A stretch of DNA of 64,000 bases, taken from Kyrpidia spormannii (GTDB lineage Bacteria > Bacillota > Bacilli > Kyrpidiales > Kyrpidiaceae). The stretch's first letter is position 1. Every line of letters starts with the position of its first letter. The notes beneath the pieces were generated by a model. That model did not search any database, had not been told where the DNA came from, and was given only the letters and a program-made list of their open reading frames with translations. This document shows positions 1-64,000 of this stretch, piece after piece. A program made the translations under genes and the position numbers. The stretch spans positions 992,001-1,056,000 of the forward strand of contig NZ_CP024955.1 in NCBI RefSeq assembly GCF_002804065.1, read 5' to 3'.

Positions 1-936
1 CACCTACTGTTATTGCTTCGTCGCCACGGGATTGACGAGGTCGTGATTACCCTGGGATATTGTGGTCAGGAGATTGAGGATTATTTTGGCGATGGTTCGC
101 GCTTGGACTTGAGGATTGCTTATGAACGCGAGGAGTCGTTACTGGGCACTGGCGGGGCGATTGTCCAAGCGAAACATCATTTTGACGATTCCTTCCTCGT
201 CTGCAATGCAGACATTGTCACAGATTTAAACATCTCCGCTTTAGTTCATTTTCACCTTGAGCGCAACGCGCTCGTCACCATTGCCACGACCTGGGTGGAA
301 GATCCTACGCCATATGGGCTAGTCGAAAGCGACGCGAAGGGAAGAATCCAACGTTTTTTGGAAAAACCATCTCTAGAGGAGGTCACCACGAACTACATAA
401 ATGCGGGCCTGTACGTTCTGGAACCGGACGCATTGGAGTGGTTTCCTCTTCGGACGCCGCTGTCCATCGAGCGGGAGGTTTTTCCAAAGCTGTTAGAGCG
501 GGGGAAGGCACTTTACGCCTATAATTCGGACAATTACTGGATTGACATGGGGACGCCTGAGAAGTATATCTTGTTGCACCGCCATTTGCTTTCTCGTACG
601 GCCGAATTGCCGGGATGTGCGTTTCCCGCCAGCGGGGTGGCGGTGGACAAGACGACCAAGATTTTCGCCGGAGCCCGAGTGATTGGACCGGTGCTGATCG
701 GTCCGCGGGCCCAGATTCTTCCGGGTGCAACAGTCGGCCCCTTTGCAGTGATTGGCGCGAATACCCATGTGGGTCCCGGGGCAGTGGTGCGGGACAGTGT
801 TCTGTGGGATGGTGTGCAGGTAGGCGCCGGGGCCGAATTGATCAGTACTGTGGTGGGTCAGGGGACGACCGTTCCGCCATCGGTGCGTTTTGTCCAGCGC
901 GCGGTGACGGCGGAAACGGTGACCCAGGAACGGTAA
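1..936 (+). CDS. Sugar-1-phosphate nucleotidyltransferase (mannose-1-phosphate guanylyltransferase-like), 5'-truncated
   Basis: The frame is open from the first base, so the gene begins before the window and the N-terminal GxGTRL nucleotide-binding loop is missing. What remains shows nucleotidyltransferase features: LGTGGA, an NADIVTD segment (metal-binding Asp expected here) and EKPS. A left-handed beta-helix follows from about residue 210, with hexapeptide-type repeats (IGP, IGA, VGPGA) to the C-terminus. Family knowledge: such two-domain enzymes make GDP-mannose or NDP-glucose from NTP and sugar 1-phosphate in the cytoplasm. The next two genes follow closely on the same strand and handle glycans, so this is probably the activated-sugar supplier. 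GDP-mannose is more likely than dTDP-glucose, but specificity cannot be read from this part. Confidence 0.8.
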   Translation, partial: HLLLLLRRHGIDEVVITLGYCGQEIEDYFGDGSRLDLRIAYEREESLLGTGGAIVQAKHHFDDSFLVCNADIVTDLNISALVHFHLERNALVTIATTWVEDPTPYGLVESDAKGRIQRFLEKPSLEEVTTNYINAGLYVLEPDALEWFPLRTPLSIEREVFPKLLERGKALYAYNSDNYWIDMGTPEKYILLHRHLLSRTAELPGCAFPASGVAVDKTTKIFAGARVIGPVLIGPRAQILPGATVGPFAVIGANTHVGPGAVVRDSVLWDGVQVGAGAELISTVVGQGTTVPPSVRFVQRAVTAETVTQER

Positions 937-958
937 ATCAAACGGAGGTGACAGCCGT

Positions 959-2125
959 ATGAGGAAACACCGCCGTGTGGCCCTCATTGGCACTTACCCG
1001 CCCAGACGTTGCGGCATTGCGTCTTTTACTGCGGACCTCGCAGAAGCGCTATCCCAGGCTGGCACCGATGTGCGCATCGCGGCCATGATCCGCGAGGCCC
1101 AGGGGGAGACGATCCCTCCTGGCGCCACGTGGGCGATCCGCGATGAGCGACCCAGGGACTACGTCCGGGCTGCGGAGGCGATGAGCGCTGCCGGAATCGA
1201 TGTCGTCTGCGTACAACATGAGTACGGGATTTTCGGCGGGGAAGACGGTCGCTATATCCTGCGCCTTTATCAAGAGCTTCGGGTGCCGATCATCACCACG
1301 CTCCACACTGTCTTGAAATCTCCGACCAAGGGACAGAAACGCGTGCTGAGCGAGATCTGTGCCCGGAGTGCTTTTGTGGTGGTCATGGCAGAAAAAGCCC
1401 GGGAACTGCTCCAAGAGGTCTACGGTGTTCCTGAAAGCCGGATCCGACTGATTCGCCACGGCGTGCCGGTTTATCATTCGCCGGTGCCCAGGGAGACCAT
1501 GAAAGCGAAGCTTGGACTGGATGGGCGGCGGGTGATCTCTACCTTTGGTTTGTTAAGCCCCGGAAAGGGTGTTGAAAATGTAATCCAGGCACTTCCCGAG
1601 GTGGTGCGGCGTTATCCCGAGACGACGTACCTCATTCTCGGGGGGACACATCCGGACGTGGTGCGCCGGAGCGGAGAGCGTTACCGACAGTCTTTGGAGG
1701 CCATGGTGGACCGACTGGGAATGGCTGACCACGTTCGTTTCGTGAATCGTTTCCTGGAACGGGAAGAGTTACTCGATTATTTATGGGCCTCGGATCTGTT
1801 CGTGACCCCTTATCCTGGGAAAGAACAGATTTGCAGTGGCACTCTCACCTATGCCGTGGGACTGGGCCGGGCAGTGGTTTCGACACCGTACTGGTACGCC
1901 GAGGAGCTGTTGGGGCAGGGAGCGGGGTCTCTGGTCCCGTTCCGGGACGCTGGGGCCATGGCCCGGGCGATCCTGGAGATGTTCGATCACCCGTTGAAAC
2001 AGCAGGCCTGTGAAGCCAAAGCCCGCTCTTTTGGCGCATCGGTGAGTTGGCCCCAGATTGGACTGCAGTATGCGGAGCTGGCGGAAGAGGGGTTGGCGCC
2101 GGCGCATCCGATGACAGTGAGGTGA
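959..2125 (+). CDS. GT4-family glycosyltransferase
   Basis: This 388-residue protein starts at an ATG preceded by GGAGGTG. The N-terminal Rossmann segment holds a GTYPPRRCGIASF motif typical of GT-B enzymes. The second domain has FGLLSPGKG near residue 194 and a donor-binding segment near residues 285-320 (PYPGKEQICSGTL followed by GLGRAVVSTP). Glycosyltransferases of this kind move a sugar from a nucleotide donor to a glycan or lipid acceptor at the cytoplasmic face. The gene lies 22 bp after the nucleotidyltransferase and 9 bp before a glycosidase-like gene, so the three probably form one operon. Mannose as the donor sugar is inferred from context only. Confidence 0.85.
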   Translation: MRKHRRVALIGTYPPRRCGIASFTADLAEALSQAGTDVRIAAMIREAQGETIPPGATWAIRDERPRDYVRAAEAMSAAGIDVVCVQHEYGIFGGEDGRYILRLYQELRVPIITTLHTVLKSPTKGQKRVLSEICARSAFVVVMAEKARELLQEVYGVPESRIRLIRHGVPVYHSPVPRETMKAKLGLDGRRVISTFGLLSPGKGVENVIQALPEVVRRYPETTYLILGGTHPDVVRRSGERYRQSLEAMVDRLGMADHVRFVNRFLEREELLDYLWASDLFVTPYPGKEQICSGTLTYAVGLGRAVVSTPYWYAEELLGQGAGSLVPFRDAGAMARAILEMFDHPLKQQACEAKARSFGASVSWPQIGLQYAELAEEGLAPAHPMTVR

Positions 2126-2134
2126 TCTTCGGAC

Positions 2135-3229
2135 ATGAACGAGCCCTTGGCCGTGGAGATGCGGTTGGATCACATGGAACGGATGACCGATTCGACGGGG
2201 ATGATCCAACACGCCGTGGGTCCTGTCCCGGATTTCGCCACCGGTTATACGAGCGACGATAATGCCCGGGCGCTGATCGCCGCGCTTGGGCTGCAAAGTT
2301 TGCCCGAATGTCGGCCCTGGTCCGCCAGGCTGGCAAGGCTGGCCGACCGCTACCTGGCATTTCTGGTGTACGCCCAGCGCCCGGATGGGAGGTTCCGAAA
2401 CTTCGTCGGGTATGACAGGCGATTTTTGGAGGAACTGGGGTCGGAAGACAGCTTCGGGAGGGCTTTATGGGCCTTGGGGGAGACGATGAGGACACAGCCA
2501 AATTCATACTACGGCCGCGTGGCGGCGGCAGCCTTTGAACGAGCAGTCCCCCATGCCACCGGTCTCTCCTTTGTTCGGGCCCAAGCCTTTGCCCTCCTGG
2601 GGCTTTGCGCGGCGTGGGAAAGGGAGGAGCGACGGGTCGCGCTGGAGCCGCTGATCGGTGAGCTGGTGGAGGGGCTGGTGGCTGCTTATCACCGGCACAG
2701 CGGGCCGGGATGGCCGTGGTTCGACGAAGCCCTGACTTATTCGAACGGCGTGTTGCCCGCTGCGCTACTCCGGGGGGCCGTGGTCACGGGGTCGAAAGAA
2801 GCCCGAAGGATTGCTGAGGAAGCGATGGATTTTCTCACCGAGTCGCTGATTATTGACGGAGTACTTCAAATTGTCGGGAACCACGGATGGTTTCCAAAGG
2901 GAGGACGCCCTGCGCTTTATGACCAACAACCGGTGGACGCCGGGGCCATGGTCCTGGCCTATGCCACATTTTGGAGTGTTCTGGGGCGCCCCGCTGATCG
3001 GGAAGCGGCTCGGATCAGTTTTTCGTGGTTCACCGGGCGCAATGTGGAAGGAATTTCGCTGTATGACCCCGACACAGGAGGATGCAAGGATGGGCTTCTC
3101 GCCGGGGGTGTGAACCTGAATCAAGGGGCGGAATCGGTGGTGGCGTATCTTTTGTCGGCTTACGCATTGGTCAAAACGGGGTTAGCTCTGCCTTCACTGC
3201 CGGAAGAAGAGGTCCGGGCCGTCGGGTAA
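2135..3229 (+). CDS. Glycosidase-like (alpha/alpha)-toroid protein of the mannan-type cassette
   Basis: This 364-residue soluble protein has no signal peptide or membrane segment. It opens with GYTSDDNARALIA near residue 38, a motif I know from proteins annotated as glycosyl hydrolase- or glycosidase-related beside GT4 enzymes. Helical repeats with many Trp and Tyr residues run through the chain (WPWFDEALTYSNG near 190, FTGRN near 290), as expected of an (alpha/alpha)6 barrel. The ATG lies 9 bp after the glycosyltransferase stop. The biochemical role is not established; a carbohydrate-binding, trimming or phosphorylase-partner role is inferred. A strong terminator follows directly. Confidence 0.6.
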   Translation: MNEPLAVEMRLDHMERMTDSTGMIQHAVGPVPDFATGYTSDDNARALIAALGLQSLPECRPWSARLARLADRYLAFLVYAQRPDGRFRNFVGYDRRFLEELGSEDSFGRALWALGETMRTQPNSYYGRVAAAAFERAVPHATGLSFVRAQAFALLGLCAAWEREERRVALEPLIGELVEGLVAAYHRHSGPGWPWFDEALTYSNGVLPAALLRGAVVTGSKEARRIAEEAMDFLTESLIIDGVLQIVGNHGWFPKGGRPALYDQQPVDAGAMVLAYATFWSVLGRPADREAARISFSWFTGRNVEGISLYDPDTGGCKDGLLAGGVNLNQGAESVVAYLLSAYALVKTGLALPSLPEEEVRAVG

Positions 3230-3240
3230 CGGAACAAAAG

Positions 3241-3287
3241 AACGGGCGGTTTTCCCCAGACGGGGCGACCGGGGAAAACCGCCCGTT
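3241..3287. terminator. Bidirectional Rho-independent terminator
   Basis: Two perfect 17-base arms (3241-3257 and 3271-3287) pair around a 13-base loop. A T-rich run follows on the plus strand and an A-rich run precedes it, giving a T-run on the minus strand. It lies between the convergent glycosidase-like gene and alaT and can stop both transcripts. Confidence 0.9.
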
Positions 3288-3302
3288 TGATTTTCTTGCG
3301 CC

Positions 3303-4529
3303 CTATCGTCGGGCACCTCCCAGAGAACTCGGGGCGCGTCCTTCCCGCTCGGCGCGGATATCGTCGAGCTTCTCCAAAAACCGTTCCATTCGTTCGAAAG
3401 CCTCCAGCAATTGGTCAACACCGGTGGCGTACGAACAGCGAATGTGTCCCACACCCCCCGGACCGAATACCCGTCCCGGTACGACCGCCACCTTTTCTCG
3501 CTTTAGCAGTTCTTCGGCAAACACTTCGTCATCGAGGCCGGTTTCCTTCACCGACGGGAATGCGTAAAAGGCCCCTTCTGGTTCGTGACAAGAAAGGCCC
3601 ATCCGCCGAAAAGCGCTCACCACCAGTCGTCGGCGTTCCTCGTATTGGGCCACCATTTCGTCCCGCTCCCGGGAAGCCTTGGTAAGGGCTTCCACCGCCG
3701 CCATTTGGCTCATGATCGGTGCGCAGAGAATAGTATACTGGTGGATTTTTACCATGGCGTCGATCCACGCCCTGGGGCCCGTGGCAAAACCGACTCGCCA
3801 GCCTGTCATGGCGTAGGCTTTGGACATCCCGGTTAACAGCATCGTGCGCTCCCGCACACCCGGTAACGATGGAAAACTGGTGTGTGGCAGGACGTAGCTC
3901 AGCTCAGCATAAATTTCGTCGCTGATGACGAGTAGGTCGTGTTTGAGCACCATGGCCCGGATCTGTTCCAGATCTCTCTCACCCAGGGTGGCGCCGGTGG
4001 GATTGTTCGGGTAGCTGAGCAACAACGCCTTTGTCCTCGGCGTGATGAACCGTTCGATGGTCGACGCCTTGAGCTTGAACTGGTCCTCCGCCCGGGTGGG
4101 GACGTACACCGGCGTTCCGCCGGCCAACTGGACGCAGGGACCATAGGACACATAACTGGGTTCCGGGATGAGGACTTCATCCCCCGGCGAAAGGATCGCC
4201 CGAAGCGCCGCGTCGATCCCCTCGCTGGCCCCCACCGTGACCAGGACTTCGGTGTCCGGGTTATACGAAACCCCGAATCGGTCTTCGAGATACCGGGCCA
4301 CGGCCCGCCGAAGGGCTGGAAGCCCGCGGTTTGATGTGTAACTCGTATAACCCCTCTCCAACGCATCCACACAGGCGTCCCGGACTCGCCACGGCGTGAC
4401 AAAGTCCGGTTCCCCCACTCCCAGGGAGATGACCCCTTGGGTGGTGGCGGCTAAATCGAAAAAACGTCGAATCCCCGACGGGGGAATGGCTCGCACCGTC
4501 GGTGAAAGGCGATCTTCAAAATCTGTCAT
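3303..4529 (-). CDS. alaT: PLP-dependent aminotransferase, AlaT/PatA-like (fold type I)
   Basis: The protein has 408 residues from the ATG at 4529. The frame is open further upstream, but that stretch overlaps the regulator gene. Class I aminotransferase landmarks are present: GVGEPDF near the start, SYPNNPTGA, DEIYAEL, the PLP-lysine segment SKAYAMTGWR near residues 235-245, and RCSYA near the end. Start and upstream stop form an ATGA overlap with the Lrp-type gene, indicating translational coupling. In B. subtilis an Lrp-type regulator and aminotransferase pair (alaR-alaT, formerly yugG-yugH) makes alanine from pyruvate, and the order matches here. Aspartate or aromatic aminotransferase activity cannot be excluded from sequence alone. 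Confidence 0.8.
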   Translation of the reverse strand: MTDFEDRLSPTVRAIPPSGIRRFFDLAATTQGVISLGVGEPDFVTPWRVRDACVDALERGYTSYTSNRGLPALRRAVARYLEDRFGVSYNPDTEVLVTVGASEGIDAALRAILSPGDEVLIPEPSYVSYGPCVQLAGGTPVYVPTRAEDQFKLKASTIERFITPRTKALLLSYPNNPTGATLGERDLEQIRAMVLKHDLLVISDEIYAELSYVLPHTSFPSLPGVRERTMLLTGMSKAYAMTGWRVGFATGPRAWIDAMVKIHQYTILCAPIMSQMAAVEALTKASRERDEMVAQYEERRRLVVSAFRRMGLSCHEPEGAFYAFPSVKETGLDDEVFAEELLKREKVAVVPGRVFGPGGVGHIRCSYATGVDQLLEAFERMERFLEKLDDIRAEREGRAPSSLGGARR

Positions 4530-5017
4530 GGGGTGATCACCAGCCGCTGATCCCCTTCCCGATCGTCGAAAATAACCCCGTCCTGTTTGTATTTTTTCAG
4601 GATAAAATGGGTGGTCGTCGACAGCACGTGTTCGAGGGTGGACAACTTTTCGGACACGAATCGGGCCACTTCTTTGATGGTTCGCCCCTCCACAACCACT
4701 GAAAGGTCGTAGGCCCCGGACATGAGATACACCGATTTGACTTCCGGAAAGCGATAGATGCGCTCGGCGATGGCGTCGAATCCGGCATCCCGCTGGGGGG
4801 TTACCTTGACATCGATCATCGCCGTCACCTGTTCGTACCCCGCTTTCTCCCAATGAATGACCGCGGAATAACCCTTGATAATGCCATTTTTCTCCAACTG
4901 ATCGATGGCCGCCGCCACTTCGTTGCGGGACACGCCGAGCATATCGGCGATCGCTTGCTGGGGCAGGCGGCTGTTTTCCTGCAACAACTGTAAAATCCGC
5001 TTCACCAGTGAATCCAT
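4526..5017 (-). CDS. alaR: Lrp/AsnC-family transcription regulator, AlaR-like
   Basis: The 163-residue protein begins at an ATG with AGGAGG upstream. Residues 1-55 form an AsnC-type winged helix-turn-helix (LLQENSRLPQQAIADMLG), and residues about 70-150 form the RAM/ACT-like effector domain (VYLMSGAYDLSVVVEG). Lrp-family proteins form octamers that bind amino acids and regulate nearby promoters, often their own. The gene heads a two-gene unit and overlaps alaT by 4 bp, so it most likely controls alanine transaminase. The direction of control and the effector are not visible in the sequence. Confidence 0.82.
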   Translation of the reverse strand: MDSLVKRILQLLQENSRLPQQAIADMLGVSRNEVAAAIDQLEKNGIIKGYSAVIHWEKAGYEQVTAMIDVKVTPQRDAGFDAIAERIYRFPEVKSVYLMSGAYDLSVVVEGRTIKEVARFVSEKLSTLEHVLSTTTHFILKKYKQDGVIFDDREGDQRLVITP

Positions 5018-5053
5018 GGCAAACCTCCTGAGGTTGCGCCGGTATTGGACCCT

Positions 5054-5059
5054 ATTATA
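5054..5059 (-). promoter_or_regulatory. Candidate -10 box for alaR-alaT
   Basis: The minus strand reads TATAAT here, 37 bp upstream of the alaR start. No good -35 box lies 16-18 bp further upstream, so an activator or another sigma contact may be needed. It is the only promoter-like -10 seen in the gap. Confidence 0.4.
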
Positions 5060-5118
5060 CCGCAGCCGGGCTGAATCGGCGATCTCCGTCGCCGGGGAAA
5101 TCCCGGTCTCGAAGGTTT

Positions 5119-5131
5119 AATAAAGATTTTT
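5119..5131 (+). promoter_or_regulatory. Single ComK-type AT-box candidate upstream of comGA
   Basis: AATA-N5-TTTT matches seven of eight bases of the ComK half-site AAAA-N5-TTTT, 99 bp before comGA in an otherwise GC-rich gap. B. subtilis ComK needs two such boxes at defined spacing, and I see only one. It may be just an AT-rich promoter region. Confidence 0.25.
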
Positions 5132-5230
5132 TCAGATTCAGAAGGGCTCCAAAGGTTTGTTCGGCGCGGGGTCGAATCCACTGGGTACACCCGGCGGAGG
5201 GGGCCGGCGGAACCAGAAGGGGGGAAGGCT

Positions 5231-6367
5231 ATGGAAGGCCAAGGGCCGGTGCAGGCACTTCAGCAGGTGCTGGAACGGGCCGTGGCGGGACGAGTGCCCG
5301 ACGTTCACGTGGAGCCCGACGAGGCTGGTTGGCGGGTGCAATTTCGTCGAGAAGGCCGATTGTGGCGGGTGACGACCTGGAACGGCCGGATGGGGCAGGA
5401 GATCGTGCGGAGGGTGAAGTTGCTGTCTAGGATGGATATTGCTGAGAAGCGGATTCCGCAGGATGGCCAGCTCCAGCTTCCCGTAGGGGGGAACGTGTGT
5501 CACATGCGGGTGGCCACCTTGCCCACCGTAAAAGGGGAGCGTCTCGTGATTCGGATTCACCATGTGCGGACGGGGGAGGATCCATCGGAGTCAGACTTTG
5601 GGGACGATCCGGTTTGGCGGCGCTGGCTGGCGTGGACGGAGTCTGCTCACGGATTGCTGTTGATCGCTGGCCCCACTGGAAGCGGGAAGACGACGTCCTT
5701 GTACCGGGTGGTGAGACGGTGGGCGGCGGAACATCGGTGTGTGGTGACCTTGGAGGATCCAGTGGAACAGCATGTGGAGGGCGTTCACCAAGTGGAGGTT
5801 CAAACGGGTAGGGGTTGGACGTATCGCCGCCTTTTGCCAGCCTGTTTGCGCCAAGACCCCAACGCCGTGGCAATCGGTGAGATTCGCGACGAAGATGCCG
5901 CCCGGGCGGCGGTTCAGGCGGCCCTTGCCGGATGCCTGGTGGTGGCCACCGTTCACGGGGCGGGTCCTGCCGAAGTCTGGTCACGGTTTCGCCAGTGGGG
6001 GGTTCCTGAGGGCGAGTTGGAGAGTACGCTCCTGGCCATTCTCAGTCAGCGATTGGTGGGCAGGCTGTGTTCCCATTGCCGGCGAAGGTCCGGGACCGTT
6101 CGGGGGAGCGGGGGGCAGGCGGGATTCGCCTGGACGGCCATTGGATGTGATGCATGCCAAGGACGGGGAATCGCAGGGGTACTGCCGTTGTTTCATCTTT
6201 CGGAACAAGGTCGGGATCGGCCCTGGTCCAGTTCTCCAGATTGGGAGGAGAGCGCATGGCCGAGGATGATAAAGGGGGAGTTGGGTGAACCGTGGTGTGA
6301 GTCCTTGGTGGGCGGGATGGCCTCAGTTTCGATGGCGACTGCCTCGGTGGGGGCGGAGGAGAGATGA
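5231..6367 (+). CDS. comGA: ComGA-type secretion/pilus ATPase
   Basis: 378 residues from an ATG after GGGGGAAGG. This is a GspE/PilB-family hexameric ATPase that powers assembly of the competence pseudopilus at the cytoplasmic membrane. Visible motifs: Walker A GPTGSGKTT at about residues 147-155, an Asp box (LEDPVEQ), Walker B-like AIGEIRDEDAAR, a His box (ATVHG), and a tetracysteine zinc motif with CSHC near 280 and CDAC about 30 residues later. There is no long N-terminal GspE domain, as is usual for ComGA. It is the first of seven overlapping or tightly spaced genes. Its C-terminal tail (about 28 residues) overlaps the start of comGB by 83 bp. Confidence 0.92.
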   Translation: MEGQGPVQALQQVLERAVAGRVPDVHVEPDEAGWRVQFRREGRLWRVTTWNGRMGQEIVRRVKLLSRMDIAEKRIPQDGQLQLPVGGNVCHMRVATLPTVKGERLVIRIHHVRTGEDPSESDFGDDPVWRRWLAWTESAHGLLLIAGPTGSGKTTSLYRVVRRWAAEHRCVVTLEDPVEQHVEGVHQVEVQTGRGWTYRRLLPACLRQDPNAVAIGEIRDEDAARAAVQAALAGCLVVATVHGAGPAEVWSRFRQWGVPEGELESTLLAILSQRLVGRLCSHCRRRSGTVRGSGGQAGFAWTAIGCDACQGRGIAGVLPLFHLSEQGRDRPWSSSPDWEESAWPRMIKGELGEPWCESLVGGMASVSMATASVGAEER

Positions 6368-7424
6368 CCCGCGGGTTCCCCTGAGGGATTGGGCGGAGTT
6401 GTGGACAGATTTGGCCTCGTATCTAAAAGCGGGGATACCCTTGGATGACGCCTTGGATGTTATAGCCGTCGCGCGGACTGGACCGTTGTCAACGCTTTTG
6501 CTGCAGTGGCGCGACGGGCTTCGGGAAGGTCGGTCCCTTTCGGAACTCTATGAAGAGGCGGGACAATATCTATTGTGGCTTCCATTGATCCGGGTAGGGG
6601 AGGCCACGGGAGAATGGGTCCAGATGATGACTGTCCTCGGTGGGCAGGCTGCTCAGTGGGACCGGCACTGGCGGGAGATGTGGCGGCAACTCACTTACCC
6701 GCTCTTCGTGACTGTGGCGGCGACGGGGGTATGTATCCTGTTTCTCGTGGTCGTACTGCCAAAGCTGAAAGATTTTTACCAACCCCTAGGCCTGGATCCC
6801 GGGATTGACCTGGAAGCGATTCGGTGGGCCGGGGGCGGCCTCGGCGCGCTGGCTGCCGCCGCTCTGGGACTCGCCCTATGGTTATGGGCCCCCGGACGTC
6901 GGCAAAGGCGGGGCAGAGAACTTTCCGCTCCAGTCCCGGAGGGTATGCAGGGCTACAGTTTGAGTCGACGATCGCCCCTACGGCGCTGCGCCCAGACGCT
7001 GGGGTTGTACGACGCCTTTACCTTCGAGTGGTCTTTTCTCGTCGGCACCATGCTGGCTGCCGGCGTGTCCTTAGAGGAAACACTGGCTCACCTGGGCGGA
7101 TTGAGAACCCGGGTCTCCGGAGCGGCCCGATATGTGCGACAGCGGATGGCCGAAGGGGAGTCCCTTTCCGAGACCTTGGGGAGGTGGCCGCAGTGCACAG
7201 AAGAGTTGCGTCGGGTGGTGGAATTGGCACTGGGGACCGGCCAGATGGATAGGGCGTTACTTGTGTTGGCCGAGCGCATCGCGGCCAGACAAAGGAGGCG
7301 CACGGAATTATGGATCCGGTGGCTGGAGCCGGCTCTGACGGGAGTCATCGGTGTGTTGATTTTGGGGATTTTTGTCCTTCTCTACCTGCCGATCACGAAA
7401 TTGATGGGGCGGGTGGTGTCGTAA
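6285..7424 (+). CDS. comGB: ComGB-type inner-membrane platform protein
   Basis: 379 residues of the GspF/PilC family, which anchors the pseudopilus motor. The start is a GTG with AAAGGGGGAG just upstream, inside the comGA reading frame. Two GspF-type helical domains appear (residues about 35-135 and 245-345; the first holds YLKAGIPLDDALDV, the second MLAAGVSLEETLAHL). Hydrophobic segments lie near 137-160, 184-202 and 350-370, the usual three-helix topology. The 83-bp overlap suggests coupled translation with the ATPase. A later start would lose conserved N-terminal sequence. Confidence 0.9.
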   Translation: MNRGVSPWWAGWPQFRWRLPRWGRRRDDPRVPLRDWAELWTDLASYLKAGIPLDDALDVIAVARTGPLSTLLLQWRDGLREGRSLSELYEEAGQYLLWLPLIRVGEATGEWVQMMTVLGGQAAQWDRHWREMWRQLTYPLFVTVAATGVCILFLVVVLPKLKDFYQPLGLDPGIDLEAIRWAGGGLGALAAAALGLALWLWAPGRRQRRGRELSAPVPEGMQGYSLSRRSPLRRCAQTLGLYDAFTFEWSFLVGTMLAAGVSLEETLAHLGGLRTRVSGAARYVRQRMAEGESLSETLGRWPQCTEELRRVVELALGTGQMDRALLVLAERIAARQRRRTELWIRWLEPALTGVIGVLILGIFVLLYLPITKLMGRVVS

Positions 7425-7425
7425 G

Positions 7426-7809
7426 GTGACTTCGGAAGCAAAGACCCGGCGCAGACGCAAGCGGTCGTACCAGGGTGGTTTTACGTTGATTGAGTTGTTG
7501 GTGGCCGTGACCATTATTGGGGTTCTTATTTCCTTGGCGGTGCCCAATCTGCGGGCTGCAGGTGAGGCCGCGCAAAAGACGGGTTGCGAAAGTAACCAGC
7601 GGTTGCTTCGCATGGTCATCGTTCAGTGGGATCTGGTGCAGGATATCCCCTTGCCAGGGTCGTCGGAGGCAGCCCTTCAGGCTTTGGTTGACGCAAAGTT
7701 GTTGGAATCATCGCCCAAGTGTCCGGGGGGAGGTCATTATGAGATCAAGGAAGGGGCGGCCGGGACACCGGAGGTTTCCTGTTCGTTGCACGGTGTTTTG
7801 GGATTGTGA
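7426..7809 (+). CDS. comGC: ComGC-type major pseudopilin
   Basis: 127 residues. A short, very basic leader is followed by a type IV prepilin cleavage site (GG then FTLIELLVAVTIIGVLISLA), where prepilin peptidase (ComC, not in this window) would cut and methylate Phe. The conserved Glu at +5 of the mature protein is present. Only one base separates the comGB stop from this GTG. Four cysteines in the C-terminal half (CESN, CPGG, CSLH) could form disulfides, as in B. subtilis ComGC. It would be the main subunit of the DNA-uptake pilus. Confidence 0.9.
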   Translation: MTSEAKTRRRRKRSYQGGFTLIELLVAVTIIGVLISLAVPNLRAAGEAAQKTGCESNQRLLRMVIVQWDLVQDIPLPGSSEAALQALVDAKLLESSPKCPGGGHYEIKEGAAGTPEVSCSLHGVLGL

Positions 7810-8248
7810 GAGAGCGAGGGGGTTTACTTTGCTCGAAGCGATGGCTGCACTGCTTCTCATAGGTGCGCTCTCCGCCGTTGCCATTCCGGGTATGGTGCGG
7901 TGGCTGGCGTACTGGGAATTAAGAGCTGCAGCGGAGCGGCTGACGGCAGATTTAAGGGAGTGCCAGAGCCGGGCCGAGGCGGAAGGCGTCTTCTATGAAC
8001 TGAGATTTTGGAGGACTCGCCCGGATTACATGGTGTACCGCGGGGTGGAACACGTCAGAACGGTGGACAACAAATCCGGCATTGCGTACGCGACCGGCAT
8101 TTTGCCCCTGCCGGACACCCATCTGCGCTTCAACCCCCGGGGCAGCGGGATTCAGGGCGGGACGATCTGGCTGTGCAACCGATTCGGAGATCGCATGGGC
8201 GCCCGGATCTACCCAGACAGTGGGGTGGTGATTTTCCTTGGGCCGTGA
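7793..8248 (+). CDS. comGD: ComGD-like minor pseudopilin
   Basis: About 151 residues with a prepilin motif near the start (RGFTLLEAMAALLLIGALSAVAI) and a GspH/ComGD-like C-terminal part. The frame is open far upstream inside comGC, but the only start giving a normal prepilin leader is GTG 7793, overlapping the comGC end by 17 bp. No SD fits it well: GGAGG at 7770-7774 is 18 bases away. Translation is therefore probably coupled to comGC. Assignment to ComGD rests on order and on the H-type pilin pattern. Confidence 0.75.
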   Translation: MFWDCERARGFTLLEAMAALLLIGALSAVAIPGMVRWLAYWELRAAAERLTADLRECQSRAEAEGVFYELRFWRTRPDYMVYRGVEHVRTVDNKSGIAYATGILPLPDTHLRFNPRGSGIQGGTIWLCNRFGDRMGARIYPDSGVVIFLGP

Positions 8249-8597
8249 CGGGTTCATAATGATGGAGGCGTTACTCGCCACCCTTTGCACCGTTCTTCTG
8301 ATTGGTACGGCCGGGGCTTACACCCTGGCACTTTTGGCAGAATATCGGGACGCGCAACAATGGGCCATAGCCCGGAATCTGGCCCTTGAAGCCCGGGAGC
8401 GGCGGGTGGCTACCGGAGTGGCTGTCGGGGAAGTGGTGCAGAGGTCGGGGGTTCAGTACCTCGTCGCGTGGGAGGGTGCGCAGAGGTGGAATGAAGTTCT
8501 CGTTGCCCGACTGAAGGTCAGGTGGCACGGTATCCGCGGTGACCGGGAGCTGAGCTTCATCGAACCTGCCCCCGAAAGGCGGATTCCGCGTGAATAA
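8238..8597 (+). CDS. comGE: ComGE-like minor pseudopilin
   Basis: 119 residues from a TTG overlapping comGD by 11 bp. A four-residue leader ends in Gly before FIMMEALLATLCTVLL, which fits a prepilin cleavage site with Glu at +5 and a hydrophobic stalk. The rest is short and not recognisable on its own. Position as fifth gene of the cluster makes it the counterpart of comGE. It probably primes pseudopilus assembly with the other minor pilins. Confidence 0.65.
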   Translation: MGRDGFIMMEALLATLCTVLLIGTAGAYTLALLAEYRDAQQWAIARNLALEARERRVATGVAVGEVVQRSGVQYLVAWEGAQRWNEVLVARLKVRWHGIRGDRELSFIEPAPERRIPRE

Positions 8598-9078
8598 AAA
8601 AGGTGTGCAGGGTTTTATTCTTCTGGAGACGGCGCTGGTTGCGGTGATGGCGGCTGTGATATGGATGACCTGGGCACAGTGGTGGGCCGCCGTCGCTTCC
8701 AGTGCGAATCGAATCGATGCAGGGATCGAAGGGGAAGAACAGTGGCGCCGACTGATGGTCCGGTTGTCCCGGGAGTTTCACGACGCGGATGAGGTTCGGG
8801 GCGGGGGAAGGAGGGTGGAATTTCGCGATGGGCGGGGAAAATGGATCTCCCTGCGGCTGGGCGACCATGGGCAGGTCCTTCAATCTGTGAACGGGGAGGG
8901 GGACGTCGTTCTGGCCAATGGAGTGAAACGCATCTGGTTTGTCGTGGAGCCCGGAGGGCTCACCGTTGAGACCTGGTGGGCGCGGCCCTGGGATCAGGAG
9001 CCGATGGTCGGTTTTCTCGCTTCGCGGCGCCTCCTCCCCGATGCGGGTTCCAGATCTGGAGAGGGTTCCGGACCGTGA
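8590..9078 (+). CDS. comGF: ComGF-like minor pseudopilin
   Basis: 162 residues from GTG 8590, overlapping the previous gene by 8 bp. The prepilin-like start GVQGFILLETALVAVMAAVIW is followed by a beta-rich region (VEFRDGRGKWISLRL, VVEPGGLTVETWW) as in ComGF/GspJ-type pilins. Overlaps on both sides show it is translated as part of the comG unit. The C-terminal tail after about residue 145 is polar and low in structure. Confidence 0.65.
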   Translation: MNKKGVQGFILLETALVAVMAAVIWMTWAQWWAAVASSANRIDAGIEGEEQWRRLMVRLSREFHDADEVRGGGRRVEFRDGRGKWISLRLGDHGQVLQSVNGEGDVVLANGVKRIWFVVEPGGLTVETWWARPWDQEPMVGFLASRRLLPDAGSRSGEGSGP

Positions 9079-9482
9079 TACTGTCACGGGGGTGCGGTGG
9101 ATGGATCCTTCCTGCGACGCTCGCCCTGGCCTTGGTGATGCAGATGGCCGTGTGGACATTGTTCGACAAAGTGCACGGCCATTTTGAGCGGATTGTGCGG
9201 CAGGTGCGAGCCGATCAGGCGGACCGATTGGCTGAGGTGGGATGGGAATGGGCCCTGGAGCAATTGCGTCAACACCCGGACTGGAGGGGGACGCAACAGT
9301 TGCCCTTGGACTTGGGGCGGGTGGAGGTCGCAGTCGCCGAGGAGCCCGGGCCGTTGATCGTGGTGGTTTCCCGGGGTCGTATTGGGGATGTCGTCCAGCG
9401 GTCTTTGCGGGTGGAGGTGGATCCAGGGAGTTTCGCAATTCGGAGTTGGCAAGAGGGGACGGATTTTGGCTCCGGTCCTTAA
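9075..9482 (+). CDS. comGG: ComGG-like minor pseudopilin component
   Basis: About 135 residues. GTG 9075 forms a GTGA overlap with comGF; the frame is open further upstream but only inside comGF. The N-terminus is hydrophobic (GGWILPATLALALVMQMAVW) without a clear FTLIE motif, as known for ComGG and GspK-like proteins. The remainder alternates charged helix and beta-strand. It is the seventh and last comG gene, so the cluster has the full B. subtilis complement. Confidence 0.6.
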   Translation: MILSRGCGGWILPATLALALVMQMAVWTLFDKVHGHFERIVRQVRADQADRLAEVGWEWALEQLRQHPDWRGTQQLPLDLGRVEVAVAEEPGPLIVVVSRGRIGDVVQRSLRVEVDPGSFAIRSWQEGTDFGSGP

Positions 9483-9531
9483 AGTGGATCGTGTGGTGTG
9501 GTAGGATAGATGCAATGAGGGAGGGGACGAT

Positions 9532-10071
9532 TTGACCAACCTGTATCTCATCGGTTTCATGGGAAGTGGAAAAACCACGGTGGGGCGGCTGTTGGCCGAA
9601 CGGCTCGGGTGGTCGTTTGCAGATACGGATGACGAGATCGTCCGCAAGGAAGGTATGGAGATCCCCGAGATTTTTGCAAAGGGAGGGGAATCGTTTTTCC
9701 GCGATCTCGAGCAGGCGACTTTGTTGGAACTATCCGGGCGCAGTGGGTGGGTCATCGCCACCGGAGGGGGGATCGTCCTTCGGGGGCGAAATGTGGAGAT
9801 CATGAAAGCAAGCGGGAAAACGGTCTATCTCTCCGCCCGGGAGGACGTGTTGGTTGCGCGGTTGGTCGGCGACCCAGCGGTCCGGCCGCTGCTTGGCGGG
9901 GATTCCCGGATTGCCCGGGTGCACGAGCTTCTCCAGGAACGTCGAGGGATGTACGAGTGGGCGGACTTGACGATCGATACCAGCGATCAAACGGCACAAG
10001 CTGTCGCCGAAGCCATCGTGAATCACTTTAGCCTGGGCGAACCGGGCGGGCGTGCGGTTCGATTGGGATAA
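9532..10071 (+). CDS. aroK: Shikimate kinase
   Basis: 179 residues from TTG 9532, preceded by GGGAGGGG. The P-loop GFMGSGKTT is at residues 8-16, the shikimate-binding Asp in DTDDEI, FFRDLE follows, and the TGGGIVLR loop and RPLL lid are present. The enzyme phosphorylates shikimate to shikimate 3-phosphate in aromatic amino-acid synthesis. In B. subtilis aroK also sits just downstream of comG, so the position is conserved. It is 49 bp after comGG and could be read from that operon or from its own promoter. Confidence 0.93.
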   Translation: MTNLYLIGFMGSGKTTVGRLLAERLGWSFADTDDEIVRKEGMEIPEIFAKGGESFFRDLEQATLLELSGRSGWVIATGGGIVLRGRNVEIMKASGKTVYLSAREDVLVARLVGDPAVRPLLGGDSRIARVHELLQERRGMYEWADLTIDTSDQTAQAVAEAIVNHFSLGEPGGRAVRLG

Positions 10072-10093
10072 GCGGGAAGGTGAGGATGGGGTC

Positions 10094-12040
10094 ATGTGCG
10101 GGATTTGTGGAATCGCGAACCGGGATGGAAATGTCGAGATGGAGACTCTTCGGCAGATGGCGGAACGGATCATTCACAGGGGACCGGATGATGAAGGATT
10201 CTACCTGGGGTCGGGGGTGGGGTTCGGATTCCGCCGTCTTTCCATCATCGACGTGGCTGGCGGACACCAACCCATGTCCAATGAGGACGGCTCGATCTGG
10301 GTGGTGTTTAACGGGGAGATCTATAATTACAAATGGCTTCGCCGCGAGCTCGTGGAGCGGGGACACCGGTTCCGCACGGACACCGATACTGAAGTTTTGG
10401 TGCATCTGTACGAAGAAGAAGGGCCAGATTTAGTCGGCAGACTCCGGGGCATGTTTGCCTTTGCGATTTGGGATGAGCCCCGGCGCACGTTGTTGTTGGC
10501 CAGGGATCATTTTGGGATCAAACCGCTGTACTATACTCTGACCCCCGAAGGACTTGTTTTTGCCTCGGAGATCAAAAGCCTCTTGGCGGCCCCCGGGATC
10601 GAAGCCCGGGTGAAGCCGGAATCGTTGTGGAACTATCTCACGTTCCAATACGTGCCCGACCCAGAGACGATGTTTGAGGGCATTAAGAAGTTGCCACCGG
10701 CGCACCGGCTGATTTGGCGGGATGGGGAAGCAAAGCTCGGAAGGTATTGGGAGGCGACTTTCGAACCGGAAGATCGACCGCTACCCGTTTTCGTGGACGA
10801 GGTCCGGGAGGTGTTGCGGGAGTCTGTCCGAGCGCATATGAACAGCGATGTGCCCCGGGGCGCTTTTCTTTCCAGTGGGGTTGACTCCAGTACCATCGTC
10901 GCCCTGTTGAAAGAACTTGAGCAGGTGAAAACCTTTACCGTGGGCTTTGAAGGGGCCGGCGGGATGAGCGAAATCGAGTATGCTCGGGAAACGGCGAGGA
11001 TTCTCGGTACTGACCACCGAGATGTCGTGATCTCGGCGGATCGGTATGCGGAGGTTCTTCCCGATTTGGCTTATTACCAGGATGAGCCGGTCGCAGACCC
11101 CTCGGCGATCGCCCTCTACTTTGTAGCGGAGTTGGCCTCTTCCGACGTTGCGGTGGTACTTTCCGGGGAGGGGGCAGATGAATTATTCGGGGGATATACC
11201 ATTTATCGAGAACCGCTGTCCCTGCGAATGTTTCATTTCTTGCCCGACGGAGTGCGCCGGGGCTTGGGAGAATGGGCCCGGGGATTGCCTTCGGGGATGA
11301 AGGGCCGGGGGTTTCTCCTTCGGGGGTCTCGCTTACTCTCCGACCGGTTTGTGGGGAACGCCAACATTTTTTCGGACAATGAGAAGCGGGCCTTTGTCAA
11401 GTGGACCCCCGATGGGGGATTCGCTGGCGTGAAAGTCGTGACTGAGCCGTTGTACGAGCGATTTGCCGACATGGATGAAGTCACCCAAATGCAGCTCGTA
11501 GACATTCATACCTGGCTTCCCGGTGACATTCTCATGAAAGCCGACAAGATGACGATGGCCAACTCCCTGGAGCTTCGGGTGCCTTTCTTGGATGTGCGGG
11601 TTTTCGATGTAGCTCGGCGCATTCCAACCTCGCTTCGCCTTTTGGAGGGCACCACCAAGTACGTGTTGCGGGAGGCTGTCCGGGACATTCTGCCCGAAGC
11701 GGTATCGAGACGCAAAAAGTTGGGTTTTCCGGTTCCGACCCGGCGCTGGTTGCGGGACGAGCTGTACGATTGGGCCAGGGAGCGCCTATCCGATAAGTCG
11801 GTCGATCAGTATTTTGATCGGGAATGGCTACTTGCCAGGCTTGAAGATCATCGGCTCGGGCGAGGGGACTACGCCCGGAAGCTGTGGACGGTTTTGATGT
11901 TTTTGCTTTGGCACGATATCTATATCTCGGGCCACGTAGCGGTGCAGCCCACGGTCCGGCCCGGTGTTTTGCGGCGGAGAGAGAGGCTCTTTGGCCAGGG
12001 GGCTGCTCAGGGGCAGCGATTGAAAAGCTACACTCCGTAA
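10094..12040 (+). CDS. asnB: Asparagine synthetase, glutamine-hydrolysing
   Basis: The start is ATG 10094, because the next residue is the catalytic Cys of the class II glutaminase (MCGICGI). An upstream in-frame start would bury it. The protein has 648 residues: a glutamine amidotransferase domain to about 210 (RLSIIDV, FNGEIYN, RDHFGIKPLYY) and an ATP-pyrophosphatase synthetase domain (SSGVDSS near 260, then SGEGADELFGGY). It converts aspartate, ATP and glutamine to asparagine. Gene order asnB next to aroK is not the B. subtilis arrangement, so this is an insertion relative to that synteny. A role in modifying peptidoglycan amides, known for some AsnB relatives, is possible but unsupported here. 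Confidence 0.9.
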   Translation: MCGICGIANRDGNVEMETLRQMAERIIHRGPDDEGFYLGSGVGFGFRRLSIIDVAGGHQPMSNEDGSIWVVFNGEIYNYKWLRRELVERGHRFRTDTDTEVLVHLYEEEGPDLVGRLRGMFAFAIWDEPRRTLLLARDHFGIKPLYYTLTPEGLVFASEIKSLLAAPGIEARVKPESLWNYLTFQYVPDPETMFEGIKKLPPAHRLIWRDGEAKLGRYWEATFEPEDRPLPVFVDEVREVLRESVRAHMNSDVPRGAFLSSGVDSSTIVALLKELEQVKTFTVGFEGAGGMSEIEYARETARILGTDHRDVVISADRYAEVLPDLAYYQDEPVADPSAIALYFVAELASSDVAVVLSGEGADELFGGYTIYREPLSLRMFHFLPDGVRRGLGEWARGLPSGMKGRGFLLRGSRLLSDRFVGNANIFSDNEKRAFVKWTPDGGFAGVKVVTEPLYERFADMDEVTQMQLVDIHTWLPGDILMKADKMTMANSLELRVPFLDVRVFDVARRIPTSLRLLEGTTKYVLREAVRDILPEAVSRRKKLGFPVPTRRWLRDELYDWARERLSDKSVDQYFDREWLLARLEDHRLGRGDYARKLWTVLMFLLWHDIYISGHVAVQPTVRPGVLRRRERLFGQGAAQGQRLKSYTP

Positions 12041-12047
12041 CCGGCGA

Positions 12048-12076
12048 TTGTCAACTTCAGCTCGCGATGTTATACT
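12048..12076 (+). promoter_or_regulatory. SigA-type promoter for thrR-thrC-thrB
   Basis: TTGTCA (12048-12053) and TATACT (12071-12076) are separated by exactly 17 bp, starting 8 bp after the asnB stop. The -10 box sits inside the left arm of the inverted repeat at 12063-12120, so binding there would block RNA polymerase. Confidence 0.8.
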
Positions 12077-12120
12077 GTCTACCAGTAGAGGATTGCAATC
12101 CACCTACAGTAAACATCGCG
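12063..12120. promoter_or_regulatory. Interrupted inverted repeat with central palindrome, probable operator
   Basis: The left arm 12063-12078 pairs with the right arm 12106-12120 over 15 bp with one unpaired A (12072). Between them lies a perfect 12-bp palindrome, GGATTGCAATCC (12090-12101). Transcription should begin near 12083, so the left arm is not in the RNA and the element is better read as a DNA site than as an attenuator. ThrR, encoded directly downstream, is the obvious candidate ligand, by inference. Confidence 0.6.
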
Positions 12121-12131
12121 GGGTGACGGGC

Positions 12132-12584
12132 GTGGGTGAAGGGAATCGCCGAAGATACTATCTGGTGGCGGAAGAGATCCTCCCGGAAGCCATGCTCAAA
12201 ACGGTTCAGGTCAAGACCTTGCTTGCCAGCGGGGAAGTGGAGAGGGTTCACGATGCTGTCTCCCAGGTCGGTTTGAGCCGAAGTGCTTTTTATAAGTACC
12301 GTGACCTGGTGCATCTGTACGATGAAGAAGGGCGGGAGCATGTGGTGACCCTGTCGCTCATTCTTGAGCATCGCACGGGGGTCCTTTCTGTCGTATTGGA
12401 CGCCATTGCCCGGGCTGGGGGAAACGTTCTTACTATCAATCAGGGTATGCCGGTGCACCAAGCCGCTCTGGTGACGGTGATGGTGGACGTTTCCGACATG
12501 ACCAACCCCGTCGACGCCTTGGTGAAGACCTTGATCGGGATGACCGGGGTCCGCCGGGCGGAAATTGTCGGTTACAGTCAGTGA
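12132..12584 (+). CDS. thrR: ThrR/PheB-type regulator with C-terminal ACT domain
   Basis: About 150 residues from GTG 12132, with GGGGTGA as SD; GTG 12123 is an alternative. The N-terminal half ([16 protein letters not shown], then [11 protein letters not shown]) is a helix-turn-helix-like region typical of the YszB/PheB family. The C-terminal half is an ACT domain ([29 protein letters not shown]) that should bind an amino acid. The B. subtilis homologue ThrR is reported to repress threonine biosynthesis genes. Here it is the first gene of a unit with thrC and thrB, consistent with end-product control of its own operon. No hom gene lies in the window. Confidence 0.8.
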
Positions 12585-12601
12585 AGGAGGAGGGTCACAC
12601 C

Positions 12602-13675
12602 ATGTGGCGGGGTGTCGTGGAGGAGTACCGAGAGTTCTTGCCCGTGGGGCCGGACACGGAGCCGGTCAGCCTACAAGAAGGCAATACACCGCTCATCTAT
12701 GCCCGACAACTGTCCGAGCGCACCGGCCTCGAGATTTGGCTAAAGTACGAAGGCCTTAATCCCACAGGTTCGTTTAAAGACCGCGGGATGGCCATGGCGG
12801 TGACAAAGGCGAAAGAGGACGGAGCCAAGGTGTTAATTTGCGCTTCCACGGGGAATACATCGGCGTCAGCCGCCGCCTATGCGGCCCGGGCGGGAATGCG
12901 CGCGGTGGTGGTAATCCCGGATGGAAAGATCGCGCAAGGAAAACTGGCCCAGGCGTATATGTATGGAGCCCAGGTCGTCGCAGTCCGGGGGAATTTTGAC
13001 CAGGCATTGGCGATCGTTCGACATCTAGCCGAGACCCACCCGGTGACTTTGGTGAACTCCGTCAACCCTTTTCGGATTGAGGGCCAGAAAACGGCGGCCT
13101 TCGAGATTTGCGACGAACTGGGGGAAGCCCCGGACGTGCTTGCGATTCCAGTGGGTAATGCCGGTAACATTACCGCTTATTGGAAAGGGTTTGTCGAGTA
13201 TCACCTTCATCGGCGTACCCGGCATCGCCCGCGTATGTTTGGTTTCGAGGCTGAAGGAGCGGCGGCCATCGTACAAGGTAAAGCGATTGCTCACCCGGAA
13301 ACGATTGCCACAGCCATACGAATTGGGAATCCTGCGAGCTGGAACGGGGCGGTGGAGGCGGTGGAGCAGTCTGGCGGGATGATGGGCGCAGTAACGGATG
13401 AGGAGATTCTCGAGGCTTACCGATGGGTGGCTCGGGAAGGGATCTTCTGTGAGCCCGCTTCCGCCGCCTCGGTGGCGGGACTGGTCAAAGCCCGAGCCGA
13501 GGGCCGGCTGGAAAAGGGAATGACGGCCGTCTGCGTCTTGACCGGCAACGGGCTCAAGGATCCGGATACAGCGTTGCTGCACGCCCCTGGACGGGCAGAG
13601 GGCCCGCAGGTGGTGGAGGCCACCGAAGAAGCGGTGGCCGATGCGATGATGGGTTCGGAAGCGCTTCGGTCGTGA
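12602..13675 (+). CDS. thrC: Threonine synthase
   Basis: 357 residues from ATG 12602, preceded by AAGGAGGAG. This PLP enzyme of fold type II converts O-phosphohomoserine to threonine. The PLP lysine is in [10 protein letters not shown] near residue 59. The phosphate/PLP-binding loops [13 protein letters not shown] and [12 protein letters not shown] are present, as is the effector-independent short form of the protein. It follows thrR by 17 bp and precedes thrB by about 40 bp. Length and motifs match the short bacterial threonine synthase class. Confidence 0.93.
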
Positions 13676-13715
13676 GCTTGGGGATGAGATTTTGGAGAGA
13701 AATGGGGGACCCCTC

Positions 13716-14654
13716 GTGGCGGTAAAGGTTCGAGTGCCGGCCACCACGGCGAATCTCGGCCCGGGATTCGACAGTTTGGGCATGGCGTTGCAGCTTTATA
13801 ATGAGATCGAACTCGAGATTATGGATCAGGGATTGCAATTTGAAGTTACCGGCGCCGGCGCGGACATGATTCCGGCGACTTCTGAAAACGTGATCTATAA
13901 AGCGGTGCAGTACGTGTTTGATCAACTCGGCAGACGAAGACCAGGATTGAAGTTGCGGGCTCACAATGCGGTCCCGGTGACCCGGGGGCTGGGCAGCAGT
14001 GCCACGGCTATTGTGGGTGGGTTGGCGGCGGCCAACGAACTGTGCGGGCGGCCGCTGTCCGCGGATGATCTGCTAGAGTTGGCGGTGGCCATGGAAGGGC
14101 ATCCTGACAACGTCGCCGCCGCGCTTTTCGGCGGGATCGTCGTGTCCGGGAAGACCGGGGAAAAAACGCGGTACGTCAAATTACCGGTACCCCAAGATCT
14201 CGTTTGCGTTGTCGTCGTGCCTGAAGTACCCCTGGCCACGAAAGATTCCCGGAAAGTGCTTCCGACCTCGGTGCCCTTTTCCGATGCCGTCCACAACGTG
14301 AACCGGGTGGGTCTGTTGGTCGGGGCCCTTGCCACGGGGGATCTAGAAACGGCTGGGGCGGCCATGGATGATGTGCTACACGAACCTTACCGAATGTCTC
14401 TCATCCCCGGCATGGATGCCGCCGCGGATGCGGGTCGGAAAGCCGGAGCTTTGGGCGTGGCATTGAGCGGTTCCGGGCCTTCCTTGATTGCCTTCTGCCG
14501 GGCTGGAGACGAAGAGCCAGTGGGTCCCGCCATGACTCAGGCCTGGGCGGGGGCAGGGCTGGCGGCCCATTCGATGGTTTTGCGACCCGATTTGCGAGGG
14601 GCGCAGGTGATCGATATCGACGCATCGGCGTCTCTTCAACCGTTGACTCGGTGA
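13716..14654 (+). CDS. thrB: Homoserine kinase (GHMP family)
   Basis: About 312 residues from GTG 13716; TTG 13692 is possible but would add eight unusual residues. GHMP kinase motifs are visible: RVPATTANLGPGFDSLG at the N-terminus, the ATP loop TRGLGSSATAIVGG near residue 90, and the C-terminal GALGVALSGSGPSLIAF loop. The enzyme phosphorylates homoserine, giving the substrate of the thrC product. Order thrR-thrC-thrB makes a compact threonine module behind one promoter. Confidence 0.92.
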   Translation: MAVKVRVPATTANLGPGFDSLGMALQLYNEIELEIMDQGLQFEVTGAGADMIPATSENVIYKAVQYVFDQLGRRRPGLKLRAHNAVPVTRGLGSSATAIVGGLAAANELCGRPLSADDLLELAVAMEGHPDNVAAALFGGIVVSGKTGEKTRYVKLPVPQDLVCVVVVPEVPLATKDSRKVLPTSVPFSDAVHNVNRVGLLVGALATGDLETAGAAMDDVLHEPYRMSLIPGMDAAADAGRKAGALGVALSGSGPSLIAFCRAGDEEPVGPAMTQAWAGAGLAAHSMVLRPDLRGAQVIDIDASASLQPLTR

Positions 14655-14676
14655 ATGTTAGGGGAGGGACGGCCAT

Positions 14677-15651
14677 ATGGAGTCCATCGGATCGCTGGCC
14701 AGTCTGGCGGCGTTACGGCGCCCGGGGGCAAAGACCGACCCTTCTTTCTTTTATGAGCGAATTCCCCAACTCCGCGAACTCGGACTAAAGCCCCGGGCGG
14801 TGATTCGGGGCAGTGGCTTATTGTTTGCCTACTTGCAACAGCAGGAGATCTGCGGCAAGTGTCGGGGTTACGAACAGTGTGGCAAGCAGGGAGACGCCCG
14901 GGGCATGTTCGACCAACTGGAAGTTTACCAGGGCGAGATTACCGTTCGAACCGGGTATTGCCGTCCGTATCAAGAGTGGTTGGAAAGACGCCGCTTAAAA
15001 GAGCTGGAGGCGTTCTCGGGCAAGACTGAGGCGGACGGCCGCTTTACCTTCGAGAATTTTCCCGAGGAGCAAAAGCGCCGGTTCCCGGACTTGTACAAAG
15101 CGGCGGTGGAGTTTGCCGAGACGGCGGAACCCGGGGTGCCGATGAAGGGCCTGTACATCTTTGGGCCGCCGGGGGTGGGGAAAACACATCTTCTCCTGGC
15201 GATCGTCAATCGCCTGGAGGAAAGGCGGGTCCCGACGCTCTTTGTCCGGGCGGACATGATTTTTGACCGCCTCCGCAGCCGCATTGCGTCTGGGCAGGAT
15301 GTGGAACCCATCGTGGAGGCGTATTGCCGGGTGCCGGTGCTCGCCATCGATGAGTTTGCCCAGGAGCGGCCGAGTGACTTTACACTGGAGAAGATGTTTC
15401 GGATTATCAATACTCGTTTTACCACCGCTCGGCCGACGTTATTTACGAGCAATTATCCACCTCCGGAGATCTACGGGCGGGTAGCCCGGGAGCTGGAAGT
15501 TCTTGTGGACGTAATGCGAAGCCGCATTGTGCAGATGAATCGGCACGGACACTTGGACGGTCCCGATGCCCGGCTCCGGCAGATTGACTGGCTCGGACCG
15601 AGGCTGGAAGAAACGCCCCCTCCTTCTCCCACATATCCACCGGACGAGTGA
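14677..15651 (+). CDS. DnaI-like replicative helicase loader
   Basis: 324 residues. An N-terminal part with a Cys cluster (CGKCRGYEQCGK near residue 60 and a further Cys near 90) resembles the DnaI zinc module that touches DnaB-type helicase. The C-terminal AAA+ domain has Walker A GPPGVGKTH near 165, Walker B LAIDEF near 225, and TSNYPP as sensor I. Such proteins place the helicase ring at replication origins or restarted forks. The usual dnaB or dnaD partners are not adjacent here. The gene follows thrB by 22 bp, and its last 209 bp overlap the end of yqhG on the other strand. Confidence 0.78.
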   Translation: MESIGSLASLAALRRPGAKTDPSFFYERIPQLRELGLKPRAVIRGSGLLFAYLQQQEICGKCRGYEQCGKQGDARGMFDQLEVYQGEITVRTGYCRPYQEWLERRRLKELEAFSGKTEADGRFTFENFPEEQKRRFPDLYKAAVEFAETAEPGVPMKGLYIFGPPGVGKTHLLLAIVNRLEERRVPTLFVRADMIFDRLRSRIASGQDVEPIVEAYCRVPVLAIDEFAQERPSDFTLEKMFRIINTRFTTARPTLFTSNYPPPEIYGRVARELEVLVDVMRSRIVQMNRHGHLDGPDARLRQIDWLGPRLEETPPPSPTYPPDE

Positions 15652-16492
15652 GCGAAGCCGATCGCCGGTTGTCGAACCAGATGAGCATCGAGGCGGGGGT
15701 GAGGAAAAGCAAAGCCCATTGAAGAGGATCAGCTAGGATACGCGGGGCGAGACGCCATTTCAGTTCCTCCCGGCGGATAGCCCACTCTGCTTCCAAAGTG
15801 CGACGATCCTCCTCCCGTTCCCGAAGAATCTGTTGAAAATACAGGGCCAGGCGCTGCTCTTCTTCCCGAAGCCTCTCCAGGGCTTCCTCGGCCCAGCGGT
15901 GATCCTCGTGGCTAAGATGAAGGCGCAGGGCGGCCTGGAGAAGACCTGTGGCTTCTGGCCAGTCGATTCGGGCTTTCTCAAAATGTCGAGCCGAAGGAGT
16001 GTCAGAAAGTTGCACCGGTGGCAAAGAGGCGTCCGTGCGGATGGTGACCCGCCCCTCCACCAAGTCTACGGCGGCGGCCAATAACCGATCTTTTCGCCGG
16101 TCCGAGACATACGAGATTTTCCAATACACCAAGAGGACCGGCCGGAGTAAGATGTCCGGACGGCTCACCTCAAACTGGCGTACATAGCGTCCCCGGCGAC
16201 ATACCGATTCGTACATTCGCTGCAGACGAAAACTTCCAGGGGCCAACCATTCGGCCGTTTCGTCCTCTTCCTCGGTGGCCTCAGGGTCGAAAATGAACGT
16301 GTAGGTCGGCGGCTCCACCTCCTGGCCGGTGGCTTCCACCCACATCCAATAATATGGCCGGTCGGTGAGCTCTTTGTCGATCTCGATGGGCACGCGTACG
16401 GCAAGGCGCGTATCGCTGTCTTCGATGAGGGTTGCGCCGGTGTGGATGAAGTAGCTTCTCGCGAAGGTGCGGATGGCTTCGATGTTTTCCAT
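15443..16492 (-). CDS. yqhG: YqhG-family protein with long C-terminal tail
   Basis: 349 residues. The first 280 or so fit the YqhG family: an N-terminal FARSYF segment, the YYWMWVE segment, the tail of a helical region with many Arg and Glu, and a hydrophobic stretch (WALLFLTPASMLIWF) near 265-280. From memory, YqhG proteins have around 260 residues, so the final 70 are extra. These last residues are low in structure and come from DNA that also encodes the dnaI-like C-terminus antisense, so they may result from a lost stop. The gene is 67 bp after yqhH on the same strand. The function is unknown. Confidence 0.7.
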   Translation of the reverse strand: MENIEAIRTFARSYFIHTGATLIEDSDTRLAVRVPIEIDKELTDRPYYWMWVEATGQEVEPPTYTFIFDPEATEEEDETAEWLAPGSFRLQRMYESVCRRGRYVRQFEVSRPDILLRPVLLVYWKISYVSDRRKDRLLAAAVDLVEGRVTIRTDASLPPVQLSDTPSARHFEKARIDWPEATGLLQAALRLHLSHEDHRWAEEALERLREEEQRLALYFQQILREREEDRRTLEAEWAIRREELKWRLAPRILADPLQWALLFLTPASMLIWFDNRRSASLTRPVDMWEKEGAFLPASVRASQSAGAGHRDRPSVRADSSAQCGFALRPQELPAPGLPARRSPEVDNCS

Positions 16493-16559
16493 GGACTCCC
16501 TCCAGGCGGCCGCCCCAGGGGCGTATTGTGTGGCGGAACTCTCGGGTTACAGGCGTCCT

Positions 16560-18293
16560 CTAGATCAAACCGGGCAGTTCCACGCCCTCTGTCGCGCGTT
16601 CCCGGGCCCATTCGGCCTTCGCCGACTCAAAAGCGTGGTTGAACTCGTCCATTTTTTCCCGAAGCCGATCCGGATGTTCAGCATCCATAATCCAGCGAAT
16701 GACTTGTCGCTCAAAGTCGTCGGCGGATAAGCGCATTTTGCCGAGAATCAGGTCGAGTTCGCCAATGACCAGTTCAAAGAGGCGAATTTTTTCTTGGAGC
16801 AATTCAACGATATATTGTTCAATGGTATCGGCCGTGGCCAGGTTGTGGATGAACACATCCCGGGTTTGGCCCAAACGGTGAACCCGGCCGATGCGCTGTT
16901 CAACCCGCATGGGGTTCCAGGGCAGGTCAAAATTGATGATCTGGTTACAGAACTGGAGGTTAAGCCCTTCACCCCCCGCTTCGGTGGCGACCATCACCTG
17001 GGCCCTTTTCGAAAAGATGTCTTTCATCCAGTCCTTTTTCCCGCGTTGGAATCCGCCGCGAAAGGGCACGGCCGGGATGCCTCGCCGTTTCATCATGTAA
17101 AGAAGAAAATCTTGGCTAGCTCGATACTCGGTGAACACGATCACTTTGTCATGGATCTGGTTCACCAAGTCGATGGTGGTTTCCACTTTCGTGTAAGCGG
17201 GGATTCGAGCCCCGAGTTCGCACAGTTCCAGCAACCGGGCTCGAAAGCCCGCAGGATGGACCTCATCCTTTGCCATGCGTTCCAGGGTGTTCAAGGCCGC
17301 GTACGGCGAACTGCACATTTCCCGTTGTAGGGTGATCAAATGAAGGACATTTTGGGATGTGTCGATGCGCCGACGGTACTCTTCCCGAATGAAGGCGGTG
17401 ACGGCCTCGTAAAAAACGCGCTCCTCCGGAGACAGTTGCAACGGGACTTGGCGCACGTACCGTTTGGTGAACTCGACATTGCCTTCGCTTCGTTTATTCC
17501 GAATCATCACTGCATCGAGGGCTTTGCGCAGTCCGGCCGGATTTTTTGGCGTTCGCTTATCTTCGACGAAATTGCGGCAGAACTCCCGGAAGCTCCCCAG
17601 CTGTCCCGGTTTTAATAGGGTGATCAGGTTGTACAGTTCCCGCAGGTCATTTTGAATCGGCGTGGCAGTGAGCAATAAACAATATTTTTTCTGCAACTGA
17701 TTGACGAGTTGCCAGTTTTTCGTTTTGCGGTTCTTGAGCTTGTGGGCCTCGTCGACGATGACCATGTCCCAGGGTTGGCTCAGAACAGCCTGGCGATGGG
17801 GGTCCCGCTTGGTGGTATCAATGGAAGCGACCAAAATATTGTAGGTGGACCAAGACCATTCGTTTCTTTGGGCGAAGGCGGGAATGTTGAATTTTTCGTT
17901 CAATTCCCGTGTCCACTGCAGCACGAGGGATGCGGGGACGAGGATTAAGGCTTTCTGCACAAGACCACGAATTAGATATTCCTTCAGAACCAGTGCTGCC
18001 TCGATCGTTTTACCTAGGCCCACTTCATCGGCGAGGATCGCCCGACCGCGAAATTCTCGAAGCACTCGCTCAGCGGTGCGGAGTTGGTGCGGATAGGGAA
18101 TGACTGCGGGCAGTTGTTCGATGCAGGTTAAACGGTCAAAATCCTCGGTCAACTGCCGCCGGTGTGCTTCCAGGGCCAATTGAAACATGGCCCAAGAGTC
18201 CCAGCGATCCTCCCGGACCCGGGTCACGAACTCGTCAAAGGCGGATTCATTGAATTCCACCTCCGGCAGGTGATTCACGATCCATCCCCCCAA
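16560..18293 (-). CDS. yqhH: SNF2/Rad54-family helicase-like ATPase
   Basis: 577 residues with the whole two-lobe SNF2 engine. Lobe 1 has LADEVGLGKT at about 88-96, ILVPASLVLQW and VDEAHKLKN, with LLTATPIQN as motif III. Lobe 2 has VIVFTEYRASQDF, ATEAGGEGLNLQ and the arginine finger region QRIGRVHRLGQ. There is no extra DNA-binding domain, so it is a short bacterial form that translocates on duplex DNA or remodels protein-DNA complexes. The ATG has GGGGGG upstream. The yqhH-yqhG pair next to gcvT is conserved with B. subtilis. Its cellular role is not known. Confidence 0.88.
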   Translation of the reverse strand: MGGWIVNHLPEVEFNESAFDEFVTRVREDRWDSWAMFQLALEAHRRQLTEDFDRLTCIEQLPAVIPYPHQLRTAERVLREFRGRAILADEVGLGKTIEAALVLKEYLIRGLVQKALILVPASLVLQWTRELNEKFNIPAFAQRNEWSWSTYNILVASIDTTKRDPHRQAVLSQPWDMVIVDEAHKLKNRKTKNWQLVNQLQKKYCLLLTATPIQNDLRELYNLITLLKPGQLGSFREFCRNFVEDKRTPKNPAGLRKALDAVMIRNKRSEGNVEFTKRYVRQVPLQLSPEERVFYEAVTAFIREEYRRRIDTSQNVLHLITLQREMCSSPYAALNTLERMAKDEVHPAGFRARLLELCELGARIPAYTKVETTIDLVNQIHDKVIVFTEYRASQDFLLYMMKRRGIPAVPFRGGFQRGKKDWMKDIFSKRAQVMVATEAGGEGLNLQFCNQIINFDLPWNPMRVEQRIGRVHRLGQTRDVFIHNLATADTIEQYIVELLQEKIRLFELVIGELDLILGKMRLSADDFERQVIRWIMDAEHPDRLREKMDEFNHAFESAKAEWARERATEGVELPGLI

Positions 18294-18374
18294 GACATGA
18301 CAGCCTTAGTGTGTGTCCATTCTCTTTTTTTTACGCACGGCGGAAAACTGGTGGCGCCTGGCCCCGATCTTCGG

Positions 18375-18380
18375 TAATAT
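18375..18380 (+). promoter_or_regulatory. Candidate -10 box for the gcv transcript
   Basis: TAATAT lies about 30 bp before the first aptamer, the expected distance. No convincing -35 sequence is found 17 bp upstream. Confidence 0.35.
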
Positions 18381-18410
18381 GAAGAATATCCAACCAAATG
18401 ATGCGATGTC

Positions 18411-18615
18411 GGATGAAGGGTGCGGGAGAGGGTGCTGATGCACCGCCGAAGGAGCAAGGGGAGGATTCCCGATCCTCCCGCGAAACTCTCAGGCAAAAGT
18501 ACCGCATCCGGACGAGTCTCTGGAGAGTGCCCCGGCGATGGTCGGGGCCACCAAAGGGGTAACCTGGACGGCCGGCGAATGGACCGGCGGCCATCCGGGC
18601 ATGCTCTCAGGTTGA
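18411..18615 (+). ncRNA. Tandem glycine riboswitch
   Basis: Two consecutive glycine aptamers are recognisable by eye. The first carries GCACCGCCGAAGGAGCAA and CTCTCAGGCAAAAG. The second starts with GTCTCTGGAGAG and carries CCACCAAAGGGGTAA and a second CTCTCAGG with AAGGACAGAGA. Family knowledge: glycine binding to this gcvT-type element turns on glycine cleavage genes. It lies directly before gcvT and is followed by a terminator hairpin, so control is probably by transcription antitermination. Confidence 0.93.
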
Positions 18616-18622
18616 AGGACAG

Positions 18623-18662
18623 AGAGACGGGGATGGGAAACCTCGTCTCTTTGTCATTTTTT
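18623..18662 (+). terminator. Expression-platform terminator of the glycine riboswitch
   Basis: Ten base pairs (18623-18632 with 18641-18650, one G-U) around an 8-base loop, then TTGTC and six or more T. The left arm overlaps the end of the second aptamer, so folding of the aptamer with glycine should prevent this stem and let gcvT be read. Confidence 0.8.
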
Positions 18663-18689
18663 GCTTTCGGTGAAACGGGAGGGAGCACG

Positions 18690-19820
18690 ATGGGCAAGCG
18701 GACACCGATCTACCCGGCCCATGAGGCGATGGGGGCAAAAATCATCGAGTTCGGCGGCTGGGATATGCCGGTCCAGTACGCGGGGATCCTGGAAGAACAC
18801 CGGGGTGTGCGCACCCGGGCCGGGCTGTTCGATGTTTCCCACATGGGCGAATTCGAAATCTCCGGGCCAGAAAGTACGCCTTTTCTTCAGCGGATGGTCA
18901 CCGGAAATGTCGCCGCCCTTTCGCCGGGCCGGGCCATGTACACGATGATGTGCCTGCCCAGCGGCGGCACGGTGGACGATCTGTTGGTCTACCGACTGGA
19001 TGCAGATCGCTACATGCTGGTGGTCAATGCGGCCAACACGGCCAAAGATTTGGCCTGGCTGCAGGAGCATCGCCTTCCGGGCGTCGAAATCGCCGATCGT
19101 ACCGAGGAGACCGCTCTTCTCGCCCTGCAGGGCCCCGAGGCTGTGGCGGTTCTGCGGGCGGCGAAAGGGGATGGCGAGAGTCTGAAACCCTTTCGGGCCG
19201 AGGTGGGATCGGTGGCCGGGGTACAGGGCCTGATTTCCCGCACGGGGTATACGGGGGAAGATGGTTTTGAGCTGTATGTCCCCGCTGACCGAGGGCTGGA
19301 ACTATGGGACCGACTGCTGGAGATCGGAGGGCCCATTGGCCTCATCCCCGCAGGGCTGGGCGCCCGGGATACTCTTCGGCTAGAGGCGGCGCTGCCGCTT
19401 TATGGCCACGAACTAACCGAAGAGATCACGCCCTTGGAAGCCGGCCTCGAGGCGTTTGTCAAATGGGACGCCGGGGATTTTATCGGCCGAGACGCCCTGC
19501 TGTCCCAACTGGAGAGGGGGGTGACCCGGCGGCTCGTAGGTCTTGTTATGGTGGACCGGGGCATTCCCCGGTCGGGTTATGCCGTGAAGTCTGGGGGACG
19601 GGAAATCGGCTGGGTGACCAGCGGGTCTTTTGGGCCCACTGTACAGCGCAACATCGGACTGGCCATGGTGGAGGAGGAATTCGCTTCGCCCGGTCAGGCC
19701 CTGGACGTGGTAGTGCGAGGGAGATCCCTGGCCGCCACGGTGGTGGAAAAGCCCTTTTATAAAAGAGCGCGGTCGTCGGCGAAGGGAGCCGGCGCACCGG
19801 GATTGGGGGGAGTGCAGTGA
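18690..19820 (+). CDS. gcvT: Glycine cleavage system T-protein (aminomethyltransferase)
   Basis: 376 residues from ATG 18690, preceded by GGGAGGGA. The frame is open upstream, but that part is riboswitch RNA. Motifs include GAKIIEFGGWDMPVQY, GLFDVSHMGEF, the folate-binding TGYTGEDGFELYVP region and GLGARDTLRLEA. The protein moves the methylene group from the H-protein aminomethyl arm to tetrahydrofolate, releasing ammonia. It is the first of three coupled genes. The H-protein gene gcvH is not in this window. Confidence 0.95.
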   Translation: MGKRTPIYPAHEAMGAKIIEFGGWDMPVQYAGILEEHRGVRTRAGLFDVSHMGEFEISGPESTPFLQRMVTGNVAALSPGRAMYTMMCLPSGGTVDDLLVYRLDADRYMLVVNAANTAKDLAWLQEHRLPGVEIADRTEETALLALQGPEAVAVLRAAKGDGESLKPFRAEVGSVAGVQGLISRTGYTGEDGFELYVPADRGLELWDRLLEIGGPIGLIPAGLGARDTLRLEAALPLYGHELTEEITPLEAGLEAFVKWDAGDFIGRDALLSQLERGVTRRLVGLVMVDRGIPRSGYAVKSGGREIGWVTSGSFGPTVQRNIGLAMVEEEFASPGQALDVVVRGRSLAATVVEKPFYKRARSSAKGAGAPGLGGVQ

Positions 19821-21172
19821 ATGCGTGGAGTTACTTGCCGCACACAGAAGAAGACCGGCGGCGCATGATGGCGGTGCTCGGGATCTCCGACATTGAGGAA
19901 CTTTTTGACGACATTCCGGAAGAAGTGCGATTTCGCGGGGCTTTGCAGGTTCCGGAGCGCCTGTCGGAAGTGGAGTTGGATCGGCATATGACCGAGTTGG
20001 TCGGGGAGAATCGACCGGCTGCTGAGATGGCCTGTTTTCTCGGAGCCGGTGCCTACGATCACCACGTTCCTGCGGTGGTGGATGCAATTATCGGTCGCAG
20101 CGAATTTTACACCTCCTATACTCCCTATCAACCCGAGATCAGCCAAGGGATCCTCCAGGCGATTTTTGAGTATCAAACCATGGTCTGCGAGTTGCTAGGC
20201 ATGGAGGTTTCGAATGCTTCGATGTACGACGGCGCCTCGGCCACCGCCGAGGCGGCGCTGGCCGCCTGCGCGGCAACCCGCCGGAGCCGGGTGTGGGTGT
20301 CCGACCTCCTCAACCCCGCGTATCGCCGAGTGATCCGCACCTATTGTGAGGCGCAGGATGTAGAAGTGGTGGCGTGGCGGGATACCGATGGCCGCTCATC
20401 GGCGGCAGCCTTAAACGAGCTTGATGAATCGGTGGCGGCGGTGGTGGTCCAGTACCCCAATTTTCTCGGGATTGTGGAGCCCCTTCGCGACTTTGCCCGG
20501 CGGGCCCACGAGGTCGGGGCGCTGCTCATCGTCGCCGCCTATCCCGTCGCCCTAGGCGTTTTGGAGTCGCCGGGCGCGTGCGGAGCGGACATCGCCGTGG
20601 CCGAGGGGCAGCCCCTCGGGAACCCTCTTTCCTTCGGAGGGCCGTATCTTGGTCTCATGGCCTCCTCCCGGGCGCTGATGCGCCGCCTGCCCGGCCGGAT
20701 CGTGGGACAAACGGTGGATACCCGTGGACACCGGGGTTTCGTCCTGACCCTCCAGGCCCGGGAGCAGCACATTCGCCGGGAAAAAGCGACATCGAATATT
20801 TGCTCCAACCAAGCCTTGAATGCCTTGGCGGCAACCGTTTACCTGGCGGCCTTGGGGCCCGGTGGCTTGGCCGATCTCGCCGGGTTAAATCTACAAAAAG
20901 CCCACTATCTGTTCAACCGCTTGACGGGGATCCCCGGCGTCGAGCCCCTCATCCCCGGGGCGCCCTTCTTCAACGAGTTTGCCCTGCGCCTACCCGTGGA
21001 TCCGGCGAAGGTGAACCGGGTGTTGTTGCAACAAGGGATCTTGGGGGGCCTGGATCTTGGTGAGTACCGGACAGACTGGCGGGGAGGCTGGCTTTTGGCA
21101 GTGACAGAAAAGCGGACCCGGGCGGAAATGGACCGTTTGGTGGATGCGGTGAAAGAGGGGGTTCGATCGTGA
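19817..21172 (+). CDS. gcvPA: Glycine dehydrogenase (decarboxylating) subunit 1
   Basis: 451 residues. GTG 19817 overlaps the gcvT stop by 4 bp (GTGA). This is the N-terminal half of the split P-protein: MMAVLGI near the start, [25 protein letters not shown], and a C-terminal small domain. With GcvPB it decarboxylates glycine and passes the aminomethyl group to the H-protein. The PLP lysine is on the partner subunit, so this chain is not active alone. Confidence 0.95.
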
Positions 21173-22629
21173 CCGACATGCAGTTGATTTTTGAAAAATC
21201 CCGGCCCGGACGGCGGGGGGTGGACCTCCCGGCCTGCGACGTGCCCGAGGTGGATCTGGCAGACGCGCTGCCCGGGGACTATCTGCGGCAGGTCCCGCCC
21301 GGGCTCCCAGAAGTGAGTGAACCCGATGTGATTCGCCATTACACGGCACTTTCCCGGCGCAATCACGGGGTGGATCTCGGTTTTTATCCTTTGGGTTCTT
21401 GTACGATGAAATACAATCCAAAACGAAATGAACAGTTTGCCCGAATGTCTGGTTTTGCCGGCCTTCACCCACTCCAGCCGGTTGAAACGGTTCAAGGAGC
21501 CCTAAAACTCATGGCTGCGCTGCAAGAAGCCTTGGCGGCGGTAACGGGCATGGACGCGGTGAGTCTCCAGCCTGCGGCCGGCGCCCAGGGTGAATGGACG
21601 GGGTTGATGATGATCCGGGCCTATCACCGGTCCCGGGGAGAAGACCGGACGACGGTGATCATCCCCGATTCCGCCCACGGAACGAATCCCGCCAGTGCGG
21701 CGATGGCCGGTTTTCGGGTGGTGACGGTGCCGTCGAATGACCGGGGAGGGGTCGATCTCCGGGCCCTGGAGCGCGTGCTCGGCGGGGACACAGCGGCTCT
21801 CATGTTGACCAATCCTAATACCTTGGGCCTTTTTGAGGAACAGATTGTTGAGATTGCCGAACGGGTACACGCGGCCGGGGGACTCCTCTATTATGACGGG
21901 GCCAATGCGAACGCCATCCTCGGGAAAGCGAGGCCCGGGGATATGGGCTTCGATGTGGTTCACATGAACCTGCACAAAACCTTTTCCACGCCCCACGGCG
22001 GCGGCGGCCCCGGGGCGGGCCCCGTAGGCGTGAAGGCATTCTTGGAACCTTTTTTGCCATCTCCGGTGATCCGGCGGGAAGGGGGCCGGGTGGTGCTGGA
22101 CGACCATCGCCCCCAGAGCATCGGGAGGGTGCACTCGTTTTACGGGAACTTCGGGGTGTTGGTTCGGGCTTACGCCTACCTCAGGGCGATGGGACCCGAG
22201 GGTCTGCGGCGGGTGTCCGAGGACGCGGTGCTCAGTGCGAACTATTTGATGAGGCGATTGGCGCCGTACTTTGAGTTGCCTTACGGTCGGACCTGCAAAC
22301 ACGAATTCGTCCTTTCCGGAGCCCGGCAAAAACGCCAAGGCGTGCGAACGTTGGATATGGCGAAGCGGCTGATCGATTTCGGGTTTCACCCGCCCACGGT
22401 GTATTTTCCGTTAATCGTAGAAGAAGCCTTGATGATCGAGCCGACGGAAACCGAAAGTCTAGAGACGCTGGATGCTTTTGTCGACGCGTGGGTTCAAATC
22501 GCCGAAGAGGTGAAATCCGATCCTGAAAAGGTGCGTTCAGCCCCGCATACGACGGTGGTTTCCCGTTTGGACGAAACCCGGGCGGCCCGTGCGCCGGTGC
22601 TGCGTTGGACGGGCGAGCCATCCTCCTAG
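21169..22629 (+). CDS. gcvPB: Glycine dehydrogenase (decarboxylating) subunit 2
   Basis: 486 residues. GTG 21169 overlaps the gcvPA stop by 4 bp. The PLP site is [18 protein letters not shown], with the lysine near residue 270. Other family segments are [24 protein letters not shown] and [11 protein letters not shown]. It completes the glycine decarboxylase. Serial 4-bp overlaps across the three genes point to matched synthesis of the subunits. Confidence 0.95.
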
Positions 22630-22653
22630 ACCGTGGGCTTTGTAAAATACCAC

Positions 22654-22678
22654 GAGGGGCCTCGAAAAAAGGCCCCTC
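22654..22678. terminator. Hairpin terminator between convergent genes
   Basis: Eight-bp stem (22654-22661 with 22671-22678) with an A-rich loop. T-runs after it are short on the plus strand, and on the minus strand only a modest TATTTT follows. It lies 25 bp after gcvPB and probably ends that transcript, but with moderate strength. Confidence 0.55.
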
Positions 22679-22700
22679 TTGAGTGGTGTCGACGCGGTCT

Positions 22701-22718
22701 AGGTGCCCCGGGGCACCT
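22701..22718. repeat. 18-bp perfect palindrome
   Basis: AGGTGCCCCGGGGCACCT reads the same on both strands. It sits between the gcvPB terminator and the 3' end of the Gln-rich gene. No T-run follows, so it is not a standard terminator. Confidence 0.6.
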
Positions 22719-22749
22719 CGATCCGCCGGTCCGGGTGCGCCGCTGAATT

Positions 22750-23514
22750 TCAGTTGGCCCGCTGGGCGGCTTGCATCACTTGATTCACGCCAGTTCCTTG
22801 ACCATAGTATCCTTGGGTATAACCCGCCTGACTCGCCTGGCCTTGGCGTTGCCAATTCCCAGCTTCCCCCTGGCCTCGGTCGGCTTGAAGAACTTGTTGC
22901 ACGGCGGTCTGATTGACACCCTGGGCAGCCTGGGAGTATCCGGCCGCTTGAGCGCCCTGGCCCCCGGCTTGCCAGGTTTGGCCGCCAGTTTGCCCGGCTG
23001 CCGAACCGTACCAGCCGGCGGGTTGGTTCTGATTGGACCCCGGCTGCCGGTCCGCCTGGAGGACTTGGGAGATGGCGGCGGTGTTGACGCCTCCCCCCTG
23101 TATGCCAGCGGACTGGGCGCCGGATACCGGTGTCGGGCGGTACCAAGGACCCGTAAACGGGTTTCGATCCGCCTGCATGACTTGCTGTAAGGTTCCGCCG
23201 GGGATATCCGGACGGCTTAACCCCTGGGCCGGACCATAGGGGGCGGTGTATGACACCGACTGCATGGGGGCGATGCCGGCTCCCGACACAGCCCCGGTCT
23301 GGGCAGTGGCCGCCAGTCCTTGTTCGATCTGGGCACACAATTGCTGAATCTGGCGAAGTTCTCTCGCAGCGTTGGATTCGAGCTGGGACATGTTCTGAAA
23401 GGTATCTTGGCCGAACTGATTCAATTGTGCGGCATTCTGCTGTTCCTGGGCAATGAGCCGGTTGCACAGGTCCTGGGCTTGTCGGGCGGCCTGCTGGAGT
23501 TGCTGAACGTTCAT
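22750..23514 (-). CDS. Gln/Gly-rich protein with four QVLQADR motifs, function unknown
   Basis: 254 residues from ATG 23514; GGAGGTG lies 11 bases upstream, and the longer open frame has no SD of its own. Residues 3-68 are Gln- and Ala-rich and probably a long helix or coiled coil (QQLQQAARQAQDLCNRLIAQ). The rest is low-complexity Gln, Gly, Ala and Tyr with a repeated motif at 109-117 (LQQVMQADR), 148-156 (ISQVLQADR), 205-213 (VQQVLQADR) and a degenerate copy at 243-252. Three copies are preceded by GVN. There is no signal peptide or membrane segment. I do not recognise the family. Composition recalls some spore-coat and adhesive proteins, but that is only an impression. A phosphatase gene lies 58 bp upstream. 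Confidence 0.6.
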   Translation of the reverse strand: MNVQQLQQAARQAQDLCNRLIAQEQQNAAQLNQFGQDTFQNMSQLESNAARELRQIQQLCAQIEQGLAATAQTGAVSGAGIAPMQSVSYTAPYGPAQGLSRPDIPGGTLQQVMQADRNPFTGPWYRPTPVSGAQSAGIQGGGVNTAAISQVLQADRQPGSNQNQPAGWYGSAAGQTGGQTWQAGGQGAQAAGYSQAAQGVNQTAVQQVLQADRGQGEAGNWQRQGQASQAGYTQGYYGQGTGVNQVMQAAQRAN

Positions 23515-23572
23515 CGTTGGTCGTTCACCTCCAAGGCTTGGGCTAAAATTTGGCCGTGTCGCCGTGTTTAGG

Positions 23573-24214
23573 TTAAACGACATCCCCTTGGCTTATTCGC
23601 GGTTCCACGAGGTGAGAAATGTCGTTCGCGACGAGAAGCCGCCACTTGTCCCCCTCCTGGTGCAACACGGTGATGCTCGTGTTGTCGATGGGAGATTTTA
23701 GATCCCAATTGGGGAACAGGCGGCCGAGCAGGGCGCGAATCCAGCCGCCGTGGCTGACGACGATAAGGCGGGACCCCTTGTGTCGAGCCGTCATGTCAGC
23801 CAGGGCTTCCTGGGCGCGGTCGGCCATCCTCTCCCAGGGTTCTACACCGGAGTGCTCGTGTTCCCAACCGTGCCCCACCAAATGCGGGTAACGCTGGGCG
23901 ATTTCCGTCCGAGTCAACCCTTCCAACTGCCCATAACTGCGTTCCCGCAGGCGCGGATCAGTTACAAAATTGATCCCGCATGCCTTGGCAATCACCTCTG
24001 CGGTGTATCTGGCCCGCATGAGATCGCTGCTGTACACGGCATCCCAGTGCCCTTCGGCAAGACGTCGGGCCACAGCCTCCGCCTGTTGTTGGCCGAGGTC
24101 GGTCAAGGGGACGTCCCGGTGGCCCTGCAGGCGCTGTTCTCGATTCCATGCCGTTTCCCCATGGCGCACCAGGCAAATCTGGGTGAATGCCACCGGGCCT
24201 TCAGTTTCAGGCAT
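23573..24214 (-). CDS. Histidine phosphatase family protein (phosphoglycerate mutase-like)
   Basis: 213 residues from ATG 24214; upstream in-frame codons lack an SD. The phosphohistidine motif LVRHGETAWN is near residue 15. The second catalytic segment is SHGGWIRALL, and RERSYGQLEG is the usual substrate-pocket region. Members include alpha-ribazole phosphatase, PhoE-type broad phosphatases and cofactor-dependent phosphoglycerate mutases. Length and the short C-terminus favour a phosphatase over a mutase. No cobalamin genes are nearby, so a CobC role has no support. Confidence 0.83.
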   Translation of the reverse strand: MPETEGPVAFTQICLVRHGETAWNREQRLQGHRDVPLTDLGQQQAEAVARRLAEGHWDAVYSSDLMRARYTAEVIAKACGINFVTDPRLRERSYGQLEGLTRTEIAQRYPHLVGHGWEHEHSGVEPWERMADRAQEALADMTARHKGSRLIVVSHGGWIRALLGRLFPNWDLKSPIDNTSITVLHQEGDKWRLLVANDISHLVEPRISQGDVV

Positions 24215-24272
24215 AAGTCTCCATCCTTTCGTTCGTGGGGGTTGCCATGGTTTTTGGCACCGATCCGTTTCG

Positions 24273-24278
24273 AGTATA
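24273..24278 (-). promoter_or_regulatory. Candidate -10 box for the phosphatase gene
   Basis: TATACT on the minus strand, 59 bp before the phosphatase start, with TG directly in front. No clear -35 box. Confidence 0.4.
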
Positions 24279-24369
24279 CAACGAAAGGGGGCCATCGGTG
24301 CACGATTCCCCGGCTCCAGGTTGGGTCCCGGTCGAGAGGGGATATACCGTGACCCTTCGGGTGGCGTCG

Positions 24370-24399
24370 TTGTGTTCGCCAGGCGGAGAATGATAAAAT
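24370..24399 (+). promoter_or_regulatory. Candidate promoter for aroQ-pepQ-efp
   Basis: An extended -10 (TGATAAAAT, box 24394-24399) lies 44 bp before aroQ. A weak -35 TTGTGT (24370-24375) is 18 bp upstream. The TG extension makes this plausible despite the poor -35. Confidence 0.45.
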
Positions 24400-24442
24400 G
24401 ACGAAAGACTTAGGATCGTCGGAGATGGGGTGAAGGCGGAGG

Positions 24443-24901
24443 GTGTACAGGTTCTTGGTGTTGCACGGACCGAATCTCGGGACGTTGGGGCTGCGGGAGC
24501 CGGAGATCTATGGACGGAAAACCTTGCAGGAGATCGACGAGGATTTACAAGCCTGGGCCCGGGGGCGGGGCTGCGAGATCGAGTCCTTTCAGTCGAATTG
24601 GGAGGGTGCGCTGATCGATCGGATTCATCAAGCCCGGGGACAGTTTGACGGCATTGTCATCAATCCCGGCGCGCTGACCCATTACAGCATCGCACTCCGG
24701 GACGCATTGGCGGCGGTGCCCCTGCCGGCGGTGGAGGTACATTTGAGCAACGTTCATGCCAGGGAGTCCTTTCGGCACCATTCGGTAATATCGCCAGTGG
24801 TTAAAGGGGTGATCGCGGGGCTGGGGGACTTGGGTTATCGACTGGCCCTGGAGGCCTTACTTGAGGCGTGCAAAGGAGGAGGGGAACGAGAAGGTGCGTG
24901 A
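24443..24901 (+). CDS. aroQ: Type II 3-dehydroquinate dehydratase
   Basis: 152 residues from GTG 24443. The order of motifs is that of type II dehydroquinases: [18 protein letters not shown] with the active-site Tyr, [30 protein letters not shown] and [11 protein letters not shown] with the catalytic His and Arg region. The enzyme makes 3-dehydroshikimate as a dodecamer. Place before the YqhT-type peptidase and efp is as in B. subtilis. It overlaps the next gene by 8 bp. Confidence 0.95.
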
Positions 24902-25961
24902 ACGCATTGAACGGGTCCGGAAGGAGTTGGAAGCTCGTCAGCTGGACGCGCTGTTTGTGGCCGACCCCGATAATCGCCGGTATCTGAGCGGGTTTACGGG
25001 AACTTCGGGGTACGTCGTGGTCGGCCGGGAAGAGGGCGTGTTCCTGACGGATTTTCGTTATGTGGAACAGGCGCAAACCCAGGTCCAGGGACTCCGGGTG
25101 GTCCGGCACGGCGCGCAGATGGTGGAAACCTTAAGCGAGGTCTTGAAGGAATGGGGAGTTCAAGTCCTGGGATTTGAACAGGAGCATATGACGGTAGGCA
25201 CCTGGGAGCGCCTGAAAACCGCTCTGGATCCGATCCGTTTAGAGGGGACGTCGGGGCTGGTGGAAGAGCTTCGGATGGTCAAGGACGACCATGAGCTGGT
25301 CAAAATCCGAAAGGCGGCCGCCATTGCGGACCAGGCGTTTCGAACGGTGTTGGATCACGTCCGGCCCGGGGTTCGGGAGTTGGATCTGGCCCGGGTTTTG
25401 GAACGGACGATGGAGGATCTCGGAGCTGAAGGGCCTTCCTTCGAGACCATTGTCGCATCGGGACATCGATCGGCTCTCCCTCACGGGGTGGCAAGCCAAA
25501 AAACTTTGGAGATCGGCGACCTCGTCACCTTTGATTTTGGTTGTGTTTACGAGGGATATTGTTCCGACCTGACCCGGACGGTGGCGGTGGGGCGGGTAGA
25601 TGACCAGCGGCGCCGGATCTATGAGGTGGTTCTGGAGGCTCAGCAGAGGGCCTTGCAGGATCTTCGCCCGGGTATGACGGGTCGGGAGGCGGACGCCCTG
25701 GCCCGAAGGGTGATCGAAGATGCCGGGTATGGTGAAGCCTTTGGGCATTCCCTCGGACACGGCGTGGGCTTGGCCATCCATGAGAATCCCCGTTTGGCGG
25801 CACAAAGTGAAGAGGTGCTCCGGCCGGGGATGGTGGTGACGGTTGAACCCGGGATTTATTTGCCCGGGGTGGGGGGGGTCCGGATTGAGGACGATGTGGT
25901 GATGACCGCAGAAGGATGTACGCGGCTCACCTTCTCCCCAAAAGAACTTTTGATTTTGTAG
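24894..25961 (+). CDS. M24 family Xaa-Pro aminopeptidase/dipeptidase (YqhT-like)
   Basis: 355 residues from GTG 24894, with AAAGGAGGAGGGG upstream. An N-terminal creatinase-like domain ([16 protein letters not shown]) precedes a pita-bread metallopeptidase domain. Metal ligands are visible: Asp in [17 protein letters not shown] (two), His in GHSLGHGVG, Glu in VEPGIYLPG and Glu in VRIEDDV. The family removes or hydrolyses N-terminal residues next to proline. Conserved linkage to efp, whose product helps ribosomes at polyproline, is noted in Bacilli; a functional link is not proven. Confidence 0.9.
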
Positions 25962-25976
25962 AAAGGGGATTGGCGA

Positions 25977-26534
25977 ATGATTTCCAGCAACGACTTCCGT
26001 CCCGGGGTGACCATCGAAGTGGACGGGGAGATTTGGCAAGTGATCGAATTTATGCATGTCAAACCGGGGAAAGGCTCCGCTTTTGTGCGCACGAAATTGA
26101 AAAACGTAAAAACCGGCGCGGTGAAAGAGACCACATTCCGGGCTGGAGAAAAAGTGCAGGAAGCCCGGGTGGAGACCCGGGAGATGCAGTACCTGTACAA
26201 TGATGGCGATTCGTACACTTTCATGGATACCGAGACCTATGAACAGCTTTCCATTCCGGCGGCTCAACTCGAGCGGGAAACCAAATTTCTGAAGGAGAAC
26301 ATGAATTGTTACGTGATGTTGCATGAAGGGACGCCTATCGGGGTGGAGTTGCCCAACACCGTGGTTTTGGAAGTGGTGGCGACAGACCCGGGGATTAAGG
26401 GGGATACGGCGTCCGGGGGGAGTAAACCCGCCACCCTGGAGACTGGTTTGGTGGTCCAGGTGCCCTTTTTCATCAACGTGGGGGATAAGCTGGTGATCGA
26501 TACCCGGCGGGGAGAGTACGTGTCCCGGGCCTGA
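25977..26534 (+). CDS. efp: Elongation factor P
   Basis: 185 residues from ATG 25977, preceded by GAAAGGGG. Three beta-barrel domains are expected: the N-terminal KOW-like part with the modifiable loop [15 protein letters not shown] near residue 30, the middle OB domain, and the C-terminal OB domain ending in [12 protein letters not shown]. The loop has Lys at the tip, as in Bacillus EF-P. EF-P relieves ribosome stalling at proline runs. The next 234 bp contain no gene that I can support. Confidence 0.95.
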
Positions 26535-26768
26535 AGATTCCCGGGGCGGCCCGCTGGGCGGGATCTGAGAGGATGTTCCCGGAGAGAGGAGGTTTTCTCA
26601 CCAGGCGCTCGGCTCGGTGCCGGCTGGGCCTGACGAGGCACGGGTAATGCCGGGGGAATGAGTGATCGGCGGTGGCGTCGCTCGATGTGACCCAGTCCGG
26701 GATTTGTTCTCCCCGGGGTCCTGTCTGCATATATTCCCCGGTGAGGACATGCGGACAGGAGGGCCCAA

Positions 26769-27050
26769 GTGATGTGGGACGGACTGAGGGAGCACGCAGT
26801 GACCGCGATGGGAACCCTTCGGCTGATCTCGGGCAGCATCGAGGTGTGTGCCGGCCTCTTGATGTTATATTTTCAGTCCTTGGAGAAAGCGATGGCTATC
26901 AACGCCACCCTTGCGCTCGTCGGTCCTACCGTGCTGATTCTCGTCACGGCCACAGGCCTCGCCGCGATGGCGGAGGAGCTGTCCTGGGGGCGGATGGTCC
27001 TCATCTTCACCGGCGTGGGCCTCATTCTGTGGGGGATTTTTTCCGATTGA
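26769..27050 (+). CDS. yqhV: YqhV-like small membrane protein
   Basis: 93 residues from GTG 26769 (ATG 26772 is equally possible), with AGGAGG upstream. Three hydrophobic segments are visible at about 18-38, 43-65 and 72-90, so the protein should be integral to the cytoplasmic membrane. Length, composition and position between efp and spoIIIAA match B. subtilis YqhV, of unknown function. A CATATATT element at about 26730 resembles a SigE -10 but lacks a partner -35. Confidence 0.75.
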   Translation: MMWDGLREHAVTAMGTLRLISGSIEVCAGLLMLYFQSLEKAMAINATLALVGPTVLILVTATGLAAMAEELSWGRMVLIFTGVGLILWGIFSD

Positions 27051-27165
27051 GGGAGTTGCGGCATGCCGTCGGCCCGCCGGGTACATACTAGGGGCGGTTC
27101 CTCCGGCCGGGCGGGGAGAGCCCGCAACCCGCCGGTTCGGCAGGCTGACGAAAGGGGGATGCCGC

Positions 27166-27603
27166 GTGGAAAGCCAAGTGCGGGAAAAGATCGCCTATCT
27201 CAAGGGGCTCGCGTCAGGTCTTGAGGTCGATCCCGAGTCGAGGGAAGGTCGTTTGCTGCACGGTTTGGTCGACGTTTTGGACAGTCTGTCCGCTTCTGTG
27301 GAACACTGGGCGGACAGTCAGCGGGAACTGGAAGAATATGTAAGTCTCATCGACGACGATCTCGGGGATGTCGAGGAGTTCCTCGATCTAGATGCGGATG
27401 ATGAGATTGAGGAGACTTCCTATATTCGTTTGGAGTGCCCGGAATGCGGCGATACCCTTTACCTGGATGAAGGGATCGTCAACGACGAAGGGGTAGCGGA
27501 GGTCGAGTGCCCCAATTGTCATCACACGATGGTCCTGGGAGATTCTCAAGTATCCAGGCAGGATGGTCGGTCGGCGGTGTCATCCAAGCCCCCTCAGGCC
27601 TGA
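27166..27603 (+). CDS. CD1247-like protein with C-terminal zinc ribbon
   Basis: 145 residues from GTG 27166, with GAAAGGGGG upstream. Residues 1-75 are acidic and helical (REKIAYLKGLASGLEVDPES, then LLHGLVDVLDSL). Residues about 90-125 form a zinc ribbon with CPEC and CPNC about 20 residues apart. From memory, a clostridial family with this layout (CD1247 N-terminal domain) is found between efp and spoIIIA; gene order agrees. The role is unknown; a zinc-binding adaptor in sporulation or translation is only a guess. A strong terminator follows. Confidence 0.6.
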   Translation: MESQVREKIAYLKGLASGLEVDPESREGRLLHGLVDVLDSLSASVEHWADSQRELEEYVSLIDDDLGDVEEFLDLDADDEIEETSYIRLECPECGDTLYLDEGIVNDEGVAEVECPNCHHTMVLGDSQVSRQDGRSAVSSKPPQA

Positions 27604-27638
27604 CCGACCCAGCATTAACGAAATCTACACATGTACTT

Positions 27639-27676
27639 CAAGCCCTAGGGTGCCCACCTGGGGCTTGGTTTTTTTT
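27639..27676 (+). terminator. Rho-independent terminator after the zinc-ribbon gene
   Basis: Eleven-bp stem (27639-27649 with 27657-27667, one G-U), 7-base loop, then GG... with eight consecutive T (27669-27676). It separates the efp block from spoIIIA. The stop codon of the minus-strand microprotein lies in its left arm. Confidence 0.9.
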
Positions 27677-27773
27677 GTCTCATATGGACGAAGGTCAGCA
27701 CCATGACCATAAACAACAGGTAAATGACAAGGAACACCACGACCCACTTGATAAACACAGCTAACCAGTCCAT
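27645..27773 (-). CDS. 42-residue single-span membrane protein, unannotated type
   Basis: ATG at 27773 is preceded by GGGGAGGAAC, a strong SD at normal spacing. The 42 codons give MDWLAVFIKW, then a continuous hydrophobic span to about residue 29, then a basic Pro-rich tail (HMRQKKPSPRW) and TAG. The positive C-terminus suggests an N-out, C-in topology, by the positive-inside rule. A promoter-like element with mother-cell sigma features lies 33 bp upstream of the ATG. It is divergent from spoIIIAA with about 160 bp between starts. I know no family for it. The chance of a random ORF is lowered by SD, promoter and one clean membrane span together. Confidence 0.65.
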   Translation of the reverse strand: MDWLAVFIKWVVVFLVIYLLFMVMVLTFVHMRQKKPSPRWAP

Positions 27774-27805
27774 CGATGTTCCTCCCCGCATGGAATGTAC
27801 CGATG

Positions 27806-27833
27806 TATTCTATGCCTCCGAGGACGAGGGGGT
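27806..27833 (-). promoter_or_regulatory. SigK/SigE-like promoter for the 42-residue gene
   Basis: The minus strand has CATAGAATA at 27814-27806, matching the SigK -10 pattern CATAnnnTA and seven of eight bases of the SigE -10. AC at 27833-27832 is 17 bp upstream, the usual place for the SigK -35. Transcription would start near 27798, giving a leader of about 25 bases. Confidence 0.5.
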
Positions 27834-27889
27834 ACGGGCGAATTCCGGCGGAATCCGTCCAGGGATTGGTCTATGAGCAACCCCTGTCC

Positions 27890-27897
27890 CATATGAT
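27890..27897 (+). promoter_or_regulatory. Weak SigE-type -10 candidate for spoIIIA
   Basis: CATATGAT (six of eight bases of the SigE -10) lies 35 bp before spoIIIAA, where a mother-cell promoter is expected from the B. subtilis operon. The -35 region is not convincing. Confidence 0.3.
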
Positions 27898-27931
27898 GTA
27901 CTAACCTCTGTCCCGAAAGGGTGAATGTAGG

Positions 27932-28978
27932 GTGTCCCAGGTCGAGAATCAACGGCGGGCGAAGGAGGGCGAGGGGAACGCGGTCCCCGGGGTGGTGCTT
28001 CGGTTGATGCCCGGGAGGGTTCGGGATGCGCTCCGGCAAGGCTTTTCCCGAGGACTCAGTGGAATTGAAGAAATCCGCATCCGTCGGGAACGGCCGGTAC
28101 AAGTCTGTACGAAGGGACACGAGGGTTTTCTGACCGAAGATGGGCGTTTGGCCCGTTCGGCGGATCTAGGAATGGTCATCTCCACCGAGGAGCTGATGCA
28201 GATCGTTCAGGGGTTGTCCCAATCCTCCCTTTATGCGCTGGAGGAAGAACTGCGCCGGGGGTACATTACTCTGCCGGGCGGCCACAGGGTGGGGCTCGCC
28301 GGTCGGGCGGTGGTGGCGGGAGGGCGGATTCAAACCCAGGTGGATATCACGGGATTGAATTTTCGCATCGCCAAACCGGTTGTCGGTGTTTCCCGAGTCC
28401 TGGCCCCCTGGTTGATCGATGGGATGAGCATGCCCGCCAGCACCCTCATTCTGTCACCACCACAGTGTGGCAAAACCACTTTGCTTCGGGATCTCGCCTA
28501 CCATCTGAGCATCGGGGCCTGGCATCCCCGGGTTCCGCCCCTCAAGGTGGCGGTGGTGGACGAACGATCGGAGTTGGCCGGGACCTTTCAGGGGCGGCAT
28601 TACCATGATCTCGGCCCGCGTACTGATGTCCTGGATGGGTGTCCCAAGGCCGAAGGCATGATGATGATGGTGCGCTCCATGTCCCCCGAGGTGTTGATCA
28701 CCGATGAAGTGGGCGGGGCGGCGGACATTGCCGCACTGATGGAGGCGGTGGGTTCCGGAGTGGTGGTTTTGGCTTCTGCCCACGCCGCCAGCCTGGCTGA
28801 CGCCGAGTCCCGGCCTGCATTGCGCCCCCTGTTGGAGGGGCGGCTCTTCCGCCGGTACGTGGTGCTCAGCCGGCGCCAGGGGCCCATGACGGTGGAGGGG
28901 GTGTTTGATGAAGCCGGTCGGCGATTGAAACGGGACCAGGCTAAAGCCGGAACTGGCCGGCCTGGGCCGGTGGCGTGA
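27932..28978 (+). CDS. spoIIIAA: Stage III sporulation ATPase SpoIIIAA
   Basis: 348 residues from GTG 27932. A PilT/VirB11-like secretion ATPase: Walker A SPPQCGKTT near 175-183, VVDERSELAG, then TDEVGGAADIAAL. Family knowledge: it powers the SpoIIIA-SpoIIQ channel through which the mother cell feeds the engulfed forespore. It is the first of eight genes in the order AA to AH, complete here. The C-terminus ends 24 bp before spoIIIAB. Confidence 0.95.
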   Translation: MSQVENQRRAKEGEGNAVPGVVLRLMPGRVRDALRQGFSRGLSGIEEIRIRRERPVQVCTKGHEGFLTEDGRLARSADLGMVISTEELMQIVQGLSQSSLYALEEELRRGYITLPGGHRVGLAGRAVVAGGRIQTQVDITGLNFRIAKPVVGVSRVLAPWLIDGMSMPASTLILSPPQCGKTTLLRDLAYHLSIGAWHPRVPPLKVAVVDERSELAGTFQGRHYHDLGPRTDVLDGCPKAEGMMMMVRSMSPEVLITDEVGGAADIAALMEAVGSGVVVLASAHAASLADAESRPALRPLLEGRLFRRYVVLSRRQGPMTVEGVFDEAGRRLKRDQAKAGTGRPGPVA

Positions 28979-29002
28979 AGCGGGAGCATGGGGTGACGAA
29001 GG

Positions 29003-29527
29003 ATGAGCTTGTTGCAATGGGTCGGCAGCGCCTTTGTGCTCACCGCGTCGGCGGGTCTTGGGTTTTACAAGGCCGAAAGGCTCAGGAAGCGGGTGGAGGC
29101 TCTACGGTCGGTTCAAGCGGGACTTCAATTGCTGGATACGGAAATCGCTTTCTCCGCCACGCCCTTGCCCCGTGCCCTAGCGAGAATCGCCCGGGTGTGC
29201 GCGCCCCCCGCAGCGGTGATCTTTGCCGACGCGGCCGAGGGTTTGGAAAGCCGGCCGGAGGTCGGTGCCGGGGTTCACTGGGAGGCGGCGGTGGGAAAAC
29301 GGTGCGCCGAACTGGCACTGGCGCCGGCGGACGAAGAGATCTTGGTGCAGTTCGGTCGGACGCTGGGTGTATCCGACCGGGAGGATCAGCGGAAACACAT
29401 CCGCATGGCTTTGGAGCGGCTGTCGGTGCAGGAGCGGGAGGCGGCGGGGGAAGCGGCTCAGCGGGTGCGAATGTGGCGGTCTTTGGGAATACTGGCCGGC
29501 CTTGCCGTGGTGGTTTTGCTGATGTGA
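29003..29527 (+). CDS. spoIIIAB: Stage III sporulation protein AB
   Basis: 174 residues from ATG 29003. It has a hydrophobic segment at the N-terminus (LQWVGSAFVLTASAGLGFYKA) and another at the C-terminus (LGILAGLAVVVLLM), with a helical cytoplasmic domain between (VQAGLQLLDTEIAFSATPLPRAL). The pattern resembles type II secretion GspF, as described for SpoIIIAB. It should anchor the ATPase in the mother-cell membrane. Confidence 0.92.
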   Translation: MSLLQWVGSAFVLTASAGLGFYKAERLRKRVEALRSVQAGLQLLDTEIAFSATPLPRALARIARVCAPPAAVIFADAAEGLESRPEVGAGVHWEAAVGKRCAELALAPADEEILVQFGRTLGVSDREDQRKHIRMALERLSVQEREAAGEAAQRVRMWRSLGILAGLAVVVLLM

Positions 29528-29543
29528 GAAGGGGGCCGTGGTC

Positions 29544-29747
29544 GTGGGACTGGATTTGAGCGCCATTTTCCAAATCGCCGGCGTCGGCGTGTTGGTGGCG
29601 GTTATTCATACGGTACTGCGCCAGTCCGGCAAGGAAGAGTTTGCCCACTGGGCCACGTTGACGGGGTTCGTAGTGATCCTGTTTATGGTGATCCACTACA
29701 TCGGCCAATTGTTCAACGAGATTATGGACGTGTTCCGTCTGCATTGA
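29544..29747 (+). CDS. spoIIIAC: Stage III sporulation protein AC
   Basis: 67 residues from GTG 29544, nine bases after AAGGGGG; GTG 29538 is too close to the SD. Two membrane spans are visible (IFQIAGVGVLVAVIHTVL and LTGFVVILFMVIHYIGQL). The sequence matches the start of B. subtilis SpoIIIAC closely. It is a small channel-complex membrane subunit. Confidence 0.92.
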   Translation: MGLDLSAIFQIAGVGVLVAVIHTVLRQSGKEEFAHWATLTGFVVILFMVIHYIGQLFNEIMDVFRLH

Positions 29748-29760
29748 CCGGGGGACGGGT

Positions 29761-30147
29761 ATGGAGATTCTTCAAATCGTCGGATTCGGGTTGACGGCGG
29801 CGGTGCTCATTGCGCTGATCCGGTCCCAAGCGCCCCAAATCGCTCTGCTATTGTCGTTGTTCGCCGGAGCCGCGCTGTTTATGCTCATCGTCCAGAAGGT
29901 GGGCACGGTGATCGGCGCGATGGAGCACCTGGCCGGTGCAGCGAACATCGACTGGATGTTCGTGCAGACGATTTTTAAAATCGTCGGCATCGCTTACATC
30001 GCCGAGTTTGGCGCCCAAATCGTGCGGGACGCCGGGGAGTCGGCATTGGCGGGGAAAATCGAGCTGGCCGGCAAGGTGATGATCATGGTGCTCGCCGTGC
30101 CGATCCTCACTTCTGTTGTCGAGACGGTCATGCGGGTCTTGCAGTGA
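29761..30147 (+). CDS. spoIIIAD: Stage III sporulation protein AD
   Basis: 128 residues from ATG 29761, following GGGGGACGG. Four hydrophobic segments and the conserved FKIVGIAYIAEFGAQIVRDAG region identify it. It is similar in fold to SpoIIIAC. It lies 13 bp after spoIIIAC and ends 19 bp before spoIIIAE. Confidence 0.93.
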   Translation: MEILQIVGFGLTAAVLIALIRSQAPQIALLLSLFAGAALFMLIVQKVGTVIGAMEHLAGAANIDWMFVQTIFKIVGIAYIAEFGAQIVRDAGESALAGKIELAGKVMIMVLAVPILTSVVETVMRVLQ

Positions 30148-30166
30148 AGGGGATGGGGGTGGAGGT

Positions 30167-31567
30167 GTGAAGATTCCATCGCCGGCCCAAAGCCCCTGGC
30201 GGGTGGTGGCCGCTGTGGTTCTGGTGGGGGCGACGCTGTGGATTCTTTGGGCCTGGCTTGGAACAAGGGCCTGGGCGGCGGGGCCGCTGCCGGATCCCGG
30301 ATGGGGAGAAGTCCCGGTCGGGACGCGGGCCGGCGATCTTTCGGGGTACGGCCCAGGGTTTGGCCCCGTCCCTTCTCAAGGGCAGGCGCCGCCCTCTCCA
30401 TCCCCGCCGTCCGGATCACCGCCCGCATTGGCGCCGCCGTCCGAGGCTCCCGGTGCCTCGACACCGGGGCCTGCAGCTCCCGCCGGCACTGGCCCGGGTG
30501 CGATGGACGTCCCCGGGGTGGACACCCGCAGCGTAGAGCAATTCTGGCGGGACATCGTGGAGAAATACGGGGGCTATCTCCCTCCGGACAGTATTCCCTC
30601 CGTGGTGGGTTTTGTGGAGAATGGGTCCGGATCCTGGGCGGTGCTAAAAGGACTGGCCCGGTTTGTCCTCGACGAGTGGGGAAAGAGTTTGGGTTTGCTC
30701 GGCATGTTGATCTTGATCGCGATTTTCGCCGCGGTCCTGGAGACCTTGCAAGGGTCTTTCTCCCATCCCGAGGTCAGCCGGATTGCCTTCGCCGGGGTGT
30801 ACCTGGCCCTCCTTGTTCTCGCCGTGCAATCGTTTTTTGGAGCCGTGGGGGCCGCCCGGGGAGCCGTTCAAATGATGATCGATTGTATGCTCGCCGTGTT
30901 GCCTCTGTTGACGGCCCTTTTGGCCGCGGTGGGGGCTTTCAGCACCGCGGCGATGCTTCACCCATTGACCATTGGCATCACCCACGTGGTGAGCTATGTG
31001 ACCACAACGGTGGTCATCCCGCTGATCTTTTTCAGCGCAGTGCTGGACATCACCAGTTTGCTGTCCGAGCGGTACCGGGCAACCCAATTGGCGGGGGTCC
31101 TGAGGACCGCGGCCATCACGGTGCTGGGCTTGTGTCTCACAGTCTTTCTCGGCGTGATCGCCATCTCCGGGGGAACCCGGGCGGTGGCGGACGGCGTGGC
31201 GATTCGAGTGGCGAAATTCGCCACCGCCAGTTTCGTCCCGGTTGTCGGCAAAATGTTCTCCGATGCTACAGAGACGGTGGTCGGTGCGTCCCTTCTTCTC
31301 AAAAATGTCGTCGGCGTGGCAGGAGCAGTGGTGATGCTCATGATTTGCGCCTTTCCGGCTCTGAAAATCCTGACGGTGGCCATGGTGTACAACATCACCG
31401 GTGCCTTGGTCCAACCCCTCGGCACATCGATGCTGGCCCAGAGTCTCGGAGCGATCGGGAAAACGCTCATGATCCTCTTTGCGGCGGTGGCCACGGTGGG
31501 GATGATGTTTTTCCTGGCTATCACTGCTGTGATCACCGTGGGGAATCTGTCGGTCATGGCGAGGTGA
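30167..31567 (+). CDS. spoIIIAE: Stage III sporulation protein AE with long Pro-rich linker
   Basis: 466 residues from GTG 30167, preceded by GGGTGGAGG. An N-terminal signal or anchor segment (residues 12-38, ending TRAWAAG) precedes a Pro, Ser and Gly-rich stretch at about 39-118. The conserved body begins at VEQFWRDIVEKYGG. Six or more membrane spans follow, with the typical YVTTTVVIPLIFFSAVLDI region. From memory, B. subtilis SpoIIIAE is about 400 residues, so the linker explains the extra length. It is the largest membrane component of the forespore channel. Confidence 0.93.
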   Translation: MKIPSPAQSPWRVVAAVVLVGATLWILWAWLGTRAWAAGPLPDPGWGEVPVGTRAGDLSGYGPGFGPVPSQGQAPPSPSPPSGSPPALAPPSEAPGASTPGPAAPAGTGPGAMDVPGVDTRSVEQFWRDIVEKYGGYLPPDSIPSVVGFVENGSGSWAVLKGLARFVLDEWGKSLGLLGMLILIAIFAAVLETLQGSFSHPEVSRIAFAGVYLALLVLAVQSFFGAVGAARGAVQMMIDCMLAVLPLLTALLAAVGAFSTAAMLHPLTIGITHVVSYVTTTVVIPLIFFSAVLDITSLLSERYRATQLAGVLRTAAITVLGLCLTVFLGVIAISGGTRAVADGVAIRVAKFATASFVPVVGKMFSDATETVVGASLLLKNVVGVAGAVVMLMICAFPALKILTVAMVYNITGALVQPLGTSMLAQSLGAIGKTLMILFAAVATVGMMFFLAITAVITVGNLSVMAR

Positions 31568-31571
31568 CGGG

Positions 31572-32249
31572 GTGGACGCGCTGGTTGCGTGGCTCAGACA
31601 AGTGGTGTTGGTACTCTTGGCCGCGGCCTTCCTGGATTGGATGCTGCCGACGAACACGATGCAGCGCTACGTCAAGGTGGTCATGGGGCTGGTGGTGGTG
31701 GGTACGCTGTTGACCCCGCTGATGCAAGTCTTTCACATGACCGAAGCCTGGAAGGCGGCGGTGGCTTCCCTTGGGGAACCCGCAAATGCAGGTTCGTCCG
31801 CTTGGGGGTTGACGGATCGGGTCATGGCCTGGGAAGCTCAACAAGCCCAAGGTGCCTGGACGGAGGAAATCCGTCGCCGGGTCGCGGAGCGGGCGGTCCA
31901 AGCGTCCGGACACGCGGTCGCCTCCGTTCAAGTGGAGGCGGGGCCGGCGGCTCCCGGCCCGGTGCCCAAACCTCCGGTTCTGCACCGGATCGTGGTAGTT
32001 CTTGGGCCGCCTTTGCCGTCGGCTCCCTCTGGCGGCCCATCGGGATCCGGTTCCGGGGCGACGGGGTCGGGGTCGCTGGTTACCCCCGTCCGGCCTGTCG
32101 AGATCGGGCCCGATCAGAGGCCTGCCCCTTCGGCGGATGCGGCCCTGCGGCGCTCGGTGGCCCAGGCCGTTGCCGCAGATCTCGGCATCGATCCTTCCCT
32201 GGTCGATGTACAGAACGATACCTCGGGAATGGGAGGGGGGGCGGGGTGA
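31572..32249 (+). CDS. spoIIIAF: Stage III sporulation protein AF
   Basis: 225 residues from GTG 31572. Two N-terminal membrane helices (VVLVLLAAAFLDWMLP and VVMGLVVVGTLLTPLMQ) are followed by a soluble domain with a Gly/Ser-rich linker near 145-165 and a C-terminal ring-building-motif-like part (SVAQAVAADLGIDPSLVDVQ). This C-terminal pattern is related to YscJ/FliF-type modules. The gene overlaps spoIIIAG by 4 bp. Confidence 0.88.
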   Translation: MDALVAWLRQVVLVLLAAAFLDWMLPTNTMQRYVKVVMGLVVVGTLLTPLMQVFHMTEAWKAAVASLGEPANAGSSAWGLTDRVMAWEAQQAQGAWTEEIRRRVAERAVQASGHAVASVQVEAGPAAPGPVPKPPVLHRIVVVLGPPLPSAPSGGPSGSGSGATGSGSLVTPVRPVEIGPDQRPAPSADAALRRSVAQAVAADLGIDPSLVDVQNDTSGMGGGAG

Positions 32250-32797
32250 ACTGGAATTTTGCAACTGGATCAAAATGGTTGTGGATCTTGGGGATTCTCG
32301 GGGTGGTTCTCATCGCCCTTGGGGCGTTGAACCGCGGCTCGTCCGGGGCGCCGGTCAATCCCCCGTCGGTCCCTGCGACCGACCAAGCCGGTCGGGGTTC
32401 GGCGGAAATGAAGGCTTATGAGCAAGCGTACGAACAACAGTTGACCAGCCTTCTAGGCCGACTCCCTGGGGTGCAGGACGTCCGGGTGATGGTGAATGTG
32501 GACTCGACCGAGGAGGTGGTCTACGCACGCAACGATCAGAACCAGAACCAGACGATTAATGAAACGGACAAACAGGGCGGGACCCGGGTGACCACGAGCC
32601 AGTCGTCGAACGACCAGGTGGTGTTGGCTGGGCAGAACCAGCCCCTGATCGTCAAACGGCTCAGGCCCCAAGTCCGGGGGGTGCTGGTGGTTGCCAAGGG
32701 GGCTCAGGACGCCCGAGTGCAGGCGGAGATCGTGCAGGCTGTGGCGGCCGTCCTCGGTGTGCCGCCGCATCGTGTTGCCGTGGTGCCCGGCCAATGA
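32246..32797 (+). CDS. spoIIIAG: Stage III sporulation protein AG
   Basis: 183 residues from GTG 32246, in a GTGA overlap with spoIIIAF. A membrane anchor at about 10-28 is followed by a YscJ-like domain: LLGRLPGVQDVRVMVNVDS, an insert with many Asn and Gln (NDQNQNQTINETDKQGG), then PQVRGVLVVAKGA. SpoIIIAG forms a large ring in the intermembrane space in B. subtilis. The insert corresponds to the beta-rich region that widens the ring. Confidence 0.92.
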   Translation: MNWNFATGSKWLWILGILGVVLIALGALNRGSSGAPVNPPSVPATDQAGRGSAEMKAYEQAYEQQLTSLLGRLPGVQDVRVMVNVDSTEEVVYARNDQNQNQTINETDKQGGTRVTTSQSSNDQVVLAGQNQPLIVKRLRPQVRGVLVVAKGAQDARVQAEIVQAVAAVLGVPPHRVAVVPGQ

Positions 32798-32854
32798 ATC
32801 CAGGAAGGCGGGCCGGCCGCGGTTTCCGAACCGAAGGAGACGGGGGGAGACAGA

Positions 32855-33553
32855 TTGGTCAAGAGGCAATCGGTGTGGCTTTCGACGATGATGGTGCTGG
32901 CGTTGATGGTCATCGGTTATTACACGGTGAACAGTGAGAATAAACCTCTGCCGACCACGGGGGAACAGACCCAGGGCGCGAGTGGGGCAGGAACGACGAA
33001 TTCGGACACGCTGCCGCCGCTTCCTCCTTCAGCCACCGGCGACCAAGGGGGAACCGGTTCTACTCATGGAGCCGGGGGTACCGCCAGCAGTGCGGGCACC
33101 TCTGGAACCGGGGCGTCGGGGCAGAATTCGGCCACCCCGTCCCAGGCCGGTTCTGGGGGCGGCACAGGGGCGCAAAACAGCTCGGGGAGCGATTATTTTG
33201 CGGAAATGGCATTGAAGGAAACCCAACGGGAGTCCGGGGTGATGGAGCAACTTCAGCAAGTCATCGCGAACCCGAAATCGTCCAGTGAGGAGGTGGCCAA
33301 GGCCAACCAACAACTGCAGGAGATTACCACCATGCAGGGAAAAGCGGAACAAACGGTGGAAATGCTCAAAGGGGCCGGGTTCCCGCAAGCGGTGATCCTG
33401 CCTTCCGGGAGCGGGGATGTGAATTATGACCACGTCACCGTCTACGTACAAGCGTCCTCGCTGTCACCCCAACAGGCCGTGAACGTGATGGGCATCGTCC
33501 ATCAACAGATGGGGATCCCGGCGTCGAACATCACGGTATACTGGCACGAATGA
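32855..33553 (+). CDS. spoIIIAH: Stage III sporulation protein AH
   Basis: 232 residues from TTG 32855, preceded by GGGGGGAGA. One N-terminal membrane span (SVWLSTMMVLALMVIGYYTV) and a long Gly, Ser and Thr-rich linker (about 30-108) lead to the conserved C-terminal domain (YFAEMALKETQRESG to ITVYWHE). In B. subtilis this domain binds forespore SpoIIQ across the engulfment space. SpoIIQ is not encoded here. A terminator closes the operon. Confidence 0.93.
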   Translation: MVKRQSVWLSTMMVLALMVIGYYTVNSENKPLPTTGEQTQGASGAGTTNSDTLPPLPPSATGDQGGTGSTHGAGGTASSAGTSGTGASGQNSATPSQAGSGGGTGAQNSSGSDYFAEMALKETQRESGVMEQLQQVIANPKSSSEEVAKANQQLQEITTMQGKAEQTVEMLKGAGFPQAVILPSGSGDVNYDHVTVYVQASSLSPQQAVNVMGIVHQQMGIPASNITVYWHE

Positions 33554-33596
33554 GGCGAAAACGTCCAGTGGGCCCTGGGGGCCATGGGCATTTCAA

Positions 33597-33635
33597 GGAC
33601 TGTTGGCGTTATTGACCAACAGTCCATTTTGTTTG
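33597..33635 (+). terminator. Terminator of the spoIIIA operon
   Basis: Perfect 10-bp stem (33597-33606 with 33616-33625), 9-base loop, then ATTTTGTTT. Confidence 0.85.
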
Positions 33636-33693
33636 AAAACGGGTCGAACCGTAGGATCGAATTGCGTGTCTGTGGCCGCTCTTCATAGCGCTG

Positions 33694-33702
33694 TGGTATA
33701 CT
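33694..33702 (+). promoter_or_regulatory. Extended -10 promoter for accB-accC
   Basis: TGG-TATACT (box 33697-33702) lies 39 bp before the accB start. The -35 site is poor, but the TG extension can compensate. It follows the spoIIIA terminator, so acc genes have their own vegetative promoter. Confidence 0.6.
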
Positions 33703-33741
33703 TGTCCAAGTGAACGAATGCACACAGGGAGTGACCACGGC

Positions 33742-34284
33742 ATGTTCAGGGTAACAGAGATTCGGGAATTGATTCGCTTGATGGACGAAACCAGCGTAGT
33801 GGAATTGGAGGTGGAATCGGAGGGGGCCCGCTTGTCCATTCGAAAAGCCCAGGCGGCGGCTCCCCTTCCGGCGGTAGCGCCGGCCGCCCCCGCTGCCCCA
33901 GCAGTTTTGCCCCAGGCTGCGCCGGTGGAGAAGACCACCGCAATCCAAGAGCAGACCGCTCCGGCAACCCCGGAACCCCGGACCCCGGAGCCCAAGTCTG
34001 AGGGGACCGGTAACGGCGGGGGGAAATCGGAGGTCGATGCCTCGCTTTATACCATTACTTCGCCCATGGTCGGCACTTTTTACCGCGCCCCTGCGCCAGA
34101 CGCGGATCCTTATGTTCAGGTCGGCAGTCGGGTCGACGAGAAGACGATCGTGTGCATTGTTGAGGCCATGAAACTGATGAACGAGATCGAGGCGGACTGC
34201 CGCGGAGAGATCGTAGAAATCCTGGCGGAAAACGGCCAGTTGGTCGAGTTCGGACAGCCCCTGTTCCGAGTTCGCTTGGATTGA
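33742..34284 (+). CDS. accB: Biotin carboxyl carrier protein of acetyl-CoA carboxylase
   Basis: 180 residues from ATG 33742 (MFRVTEI); an upstream ATG at 33718 would add eight residues without better SD. The N-terminal helix ([19 protein letters not shown]) leads to an Ala/Pro-rich linker at about 45-95, then the biotinyl domain with the target [10 protein letters not shown], Lys near 144. It carries carboxybiotin between AccC and the transferase for malonyl-CoA synthesis. It pairs with accC 7 bp downstream. Confidence 0.95.
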
Positions 34285-34291
34285 CGGGGGG

Positions 34292-35638
34292 ATGGCTGTG
34301 TTTAAGAAGATTTTGATCGCAAACCGGGGAGAAATCGCGGTCCGGATTATTCGCGCCTGCCGGGAACTAGGTATTCAAACGGTGGCCGTTTACTCCGAAG
34401 CAGACCGGGAAGCTCTTCACGTTCAGATGGCCGATGAGGCGTATTGCATCGGCCCCACACCGAGCAAGCAGAGTTACCTTAATATTGCCAGCATCATGAG
34501 CCTGGCGACGAAAACCGGCGTGGACGCCATTCATCCGGGATACGGATTCCTGGCGGAGAACAGCGATTTTGCCGAAGTGTGTAACGCCTGCAATATTACC
34601 TTTATCGGTCCTCCTCCTTCGGCCATCGAGCAGATGGGAGATAAATCGGTGGCTAAGGAGACGATGAAGCGGGCGGGGGTTCCCACGGTTCCGGGAACTG
34701 ACGGTTTGATCGAGAGCACCGAGGAAGCTCTTCGGGTGGCTCAGCAGATCGGTTATCCCGTGATAATCAAAGCCACCGCGGGGGGCGGTGGAAAGGGAAT
34801 GCGGACCGCCGGGACCCCGGAGGAGCTCGCCAAGGGGATTGAGATGGCCCGGACCGAGGCGGAAACGGCTTTCGGGAACCCTGGTGTATATCTGGAAAAA
34901 CTCGTTCAGGAACCGCGCCACGTCGAGATCCAGATCATGGCGGATCGGCACGGGAACGCCGTGTACCTCGGAGAGCGGGACTGCTCGATCCAGCGACGTC
35001 ATCAAAAACTGATCGAAGAAGCACCTTGCCCCGTATTGACCCCGGAATTGCGCAAGGAGATGGGGGAGGCGGCTGTTCGGGCGGCCCTGGCTGTCGGGTA
35101 CGTCGGGGCCGGGACGGTGGAATTCCTGCTCGATAAAGACGGGAAATTCTATTTTATGGAGATGAACACCCGGATTCAGGTGGAACATCCGGTAACGGAG
35201 TGGGTAACAGGGTACGATCTGGTGCGGGAGCAGATTCTCGTCGCCGCCGGGGAACCATTGTCCATGGCGCAAGAGGACGTCTCACTCCGGGGATGGGCGA
35301 TCGAGTGCCGGATTAATGCGGAGGATCCCAATAAGAATTTTATGCCATCTCCAGGACTGATTCAGGAGTACCTCCCCCCGGGGGGTATCGGAGTGCGGGT
35401 CGACAGTGCCGCCTATTCCGGTTATCGAGTAACGCCCTTTTACGATTCGATGATTGCGAAGCTGATTGTCTGGGCACCGACCCGCCTACAGGCCATCGCC
35501 CGAATGAAGCGGGCTTTGGCGGAGTTTCGCATTGAGGGCATTAAAACGACCATCCCGTTTCATTTGAAGGTATTGGATCATCCGGATTTCATTGAAGGCA
35601 ATGTGACCACCCAGTTTTTAGAGACCCATGAACTGTGA
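34292..35638 (+). CDS. accC: Biotin carboxylase of acetyl-CoA carboxylase
   Basis: 448 residues from ATG 34292. The full ATP-grasp layout is present: N-terminal [33 protein letters not shown] loop near 165, [14 protein letters not shown] near 287, and the C-terminal IKTTIPFH segment. It carboxylates biotin on AccB using ATP and bicarbonate. The carboxyltransferase genes accA and accD are not in this window. Confidence 0.97.
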
Positions 35639-35715
35639 AAGAAAACTTGGGCGGCTCCGGAGTTGCGCCGCCCCTGTGGGTTGTGCGTCGAGGTACAAGA
35701 AGTTTGAGGGGTTCA

Positions 35716-35744
35716 TTGTTCCCGACGGGGCGCTTTGTTATACT
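35716..35744 (+). promoter_or_regulatory. SigA-type promoter for the yqhY-amaP-nusB group
   Basis: TTGTTC (35716-35721), 17 bp, then TGT-TATACT (box 35739-35744) with a TG extension, 37 bp before yqhY. Spacing and extension make this one of the better promoters here. Confidence 0.75.
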
Positions 35745-35780
35745 GCAAGTACAGGAAAGTGATGACAGGATCGAGACGGG

Positions 35781-36185
35781 GTGACGGAGATGGTCGAACC
35801 GGATGACTCCATAACGGAATTGGGTAGTATTCGAATTGCCAATGAGGTCATTGAGGTGATTGCTGGCCTCGCTGCCGTAGAGGTGCCCGGGGTGGCCGGG
35901 ATGAGCGGCGGTGTCGTGGGCGGTATTGCCGAGCTGTTGGGGCGCAAAAACCTGTCTAAGGGCGTCAAGGTCGAGGTCGGCCAGAAACAGTGTGCTGTGG
36001 ACGTGTCCATCGTGGCGGAATATGGGGCGCGGATTCCCGATGTGGCCGGGGCGATCCAAGAGAATGTGAAACGCGCCATTGAGACGATGACGGGGTTGGA
36101 AGTGGTGGAAGTGAACGTCCATGTGCTGGGGGTGGCGTTCCGGCAGGAAGAGAAGGCAGAAGAGACTTCCCCTCGAGTGATGTAA
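35781..36185 (+). CDS. yqhY: Asp23/Gls24 family protein YqhY
   Basis: 134 residues from GTG 35781; ATG 35790 is a possible start. The family pattern is visible: GSIRIANEVIEVIAGLAAVEV, GVAGMSGG and YGARIPDVAGAIQENVKRAIE. In B. subtilis YqhY lies next to accBC and is linked to malonyl-CoA or membrane-lipid balance. The present gene has its own promoter and is followed by membrane anchor genes, so it may associate with the membrane through the next gene product. Confidence 0.9.
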   Translation: MTEMVEPDDSITELGSIRIANEVIEVIAGLAAVEVPGVAGMSGGVVGGIAELLGRKNLSKGVKVEVGQKQCAVDVSIVAEYGARIPDVAGAIQENVKRAIETMTGLEVVEVNVHVLGVAFRQEEKAEETSPRVM

Positions 36186-36222
36186 CAACGGTCGGCCGCC
36201 GGAGACGTCGGGAGGTGGGCTC

Positions 36223-36762
36223 GTGCACATTGTCGATCGCATTTTGCTTGGAGTCTACGCTTTGGTCGTGGGGGTTGTCGCGCTCTTTGCGGCACTGTGG
36301 GCGGCGGGATGGGACGTCGTGGCGCGGTGGGCGGCTCGGATCGACCCCGCGGCCGTTTTGGCGGTGTGCATTTTGCTCGTGGTCGTGAGCTTGCGGTTCC
36401 TCTTCTTACGAGGGGCTCCGGCAGACCCGGCGGCCGTGGTGCTTCACCGGACCGAGGGGGATGTGTCCATCGCCCTCGAAGCGGTGGAACAGATGGCCAC
36501 TCGGGTGGCGAGGCAGATTCGCGGAGTGGACGAGCTGACGGCCAGGGTTCACCCGAGCGGGGAGCGGGTGGCCATTCGGCTGAAAGTGGTGGTCAAGCCC
36601 GATGTAGCGGTGCCGCCCTTGATTGAACAACTCCAGTTGTCGGTTCGGGAATATGTGGAGCAGACGTCCGGACTGGGCGTTTCGGACGTGCGGGTGTATG
36701 TGTCCGGGGTTGCGGGGGAAGTGCTGTGGAAGGGCAACCGAGACCGGCGGCGGGTGTTGTAA
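36223..36762 (+). CDS. amaP: AmaP-like alkaline shock response membrane anchor
   Basis: 179 residues from GTG 36223. Two N-terminal membrane spans (ILLGVYALVVGVVALFAALW and AAVLAVCILLVVVSLRFLFL) are followed by a cytoplasmic Asp23-like domain (VSIALEAVEQMATRVARQI to VSDVRVYVSG). Staphylococcal AmaP holds Asp23 at the membrane. Being next to an Asp23-family gene supports the same role. Confidence 0.88.
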   Translation: MHIVDRILLGVYALVVGVVALFAALWAAGWDVVARWAARIDPAAVLAVCILLVVVSLRFLFLRGAPADPAAVVLHRTEGDVSIALEAVEQMATRVARQIRGVDELTARVHPSGERVAIRLKVVVKPDVAVPPLIEQLQLSVREYVEQTSGLGVSDVRVYVSGVAGEVLWKGNRDRRRVL

Positions 36763-36763
36763 G

Positions 36764-37000
36764 ATGAATCAAATGGCGCAACTGTTGAAGTGGTTGTGGG
36801 AAAACCATCCGGGTCGACTTCTCGGCACTGTTCTGGGGCTTGTGGCCGGGGTGGTATTTTTGTTCGTGGGGTTCTGGCGGGCACTGATCTTTGCGTTCTT
36901 CGTTTGGTTAGGCTATGTATGGGGAGGGGCCTGGGAGCGCCGGGAAGACTGGAGAGACGTGATAGAACGGCTGTTGCCGTCGAGATACCGGGATTCGTGA
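36764..37000 (+). CDS. DUF2273 small membrane protein
   Basis: 78 residues from ATG 36764 (an ATG three codons later is possible). Two spans (GTVLGLVAGVVFLFVGFW, then ALIFAFFVWLGYVWGGAW) are joined by a very short turn, and the tail is charged. DUF2273 proteins accompany AmaP and Asp23 in many Firmicutes. One base separates it from amaP, so the two are surely co-transcribed. Confidence 0.85.
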   Translation: MNQMAQLLKWLWENHPGRLLGTVLGLVAGVVFLFVGFWRALIFAFFVWLGYVWGGAWERREDWRDVIERLLPSRYRDS

Positions 37001-37013
37001 GGGGGGAGGCGGG

Positions 37014-37460
37014 GTGAGTCGACGAGCCGCCAGGGAAAAGGTGTTGCAGGCATTGGTCGCCGTGGATCTCGGCGGCACCGACGCTGAAGAAGCGCTGGAA
37101 CAGGTATGGCGGCTGCGGGGTGACGGGGAGGCCGAAGGGGATCCGAGCCCGGAAGATGAGGAGTTTGCCCGAAGACTGTTATTCGGTACCCTCGAGGAAG
37201 GACGCCGTGTCGATGGCGTTCTTCGGACGTACAGCACGGGATGGGACCTGGATCGAATGGCTTCAGTGGACCGGAATGTGCTTCGCCTCGCTGTTTATGA
37301 ATTGCTCCATGTCCCGGCAACCCCAGTGAGTGTAGTGATGAATGAAGCGGTGGAACTGGCGAAACGGTACAGCACGGAAGAGTCCGGCCGTTTTGTCAAC
37401 GGCGTTTTGGCCCGGATTGTTGTCCATCTTGAGGAACTCAGGACTCGGGTGGGGGAGTGA
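37014..37460 (+). CDS. nusB: Transcription antitermination factor NusB
   Basis: 148 residues from GTG 37014, preceded by GGGGAGG. All-helical NusB fold signatures: RRAAREKVLQALVAVD at the start, LDRMASVDRNVLRLAVYELLH, and VNEAVELAKRYSTEESGRFVNGVL split around residue 110 onward. NusB binds boxA RNA with NusE (S10) and supports rRNA antitermination. Its place between the amaP group and folD is conserved in Bacilli. Confidence 0.95.
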   Translation: MSRRAAREKVLQALVAVDLGGTDAEEALEQVWRLRGDGEAEGDPSPEDEEFARRLLFGTLEEGRRVDGVLRTYSTGWDLDRMASVDRNVLRLAVYELLHVPATPVSVVMNEAVELAKRYSTEESGRFVNGVLARIVVHLEELRTRVGE

Positions 37461-37467
37461 ACCTCCT

Positions 37468-38454
37468 TTGGACGAGCGCTATGTTCTGGGGATCGACACA
37501 AGCAATTACACCACTTCCGTCTGTGTTTTAGACGGGTTGGGCGCCGTTCGATTCGACGGCCGCCTTCCGTTGGACGTCAAGCCAGGGGAACGAGGGCTCC
37601 GGCAATCGGAAGCCCTTTTTCAACATGTCCGCCACCTTCCTGCACTTGCGGAGGAGATGGCAAGAAAAGGGGTCGATCTCAAGAAAACGGCGGCCGTGGC
37701 CGCCAGTGTTCGGCCTCGTCCTACCCCAGATTCCTATATGCCCGTGTTTTTGGCTGGGGAGGGACTCGGCCGGAGTTTGGCGGCTGGGTTGCAGGTTCCG
37801 TTTTATGCTGTCAGCCACCAAGAGGGCCACTTGGCGGCCGCCGAGGCCGATGTGGGGGATGTACCCGCAGCGTCGTTTTTAGCCGCACATGTGTCCGGGG
37901 GCACCACGGATATTCTGAGGGTCGAGCGAAAACCCGGGGGTTACCGCATCGACACCCTGGGCCGGAGTATGGATCTTCACGCTGGACAACTGATCGACCG
38001 GGTGGGCGTGGCCCTGGGCCTGCCATTTCCCGCTGGACCTGCTTTGGAGCGACTGGCGCAGTCGCTGGCGGGGGGCGATACCGGCGGGGTCGCACTGCCG
38101 GTTTTCGTTCGGGGATGCTCCATCAGTTTCTCCGGGCCCCAGACCCGGGCGCTGCGTTGGATTGAGGATGGGGCCTCTCCGGCCCAAGTGGCGATGGCGG
38201 TGCAGCGGTGTGTGGCCCGGGCGCTGGAAAAGGCGCTCCTTCATGCCCTGGCCGAGCATGAGGAGCGGCATATTCTGATGGTGGGCGGAGTGGCGTCGAA
38301 CGCGTGGATTCGCCATCGCCTCACCCACCGGCTCTCTCACCCCGCCGTCGGGGCGGTGCTCCACTGGGCCGGGCCGGAGTATTCCCGGGACAACGCCCGG
38401 GGGGTGGCCCGGCTGGGATTGGCCGCTTTTCGGGAAGAGGTGAATTCGGTATAA
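37468..38454 (+). CDS. TsaD/Kae1-like paralogue (peptidase M22 family)
   Basis: 328 residues from TTG 37468, eight bases after nusB; no other in-frame start fits the conserved beginning VLGIDTSNYTTS. The ASKHA-type fold is evident. The metal-binding pair HQEGH lies near residues 117-121, and GGVASNAWIR is the phosphate loop near 275. True TsaD proteins usually open with GIETSCDET-like sequence; this one does not, so it is a separate branch. A tRNA t6A role is therefore uncertain. No tsaB or tsaE is nearby. Confidence 0.7.
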   Translation: MDERYVLGIDTSNYTTSVCVLDGLGAVRFDGRLPLDVKPGERGLRQSEALFQHVRHLPALAEEMARKGVDLKKTAAVAASVRPRPTPDSYMPVFLAGEGLGRSLAAGLQVPFYAVSHQEGHLAAAEADVGDVPAASFLAAHVSGGTTDILRVERKPGGYRIDTLGRSMDLHAGQLIDRVGVALGLPFPAGPALERLAQSLAGGDTGGVALPVFVRGCSISFSGPQTRALRWIEDGASPAQVAMAVQRCVARALEKALLHALAEHEERHILMVGGVASNAWIRHRLTHRLSHPAVGAVLHWAGPEYSRDNARGVARLGLAAFREEVNSV

Positions 38455-38455
38455 T
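38450..38455 (+). promoter_or_regulatory. Consensus -10 box overlapping a stop codon
   Basis: TATAAT spans the TAA stop of the TsaD-like gene, 39 bp before the flavoprotein gene. The -35 region (TTTTCG) is weak. Confidence 0.45.
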
Positions 38456-38493
38456 GAGGTCGGCATTTTTCGGCTGCGCGAGGAGGAAAGCCA

Positions 38494-39507
38494 ATGACAG
38501 AAAAAGAAGAACTGACCCAGGAGCAGGAGGAATTATTTGACGTTACGATCATAGGGGGAGGGCCTACCGGACTGTTTGCGGCATTTTATGCGGGCGTTAG
38601 GGACTTAAAGGTGAAGATTATCGACAGCTTGCCCCAGTTGGGCGGTCAGCTCGCGGAGTTGTATCCGGAAAAATATATTTATGATGTTGGAGGATTTCCC
38701 AAAGTCCGCGCCAAGGAATTGGTGGAGCGGCTGGTGGAGCAGGCGTTTCAATACCATCCCGAAGTCTGTTTAAATGAGCAGGTTCAGGATCTGCGGAAAC
38801 GAGAGGACGGGGTGTTCGAGCTCCACACGGGGCAGCGGGTGCATCTCAGTCGGTCAGTGGTGATCACCGCCGGGATCGGCTCTTTCACCCCTCGCCCGCT
38901 GCCCGCGGAAGGGGCTTCGGCCTTTGAAGGGCGGGGAATCTACTATTATATTGACAATCTTGAAAGGTTCCGCGGTCTGTCGGTGTTGGTGATCGGCGGC
39001 GGGGATTCGGCGGTGGATTTTGCCTTGATGCTTCAGCCGGTGGCTTCCCGGGTGATCTTGATCCATCGCCGGGATCAGTTCCGTGCCCACGAGGACAGTG
39101 TGAAAAAACTGTTTACTTCCGGCGTAGAAGTGAAAACATTTTACGAGCTGAAGAAGCTGCACGGGGACGAAAAGTTGACCGGAGCCACAATTGTCCACAA
39201 TAAGACCGGCGAGACGGAAAACGTGGAAGTTCAGGCGGTCGTATCAGGACTTGGCTTTTCGGCTTCCCTCGGGCCGATCCTCAACTGGGGACTGGAGATG
39301 GAAGACAACGCCATTGTCGTGAACACCAAGATGGAGACGAATATTCCCGGGGTATACGCGGCCGGGGATATTGTCACGTATCCCGGAAAGCTAAAACTGA
39401 TTGCCACGGGATTCGGGGAAGCGCCTACGGCAATCAATAACGCGAAGACCTATCTGGATCCCCAGGCAAAACTGTTCCCGGGACACAGCAGCAGCCGGAA
39501 AGAATAA
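38494..39507 (+). CDS. Ferredoxin-NADP reductase, thioredoxin-reductase type (YumC-like)
   Basis: 337 residues from ATG 38494, preceded by GAGGAGG. FAD motif IIGGGPTGLFAAFYAG near 20, NADPH motif VIGGGDSAVDFAL near 168, and the second FAD motif YAAGDI near 290. There is no redox CxxC pair, which separates it from thioredoxin reductase. Such homodimeric enzymes exchange electrons between NADPH and ferredoxin or flavodoxin. The gene interrupts the usual nusB-folD order. Confidence 0.88.
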   Translation: MTEKEELTQEQEELFDVTIIGGGPTGLFAAFYAGVRDLKVKIIDSLPQLGGQLAELYPEKYIYDVGGFPKVRAKELVERLVEQAFQYHPEVCLNEQVQDLRKREDGVFELHTGQRVHLSRSVVITAGIGSFTPRPLPAEGASAFEGRGIYYYIDNLERFRGLSVLVIGGGDSAVDFALMLQPVASRVILIHRRDQFRAHEDSVKKLFTSGVEVKTFYELKKLHGDEKLTGATIVHNKTGETENVEVQAVVSGLGFSASLGPILNWGLEMEDNAIVVNTKMETNIPGVYAAGDIVTYPGKLKLIATGFGEAPTAINNAKTYLDPQAKLFPGHSSSRKE

Positions 39508-39591
39508 GCTCCGCCTGAAGGAGCGGGACGCAGGGCATGGGCTACTCGGGACGCGGATGAAAAGATCGGCGGGGCGAAGGAGGCGTGGGAC

Positions 39592-40449
39592 TTGTCGGCG
39601 CAGATTCTTGACGGGAAACAATTGGCGGCCGCCCTTCGCGAGGAGATTCGGCGGGATGTTGAGGAGTTGCGGGCCAAGCGGGGGATTGTGCCGGGGCTTG
39701 CCGTCCTCCTCGTGGGGGATGACCCGGCTTCCCAGAGTTATGTGCGGGGAAAACAAAAGGCGAGTACAGAAGTGGGAATCCACTCGGTGGTAGAACGCCT
39801 TCCCGCCGATCTGTCGGAACAGACGCTCCTCGAGAGGATCGATCACTATAACGAGGATCCGTCGATTCATGGGATTCTCGTGCAACTGCCGCTTCCGCCC
39901 CAGATAGCCGAGGATCGCGTGATCACGAGGATTTCGCCCGGTAAAGATGTGGACGGATTTCACCCGTGGAATGTCGGGCGCTTATACAGTGGAGGGGAAG
40001 GATTTGTTCCCTGTACTCCGGCGGGGATCCTCGAGATGATCCGCCGAAACCGAATCGAAATCGCCGGTGCCCACGCGGTGGTGGTGGGGCGCAGTGGAAT
40101 CGTCGGGAAACCCGTGGCCCAACTACTCCTGCGGGAGAATGCAACAGTCACCATCTGCCACTCAAAAACGAAAGATCTGGGGTTTTACACGAAGCAAGCG
40201 GACATTCTGGTGGCGGCCGTCGGGCGGCCGGGGTTGATCACGGCGGATATGATCAAGCCAGGTGCTGTGGTGATCGACGTGGGGATCAACCGAGTGGACG
40301 GCCGCTTGGTGGGCGATGTCGATTTTGAGGCGGTTAAGGAGCGGGCGGGATGGATTACACCGGTACCCGGGGGCGTGGGCCCGATGACCATTACGATGCT
40401 CCTTTACAACACGCTTTGGAGTGCAAAACGGATGGGGAATGTTCAATGA
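39592..40449 (+). CDS. folD: Bifunctional methylenetetrahydrofolate dehydrogenase/cyclohydrolase
   Basis: 285 residues from TTG 39592, eight bases after GAAGGAGG. Motifs: [15 protein letters not shown] with the catalytic Tyr and Lys, [41 protein letters not shown] and [11 protein letters not shown]. It interconverts methylene-, methenyl- and formyl-tetrahydrofolate. Link to glycine cleavage, which makes methylene-tetrahydrofolate, is metabolic. The gene ends in an ATGA overlap with xseA. Confidence 0.95.
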
Positions 40450-41885
40450 CCGAAGCCGGCGCGCAAGCCCTCACTGTTTCGGAATTGACCGCTTATGTCC
40501 GCGACTTACTGGACCGGGACGAAGTGCTTCAGGACGTTTGGGTGATGGGTGAGATTTCGAATTTCACCCACCATTCGAGTGGGCACATGTATTTTTCTCT
40601 CAAGGACGCGGGAAGCCGGATTCGGGCGGTGATGTTTGCCAGCCGAAACCGCAAGCTGATTTTTCGGCCCGAGGAGGGCATGAAAGTCGTGGCCCGGGGG
40701 CGGGTGGCTGTCTTTGACCGGGACGGGACGTACCAATTGTATGTGGAAGAAATGCAGCCCGAAGGGGTCGGCTCTCTGTACCTGGCGTTTTTGCAAACCC
40801 GGGATCGACTGCAAAAGGAAGGGTTGTTCGATCGAGAGCGCAAAAGGCCCCTGCCGGCCTTCCCCCGGGTGGTGGGGGTGATCACCTCCACCGAGGGGGC
40901 TGCGATCCGGGACATCGCGACAACGTTGCGCAGGCGGTATCCTCTGGCCCGGGTGGCGATTTTCCCGGCGTTGGTGCAGGGCCCCGGGGCGCCCGCTTCC
41001 TTGGCGGCGGCCCTGGCGGCGGCCTGTGCCTACGGGGAGTTGGACGTGATTATCATCGGCCGGGGCGGGGGCTCGCCGGAGGAGTTGTGGGCCTTTAATG
41101 ACGAGGCTTTGGCCCGGGCCATCGCCGCAGCCCCCGTTCCTGTAGTGTCGGCGGTCGGGCACGAGACCGATTTCACCATAGCCGATTATGTGGCGGATGT
41201 CCGGGCACCGACCCCCACGGCGGCGGCAGAACTCGTCGCTCCCCACGTGCTTGAGTTGCGCCGGCGGGTGGAGGAAGCTCGAAGGGCCATGGTGGATGCC
41301 CTGGTGCGGCGGGTGCAGGGCGATCGTCAACGGTTGGAACACCTGTTGGGGCGACCCGGCCTGCGCCGGCCGGAGCAGTGGATTCAATGGCGTCGACAAA
41401 CCGTGGACGGTTTACACACCCGACTCGGTCAGGCGGCGTGGAAATCGGTCTACCGAAGGAAGGAAACTTTGATCCGCTTGACGGATATCCTCGGCCGGCA
41501 CAGTCCCAAGGAGCAGATTCAGCGGGCCCAAAACCGGTTGGAAGCGCAAAAACAGAAGCTTCAGTTTGCCGCGTGGACCGGATGGCAGAGGGCGGTCCAT
41601 CGGTTCGAGCGGCAAGTGGACAAGCTGGAGGCCTTGAGCCCCTTGGCGGTCATGCGCCGGGGCTGGAGTTTGGTATACCGACCGGATCGTAGGGAGTTAG
41701 TCCGGGACATCTCCCAGCTTGCCCCCGGAGACAACGTCCATGTGCGGCTGACAGGGGGGTGGGCGGACTGTCAAGTCTGGGGTATCGAGGAGGAGTCGGA
41801 GGATGGCGGAGGAGCGACAACCGCTAAAGGAGGAATTGCCCCAAAGCGGGGGCAAGGCGGGACCCGAGGAACCGGCCAGTTTTGA
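40446..41885 (+). CDS. xseA: Exodeoxyribonuclease VII large subunit
   Basis: 479 residues from ATG 40446. The N-terminal OB fold ([32 protein letters not shown]) binds DNA. The catalytic region carries [30 protein letters not shown] and [14 protein letters not shown] long coiled region follows to about 420. The enzyme degrades single-stranded DNA with several small subunits. Its C-terminal 28 codons overlap xseB. Confidence 0.95.
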
Positions 41886-42105
41886 GGAAGCGATGGAGCG
41901 GCTGGAACAGGTGGTGCGGGAGTTGGAGAGCGGAGAACTGTCCTTGGAACGGTCGATCGTACGGTTTCAGGAAGGCATGATGTTGGCCAAGTGGTGCCGG
42001 GACCAGTTGGATCAGGCGGAGCAGCGAATCGAAGTGGTCTTACAACAGGAGGGCGGGGGATGGGAAAGTCGTCCCTTTGAACCCCGGCCTGGGGAGGATG
42101 AGTGA
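41803..42105 (+). CDS. xseB: Exodeoxyribonuclease VII small subunit
   Basis: 100 residues from ATG 41803, overlapping xseA by 83 bp. The family core [20 protein letters not shown] then LSLERSIVRFQEGM is at about 27-60. It is longer than most XseB (about 75-80) because of a polar N-terminal extension encoded in the overlap; a later start after the overlap is not excluded. It binds the XseA coiled stalk. Confidence 0.9.
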   Translation: MAEERQPLKEELPQSGGKAGPEEPASFEEAMERLEQVVRELESGELSLERSIVRFQEGMMLAKWCRDQLDQAEQRIEVVLQQEGGGWESRPFEPRPGEDE

Positions 42106-43000
42106 TCGCCCAGTGGAACAAGAGCTTCGGGAATTCTGGGAGGCGGGCGCCCGGGCGGTAAACGATGCCCTGGATGCCCTGATCCCACCTGGGAAAGGGG
42201 TCGGGCGGCTGCACGAGGCGATGCGCTACAGTCTCTTTGCCGGCGGGAAGCGGCTTCGGCCTCTACTCGCGATGGCTGCTTGCGAAGGGGCGGGAGGCAG
42301 CCTGCGGGAGGCTCTGCCGGCGGCTTGTGCCCTGGAACTGGTGCATACGTATTCATTGATTCACGATGACCTTCCGGCCATGGACGACGACGATTATCGC
42401 CGGGGCAGGCCGACGAACCACCGGGTGTTTGGCGAAGCCATGGCGGTACTCGCGGGGGACGCGTTGCTGACCCTCGCTTTTGGCGTTCTCGCCAAAGCTC
42501 CGCTCCCCCCGACAACCCGGATCCGGCTGGTGGAAGAGTTGGCGGAGGCTTCGGGAAAGGAGGGCATGGTCGGGGGTCAGGTTCTGGATATCGAAGCTAC
42601 GGGCGCCGAAGGCCCGCCGGACCCCGAACTTTTGCGGGACCTGCATCGCAAAAAAACGGGGGCACTCATCATCGCCTCCCTTCGCATGGGAGGATTGTGT
42701 GCCGGAGCTGACGAGTCGCTTCTGGATCGGTTGTCGGCCTACGGGCAGGCTGTGGGGCTCGCGTATCAGATCGTGGACGACCTCCTGGATGTGGGCGGGG
42801 ATGCCGGACGGATCGGCAAGGCCGTGGGGCGGGATGCGGCGCTTAACAAACTGACCTGGCCAGGGGTGTACGGAGTGGACCGGTCCCGGGAGGACGTGCG
42901 GCGATTGACCAAGGAAGCGATCGCCCATCTCCATGGGTTTCCAGGGGATACCCGCCACCTCGCCGATTTGGCAAGGTATTTGGCCGACCGGGACTGGTGA
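42098..43000 (+). CDS. ispA: Farnesyl diphosphate synthase (IspA-type polyprenyl synthase)
   Basis: 300 residues from ATG 42098; TTG 42077 is an alternative. The start overlaps xseB by 8 bp. Aspartate-rich motif 1 (IHDDLPAMDDDDYRRG) is near 85-100, motif 2 (QIVDDLLDVGGD) near 225, with FAGGKRLRPLL near 45. It condenses isopentenyl diphosphate with allylic diphosphates in the cytoplasm. Next to dxs, it belongs to the isoprenoid block. Confidence 0.93.
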   Translation: MSDRPVEQELREFWEAGARAVNDALDALIPPGKGVGRLHEAMRYSLFAGGKRLRPLLAMAACEGAGGSLREALPAACALELVHTYSLIHDDLPAMDDDDYRRGRPTNHRVFGEAMAVLAGDALLTLAFGVLAKAPLPPTTRIRLVEELAEASGKEGMVGGQVLDIEATGAEGPPDPELLRDLHRKKTGALIIASLRMGGLCAGADESLLDRLSAYGQAVGLAYQIVDDLLDVGGDAGRIGKAVGRDAALNKLTWPGVYGVDRSREDVRRLTKEAIAHLHGFPGDTRHLADLARYLADRDW

Positions 43001-43072
43001 GAGAAGGGCCAAGTGGATTCGCGGCCCTGACGGCGAGCGGGCGGGTGGGACGGCACATTGGGGAACGGTTCA

Positions 43073-43101
43073 TTGAGACGACCGGTTCGGCGTGCTATAA
43101 T
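43073..43101 (+). promoter_or_regulatory. Strong SigA-type promoter for dxs and downstream genes
   Basis: TTGAGA (43073-43078), 17 bp, TATAAT (43096-43101), with TGC before the -10. It is 48 bp before dxs. Confidence 0.85.
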
Positions 43102-43149
43102 GCTGTCAGTTTTATGGGGTTTTGATCCTCGGGAAAGAAGGCGGTCTCT

Positions 43150-45096
43150 GTGTTGTTGGACCGTGTCAACGGCCCGGCCGATCTCAAGGCGATGTCTCTG
43201 GCGGAACTCCGGCAGTTGGCGGCGGAGATACGCCGGTTTCTGATTGAACAACTCTCGGTGACCGGGGGGCACTTCGGCCCGAATCTCGGCGTGGTGGAGC
43301 TGACCCTCGCGTTGCACCGGGTTTTTGACAGCCCCCGGGACAAGATCATCTGGGACGTCGGGCACCAAGCGTACGTGCACAAGATTATCACCGGACGAAA
43401 AGAACGTTTTCCCACCCTGCGCCAATTCGGTGGTTTGGCGGGCTTCCCGAAGCGCTCGGAAAGCCCCCACGACGCCTTTGGCACGGGTCACGCCTCGACG
43501 TCCATTTCCGCGGCCCTCGGGATGGCGGTGGCCAGGGATCTCAAGGGCGAGTCCCATCATGTGGTGGCTGTGATCGGCGACGGGGCCATGACCGGCGGCA
43601 TGGCTTTGGAGGCGCTGAACCATGCCGGCCACCTCCGGAAGCGCCTCATCGTCGTACTCAACGACAACGAGATGTCCATCGCGGAAAACGTTGGGGCGAT
43701 GGCGAACTATTTGGCCAAACTGCGCACGGACCGGACTTATGCCAAGATGAAAAATGAAGTGGAGCATCTGCTGAAGCGCATCCCTTCCATCGGCGGCAAG
43801 GTGGCCCGGACGTTGGAGCGGGCGAAGGACAGTGTGAAATATTTTTGGGTGCCCGGGATGCTGTTTGAAGAGCTGGGCTTCACGTACTTTGGTCCGGTGG
43901 ATGGCCACGATCTCGCAGCTCTCACCACCATGTTGGATCGGGTCAAAGAATGCCCGGACCCCGTATTGCTGCACGTGGTTACTCAAAAGGGCAAGGGGTA
44001 TGGTCGGGCTGAGCGGGCGCCGGACAAACTCCACAGCGTCACTCCGTTTAACCCCGAAACGGGCAAGGCGGAAAAAAGCTCTTCTTCTTTAGCACCCAGT
44101 TATACGGATGTCTTCGGCAATGCCATTGTTGAATTGGCGGAACAAGATCCCCGCATCGTGGCCATTACCGCGGCCATGCCAGGGGGGACGGGTTTAACGA
44201 AGTTTGCCCAGCGTTTCCCGGACCGCTTTTTTGATGTCGGCATTGCGGAGCAGCATGCGGCGACGTTGTCCGCGGGATTGGCTGCCTCGGGGATGCGGCC
44301 TGTATTTGCGGTGTATTCCACCTTTTTGCAGCGGGCCTACGACCAGGTGATTCACGATATTTGCATTCAAAATCTCCCGGTGGTCTTTGCGGTGGATCGG
44401 GCGGGATTGGTCGGAGCGGACGGCGAGACCCACCAGGGTGCATTCGACGTGGCCTACCTCCGGACGGTGCCGAACATGACGATCATGATGCCCAAAGATG
44501 AGAATGAGCTGCGCCAGATGCTGTATACGGCCCTCCAACTTCCAGGACCGGTGGCGGTGCGGTATCCCCGGGGTGCAGCCCGGGGTGTCCCTCTGGATAA
44601 AGAGTGGCACACCATTCCTATCGGTTCCTGGGAAGTGATTCGCCAAGGGCTTTCCCCGGTGGCGGTGGTGGCGATGGGACCGATGGTGGCATTGGCCGAA
44701 GAGGCAGCGGATCGCCTTGCCGAGGAAGGCGTCGATCCCATGATCATCAACGCGCGATTTGTGAAACCGTTAGACGGGGATTTCCTCCTTCGCCTGGCCG
44801 GGGAGGGGTGGGCACTGGTGACGGTGGAGGAGACGGCCCTCGCCGGGGGGCTGGGCTCTGCGGTGCTGGAATGGCTGGCCGGCCACGGTCTCCACGGGGT
44901 CCCGGTGCGGTGTTTGGGGCTTCCCGACCAGTTTATCCCTCACGGCGGACGGGGGGAGTTGCTCCGGGCCGTGGGTTTGACGGCAGAGCGAGTTGCGGAT
45001 GCGGTGAAAGATGTTCTTCGGGCTGGCAGGGTGCCCCGGGCGGCGGTTCATACCCTGGAAGGTTCGGACTTGCGCCTGGGCCAGGGCCGCCGTTAA
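43150..45096 (+). CDS. dxs: 1-Deoxy-D-xylulose-5-phosphate synthase
   Basis: 648 residues from GTG 43150. A thiamine diphosphate enzyme: [14 protein letters not shown] near 75, [16 protein letters not shown], the TPP-binding [15 protein letters not shown] to NDNEMSI region near 150-180, a transketolase-type pyrimidine domain ([17 protein letters not shown]) near 360, and the C-terminal transketolase domain. It makes DXP from pyruvate and glyceraldehyde 3-phosphate, first step of the MEP pathway. ispA lies just upstream. Confidence 0.97.
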
Positions 45097-45108
45097 AGGA
45101 GGAGTGCG

Positions 45109-45957
45109 ATGTCGGATCGGGAAAGGGCGGATGTACTGCTCGTTCAACGGGGGCTGTTCCCCAGTCGCGAAAAGGCCCGGGCGGCGATTATGGCCGGACG
45201 GGTTTTTTCCCGAGGACGGCGGATCGACAAGGCAGGGACCCCCGTGGGTCGGGATGAGCCGCTGGAGGTGCGGGGGGAAGACCATCCTTTCGTGAGCCGG
45301 GGCGGATTGAAGTTGGAGAAAGCGTTCCAGGAGTTTCCCGTTTCTGTGGAGGGCCGGGTCGTACTGGATATCGGGGCCTCTACCGGGGGGTTTACCGACT
45401 GCTTGCTCCGCCACGGGGCCAGGATGGTGTATGCCGTCGACGTGGGATACGGCCAACTCGACTGGCGGCTGCGCAACGATGACCGCGTGATTCCAGTAGA
45501 ACGCACGAACGCCCGGTATTTGAAGCGAGCGGACCTCCCGGGGCCCGATCCCGACCAGGCGGTCATGGACGTTTCGTTCATTTCCGTTCGGTTGGTCTTT
45601 CCGGTTTTATGGAGGCTTCTCCCTGACGGGGCTGATGTGATCACTTTGGTGAAACCTCAGTTTGAAGCGGGAAGAGAATTGGTGGGGCGTGGCGGCATTG
45701 TCCGGGACCCGGCGGTGCACCGAAGGGTTTTGCGGGAAGTGATGGAGGCGGCAGGAAACGACGGATTCGAGGTGAAAGGATTGACATTCTCGCCGATCAC
45801 CGGAGGGGACGGAAACATGGAATTTCTCCTATATCTGCGGCGAAAGGCGGAGGACGGTCTGCCCGACGGGAGGTGGCAGGAGGAGATTTCGGTGGTGGTG
45901 GAGGAAGCGCATCGGGTCCTGGGTCAGATCCGCCGAAAGGAGGGGGACCGGCGCTGA
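45109..45957 (+). CDS. tlyA: TlyA-family rRNA methyltransferase (YqxC)
   Basis: 282 residues from ATG 45109, preceded by AAAGGAGGAG. An S4 RNA-binding domain at 6-65 (RADVLLVQRGLFPSREKARA) is followed by an FtsJ-like methyltransferase with SAM loop VLDIGASTGGFTDCLL near 85 and MDVSFISVRL near 155. TlyA methylates 2'-hydroxyls of rRNA in mycobacteria; many relatives are labelled haemolysins without proof. The stop overlaps the nadK start (TGATG). Confidence 0.92.
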   Translation: MSDRERADVLLVQRGLFPSREKARAAIMAGRVFSRGRRIDKAGTPVGRDEPLEVRGEDHPFVSRGGLKLEKAFQEFPVSVEGRVVLDIGASTGGFTDCLLRHGARMVYAVDVGYGQLDWRLRNDDRVIPVERTNARYLKRADLPGPDPDQAVMDVSFISVRLVFPVLWRLLPDGADVITLVKPQFEAGRELVGRGGIVRDPAVHRRVLREVMEAAGNDGFEVKGLTFSPITGGDGNMEFLLYLRRKAEDGLPDGRWQEEISVVVEEAHRVLGQIRRKEGDRR

Positions 45958-46817
45958 TGCAATCGGTGGGCTTGGTCGTGAATTTGGACAAACCCCGGGC
46001 GGCGGAGATCGCCGACACACTTGTTCAGTGCATCCATGCCCGGGGGCGGGATGCCGTCTTGGATCCCAAGGCTGCCGAGGCCGTGCGGCGGCCAGACCTG
46101 GGATTGGCTTTGGAGGCATTCCCGGGCCGGGTAGACGTGGTGTTTATTCTCGGCGGCGATGGCACGTTTCTCGGGTATGCCCGGCGGTTTGCACCTTTTG
46201 GCCTGCCACTCCTGGGTTTTAACCTCGGCCACCTCGGTTTTCTATCCGAGGCGGAACCAGAGGATCTCGATCAAGCGGTGGACCGGGTGGTGAGGGGCGA
46301 CTACGAGCTGGAGCACCGAATGATGATCGAGGCGGAAGTGCGGCGGGGCGGGTCGACGGTTCACCACCTCTCGGCCCTGAACGACATCACGGTGGGCAAG
46401 GGGGCCCTCGGCCGTATGGCCTCCCTGCGGGTCGAAGTGGATGGCCAATATGTGGATCAGTACGCGGGGGATGGGCTGATCGTTTCTACCCCCACGGGAT
46501 CCACCGCCTACTCCCTTTCCTGTGGGGGCCCGATTGTGGCTCCTCAGGCCGAGGTGATGCTTTTGACCCCGATTTGTCCTCACACCCTGAGCACCCGTCC
46601 GATGATCGTTCCTGCCGATCGAAAGGTGCGAATTGAGGCCCGGGCGAACCACCAGGATCTGGGTCTCTCTGCAGACGGTCAAGTGTCGGTGCGCCTGCGG
46701 GTCGGGGATGAGGTCCTTGTGCAAAAATCCGCTCATTGTGCAACCCTGATTAAATGGCGGGAACGGCAATTCTTTGACGTCCTGCGCCAGAAGCTTCGGG
46801 GAGTGGAGGCGCAGTGA
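45957..46817 (+). CDS. nadK: NAD kinase
   Basis: 286 residues from ATG 45957. The signature GGDGTFLGYARRF is near 65 and NDITVGKGALGRM near 145; TPTGSTAYSLSCGGP is near 180. It phosphorylates NAD to NADP. The position between tlyA and argR is the standard Bacillales arrangement. The start codon shares one base with the tlyA stop. Confidence 0.96.
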   Translation: MQSVGLVVNLDKPRAAEIADTLVQCIHARGRDAVLDPKAAEAVRRPDLGLALEAFPGRVDVVFILGGDGTFLGYARRFAPFGLPLLGFNLGHLGFLSEAEPEDLDQAVDRVVRGDYELEHRMMIEAEVRRGGSTVHHLSALNDITVGKGALGRMASLRVEVDGQYVDQYAGDGLIVSTPTGSTAYSLSCGGPIVAPQAEVMLLTPICPHTLSTRPMIVPADRKVRIEARANHQDLGLSADGQVSVRLRVGDEVLVQKSAHCATLIKWRERQFFDVLRQKLRGVEAQ

Positions 46818-47263
46818 TGAAAAATAAACGTTTGACGCGCATTCGGGAGTTGGTGGCCTCTCGCTCTATCGAAACCCAGGAAGAACTGGTCCAAGCTTTG
46901 CGTGAAAGTGGGTTTCAGGTCACCCAGGCCACGGTATCCAGGGATATCAAAGAACTCCAACTGATCAAAGTTCCAACAGCCGATGGTCGGTACGTCTATG
47001 CGTTGCCGCCGGAACCGGCGGTGAACAACGAAGCCCGACTCCAGCGGATGCTGCCGGAGAGTTTTGTGGCACTGGACCGGGCCGAGAACCTCATCGTGAT
47101 GAAAACGCTCCCCGGGAATGCCCATGCTGTGGCCGCCCTGGTGGATGCGGTGGGATGGCCGGAGGTTATGGGAACCATCGCCGGGGACGATACCATTCTG
47201 GTCATCTGCCGCTCCGCTCTACAGGCCGCGGCCGTCGAGGAACGATTCCATCAGATGGTGTGA
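46814..47263 (+). CDS. argR: Arginine repressor ArgR/AhrC
   Basis: 149 residues from GTG 46814 (ATG 46817 possible), overlapping nadK by 4 bp. The N-terminal winged helix (RIRELVASRSIETQEELVQ, then VTQATVSRDIKEL) binds ARG boxes. The C-terminal domain has GNAHAVAALVDAVGWPEVMG and GDDTILVICR, the arginine-binding hexamer core. No ARG box is seen at its own start. Confidence 0.95.
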   Translation: MMKNKRLTRIRELVASRSIETQEELVQALRESGFQVTQATVSRDIKELQLIKVPTADGRYVYALPPEPAVNNEARLQRMLPESFVALDRAENLIVMKTLPGNAHAVAALVDAVGWPEVMGTIAGDDTILVICRSALQAAAVEERFHQMV

Positions 47264-47293
47264 CACCGCACTGCGAAAGGGGCGTGGGACGCT

Positions 47294-49009
47294 GTGCTGA
47301 TGTCGCTGTCGGTGCGAAATTTTTTGTTGATTGATGAAGCCCACCTGGATTTTGAAACCGGGTTCCACGTGCTGACCGGGGAGACGGGGGCCGGGAAGTC
47401 GATCCTCCTCGACGCCCTTGGACTCATTCGCGGGGAGCGGGCCTCGGCGCAACAGGTTCGGGCTGGTGCGAAACAGGCGGTGGTGGAAGCGCTGTTTTCC
47501 ACCGACGGCCGCCCAGAAGCCCTCCAGTGGCTAGAGGAGATGGGCTTCGAACCAGCGGAGGAAATACTGCTGGTCCGGGAGGTTAGCCGCCAAGGTAAAA
47601 GCCTGTGCCGCATCAACGGCCGGACGGTCACGGTTCAAATGCTGCGGGATCTGGCCGCCCGTTTAATCGATGTGTACGGCCAGCATGAGCACCAGAGCCT
47701 CTTGCAGCCGGATCGGTACGCGCGAATGTTGGACGGTTATGGTGATGCATCCCATCAAACGCTGCTGGAGGAATACCGGAGGGCTCACGATCGTTTTACC
47801 CGGGCTGACGAGGACCTTCGGGCCGCTCAGTTGGGGGAGGAGGAACGATTGCAGCGAATCGACTGGTTATTGTTCCAATTGGGAGAAATCCGGGATCTTT
47901 CCCCCGCCCCCGGAGAGGAGGAAGAACTGGAGGCGGAATACAGGCGGTTGAGCCACGCTGGGCGGATCCTCGAAGACGCTTCCCGAGGGTACGAGATGTT
48001 GGATGAAGGTGGACAGGGAGTCCGGGCTGCCACCGATTTGGTCGCCGAGATTGTAGAAACGGTTGAAGGGCTGGTCAAATACGACCCGGGGCTGGCGGGC
48101 ATACTCGAAATGTTACAGAGTGCGGCGGCCAATCTCAGTGAAGCGGCCCATGAACTGAGGCGTTATTTGGAAACTGTCGAGGCAGATCCCCAGAAGCTGG
48201 AGTCCGTGCAAGAACGGCTTCATCAGTTGCGTCGGCTCATGCGAAAATACGGCGGTTCGGTGGAGTCAATTTTAGAATCCGCGGCAACAATGGAGAATGA
48301 GCTCTCCCGCCTTCGCAATTATGAAGCTGATTTGCAGGAACGATCAAAGGCCAGAACCCGGGCTTGGGAGGAAATGGTCAGCACAGCCCGGCGCCTTTCC
48401 CTTAACCGTTTGGCCCTGGCGGAACGAATTCAAGTGAAAGTTCAGGAGCAGCTAAGGGAGCTGGCGATGCCCCGCGCCCAGTTTCAGATCGAAGTGCGCT
48501 GGCTGGGGGAAACCGAGAAAGGATTTCGGTCCGACGGCGCGGATCAAGTGGAGTTCCTGTTTTCGGCCAATCCGGGCGAGCCACCGGCGCCGCTTTCAAA
48601 AGTGGCTTCGGGGGGCGAATTGTCCCGATTGATGCTCGCGTTAAAAGTGGTCTTGGCGGACGCCGATGACGTTCCAACTCTGATTTTCGATGAAGTGGAC
48701 GCTGGCATGAGCGGCCAGGCGGCGGTGGTGGTTGGGGAAAAATTGGTCCAGGTTGCTCGGCGCCGCCAGGTAATCTGTGTCACTCATTTGCCCCAAATCG
48801 CGGCCATGGCCGATGGCCATCATCGCATCCGCAAGGAACAGACGGAGGAATCCACCCGGACAATCGTAGAGGTTCTGGAAGAGGCGGATCGGATCGAAGA
48901 AGTGGCCCGGATGTTGGCGGGTTCCACGGCGACGGAGATCACTCGTCGCCAGGCCCAGGAGATGTTGGAGCGACGGGCGGCGGCGCAGTCCAATTCCCGG
49001 TTGGGGTAA
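47294..49009 (+). CDS. recN: DNA repair protein RecN
   Basis: 571 residues from GTG 47294; ATG 47300 is equally likely. SMC-like: Walker A LTGETGAGKSILLDAL near 33, long coiled-coil arms at about 160-370, ABC signature KVASGGELSRLMLALKV near 440, and Walker B TLIFDEVDAGMSG near 460. It acts early at double-strand breaks. Gene order argR-recN-spoIVB matches B. subtilis. No LexA box was found upstream. Confidence 0.96.
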   Translation: MLMSLSVRNFLLIDEAHLDFETGFHVLTGETGAGKSILLDALGLIRGERASAQQVRAGAKQAVVEALFSTDGRPEALQWLEEMGFEPAEEILLVREVSRQGKSLCRINGRTVTVQMLRDLAARLIDVYGQHEHQSLLQPDRYARMLDGYGDASHQTLLEEYRRAHDRFTRADEDLRAAQLGEEERLQRIDWLLFQLGEIRDLSPAPGEEEELEAEYRRLSHAGRILEDASRGYEMLDEGGQGVRAATDLVAEIVETVEGLVKYDPGLAGILEMLQSAAANLSEAAHELRRYLETVEADPQKLESVQERLHQLRRLMRKYGGSVESILESAATMENELSRLRNYEADLQERSKARTRAWEEMVSTARRLSLNRLALAERIQVKVQEQLRELAMPRAQFQIEVRWLGETEKGFRSDGADQVEFLFSANPGEPPAPLSKVASGGELSRLMLALKVVLADADDVPTLIFDEVDAGMSGQAAVVVGEKLVQVARRRQVICVTHLPQIAAMADGHHRIRKEQTEESTRTIVEVLEEADRIEEVARMLAGSTATEITRRQAQEMLERRAAAQSNSRLG

Positions 49010-49149
49010 AAGCGGGGGGAGAGGCCACATTGCACGCGGGGTGCCAGCTTTTTGGCGGGATAGACCCACAGGCCGGGCGGGCAGGTTATAAGCACGCACA
49101 GACGCCTAGTCTACGGTGGAGGTGCATCTAGGAAAGGGAGTGGAACGGC

Positions 49150-50433
49150 GTGGCACACCAGCGTCGGAAGTGGGTCGGTCTGCTATTGGCAACCCTGATC
49201 GTCGTGACGTGCTTCTGTCCTCCGTTCAGCGGGTGGCTTCGTCTTCCTGATTCCATAGAAACCGTTGTGGGTTCGTCGGTGGTGGTGCAAGCCGGGGGAC
49301 CCAGCCGTCTAGTGCCGGACGCGCGAAGCGCCATCGAGGTCCGCAGCGGAACGGCAGGCACCTGGCAAGTCAATGGAACCCAAACAGGCCCGGCTCGCAT
49401 GCGTCTTGAGGTTTTCGGGATCCCCGTTCGACAAATGCGGGTCGACGTCCTGCCGGATTGGAAAGTGATCCCCGGCGGCCAATCGATCGGTGTCCGTCTG
49501 CGTTCAAAAGGGATCATGATCGTCGGGTATAATTTGATCCACACGGGCAATCGAGAAATTTCGCCTGGGGAACAGGCAAATATCAAAGTCGGGGACCGCA
49601 TTGTTGAGATCGACGGCCACCCGGTTTCCACGGTTGAAGAGGCGGCTCAGAGGATTCGTCAAGCCGGTGAAGCGAACCGCGATCTCGATGTGACCTTGAT
49701 CCGCCAGCGACAATCCTTTCATGTCAAGGTGCACCCGGTGTACGATAATGATCAGCGCACCTACCGCATCGGTTTGTACATTCGGGATTCCGCCGCTGGC
49801 GTGGGCACCTTGACTTTCTACGACCCCGTGAATCACGTCTATGGCGCTTTGGGTCACGTCATCACCGACGTCGATACGGGACAGCCCATCGAAGTTGGCG
49901 AAGGACAGGTGCTCAACTCCTCCATCACGTCCATTGACAAGGGGCAAAATGGACAGCCGGGAGAAAAACGAGGCCAAATGGTGGACGAACATCATGTGCT
50001 CGGTGACGTGAAGGAAAATTCATCATTTGGCATCTTTGGGCATATGGTCCATCCCCCGGATCACGGTCTTTACAATCAACCCATCCCCGTGGCCCCGGCA
50101 GATCAAGTCCACCCTGGCCCCGCTAAGATCCTGACGGTGATCGAGGGTCAGAAGGTCGAAGCCTTTAATATTGAAGTGGTCAGTGTCATGAAACAACGCT
50201 ATCCGGCCATTAAGAGCATGGTTCTCAAAGTGACCGATCCAGGGCTACTGGCCAAAACCGGAGGCATTGTTCAAGGTATGTCCGGCAGCCCCATCCTGCA
50301 GGACGGCCGGCTGATCGGCGCCGTTACCCACGTGTTTATCAACGATCCCACCCAGGGGTACGGGGTTTTCGCGGAATGGATGATGCGGGAAGCGACCGGC
50401 AATGAGGCGCAAGACACTGTCTCTGCGGCCTGA
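49150..50433 (+). CDS. spoIVB: SpoIVB serine peptidase
   Basis: 427 residues from GTG 49150. An N-terminal membrane segment (LLLATLIVVTCFCPPFSGW) is followed by a PDZ domain (about 125-200) and the S55 peptidase domain. With this start, GALGH gives His236, KVTDPG gives Asp363 and GMSGSP gives Ser378, the same numbers as the catalytic residues reported for B. subtilis SpoIVB. In the forespore it is secreted and cuts SpoIVFA to start SigK processing. spo0A faces it from downstream instead of following it. Confidence 0.96.
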   Translation: MAHQRRKWVGLLLATLIVVTCFCPPFSGWLRLPDSIETVVGSSVVVQAGGPSRLVPDARSAIEVRSGTAGTWQVNGTQTGPARMRLEVFGIPVRQMRVDVLPDWKVIPGGQSIGVRLRSKGIMIVGYNLIHTGNREISPGEQANIKVGDRIVEIDGHPVSTVEEAAQRIRQAGEANRDLDVTLIRQRQSFHVKVHPVYDNDQRTYRIGLYIRDSAAGVGTLTFYDPVNHVYGALGHVITDVDTGQPIEVGEGQVLNSSITSIDKGQNGQPGEKRGQMVDEHHVLGDVKENSSFGIFGHMVHPPDHGLYNQPIPVAPADQVHPGPAKILTVIEGQKVEAFNIEVVSVMKQRYPAIKSMVLKVTDPGLLAKTGGIVQGMSGSPILQDGRLIGAVTHVFINDPTQGYGVFAEWMMREATGNEAQDTVSAA

Positions 50434-50443
50434 CTGAACCATG

Positions 50444-50471
50444 ACCCCCGCAGGTTGTGCGGGGGTTTTTT
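50444..50471 (+). terminator. Rho-independent terminator between spoIVB and spo0A
   Basis: Nine-bp stem (50444-50452 with 50458-50466), 5-base loop and six T. The left arm is preceded by no A-run, so it acts mainly on the spoIVB side. Confidence 0.88.
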
Positions 50472-50485
50472 CCCTGCGGGCGCTG

Positions 50486-51280
50486 TTAACCGGTGCGGGC
50501 ATTCAAGCGCAGACGATCTGCGACCATGGCGATGAATTCTGAATTCGTGGGTTTACTTTTCCCCATGTTTACGGTGTACCCGAACACCGAACCAATCGCG
50601 TCCACGTTACCCCTCCCCCAAGCGACCTCGATCGCATGTCGGATGGCCCGTTCCACCCGGGAAGGCGTGGTGTTATATTTTTCCGCGATTCGCGGGTAGA
50701 GAACTTTCGTTATGGATCCTAGAATCTCCACATCCTGATATACCATGAAAATCGCTTCTCTCAGGTATTGGTATCCTTTAATATGCGCGGGGACACCGAT
50801 TTCATGGATGATCTGGGTGATGTCTGAATCTACGCTGCGCTTTCCCTGCCCCTGCCAGCCGCTTCCCCCCATGGACTGGGTACCGCTTGAGGCGCCGGGT
50901 GCAGAGCCGGTACTGACCTGGCGAATGCGATTCGCAAGAATCTCCATATCAAAAGGTTTCAAAATGTAATAAGCGGCCCCGAGCTCGACGGCTCGTTTTG
51001 TGATTCCTTCTTGGCCGAAGGCCGTCAACATGATGAATTTCGGCATGTTTTCTCTTTCGAGGGGAGCCACTTTTTCCAAAACGCCGATTCCGTCTAATAC
51101 CGGCATGATGATATCGAGAATCACCACATCGGGCTGAAGGGTTTCGATGGAGTCCACCACTTCTCGCCCGTTAAAAGCCAGCCCGATCACCTGCATATCC
51201 GGCAGGCTATCGATATAATCCTGAAGAAGCTGCGCGAACTCTTTGTTATCATCGCCGATCAATACTCGAATAGGTGTCAC
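50486..51280 (-). CDS. spo0A: Sporulation master regulator Spo0A
   Basis: 264 residues from GTG 51280. This start puts the acidic pocket at Asp10-Asp11 and the phosphorylated Asp at 56 (VILDIIMP), the same numbers as in B. subtilis; a GTG at 51295 would add five residues but lies after a strong SD (AAGGAGGTG). A short Gly/Ser linker leads to the DNA-binding domain ([39 protein letters not shown]). Spo0A starts sporulation when phosphorylated. The gene runs against spoIVB, opposite to the B. subtilis order. Confidence 0.96.
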
Positions 51281-51404
51281 GCTCCACCTGGCCACCGACC
51301 AGGCACTACACCTCCTTCTATGACGGTCTGCCGACTTGGGAAGTGGACCTGCTCATCAAGGCAGGCGGACGCCGGGGGGTCTTCTACAGGGGGCACATCG
51401 ATAA

Positions 51405-51433
51405 CCATTCGACACCCGCTGGTGAGATCCTTC
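51405..51433 (-). promoter_or_regulatory. SigH-type promoter with 0A box for spo0A
   Basis: On the minus strand GAAGGATCT (-35) and GTCGAATGG (-10) have AGGA and GAAT 17 bases apart, as in SigH promoters. TGTCGAA, the 0A-box core, is at 51414-51408 and overlaps the -10. A near match TGTCGCA lies at 51443-51437. This is consistent with SigH-driven, Spo0A-P-controlled expression as known in B. subtilis. The leader would be about 118 bases. Confidence 0.7.
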
Positions 51434-51472
51434 CCATGCGACAGGAAAATTTACCGTGTAACAAGTTTGCAG

Positions 51473-51501
51473 TTGACCGTGGATGCTCCTTTATGTATGG
51501 T
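51473..51501 (+). promoter_or_regulatory. SigA-type promoter candidate for yfkAB
   Basis: TTGACC (51473-51478), 17 bp, TATGGT (51496-51501), 26 bp before the yfkAB start. It is divergent from the spo0A promoter, with about 40 bp between the two -35 elements. Confidence 0.55.
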
Positions 51502-51526
51502 GGACATGCACGAAGGAGGTCGGAGC

Positions 51527-52756
51527 ATGAGCGCGATGAGTCCGATGTACGACCCTTGGGAGGCGCTGTTGTCTCGGAATTCCCAGGGCGAGATCCGGTT
51601 AAGCAGCATCGAGGTCACGGTAACGGGCCGGTGCAATCTGCGCTGTGAACATTGCGCCGTAGGGGATACCTTGACAATTACAGAAGAGCGCCCGGATATC
51701 GGGCCGCTTTTGCGGCGGCTGGATGAGATCGATCATTTGACCACACTCAGTATCACCGGCGGTGAACCGAGCTATAATCGCGAGTTGATCGAGTCCACCG
51801 TCCTTCCGCTGTTACGCTATGCGAAGAATCGAGGTTGTCAAACACAAATCAACACAAACCTCACACTCGATGTGGATCGCTATTTCCTTATAGCGCCCTT
51901 CGTAGATGTCATGCATATTTCCTATAATTATTTGACACCAGAGGATTTTGCGGTGCTGACCTTTGCGGGTCTTCGCCGACGGCCGGCCCCGAAAACCGCG
52001 GAAGCTCTGTTTCAGAGGCTAGAGGCTAACACCCGGCGACTGGCGGCAGAGGGGGTCTTCGTGTCGGCCGAGTCGATGATCAGCCCGCGGACTCAAGGAA
52101 GGCTGACGAAGATCCACCGCCGTCTCGCCGAACTGGGGGTTCGGCGGCACGAAGTTCATCCCCTGTACCCCAGTGACTTCGCCCGGGAGCTGCCGTTGCT
52201 CGGCCTCGACGATTGGCGCGCCGAAGCCCTGGCGCTACTTGATGGGCGAGATCCCAGGGTATGGATTCTGTTCGGAACCTTCCCCTTTTATCCGTGTAGT
52301 GACGACCCTCGGGACCGAGAACTTTTGGCGCGCATCGCCCGGGAGCCCGGGGTGACGGTGCGCAATGATCCGGATGGACGAATCCGTCTCAATGTAAACC
52401 TCCTTGACGGCGGCATCTATGTGACCGATTTTGCGGACATGGGGCCGATCGGGAACTGGCACAGGGAGCCGATTCGGGACGCTTTCGAGCGATGGCGTGA
52501 TCAATGGCGGCACACCCGTTTCGGATGCCAATGCCCCCACGTTGGCTGTTTAGGCCCTAACGTTCTTGTGGCTGAGGCCTATTATCCTGGCGTTGATTTC
52601 CGCCGTCGCCGGGCTCCGGAGGAGAGCGGATGGCGGGGCCGCTATGCAATCAGCGGGGTACCGGTCTCCGGAGAGCGCGAATCAGTCAGGGGAGAAGGAA
52701 ACCCAGCCAAAGTAGCTGATGGCCGTCTGAATATCGATTCTCCCGCCCTGGGCTGA
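51527..52756 (+). CDS. yfkAB: Radical SAM/CxCxxxxC protein YfkAB
   Basis: 409 residues from ATG 51527, preceded by AAGGAGGT. The radical SAM cluster motif CNLRCEHC is near residue 38, with SITGGEPSYNRE following. A C-terminal CQCPHVGC (the CxCxxxxC motif of the YfkAB family) lies near 335. B. subtilis has this protein, sometimes described as fused YfkA and YfkB; the reaction is unknown. The last 75 bp overlap the 3' end of the gene on the other strand, and the final 40 residues are low in structure. Confidence 0.85.
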   Translation: MSAMSPMYDPWEALLSRNSQGEIRLSSIEVTVTGRCNLRCEHCAVGDTLTITEERPDIGPLLRRLDEIDHLTTLSITGGEPSYNRELIESTVLPLLRYAKNRGCQTQINTNLTLDVDRYFLIAPFVDVMHISYNYLTPEDFAVLTFAGLRRRPAPKTAEALFQRLEANTRRLAAEGVFVSAESMISPRTQGRLTKIHRRLAELGVRRHEVHPLYPSDFARELPLLGLDDWRAEALALLDGRDPRVWILFGTFPFYPCSDDPRDRELLARIAREPGVTVRNDPDGRIRLNVNLLDGGIYVTDFADMGPIGNWHREPIRDAFERWRDQWRHTRFGCQCPHVGCLGPNVLVAEAYYPGVDFRRRRAPEESGWRGRYAISGVPVSGERESVRGEGNPAKVADGRLNIDSPALG

Positions 52757-54622
52757 AGCCACCGCCACGCAAGGGAGCCCCACCCCGAATCGACCGGCGG
52801 CAGCTTGACCCGGCCGGCCAGCCATCCACGGTCCGAACAAGGACCCGGCGGGTGCGAGGGTCTGGCCTTGTACCCGCCATGCCATCCACCGCCCGTCCCC
52901 GGCCATGTACCCGATGAGCACCGGGGTTTCGGGAAGATTTGGATCCCCCATGGCAGGGATGATCTGCAAGGCCGGTGGGAGCGCGGCAGAGACGGCATTC
53001 CTCACGTGTCCCTGGTGATCGATCTTGTAAAGGGTGATCTCACCTGAATCCGGACGGTACAGCCCGAGGTCTGAGGCATGATCACCCGCCGAGCCTTCCC
53101 CGTTCCACGCAAACCATTCAGTCCTGGGTCCTTGACTGTGAATGCCCAGCAAAGGAACGGGAGGGGAAACCGCCGCTAAATCCGGGCCGAGCACATATCC
53201 TTCCGCCGTTCCCTCAGAGTGGAATACCACCAGCGACGGGCGTCCTGCGATCAAGTACCCGGCGACCACGGTGTCCTTCGGATACAAGGAAATGGGCAAG
53301 CGCCGGAATGAACCGAAGGCTGCGGTTTTTGCCCGGGCCGCGTACACGGCATTGGAGGCGGCGACGAGAAGATCGTCCCGGCCGTCCCCATTGATGTCGA
53401 GCGTCCACAACTTCTTGGCCTCGATCCCCGGTGGAAGCCGGCCCCAAAGTTGAGGGGATGCCTCCGGGGAGGTTCGGAGCCAGTCCCGTTCCGAGGAGGT
53501 CACCCAGATGTCGCCCGACTGGCGCTGGATGCTCACCCAGTCATCCCATGCCTGGCCCGAGGGTCGCCCAGATGCCCAAAGATCCCCGGGCAGGGTATAC
53601 TGCCAGGCGGGTTGCAGAGGCACCACTTGGTGGAGCGATTCAAAGGTGTATCCCTCGCGCCCCAGACCGTCGATCAATTGGTGAAGATACGAAGGCGGTC
53701 CGGGGCGATACCGGTATTCCGGCAAACCGTCTCGCCAGACTTGTCGGCCGTTTCGCTTGACCGGCTCCAAAAATGGAAATTCCAACACTGGATGATAATA
53801 TAAGCTTCCGAGCCCTTCGAAAAAGGAAGCGCGGTACAGAATCCGCTTCACGGAGTCTTCGGGTTGATCGGATCGCACATACCCCAAGGGGGTCGGGATG
53901 TACACGGCTCCCCATGCCCCGGAGGCCGTCGGGCCGTCCCGGGGAACGATATCTTTTAACGACCTCACTTGCCGCCGGTCCGGCTCATACAGGATCCCAA
54001 AATTACTTCGGAGAGCCCGTTCTTGTTCCGCGGTCGCCGCATAGTGAGGGGTCTCCCAAAAGCCCGGGACCAAACCTGCGGCGGCAAAGGAATGCACGCC
54101 CGCCGTTAGCCGCCGAGCCGCATATTCGGGCGTATCCGTCAGGGGCTCATGCGGCACTTCAAACTCCCGGCCAATGGTCGTGATCGTTCCCGGGTTGCGC
54201 CAGTCCGGTTGGCCGTATTGGTGGGTGTACCCATGTACTCCGACCACGGCCCCATGTTTCGAAGCCCAGCGCAACAAAGTGACGAAGGGGGCGGCATCAG
54301 GCTGCGTGATATCGTGGACCACCGGCCGATTTTCCGGGTCTGTGCCCAAATATCTGGGGACGACGGTAATCTGGTACGGGACCTTCTCGGCAGCGAGAAA
54401 TTCCATCACAGCCCGAAGTTTCCCGAGGTCTTCGGGAGTTTGATAAGGGGGCCCGGCGGAGACGTCTTCAAAGCGCAGCAATGCGACATGTCGATGATCG
54501 GGCCATAGATTCTGATAAACGGACAGTCCTGTCTGAACTGGAATAAAAAGAAATAACAAGAGAATCACGGCGATTCGGACTCCGTGAATCTGTCGCGGTC
54601 TCACCCAACCACCTCGACTCAT
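52682..54622 (-). CDS. DUF2334 polysaccharide deacetylase-like protein with repeat C-terminus
   Basis: 646 residues from ATG 54622, after GGGAGG. A signal anchor at about 15-35 is followed by a DUF2334 (NodB-like) domain: LRFEDVSAG near 50, GVHGYTHQYG near 130, and FWETPHYAAT near 190. The domain resembles carbohydrate esterases that use Asp and His metal ligands. From about residue 385 the chain turns into beta-rich repeats with an FG-GAP type calcium loop (LDINGDGRDDLLVA), likely a propeller. It is probably secreted and cell-surface bound. Substrate unknown. An extended -10 (TGC-TAAGAT) lies just upstream at 54636-54641. Confidence 0.75.
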   Translation of the reverse strand: MSRGGWVRPRQIHGVRIAVILLLFLFIPVQTGLSVYQNLWPDHRHVALLRFEDVSAGPPYQTPEDLGKLRAVMEFLAAEKVPYQITVVPRYLGTDPENRPVVHDITQPDAAPFVTLLRWASKHGAVVGVHGYTHQYGQPDWRNPGTITTIGREFEVPHEPLTDTPEYAARRLTAGVHSFAAAGLVPGFWETPHYAATAEQERALRSNFGILYEPDRRQVRSLKDIVPRDGPTASGAWGAVYIPTPLGYVRSDQPEDSVKRILYRASFFEGLGSLYYHPVLEFPFLEPVKRNGRQVWRDGLPEYRYRPGPPSYLHQLIDGLGREGYTFESLHQVVPLQPAWQYTLPGDLWASGRPSGQAWDDWVSIQRQSGDIWVTSSERDWLRTSPEASPQLWGRLPPGIEAKKLWTLDINGDGRDDLLVAASNAVYAARAKTAAFGSFRRLPISLYPKDTVVAGYLIAGRPSLVVFHSEGTAEGYVLGPDLAAVSPPVPLLGIHSQGPRTEWFAWNGEGSAGDHASDLGLYRPDSGEITLYKIDHQGHVRNAVSAALPPALQIIPAMGDPNLPETPVLIGYMAGDGRWMAWRVQGQTLAPAGSLFGPWMAGRPGQAAAGRFGVGLPCVAVASAQGGRIDIQTAISYFGWVSFSPD

Positions 54623-54757
54623 CCACCTCCCTTTTATCTTAGCACAGAGCTCGGTCCCGCAGGGCAGTGTCCTTTTTCCATCTCGCTCACCGCATACTGA
54701 CTTTTTCCCGAAGGCACACTGAAAGGCGTCAAAGTCTCGCTGCGGGGAGGGACGAGC

Positions 54758-56662
54758 ATGGAGAAAAAGCGAAAGGAACGGGGCCCGAGATTCCTGCGAG
54801 TGCCGGTGTCATTCGCTTTGATTGTCGCCCTCCTCGGCGGTGCTTGGTGGGCGGGAGGAGGCGTACAAAGCCCGGGGCCGGGGCACGTTCCCTCCCAACC
54901 GCCCCTGAGTCATACTCCATACAGCGCGGCTCAGATCGCATCCCGGGATGTGGCGGTGACCGCGTCCTTGACGGTTTCCCGGGCCAGAAAAGACATGGCC
55001 GATGCGGCGGCCGCCCTATTGTCATCCCCCGGACCCGGCGAGCGGACGGCCCTGTTGGCCGATCGGTTATCTCCGAGGAGAGGTTGTCTGGGGGCGGTGT
55101 GGTTGCCGGCCGGCGGGCCGCCCGCTGCCACCGGGTCTTCCCTGTCCCCGACGTTGTTGCGGGAAGTGGAAAACGGCACCACCCAGTCATCCGCAGGGTG
55201 GTATGTGGGCCCGGCCCGGCAGGACGAGGCCGGCCGGCTCTACTCCCCCGCGGGGCTGCGGCTGGACGGTGGACTTCTTGCGGTCAAAATCTCGTTGGCG
55301 TCGGTGCACCGGGTGGCGGCGGAGTATGAGAAAAGCTTCGGTGCTCTGACAAGTCTTCATGCCCCGGGCGGGAGGCCCCAGGTCCTCACGAAAGGGAACC
55401 CCGGATCTTTATCCTCCGCCCCGGGTGGGGTGGGAAGTTCCAAGGGGTTGGCCGGCAAAGACGCTATCCATACCCAATCGGCGGTGGATGGGACCGATTG
55501 GCATGTCCGTGGGGGCCAGGGAAGGCCCGCTCCCCGGGTCGTCCACCGGGATGGGGAATGGATTGTGCATTTTGGGCGAGTGCTCGGTACTCCGGAGCTA
55601 GAGGACCTTCAAAGGGCCTCGGGGGGCCGGGTCGTGAACCGGGACGGGCGAGGCGGATACGTATTTCGTTTCGCAAGGCCTTCGGACATGAACCGGGCGG
55701 CACCGCTCTTTCGCGCCAAAGGAGCCCGCTACATCGAACGCCACGGGGTTGCTCGGATCAACCGGACTCCGGATGATCCCTTATACCGACCCTATCAGTG
55801 GAACATGCCGATGATCGACGCGGAGAACGCCTGGCGCACGACCACCGGGGCACCGGGGATTGTAGTCGCCGTGGTGGACACCGGGGTCGACCGAGGGCAC
55901 CCGGACCTTCAGGGCCAACTCCTCCCCGGTGCAAACCTGTTGGACCCCACCCGTCCCCCCGACGACGATAATGGTCACGGCACCCACGTGGCCGGGGTGA
56001 TCGCCGCGTTGTCGAACAACGGAGAAGGGGTGGCCAGCCTCGACTGGCATGGGCGGGTCCTGCCCGTCAAGGTGTTGGATCAGGACGGTGCTGGCTCGGC
56101 TTTCGATGTGGCCCGGGGGATCATTTGGGCAACCGATCACGGAGCCCGGGTCATCAACCTCTCCCTGGGTCAAACCGAGGACTGTCAATACCTTCACGAT
56201 GCCATCCGTTATGCAGCGGGCCGGGGAGTGCTGGTGGTGGCAGCCATGGGGAATGAAGGGACGGACACCCCCGAGTACCCCGCCGCCTATCCCGAGGTTC
56301 TGGCGGTCACTGCAGTAGACCCCGGCGGGGTCTTCGCCCCCTTCTCCAGCTACGGTGCCCACGCGGGTGTGGCGGCTCCGGGGGTCTCCATTGCCAGCAC
56401 GTACGCGGGGGGACAATATGCCGCCCTCTCCGGGACTTCCATGGCCTCCCCTCACGTGGCGGGTCTGGCGGCGCTGATCTGGGCGCGCAGCCCAAATCTC
56501 ACAGCCGACCAAGTACGAAACATCATTCAGCAAACGGCGGTGGACGGCGGTCCTCCCGGGCGGGATCCCCAATACGGTTACGGGGTCATCAACGTCGGGG
56601 CTGCGGTTCGAAGCGTTCAGACCGGAGGAGGGTGGAGGAGTATTTTTCCGTGGTGGCCCTAA
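54758..56662 (+). CDS. Membrane-anchored subtilisin-like protease with extra N-terminal domain
   Basis: 634 residues from ATG 54758, after GGGAGGG. Residues 17-36 form a membrane span. Residues about 50-195 make an extracytoplasmic region resembling a Cache-type sensor fold (long helix, then GAVWLPAGG and GGLLAVKISLASVHRV). After a Gly/Ser-rich linker, about 255-345 looks like a subtilase propeptide (EWIVHFGRVLGTPELEDLQ). The S8 domain has Asp374 (VVDTGVD), His407 (NGHGTHVAG), Asn499 and Ser561 (GTSMASPHVAG), all present. Family knowledge: an active serine endopeptidase outside the membrane. The Cache resemblance is by eye only. Target unknown. Confidence 0.85.
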   Translation: MEKKRKERGPRFLRVPVSFALIVALLGGAWWAGGGVQSPGPGHVPSQPPLSHTPYSAAQIASRDVAVTASLTVSRARKDMADAAAALLSSPGPGERTALLADRLSPRRGCLGAVWLPAGGPPAATGSSLSPTLLREVENGTTQSSAGWYVGPARQDEAGRLYSPAGLRLDGGLLAVKISLASVHRVAAEYEKSFGALTSLHAPGGRPQVLTKGNPGSLSSAPGGVGSSKGLAGKDAIHTQSAVDGTDWHVRGGQGRPAPRVVHRDGEWIVHFGRVLGTPELEDLQRASGGRVVNRDGRGGYVFRFARPSDMNRAAPLFRAKGARYIERHGVARINRTPDDPLYRPYQWNMPMIDAENAWRTTTGAPGIVVAVVDTGVDRGHPDLQGQLLPGANLLDPTRPPDDDNGHGTHVAGVIAALSNNGEGVASLDWHGRVLPVKVLDQDGAGSAFDVARGIIWATDHGARVINLSLGQTEDCQYLHDAIRYAAGRGVLVVAAMGNEGTDTPEYPAAYPEVLAVTAVDPGGVFAPFSSYGAHAGVAAPGVSIASTYAGGQYAALSGTSMASPHVAGLAALIWARSPNLTADQVRNIIQQTAVDGGPPGRDPQYGYGVINVGAAVRSVQTGGGWRSIFPWWP

Positions 56663-56664
56663 GG

Positions 56665-57270
56665 TCAGGACCGGTTTCGCACCGGTCGGACCCGCCGCAG
56701 CCACCACAGGCCGATGGCGGTGACCGCGACAAGGACCACCGCCGCCCAGAGGGTCCAGTGGTGCATCCAACGCTCCACGACGTGCCAGCGGGGGCCCAGC
56801 CACCGTCCGAGAAAAAGAAAGGTCAGCACCCACAAAGCCGCTCCGGCGTAGGCCCACTTGGCAAAACGGCGGAAGGCCATGCGCCCGACGCCGGCCACAT
56901 AGGCGGCCACATGCCGAATCCCCGGGAAAAAATACGCGAAAAATAAGGCCCATCCTCCGTATTGATCCATCCACCGGGTTGCCTGGGCGAGTTTTCCACT
57001 TTCCATGGCCCGTCGGAGGACCCGGTCTGCAATCCGGCGAAATATCCCCCGGCCCATGACGTAGCTCAAGGTAATGCCCGAACAGCTTCCGAGAAAAGCG
57101 GACGCAGCCGTGCCCGGCAAATGAACGATGCCTTGCCACGTCAAGAATCCGGCAAAGGTCAACAGCACCTCGTCGGGCACAGGGAGGCCAATGAGACCGG
57201 TGGCCAATATCAAGGCCAAGGCCGCATATCCGTGGGCGGCGATAAATTGTAACAGATCGGTGCTGTGCAC
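56665..57270 (-). CDS. DedA-family membrane protein
   Basis: 201 residues from GTG 57270, after GAGAGG. SNARE-associated (DedA) features: GLPVPDEVLLTFAGFL near 27, a glycine-rich GSCSGITLSYVMGRG segment, and FFPGIRHVAAYVAGVGRM near 115, where the conserved Arg of DedA is present. Several membrane spans. DedA proteins include lipid flippases (UptA, for undecaprenyl phosphate, and PetA, for phosphatidylethanolamine) and affect proton-motive force; which one this is cannot be decided. It converges with the protease gene with two bases between. Confidence 0.87.
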   Translation of the reverse strand: MHSTDLLQFIAAHGYAALALILATGLIGLPVPDEVLLTFAGFLTWQGIVHLPGTAASAFLGSCSGITLSYVMGRGIFRRIADRVLRRAMESGKLAQATRWMDQYGGWALFFAYFFPGIRHVAAYVAGVGRMAFRRFAKWAYAGAALWVLTFLFLGRWLGPRWHVVERWMHHWTLWAAVVLVAVTAIGLWWLRRVRPVRNRS

Positions 57271-57288
57271 GATTCCTCTCTCCGGTCG

Positions 57289-57711
57289 TTAGTCGTTGGA
57301 ATGGGCGGAGTTATCGTCCAGGGGGAGCACTCTCCAGTTTGCCAAAAGGTCCTGAAGTCTTGGATCGACCACGTGCAGGCGGATTGTGGCGGCCTGCTCC
57401 GGAGTGGGTTCCCCGGGTTCGGTGAAAAGTTTGTTCATGTCCTGGAGGATGCGCTCGACATCCAGCCCCATATACGCGGGGGCATAGGGCGAGAGATATG
57501 CAGAGGCTGTGCGCCACAATTTGCGGGCGCCACCCAGATTCCCGCTTTCGAGGTGGTATAGGGACACCGCCGTTTGGATCAATCCCTTTAAAAACGGCGG
57601 CCGCCCTTGTTCAAGCCATAATTCTTCCCCGTATTCATGGCAATCGTAGAAAGCGCGATCGACATTGAACAGGTGAATAAAATCGACCAAATGCCGGGGA
57701 TAGTCGGTCAT
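57289..57711 (-). CDS. DUF309 family protein
   Basis: 140 residues from ATG 57711, preceded by GGAGG. The DUF309 hallmarks are a helical bundle with FYDCHEYGEELWLEQGRPPFLKGLIQ split over residues 20-47 and YHLESGNLGGARKL. His and Glu in the first helix could bind metal. B. subtilis YpuF is a relative of unknown function. It is 18 bp upstream of the DedA gene on the same strand. Confidence 0.82.
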   Translation of the reverse strand: MTDYPRHLVDFIHLFNVDRAFYDCHEYGEELWLEQGRPPFLKGLIQTAVSLYHLESGNLGGARKLWRTASAYLSPYAPAYMGLDVERILQDMNKLFTEPGEPTPEQAATIRLHVVDPRLQDLLANWRVLPLDDNSAHSND

Positions 57712-57740
57712 GGCTGTCCTCCGTCCCGGATCTTGCCCAA

Positions 57741-57746
57741 ATTATA
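57741..57746 (-). promoter_or_regulatory. -10 box for the DUF309-DedA pair
   Basis: TATAAT on the minus strand, 30 bp before the DUF309 start. No good -35. Confidence 0.45.
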
Positions 57747-57788
57747 CGGGATTCGCGCCGAGTTCGCACCTGGTTTTTTGCCGGCACT

Positions 57789-57817
57789 TTGGCAGATGGA
57801 GTTTTTTTCGCTACAAT
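57789..57817 (+). promoter_or_regulatory. SigA-type promoter for trxB
   Basis: TTGGCA (57789-57794), 17 bp, TACAAT (57812-57817), about 57 bp before the trxB start. Confidence 0.8.
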
Positions 57818-57873
57818 ACGGTGCAGGGGTATATCACGGGCCCATTTCCGCAGCCCCGAGGAGGGATTTGACA

Positions 57874-58791
57874 TTGGTTTATGACACCATCATTCTGGGC
57901 GGTGGTCCCGCCGGATTGTCCGCCGCTGTCTACGCCCTGCGTTCGGGTTTGAAAATGCTCCTGGTGGAACGCGGCCTGTACGGCGGGCAGATGCAAAACA
58001 CCGAGGAGATCGAAAACTACCCCGGATTCACGTCGATTTTGGGGCCGGATCTGTCGGAGAAGATGCGGGAACACGCCGAGGCCCTCGGTCTGCAGACCCA
58101 GCAGGGCGAGGTGGAAAGCGTGGAGTTTGGTCCGCCGATTCACCGGGTGCATCTGTCCGGAGGAGAGGTGCTGGAAACCAAGACGGTGATTATCGCCACG
58201 GGCTGCGAGCCCAAAAAGCTCGGAATCCCGGGGGAGAAGGAGTTCTCCGGCAGGGGGGTGTCCTATTGCGCGGTCTGCGATGGCGCCTTCTTCAAGAACA
58301 AAAACCTATACGTAATTGGCGGTGGGGATTCGGCCTGCGAAGAAGGCGTGTATTTGACGCGGCACGCGGCCAAAGTGACCATTGTGCACCGCCGGGATAA
58401 ACTGCGGGCGCAGCCGGTGCTTCAAGAACGAGCCAGGAACAACGAGAAAATCTCTTTCTTGTTCAATCGTCGGCCGGTGGAGGTTCAGGGCGAGCGCAAA
58501 GTGGAACGCCTGGTTCTAGAGAACACCGTGACGGGAGAACGAGAAACCGTGGATGCGGACGGGATTTTCATCTACATCGGGCTTAAGCCCAACACCGAGT
58601 TTCTGAAGGGCACGCCGATCGTCAACGCGGAAGGATGGATTCCCACCGATGACCGGTTTCGAACGGCGGTCCCCGGGGTGTTTGCGGCAGGGGATGTGCG
58701 GGAGACCTGGCTCCGCCAAGTCGTCACTGCCGTCGCCGAAGGGGCGATGGCCGCGATGTCGGCCTACTACTACGTGGAAGAGCAGTCGTGA
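57874..58791 (+). CDS. trxB: Thioredoxin reductase
   Basis: About 305 residues from TTG 57874, nine bases after GGAGG; TTG 57868 is also possible. FAD loop ILGGGPAGLSAAVYALRSG, the redox pair CAVC near 132-135, NADPH loop VIGGGDSACEEGVYL, and AAGDVRE at the C-terminus define low-Mr thioredoxin reductase. It keeps thioredoxin reduced with NADPH. A terminator follows. No thioredoxin gene is in the window. Confidence 0.93.
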   Translation: MVYDTIILGGGPAGLSAAVYALRSGLKMLLVERGLYGGQMQNTEEIENYPGFTSILGPDLSEKMREHAEALGLQTQQGEVESVEFGPPIHRVHLSGGEVLETKTVIIATGCEPKKLGIPGEKEFSGRGVSYCAVCDGAFFKNKNLYVIGGGDSACEEGVYLTRHAAKVTIVHRRDKLRAQPVLQERARNNEKISFLFNRRPVEVQGERKVERLVLENTVTGERETVDADGIFIYIGLKPNTEFLKGTPIVNAEGWIPTDDRFRTAVPGVFAAGDVRETWLRQVVTAVAEGAMAAMSAYYYVEEQS

Positions 58792-58839
58792 TCTGTGCTG
58801 CACGGCGAAGAATCGAAAGAAATCTTTTCCGCCCGTTTG

Positions 58840-58868
58840 GGGGTCCGGCTACGCCGGGCCCCTTTTTT
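58840..58868 (+). terminator. Rho-independent terminator after trxB
   Basis: Ten-bp stem (58840-58849 with 58853-58862, one G-U), 3-base loop and six T. Confidence 0.9.
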
Positions 58869-58956
58869 CCTCGCGGCCTCCCGTTCTTCCGGGTCTCCAA
58901 GACCTTGGGTCGAGCCGGCCGTTGGCGGGTAATTCGCTTCCTCCCGGTTCCCCGTG

Positions 58957-58962
58957 TATAAT
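58957..58962 (+). promoter_or_regulatory. Consensus -10 box upstream of the LCP gene
   Basis: TATAAT with TG directly before it, downstream of the trxB terminator. A transcript from here would run antisense through the 87-residue gene before reaching the LCP gene about 400 bp away. The -35 site is weak. Confidence 0.4.
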
Positions 58963-59032
58963 GTGAGACAAGTGGTAAAAAGTTCACCCGTTGTCTGGGT
59001 GGCGGGGAAGCGAGGGTGCCGGCGGGGCCGGG

Positions 59033-59296
59033 TTATTCCCGATCCTTTCCCTCCGATTCGGGGGGCAAGGCCATCAGGAAAAGCCATTCGAACAAAGAGA
59101 CGGCCGCGATGAAAGCGGCGGTATGGATGGCGGAGGCCTTCAGGTCGACCGGGCGGATATCGTCGAAATAATAGAGACGGCGCATATCCGGACTGAGGGA
59201 TTGCTCCCACTGCCAGGTGCGGACGTCGCGGATAAAATACCCGACGGCGATCGCCACCAGGATGACAGTGACGATCAGAGAAACTTTGCGCACCAT
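59033..59296 (-). CDS. Two-span small membrane protein, unknown family
   Basis: 87 residues from ATG 59296, nine bases after AAGGAGG. Hydrophobic segments at about 5-20 (VSLIVTVILVAIAVGYFI) and 58-78 (AFIAAVSLFEWLFLMAL) flank a hydrophilic loop with RTWQWEQSLSPDMRRLYYF. I do not recognise it. It is divergent from the LCP gene, 63 bp between starts, and might be linked to envelope functions through that position only. Confidence 0.6.
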   Translation of the reverse strand: MVRKVSLIVTVILVAIAVGYFIRDVRTWQWEQSLSPDMRRLYYFDDIRPVDLKASAIHTAAFIAAVSLFEWLFLMALPPESEGKDRE

Positions 59297-59359
59297 GGCC
59301 ACTGCCTCCTTCGTCGGACGAACTCATCCCAACGATATCACGAAATTGGGGAAGATGCC

Positions 59360-60544
59360 ATGGTCGGACGGGGTGAGGCGACATCGATGACGCCGGGGAA
59401 ACGGGCGAAGCGGCTGCTGTTGCTCATCGTTCTTCTGTTGCTGGTTGTGGCGGGGTACTACGGCCTCGTTTTGGCCAGATTTGTGTCCGGCGTCTCTGAA
59501 GGAGCGACACCAGGCATCTGGCCATCCGGCGACGTGCGGGTGTTGGTGCTCGGTGTGGACAACCGGGGCCAGGATCCCCATCCCCGGTCGGATACGATGC
59601 TGCTCCTGGGCATCCCCCAAGGAACCGGGGGAGTGACGGTGGGCTCCATTCTGAGGGATACTTGGGTGTCCATTCCCGGGGTGGGTCAGGAGAAGATCAA
59701 TGCGGCCTACGCCGCAGGGGGGCCGGATTTGGCCAGGAAAACGGCGGAAACCTGGCTGGGCCTAGACATTCCGTACTACGCCGTGACAGATTTCGAAGGG
59801 TTTATCCACATCGTGGACGCCCTGGGCGGGGTGGACATCGACGTGGAGAAGCCGATGGATTACGTGGACGACGGGCGTTACGATATTCACTTGAAGCCGG
59901 GACTTCAGCATCTCAACGGGGCTCAGGCTCTGGGATATGTGAGGTTTCGGCACGATGCCCTCGGGGATTACGCCCGCACCGAGCGACAAAGGAAGTTCGT
60001 GCAGGCCGTTATCCGGCAGATGATGCGCCCGCAGAACCTGGTGCGCTTCCCGAACGTTCTCGCCGCAGCCGAGCCTTATATTCGCACGAATCTCTCGCCG
60101 GGAGACCAACTTCGCCTGGGACTGTGCCTGTGGAGGGATCGGGGGCAGAGCATCACCCAGATCCAGCTCCCGCCGGCGGATGCGTTTCGCGAGGCGTGGT
60201 CGTCAGATGGCCAGAGCATTCTGGTTCCGGACACTCCGGCAGTGCGGCAGTACGTCCAGAAATATTTTCCTGGAAATACACTTGGATCCGGAGGTTTCGG
60301 CGGGTCCCAGAGTCCGGCCTCTTCGGCACCGGTGACGGAACCGGCACTCACGGGTCGGGTGAGTGGGGAGTGGGTGAACTTTCGCGCCGGCCCTGGGACC
60401 GATTATCCCACCCTCGGGCGATTGGTACACGGAACGGGGTTTGAGGTGTTGGATCGCCAGCCGGGTTGGCTTCACATCCGGCTCGGGGATGGCCGGGAGG
60501 GGTATGTGAGCGCCGCTTTTGTGCAGCTCGACAATACTCCATAA
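59360..60544 (+). CDS. LytR-CpsA-Psr (LCP) family protein with C-terminal SH3b domain
   Basis: 394 residues from ATG 59360. A membrane anchor at 19-40, then an LCP domain: [11 protein letters not shown] near 58, [17 protein letters not shown] near 95, and [18 protein letters not shown] near 190 with the phosphate-binding Arg residues. After a Ser-rich linker, residues about 330-390 form a bacterial SH3 domain ([17 protein letters not shown]). LCP enzymes link anionic glycopolymers from lipid carriers to peptidoglycan. The SH3b part may hold the wall. Confidence 0.88.
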
Positions 60545-60614
60545 TGATGGGATGTTTCCCGTCGTAAGGCGCGAGGTGGCAACAAAAGAGGATGAATCGA
60601 GAGGAGTGGCGGAC

Positions 60615-61394
60615 ATGGACGGACGGAAAGTGGCGATTGTGACGGCAGCCAGCAAGGGGCTGGGGCGGGCGGTGGCGTTGGAGTTGGCCCAGGCGGGTAA
60701 CGATCTCGTCATCGCCAGCCGGGATGCACAAAGAATCGAAGAGACCGCCCGGTGGATTCGAGAGCGGTCTGATGTGGAAGTCATCCCCGTCCAAGCGGAC
60801 GTAACCTCTGCCGGTGACATCGAGAAGGTGGTCCGCACGGCGGCGGATCGGTGGGGCCGGGTGGATATCCTCATCAATAACGCGGGAGGGCCGCCGGCCG
60901 GAACTTTCGAGCAATTCGATGACAAGGCCTGGTATGCCGCCGTGGATTTGAACCTGATGAGTGTCGTGCGGGCCACCCGCCTGGTGATTCCGTACATGAG
61001 GCTCCAGGGCGGGGGGAGAATCATCAACCTTACCTCCACATCCGTGAAACAGCCCATCCCGAACCTCGTCCTTTCCAACACTGTCCGGGCCGCAGTGGCG
61101 GGGTTGACGAAGACGTTGTCCATCGAGTTGGCCCCTTATAACATTTTGGTCAATAACGTTGCGCCGGGGCGCATCGAAACGGATCGGGTCCGGGAGTTGG
61201 ACCGGATCACTGCTGAGAAGACCGGAGAGCCCGTGGACGAGGTCCGCAAGAGATGGGAAGGTCAAATCCCGCTGGGCCGGTACGGCACCCCGGAAGAGTT
61301 TGCAAAAGTGGTCGCGTTTCTTTGTTCCCCGGCGGCGAGCTATCTGACCGGTTTGACCATTTCCGTTGACGGCGGATTGACGAAAAGTCTGTGA
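60615..61394 (+). CDS. Short-chain dehydrogenase homologue with altered catalytic residues
   Basis: 259 residues from ATG 60615. The cofactor loop is [16 protein letters not shown] (TxxSxGxG, not the usual TGxxxGxG), and NNAGGP is present. The catalytic Ser is in [10 protein letters not shown], but the YxxxK pair appears to be SNTVR: Tyr is replaced by Ser and Lys by Arg. A known BKR-like subgroup of SDR proteins also lacks the standard motif. Whether it is an enzyme is open. It lies about 70 bp after the LCP gene and 27 bp before a small gene. Confidence 0.8.
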
Positions 61395-61421
61395 TCAACA
61401 ATGCGAAAGGAGGACGGGTCC

Positions 61422-61586
61422 ATGAATCGGATCCAGTACCGCGGCCGATGGTACACCTTTCCTGAGGCCATAGAGGCTGGTGTGGTGGGGCCGACCCGTC
61501 ACAAGAAGGAGGAGGAGTCGGAGCCGAAAAAAAAGCGCCCGGGCAAGAACCTTCTTCTCCGAATCCGGCGCCCCCGGGACGAGTGA
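61422..61586 (+). CDS. 54-residue basic protein, unknown
   Basis: 54 codons from ATG 61422, nine bases after AAAGGAGG. The N-terminal half (IQYRGRWYTFPEAIEAGVVG) looks folded. The C-terminal half is highly charged (HKKEEESEPKKKRPGKN, then RIRRPRDE). No membrane segment or family is recognised. It may be translated with the SDR gene. A consensus promoter begins right behind its stop. Confidence 0.6.
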   Translation: MNRIQYRGRWYTFPEAIEAGVVGPTRHKKEEESEPKKKRPGKNLLLRIRRPRDE

Positions 61587-61587
61587 T

Positions 61588-61617
61588 TTGACAGATATAG
61601 AAGACGTCCATTATAAT
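61588..61617 (+). promoter_or_regulatory. Consensus SigA promoter for metY
   Basis: TTGACA (61588-61593), 18 bp, TATAAT (61612-61617). Both boxes are perfect. It starts just after the preceding stop, 57 bp before metY. Confidence 0.9.
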
Positions 61618-61640
61618 CTCCGTAATCCGATTAATCTACT
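61614..61640 (+). repeat. Three tandem 9-bp repeats starting TAATC, operator candidate
   Basis: TAATC occurs at 61614, 61623 and 61632 with exact 9-bp phasing. The first copy overlaps the -10 box and the second covers the expected transcription start (about 61624). This fits a repressor site on one face of the helix at near-turn spacing. Confidence 0.5.
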
Positions 61641-61649
61641 CTAGAATGA

Positions 61650-62963
<1,314 letters not shown>

Positions 62964-63013
62964 CGGCGGGCCGCCGGTCCAAAGCTGCACCCTCCTCCTT
63001 TGCCGCTCTTTTT

Positions 63014-63050
63014 ACCGAGGTTCCTCTTTGTCGAGGGCCTCGGTTTTTGT
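63014..63050 (+). terminator. Rho-independent terminator after metY
   Basis: Outer 7-bp stem (63014-63020 with 63038-63044) plus an inner 4-bp stem, followed by TTTTTG and a further T-run at 63053-63060. Confidence 0.85.
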
Positions 63051-63162
63051 CGATTTTTTTCTGAGTAGGACGACGACTTTTGACAGGATTCCCAAAGGAG
63101 ATTTTACCGCGAGTGGCGAAACCACGACTAGACAATCATTCGTCCCAAGGAGGGTGGTCGGA

Positions 63163-63531
63163 GTGGCCCAACGGGGTTCCGTCGATTTAAAATTGGGATC
63201 AATTTCTCTGGTGTACGTGGGAGCCCGGGTTTCCCGAGGTCTGGCCGAACGGTTTCATCGCAGGTGCGAAGAATTGGATTGCTCAACTCAGGAGACCCTC
63301 GTGGCACTTATCGAAGCCTTTATAGAGGGGGCCGGGGAGCCAGAAGATCAAACCCTGTCGAGCGGTTTTCCCCCTACGGGCGATCGGTGGACTCCCGTAC
63401 CGCCGCCCGAACGGGAACAGTGGCCAAACGAAGAAGACGTCTGGGCATTTTGGAAGGATATGCAGCGGACGGCGGGAGAAGAAGTGCGGGAGCCCCGGTT
63501 GCCTTTTGTGATCACTCCGTTTCAGAACTAG
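63163..63531 (+). CDS. Small protein with possible ribbon-helix-helix segment
   Basis: 122 residues from GTG 63163, seven bases after AAGGAGGG. Residues about 20-58 (VSRGLAERFHRRCEELDCST, then QETLVALIEAFI) resemble a MetJ/CopG-type ribbon-helix-helix unit preceded by a beta-strand (SISLVYVGAR). The rest is acidic and Pro-rich with several Trp. Being next to metY, it could be a local regulator, but this is inference. A TTGACA at 63080-63085 may be its -35; the -10 is poor. Confidence 0.5.
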   Translation: MAQRGSVDLKLGSISLVYVGARVSRGLAERFHRRCEELDCSTQETLVALIEAFIEGAGEPEDQTLSSGFPPTGDRWTPVPPPEREQWPNEEDVWAFWKDMQRTAGEEVREPRLPFVITPFQN

Positions 63532-63545
63532 CTCCTGGAGGCCGA

Positions 63546-63578
63546 GGGCGGACGATCGGTCTTACGGGTCGTCCGCCC
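63546..63578. other. GC-rich hairpin at the convergent gene ends
   Basis: Perfect 10-bp inverted repeat (63546-63555 and 63569-63578) covering the stop of the MgtC-like gene. No T-run on either strand, so only a weak terminator at best. Confidence 0.5.
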
Positions 63579-64000
63579 CCTTGTCGCCAGACTCCTCTCG
63601 GTTCATCTCCTCCAGGCGCCGGAACAGCGGGAAGTTCGGGAACAGATCGTGAAACCGGAGAATGATGTAGACGAGGACCGCCGCGAACAGGCCTGTAAAG
63701 TACAGCCCGGCTCCGATCAGCAGGCCGATGGCGGCGGCCACCCACAACCCGGCGGCAGTGGTGAGTCCTCGCACCATACCACTGGGATCCTTTAGAATCG
63801 TACCGGCGCCGAGAAACCCGATTCCGGTGACGACTTGGGCCGCCACCCGGCCGGGATCCACTCCCCCTCCGGAGGTGGCGGCAAATCCGTAGGTACTGGC
63901 CAGGGCGTACAGGCAGCTGCCGAAGGTGACCAGGGAATAGGTTCGAAACCCCGCCCCTTTTCCGTGCTCGCTCCGCACGTGCAACTCCCGTTCCGCTCCG
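63562..64000 (-). CDS. MgtC/SapB family membrane protein, 5'-truncated by window end
   Basis: The frame runs to the window edge. The first visible residues (GAERE, then GFRTYSLV) correspond to the G-ERE and GLRTH region that lies about 30-40 residues into MgtC proteins. Segments QVVTGIGFLGAGTILKD and VRGLTTAAGLWVAAAIGL are typical family signatures, with four hydrophobic segments in this part. The C-terminal tail after FRRLEEMN is short and polar, without the ACT-like domain of Salmonella MgtC. Such proteins affect magnesium or pH stress and ATP synthase activity in some bacteria. Confidence 0.85.
   Translation of the reverse strand, partial: GAERELHVRSEHGKGAGFRTYSLVTFGSCLYALASTYGFAATSGGGVDPGRVAAQVVTGIGFLGAGTILKDPSGMVRGLTTAAGLWVAAAIGLLIGAGLYFTGLFAAVLVYIILRFHDLFPNFPLFRRLEEMNREESGDKGADDP

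Follow-up and report, generated by a model that had tools for sequence, protein, structure and literature searches.

What does the short interval between the CD1247_N gene and spoIIIAA encode in Kyrpidia spormannii, and could its product have a part in sporulation? An earlier note on this DNA had drawn attention to a minus-strand open reading frame (ORF) of 42 codons here. We examined whether this frame is a gene, when it would be transcribed and what its product might do. The window, by which we mean the whole 64,000-nucleotide stretch analysed, comes from a genome of 3.35 Mb in one contig, and the features of the locus are as follows (window positions).

26769-27050, plus strand: gene for a YqhV-type DUF2619 protein (PF10942, E 1.2e-31)
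27166-27603, plus strand: gene for a protein with a CD1247 N-terminal domain and a zinc-ribbon-like C-terminal part, convergent neighbour (NF045650, E 3.1e-24)
27638-27668, plus strand: terminator hairpin of the CD1247_N gene, followed by T8, in which the small gene has its stop codon (fold z -3.3)
27645-27773, minus strand: small gene with 42 codons, an ATG start and a TAG stop, encoding a single-span membrane microprotein (sequence, conserved frame, synteny, dN/dS, one helix)
27780-27787, minus strand: Shine-Dalgarno sequence GGGGAGGA, 6 nt 5' of the ATG, kept in relatives (sequence)
27806-27814, minus strand: -10 element CATAGAATA, sigma-K type (sequence and comparison with sigma-K genes)
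27832-27833, minus strand: -35 element AC in the context GTACC, with a 17-nt spacer to the -10 (17-18 nt in most family members)
27870-27897, plus strand: sigma-E-like spoIIIAA promoter, TCTAT ... CATATGAT, distinct from that of the small gene (conserved in four family genomes)
27932-28978, plus strand: spoIIIAA, divergent neighbour (TIGR02858, E 3.8e-99)

A small gene under purifying selection

The product of the frame, MDWLAVFIKWVVVFLVIYLLFMVMVLTFVHMRQKKPSPRWAP (42 aa), has a basic tail after its only hydrophobic span, and the coordinates and description of the ORF, Shine-Dalgarno sequence, span and tail given in the earlier note are correct on the sequence. Its further statements on layout also stand: the TIGR02858 match on the plus strand places the frame divergent from spoIIIAA, and the stop codon (27645-27647) falls within the terminator stem of the opposite gene. 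The minus-strand form of this hairpin lacks a U tract, and the transcripts of the small gene and the CD1247_N gene are likely to overlap at their convergent ends. The Rfam scan returned no RNA at the site of the small gene; elsewhere in the window, at 18413-18625, it detected tandem glycine riboswitch aptamers (RF00504).

The frame occupies the same place in all four genomes examined from the order, with 81–95% identity and a dN/dS of ~0.07–0.13 over codons 1–36 (dS 1.28 and dN 0.087 between the window and genome G002), while the intergenic DNA flanking the ORF, Shine-Dalgarno sequence and promoter has diverged and changed in length between these relatives. Conservation of the frame in 4/4 genomes, a dN/dS near 0.1 and homologues at the same site in other families take the ORF beyond chance, and it is almost certainly a protein-coding gene. 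The earlier note's proposal of a real membrane microprotein gene is thus upheld, and the check that it had suggested, conservation of the frame and Shine-Dalgarno sequence at the spoIIIAA locus, came out in its favour, with the frame kept in the four order genomes and at 22/22 Alicyclobacillaceae loci and the Shine-Dalgarno sequence kept in relatives.

Distribution and synteny

DNA upstream of spoIIIAA was taken from 80 genomes of the class and its opposite strand scanned for small membrane ORFs with a Shine-Dalgarno sequence. A homologous ORF divergent from spoIIIAA was found in 22/22 genomes of family f7 (Alicyclobacillaceae by named records; the names of our numbered families rest on named matches), in both scanned f48 genomes and in the one genome each of f28 and f35. 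A longer homologue, with a long Ser/Pro/Gln-rich C-terminal extension, stands at spoIIIAA in one f43 genome (L186 4351-4728, plus strand). The remaining spoIIIAA loci of the 80 genomes had no homologous ORF, with one unrelated ORF in G054. Named relatives also include Sulfoacidibacillus and Ferroacidibacillus. A profile search of 399 genomes matched every listed spoIIIAA-bearing genome of f1, f7, f14, f36 and f48, with two marginal matches in f4, and showed that most spoIIIA-bearing Bacilli lack the small gene. In a 299-genome sample of the phylum, nothing convincing was detected outside the class, the two weak matches lying within frames of 450–525 codons.

Linkage to spoIIIA is broken in f36, in which the small gene lies apart from spoIIIA, adjoining and convergent to a CD1247-yqhV-efp cluster; a large gene now intervenes in the f36 genome G116. 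Other arrangements were also observed. The loci of Alicyclobacillus sendaiensis and A. mali (L005, L006) lack CD1247_N and yqhV and have the order efp - small gene - spoIIIAA, and contigs matching Alicyclobacillus pomorum (L183, L184) hold three additional copies of the spoIIIAA-linked type that are not at spoIIIA. An f14 genome (L269 1410, minus strand) encodes a 72-residue protein that looks like two small-protein copies fused in tandem. As single-helix proteins attract chance similarity, relationships in f14 and among multicopy proteins are less certain than those of the syntenic set.

A predicted sigma-K-type promoter

Of the 37 nonredundant family members, 25 have the motif AC-N16-18-CATNNN[AC]T[AG] in their upstream region, against an expectation of 0.56 (mean of 200 dinucleotide shuffles, maximum 4). 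A strict sigma-E -10 (CATACANT) was present in just 1/37 of these upstream regions. Because the strict sigma-K -10, CATANNNTA, is also rare in the family (1/37), the looser -10 pattern was read as sigma-K type only after calibration on dpaA and yabG, for which we compared the regions upstream of dpaA, yabG and spoIVA in 21 of the same genomes. In B. subtilis, dpaA and yabG are sigma-K genes and spoIVA is a sigma-E gene. The dpaA and yabG genes of the related genomes show the layout AC-N17-CATANNNT[AG], and the -10 of yabG in the source genome is identical to that of the small gene (CATAGAATA), whereas the motif was found in 0/21 spoIVA upstream regions. A weight matrix derived solely from the dpaA and yabG regions of the related genomes gave p<=0.05 for 20/34 small-gene regions versus 0/21 spoIVA regions, the value for the small gene of the window being only 0.03. 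The AC-N17-CATAGAATA of the window has the AC -35, the CATANNNTA -10 and the spacing that define promoters of the sigma-K regulon, and the motif layout is consistent with sigma-K promoter geometry in B. subtilis (PMC517825).

The promoter varies across the family. At position 4 of the -10, Kyrpidia has A whereas most Alicyclobacillus members have T, C or G, which makes the small-gene promoter of the latter weaker than that of dpaA. In f48 and f36, the AC element or the -10 is poor in some members; a CATNTANT[AG]-type -10 can still be recognised in the seven f36 genomes examined, but only three of these have a clear AC. Persistence of the -10 upstream of the relocated f36 gene argues that the promoter belongs to the small gene itself and does not simply come with the spoIIIA control region. 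By comparison, the spoIIIAA promoter at 27870-27897 appears to be sigma-E-dependent. The SigK pattern that the earlier note had read in the window therefore gains support from the motif counts, the matrix and the spoIVA comparison. The small gene very probably stands under a sigma-K-type promoter, and sigma-K control of it is a well-supported prediction.

Predicted structure and topology of the small protein

AlphaFold predicts one helix (residues 2–33, mean pLDDT 83) and a low-confidence tail. Family members are 32–50 residues long, and the alignment of 27 of them (A2) contains the invariant residues W10, V12, F14, L15 and M22 and a membrane core, [RK]W[IVL]VVFL[IV][IV]F, that hardly varies. 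Mean charges across the family are +3.3 and -0.2 in the tail, and +1.1 and -1.0 before the span. A positively charged flank marks the cytoplasmic side under the positive-inside rule, which for this basic tail points to the cytoplasm. The small protein is accordingly predicted to be single-span and membrane-located, with a cytoplasmic C-terminal tail. There was no Pfam or NCBIfam match above curated cut-offs, only sub-threshold matches to membrane-helix models, and no publication describing the family was found by title or abstract. Owing to this absence from Pfam and NCBIfam, sporulation gene catalogues built on these databases will miss the family.

Possible roles

The best explanation of these observations is a vertically inherited sporulation gene, whose existence, selection, synteny and promoter type are all established from sequence. 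We infer that sigma-K would drive its transcription in the mother cell once engulfment is over, and that its product would insert in either the mother-cell membrane or the outer membrane of the forespore, with a short N-terminus and with the basic C-terminal tail on the side of the mother-cell cytoplasm. There its most likely function would be that of a small anchor or adapter in a step of coat or cortex assembly, as YjcZ/SscA-type proteins are thought to do in Bacillaceae. We consider a role in coat or cortex assembly about evenly balanced between right and wrong; no sequence feature favours coat over cortex, mother-cell lysis or germination.

The earlier note had suggested that the protein perhaps acts on the neighbouring channel or on the coat. 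A role as a regulator or accessory subunit of the SpoIIIA-SpoIIQ channel would account for the strict divergent linkage with spoIIIAA in f1, f7, f48, f28, f35 and f43. A channel component should, however, be co-expressed with the sigma-E operon and linked to it wherever present, whereas the small gene lies on the opposite strand behind what appears to be its own sigma-K-type promoter, which on this promoter reading would come into action once the sigma-E channel is in place, and in f36 it sits beside efp-yqhV-CD1247 with spoIIIA elsewhere. Related multicopy proteins are encoded elsewhere in the same genomes, and most Bacilli with spoIIIA do without the small gene. Timing and the f36 relocation in particular make the suggested channel role improbable, and it is not supported here.

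A late-acting alternative, a holin-like or lysis-assisting peptide in mother-cell lysis, would suit the small single span, the basic tail and the sigma-K-type timing, but with no lysis genes nearby and no match to a holin family we think this unlikely. Size, charge pattern and convergent overlapping transcription also recall the hydrophobic, basic-tailed toxin of a type I toxin-antitoxin pair with an antisense transcript. Such a toxin is hard to reconcile with a single conserved locus across the lineage, purifying selection and a sigma-K-type promoter, and neither a sigma-70-type promoter nearby nor a toxin-family match was found, so that this reading is very unlikely. The conserved element might also regulate spoIIIA or CD1247 as a transcript or by interference, its peptide being incidental. 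The overlap with the opposite terminator and the divergent promoters would fit this, but a dN/dS of ~0.1 and the conservation of the protein in families whose flanks are unrelated leave it scarcely credible.

The small gene offers a defined, conserved and small target for the study of spore building in Alicyclobacillus and Kyrpidia. Alicyclobacillus spores spoil acidic juices. Both genera have been reported to lack spoVID, gerM and spoIIB (PMC3533761), on which grounds spore envelope assembly may differ in this branch.

Comparison with known sporulation proteins

The small protein resembles a group of related multicopy proteins of 30–50 residues with the core TRWAVVFLIIFVLFFLLVP, which occur in the same genomes (four in the source genome, L145-L148) and elsewhere in the Alicyclobacillus-Kyrpidia branch (L260-L279) and have no Pfam or NCBIfam model. 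These 'YGVFGGYTRWAVVFLIIFVLFFLLVP' proteins share the [RK]W..VFL[IV]IF core with the small protein, and a few have a similar promoter (AC-N17-CATNNNNT[AG]) upstream. They differ in their many copies, in their position away from spoIIIA, in lacking the basic tail, and in having Pro at the end of the span and Gly/Thr/Cys-rich ends.

Among described families, YjcZ/SscA (TIGR01732) is similar in comprising tiny single-span proteins of spore-formers, both groups having a multicopy branch per genome, and yjcZ is under sigma-K control (PMC517825). TIGR01732 matched neither the small protein nor anything else in the whole source genome (G000). YjcZ/SscA proteins have an N-terminus rich in Gly and a span that ends in Gly; the small protein (alignment A2) shows neither this N-terminus nor a conserved Gly closing the span, and has a basic tail. 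TIGR01732 scored above its cut-off in 92/300 class genomes and was absent from the families with the new profile, except for marginal matches in f4 and f7; some families have neither. This nearly non-overlapping occurrence across bacterial families suggests that, in the Alicyclobacillus-Kyrpidia branch, YjcZ-type proteins may be replaced by the new superfamily. A fuller proposal is tentative and, taken as a whole, rather doubtful: that these tiny sporulation membrane proteins form an undescribed superfamily standing in for YjcZ/SscA in this branch, that the small gene is its single-copy member with a syntenic position, and that this gene is needed for spore envelope assembly in a lineage reported to lack SpoVID.

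SpoVM (PF08183) is likewise a membrane-associated microprotein of the mother cell, but it forms an amphipathic helix, whereas the helix of the small protein is predicted to span the membrane. PF08183 does not match the small protein, and SpoVM is encoded by a separate gene of the source genome (C1:1813075-1813146) and is widespread both among genomes with YjcZ/SscA and among those with the new profile. The sigma-K genes dpaA and yabG resemble the small gene in promoter layout and differ in their products, which are enzymes and not microproteins.
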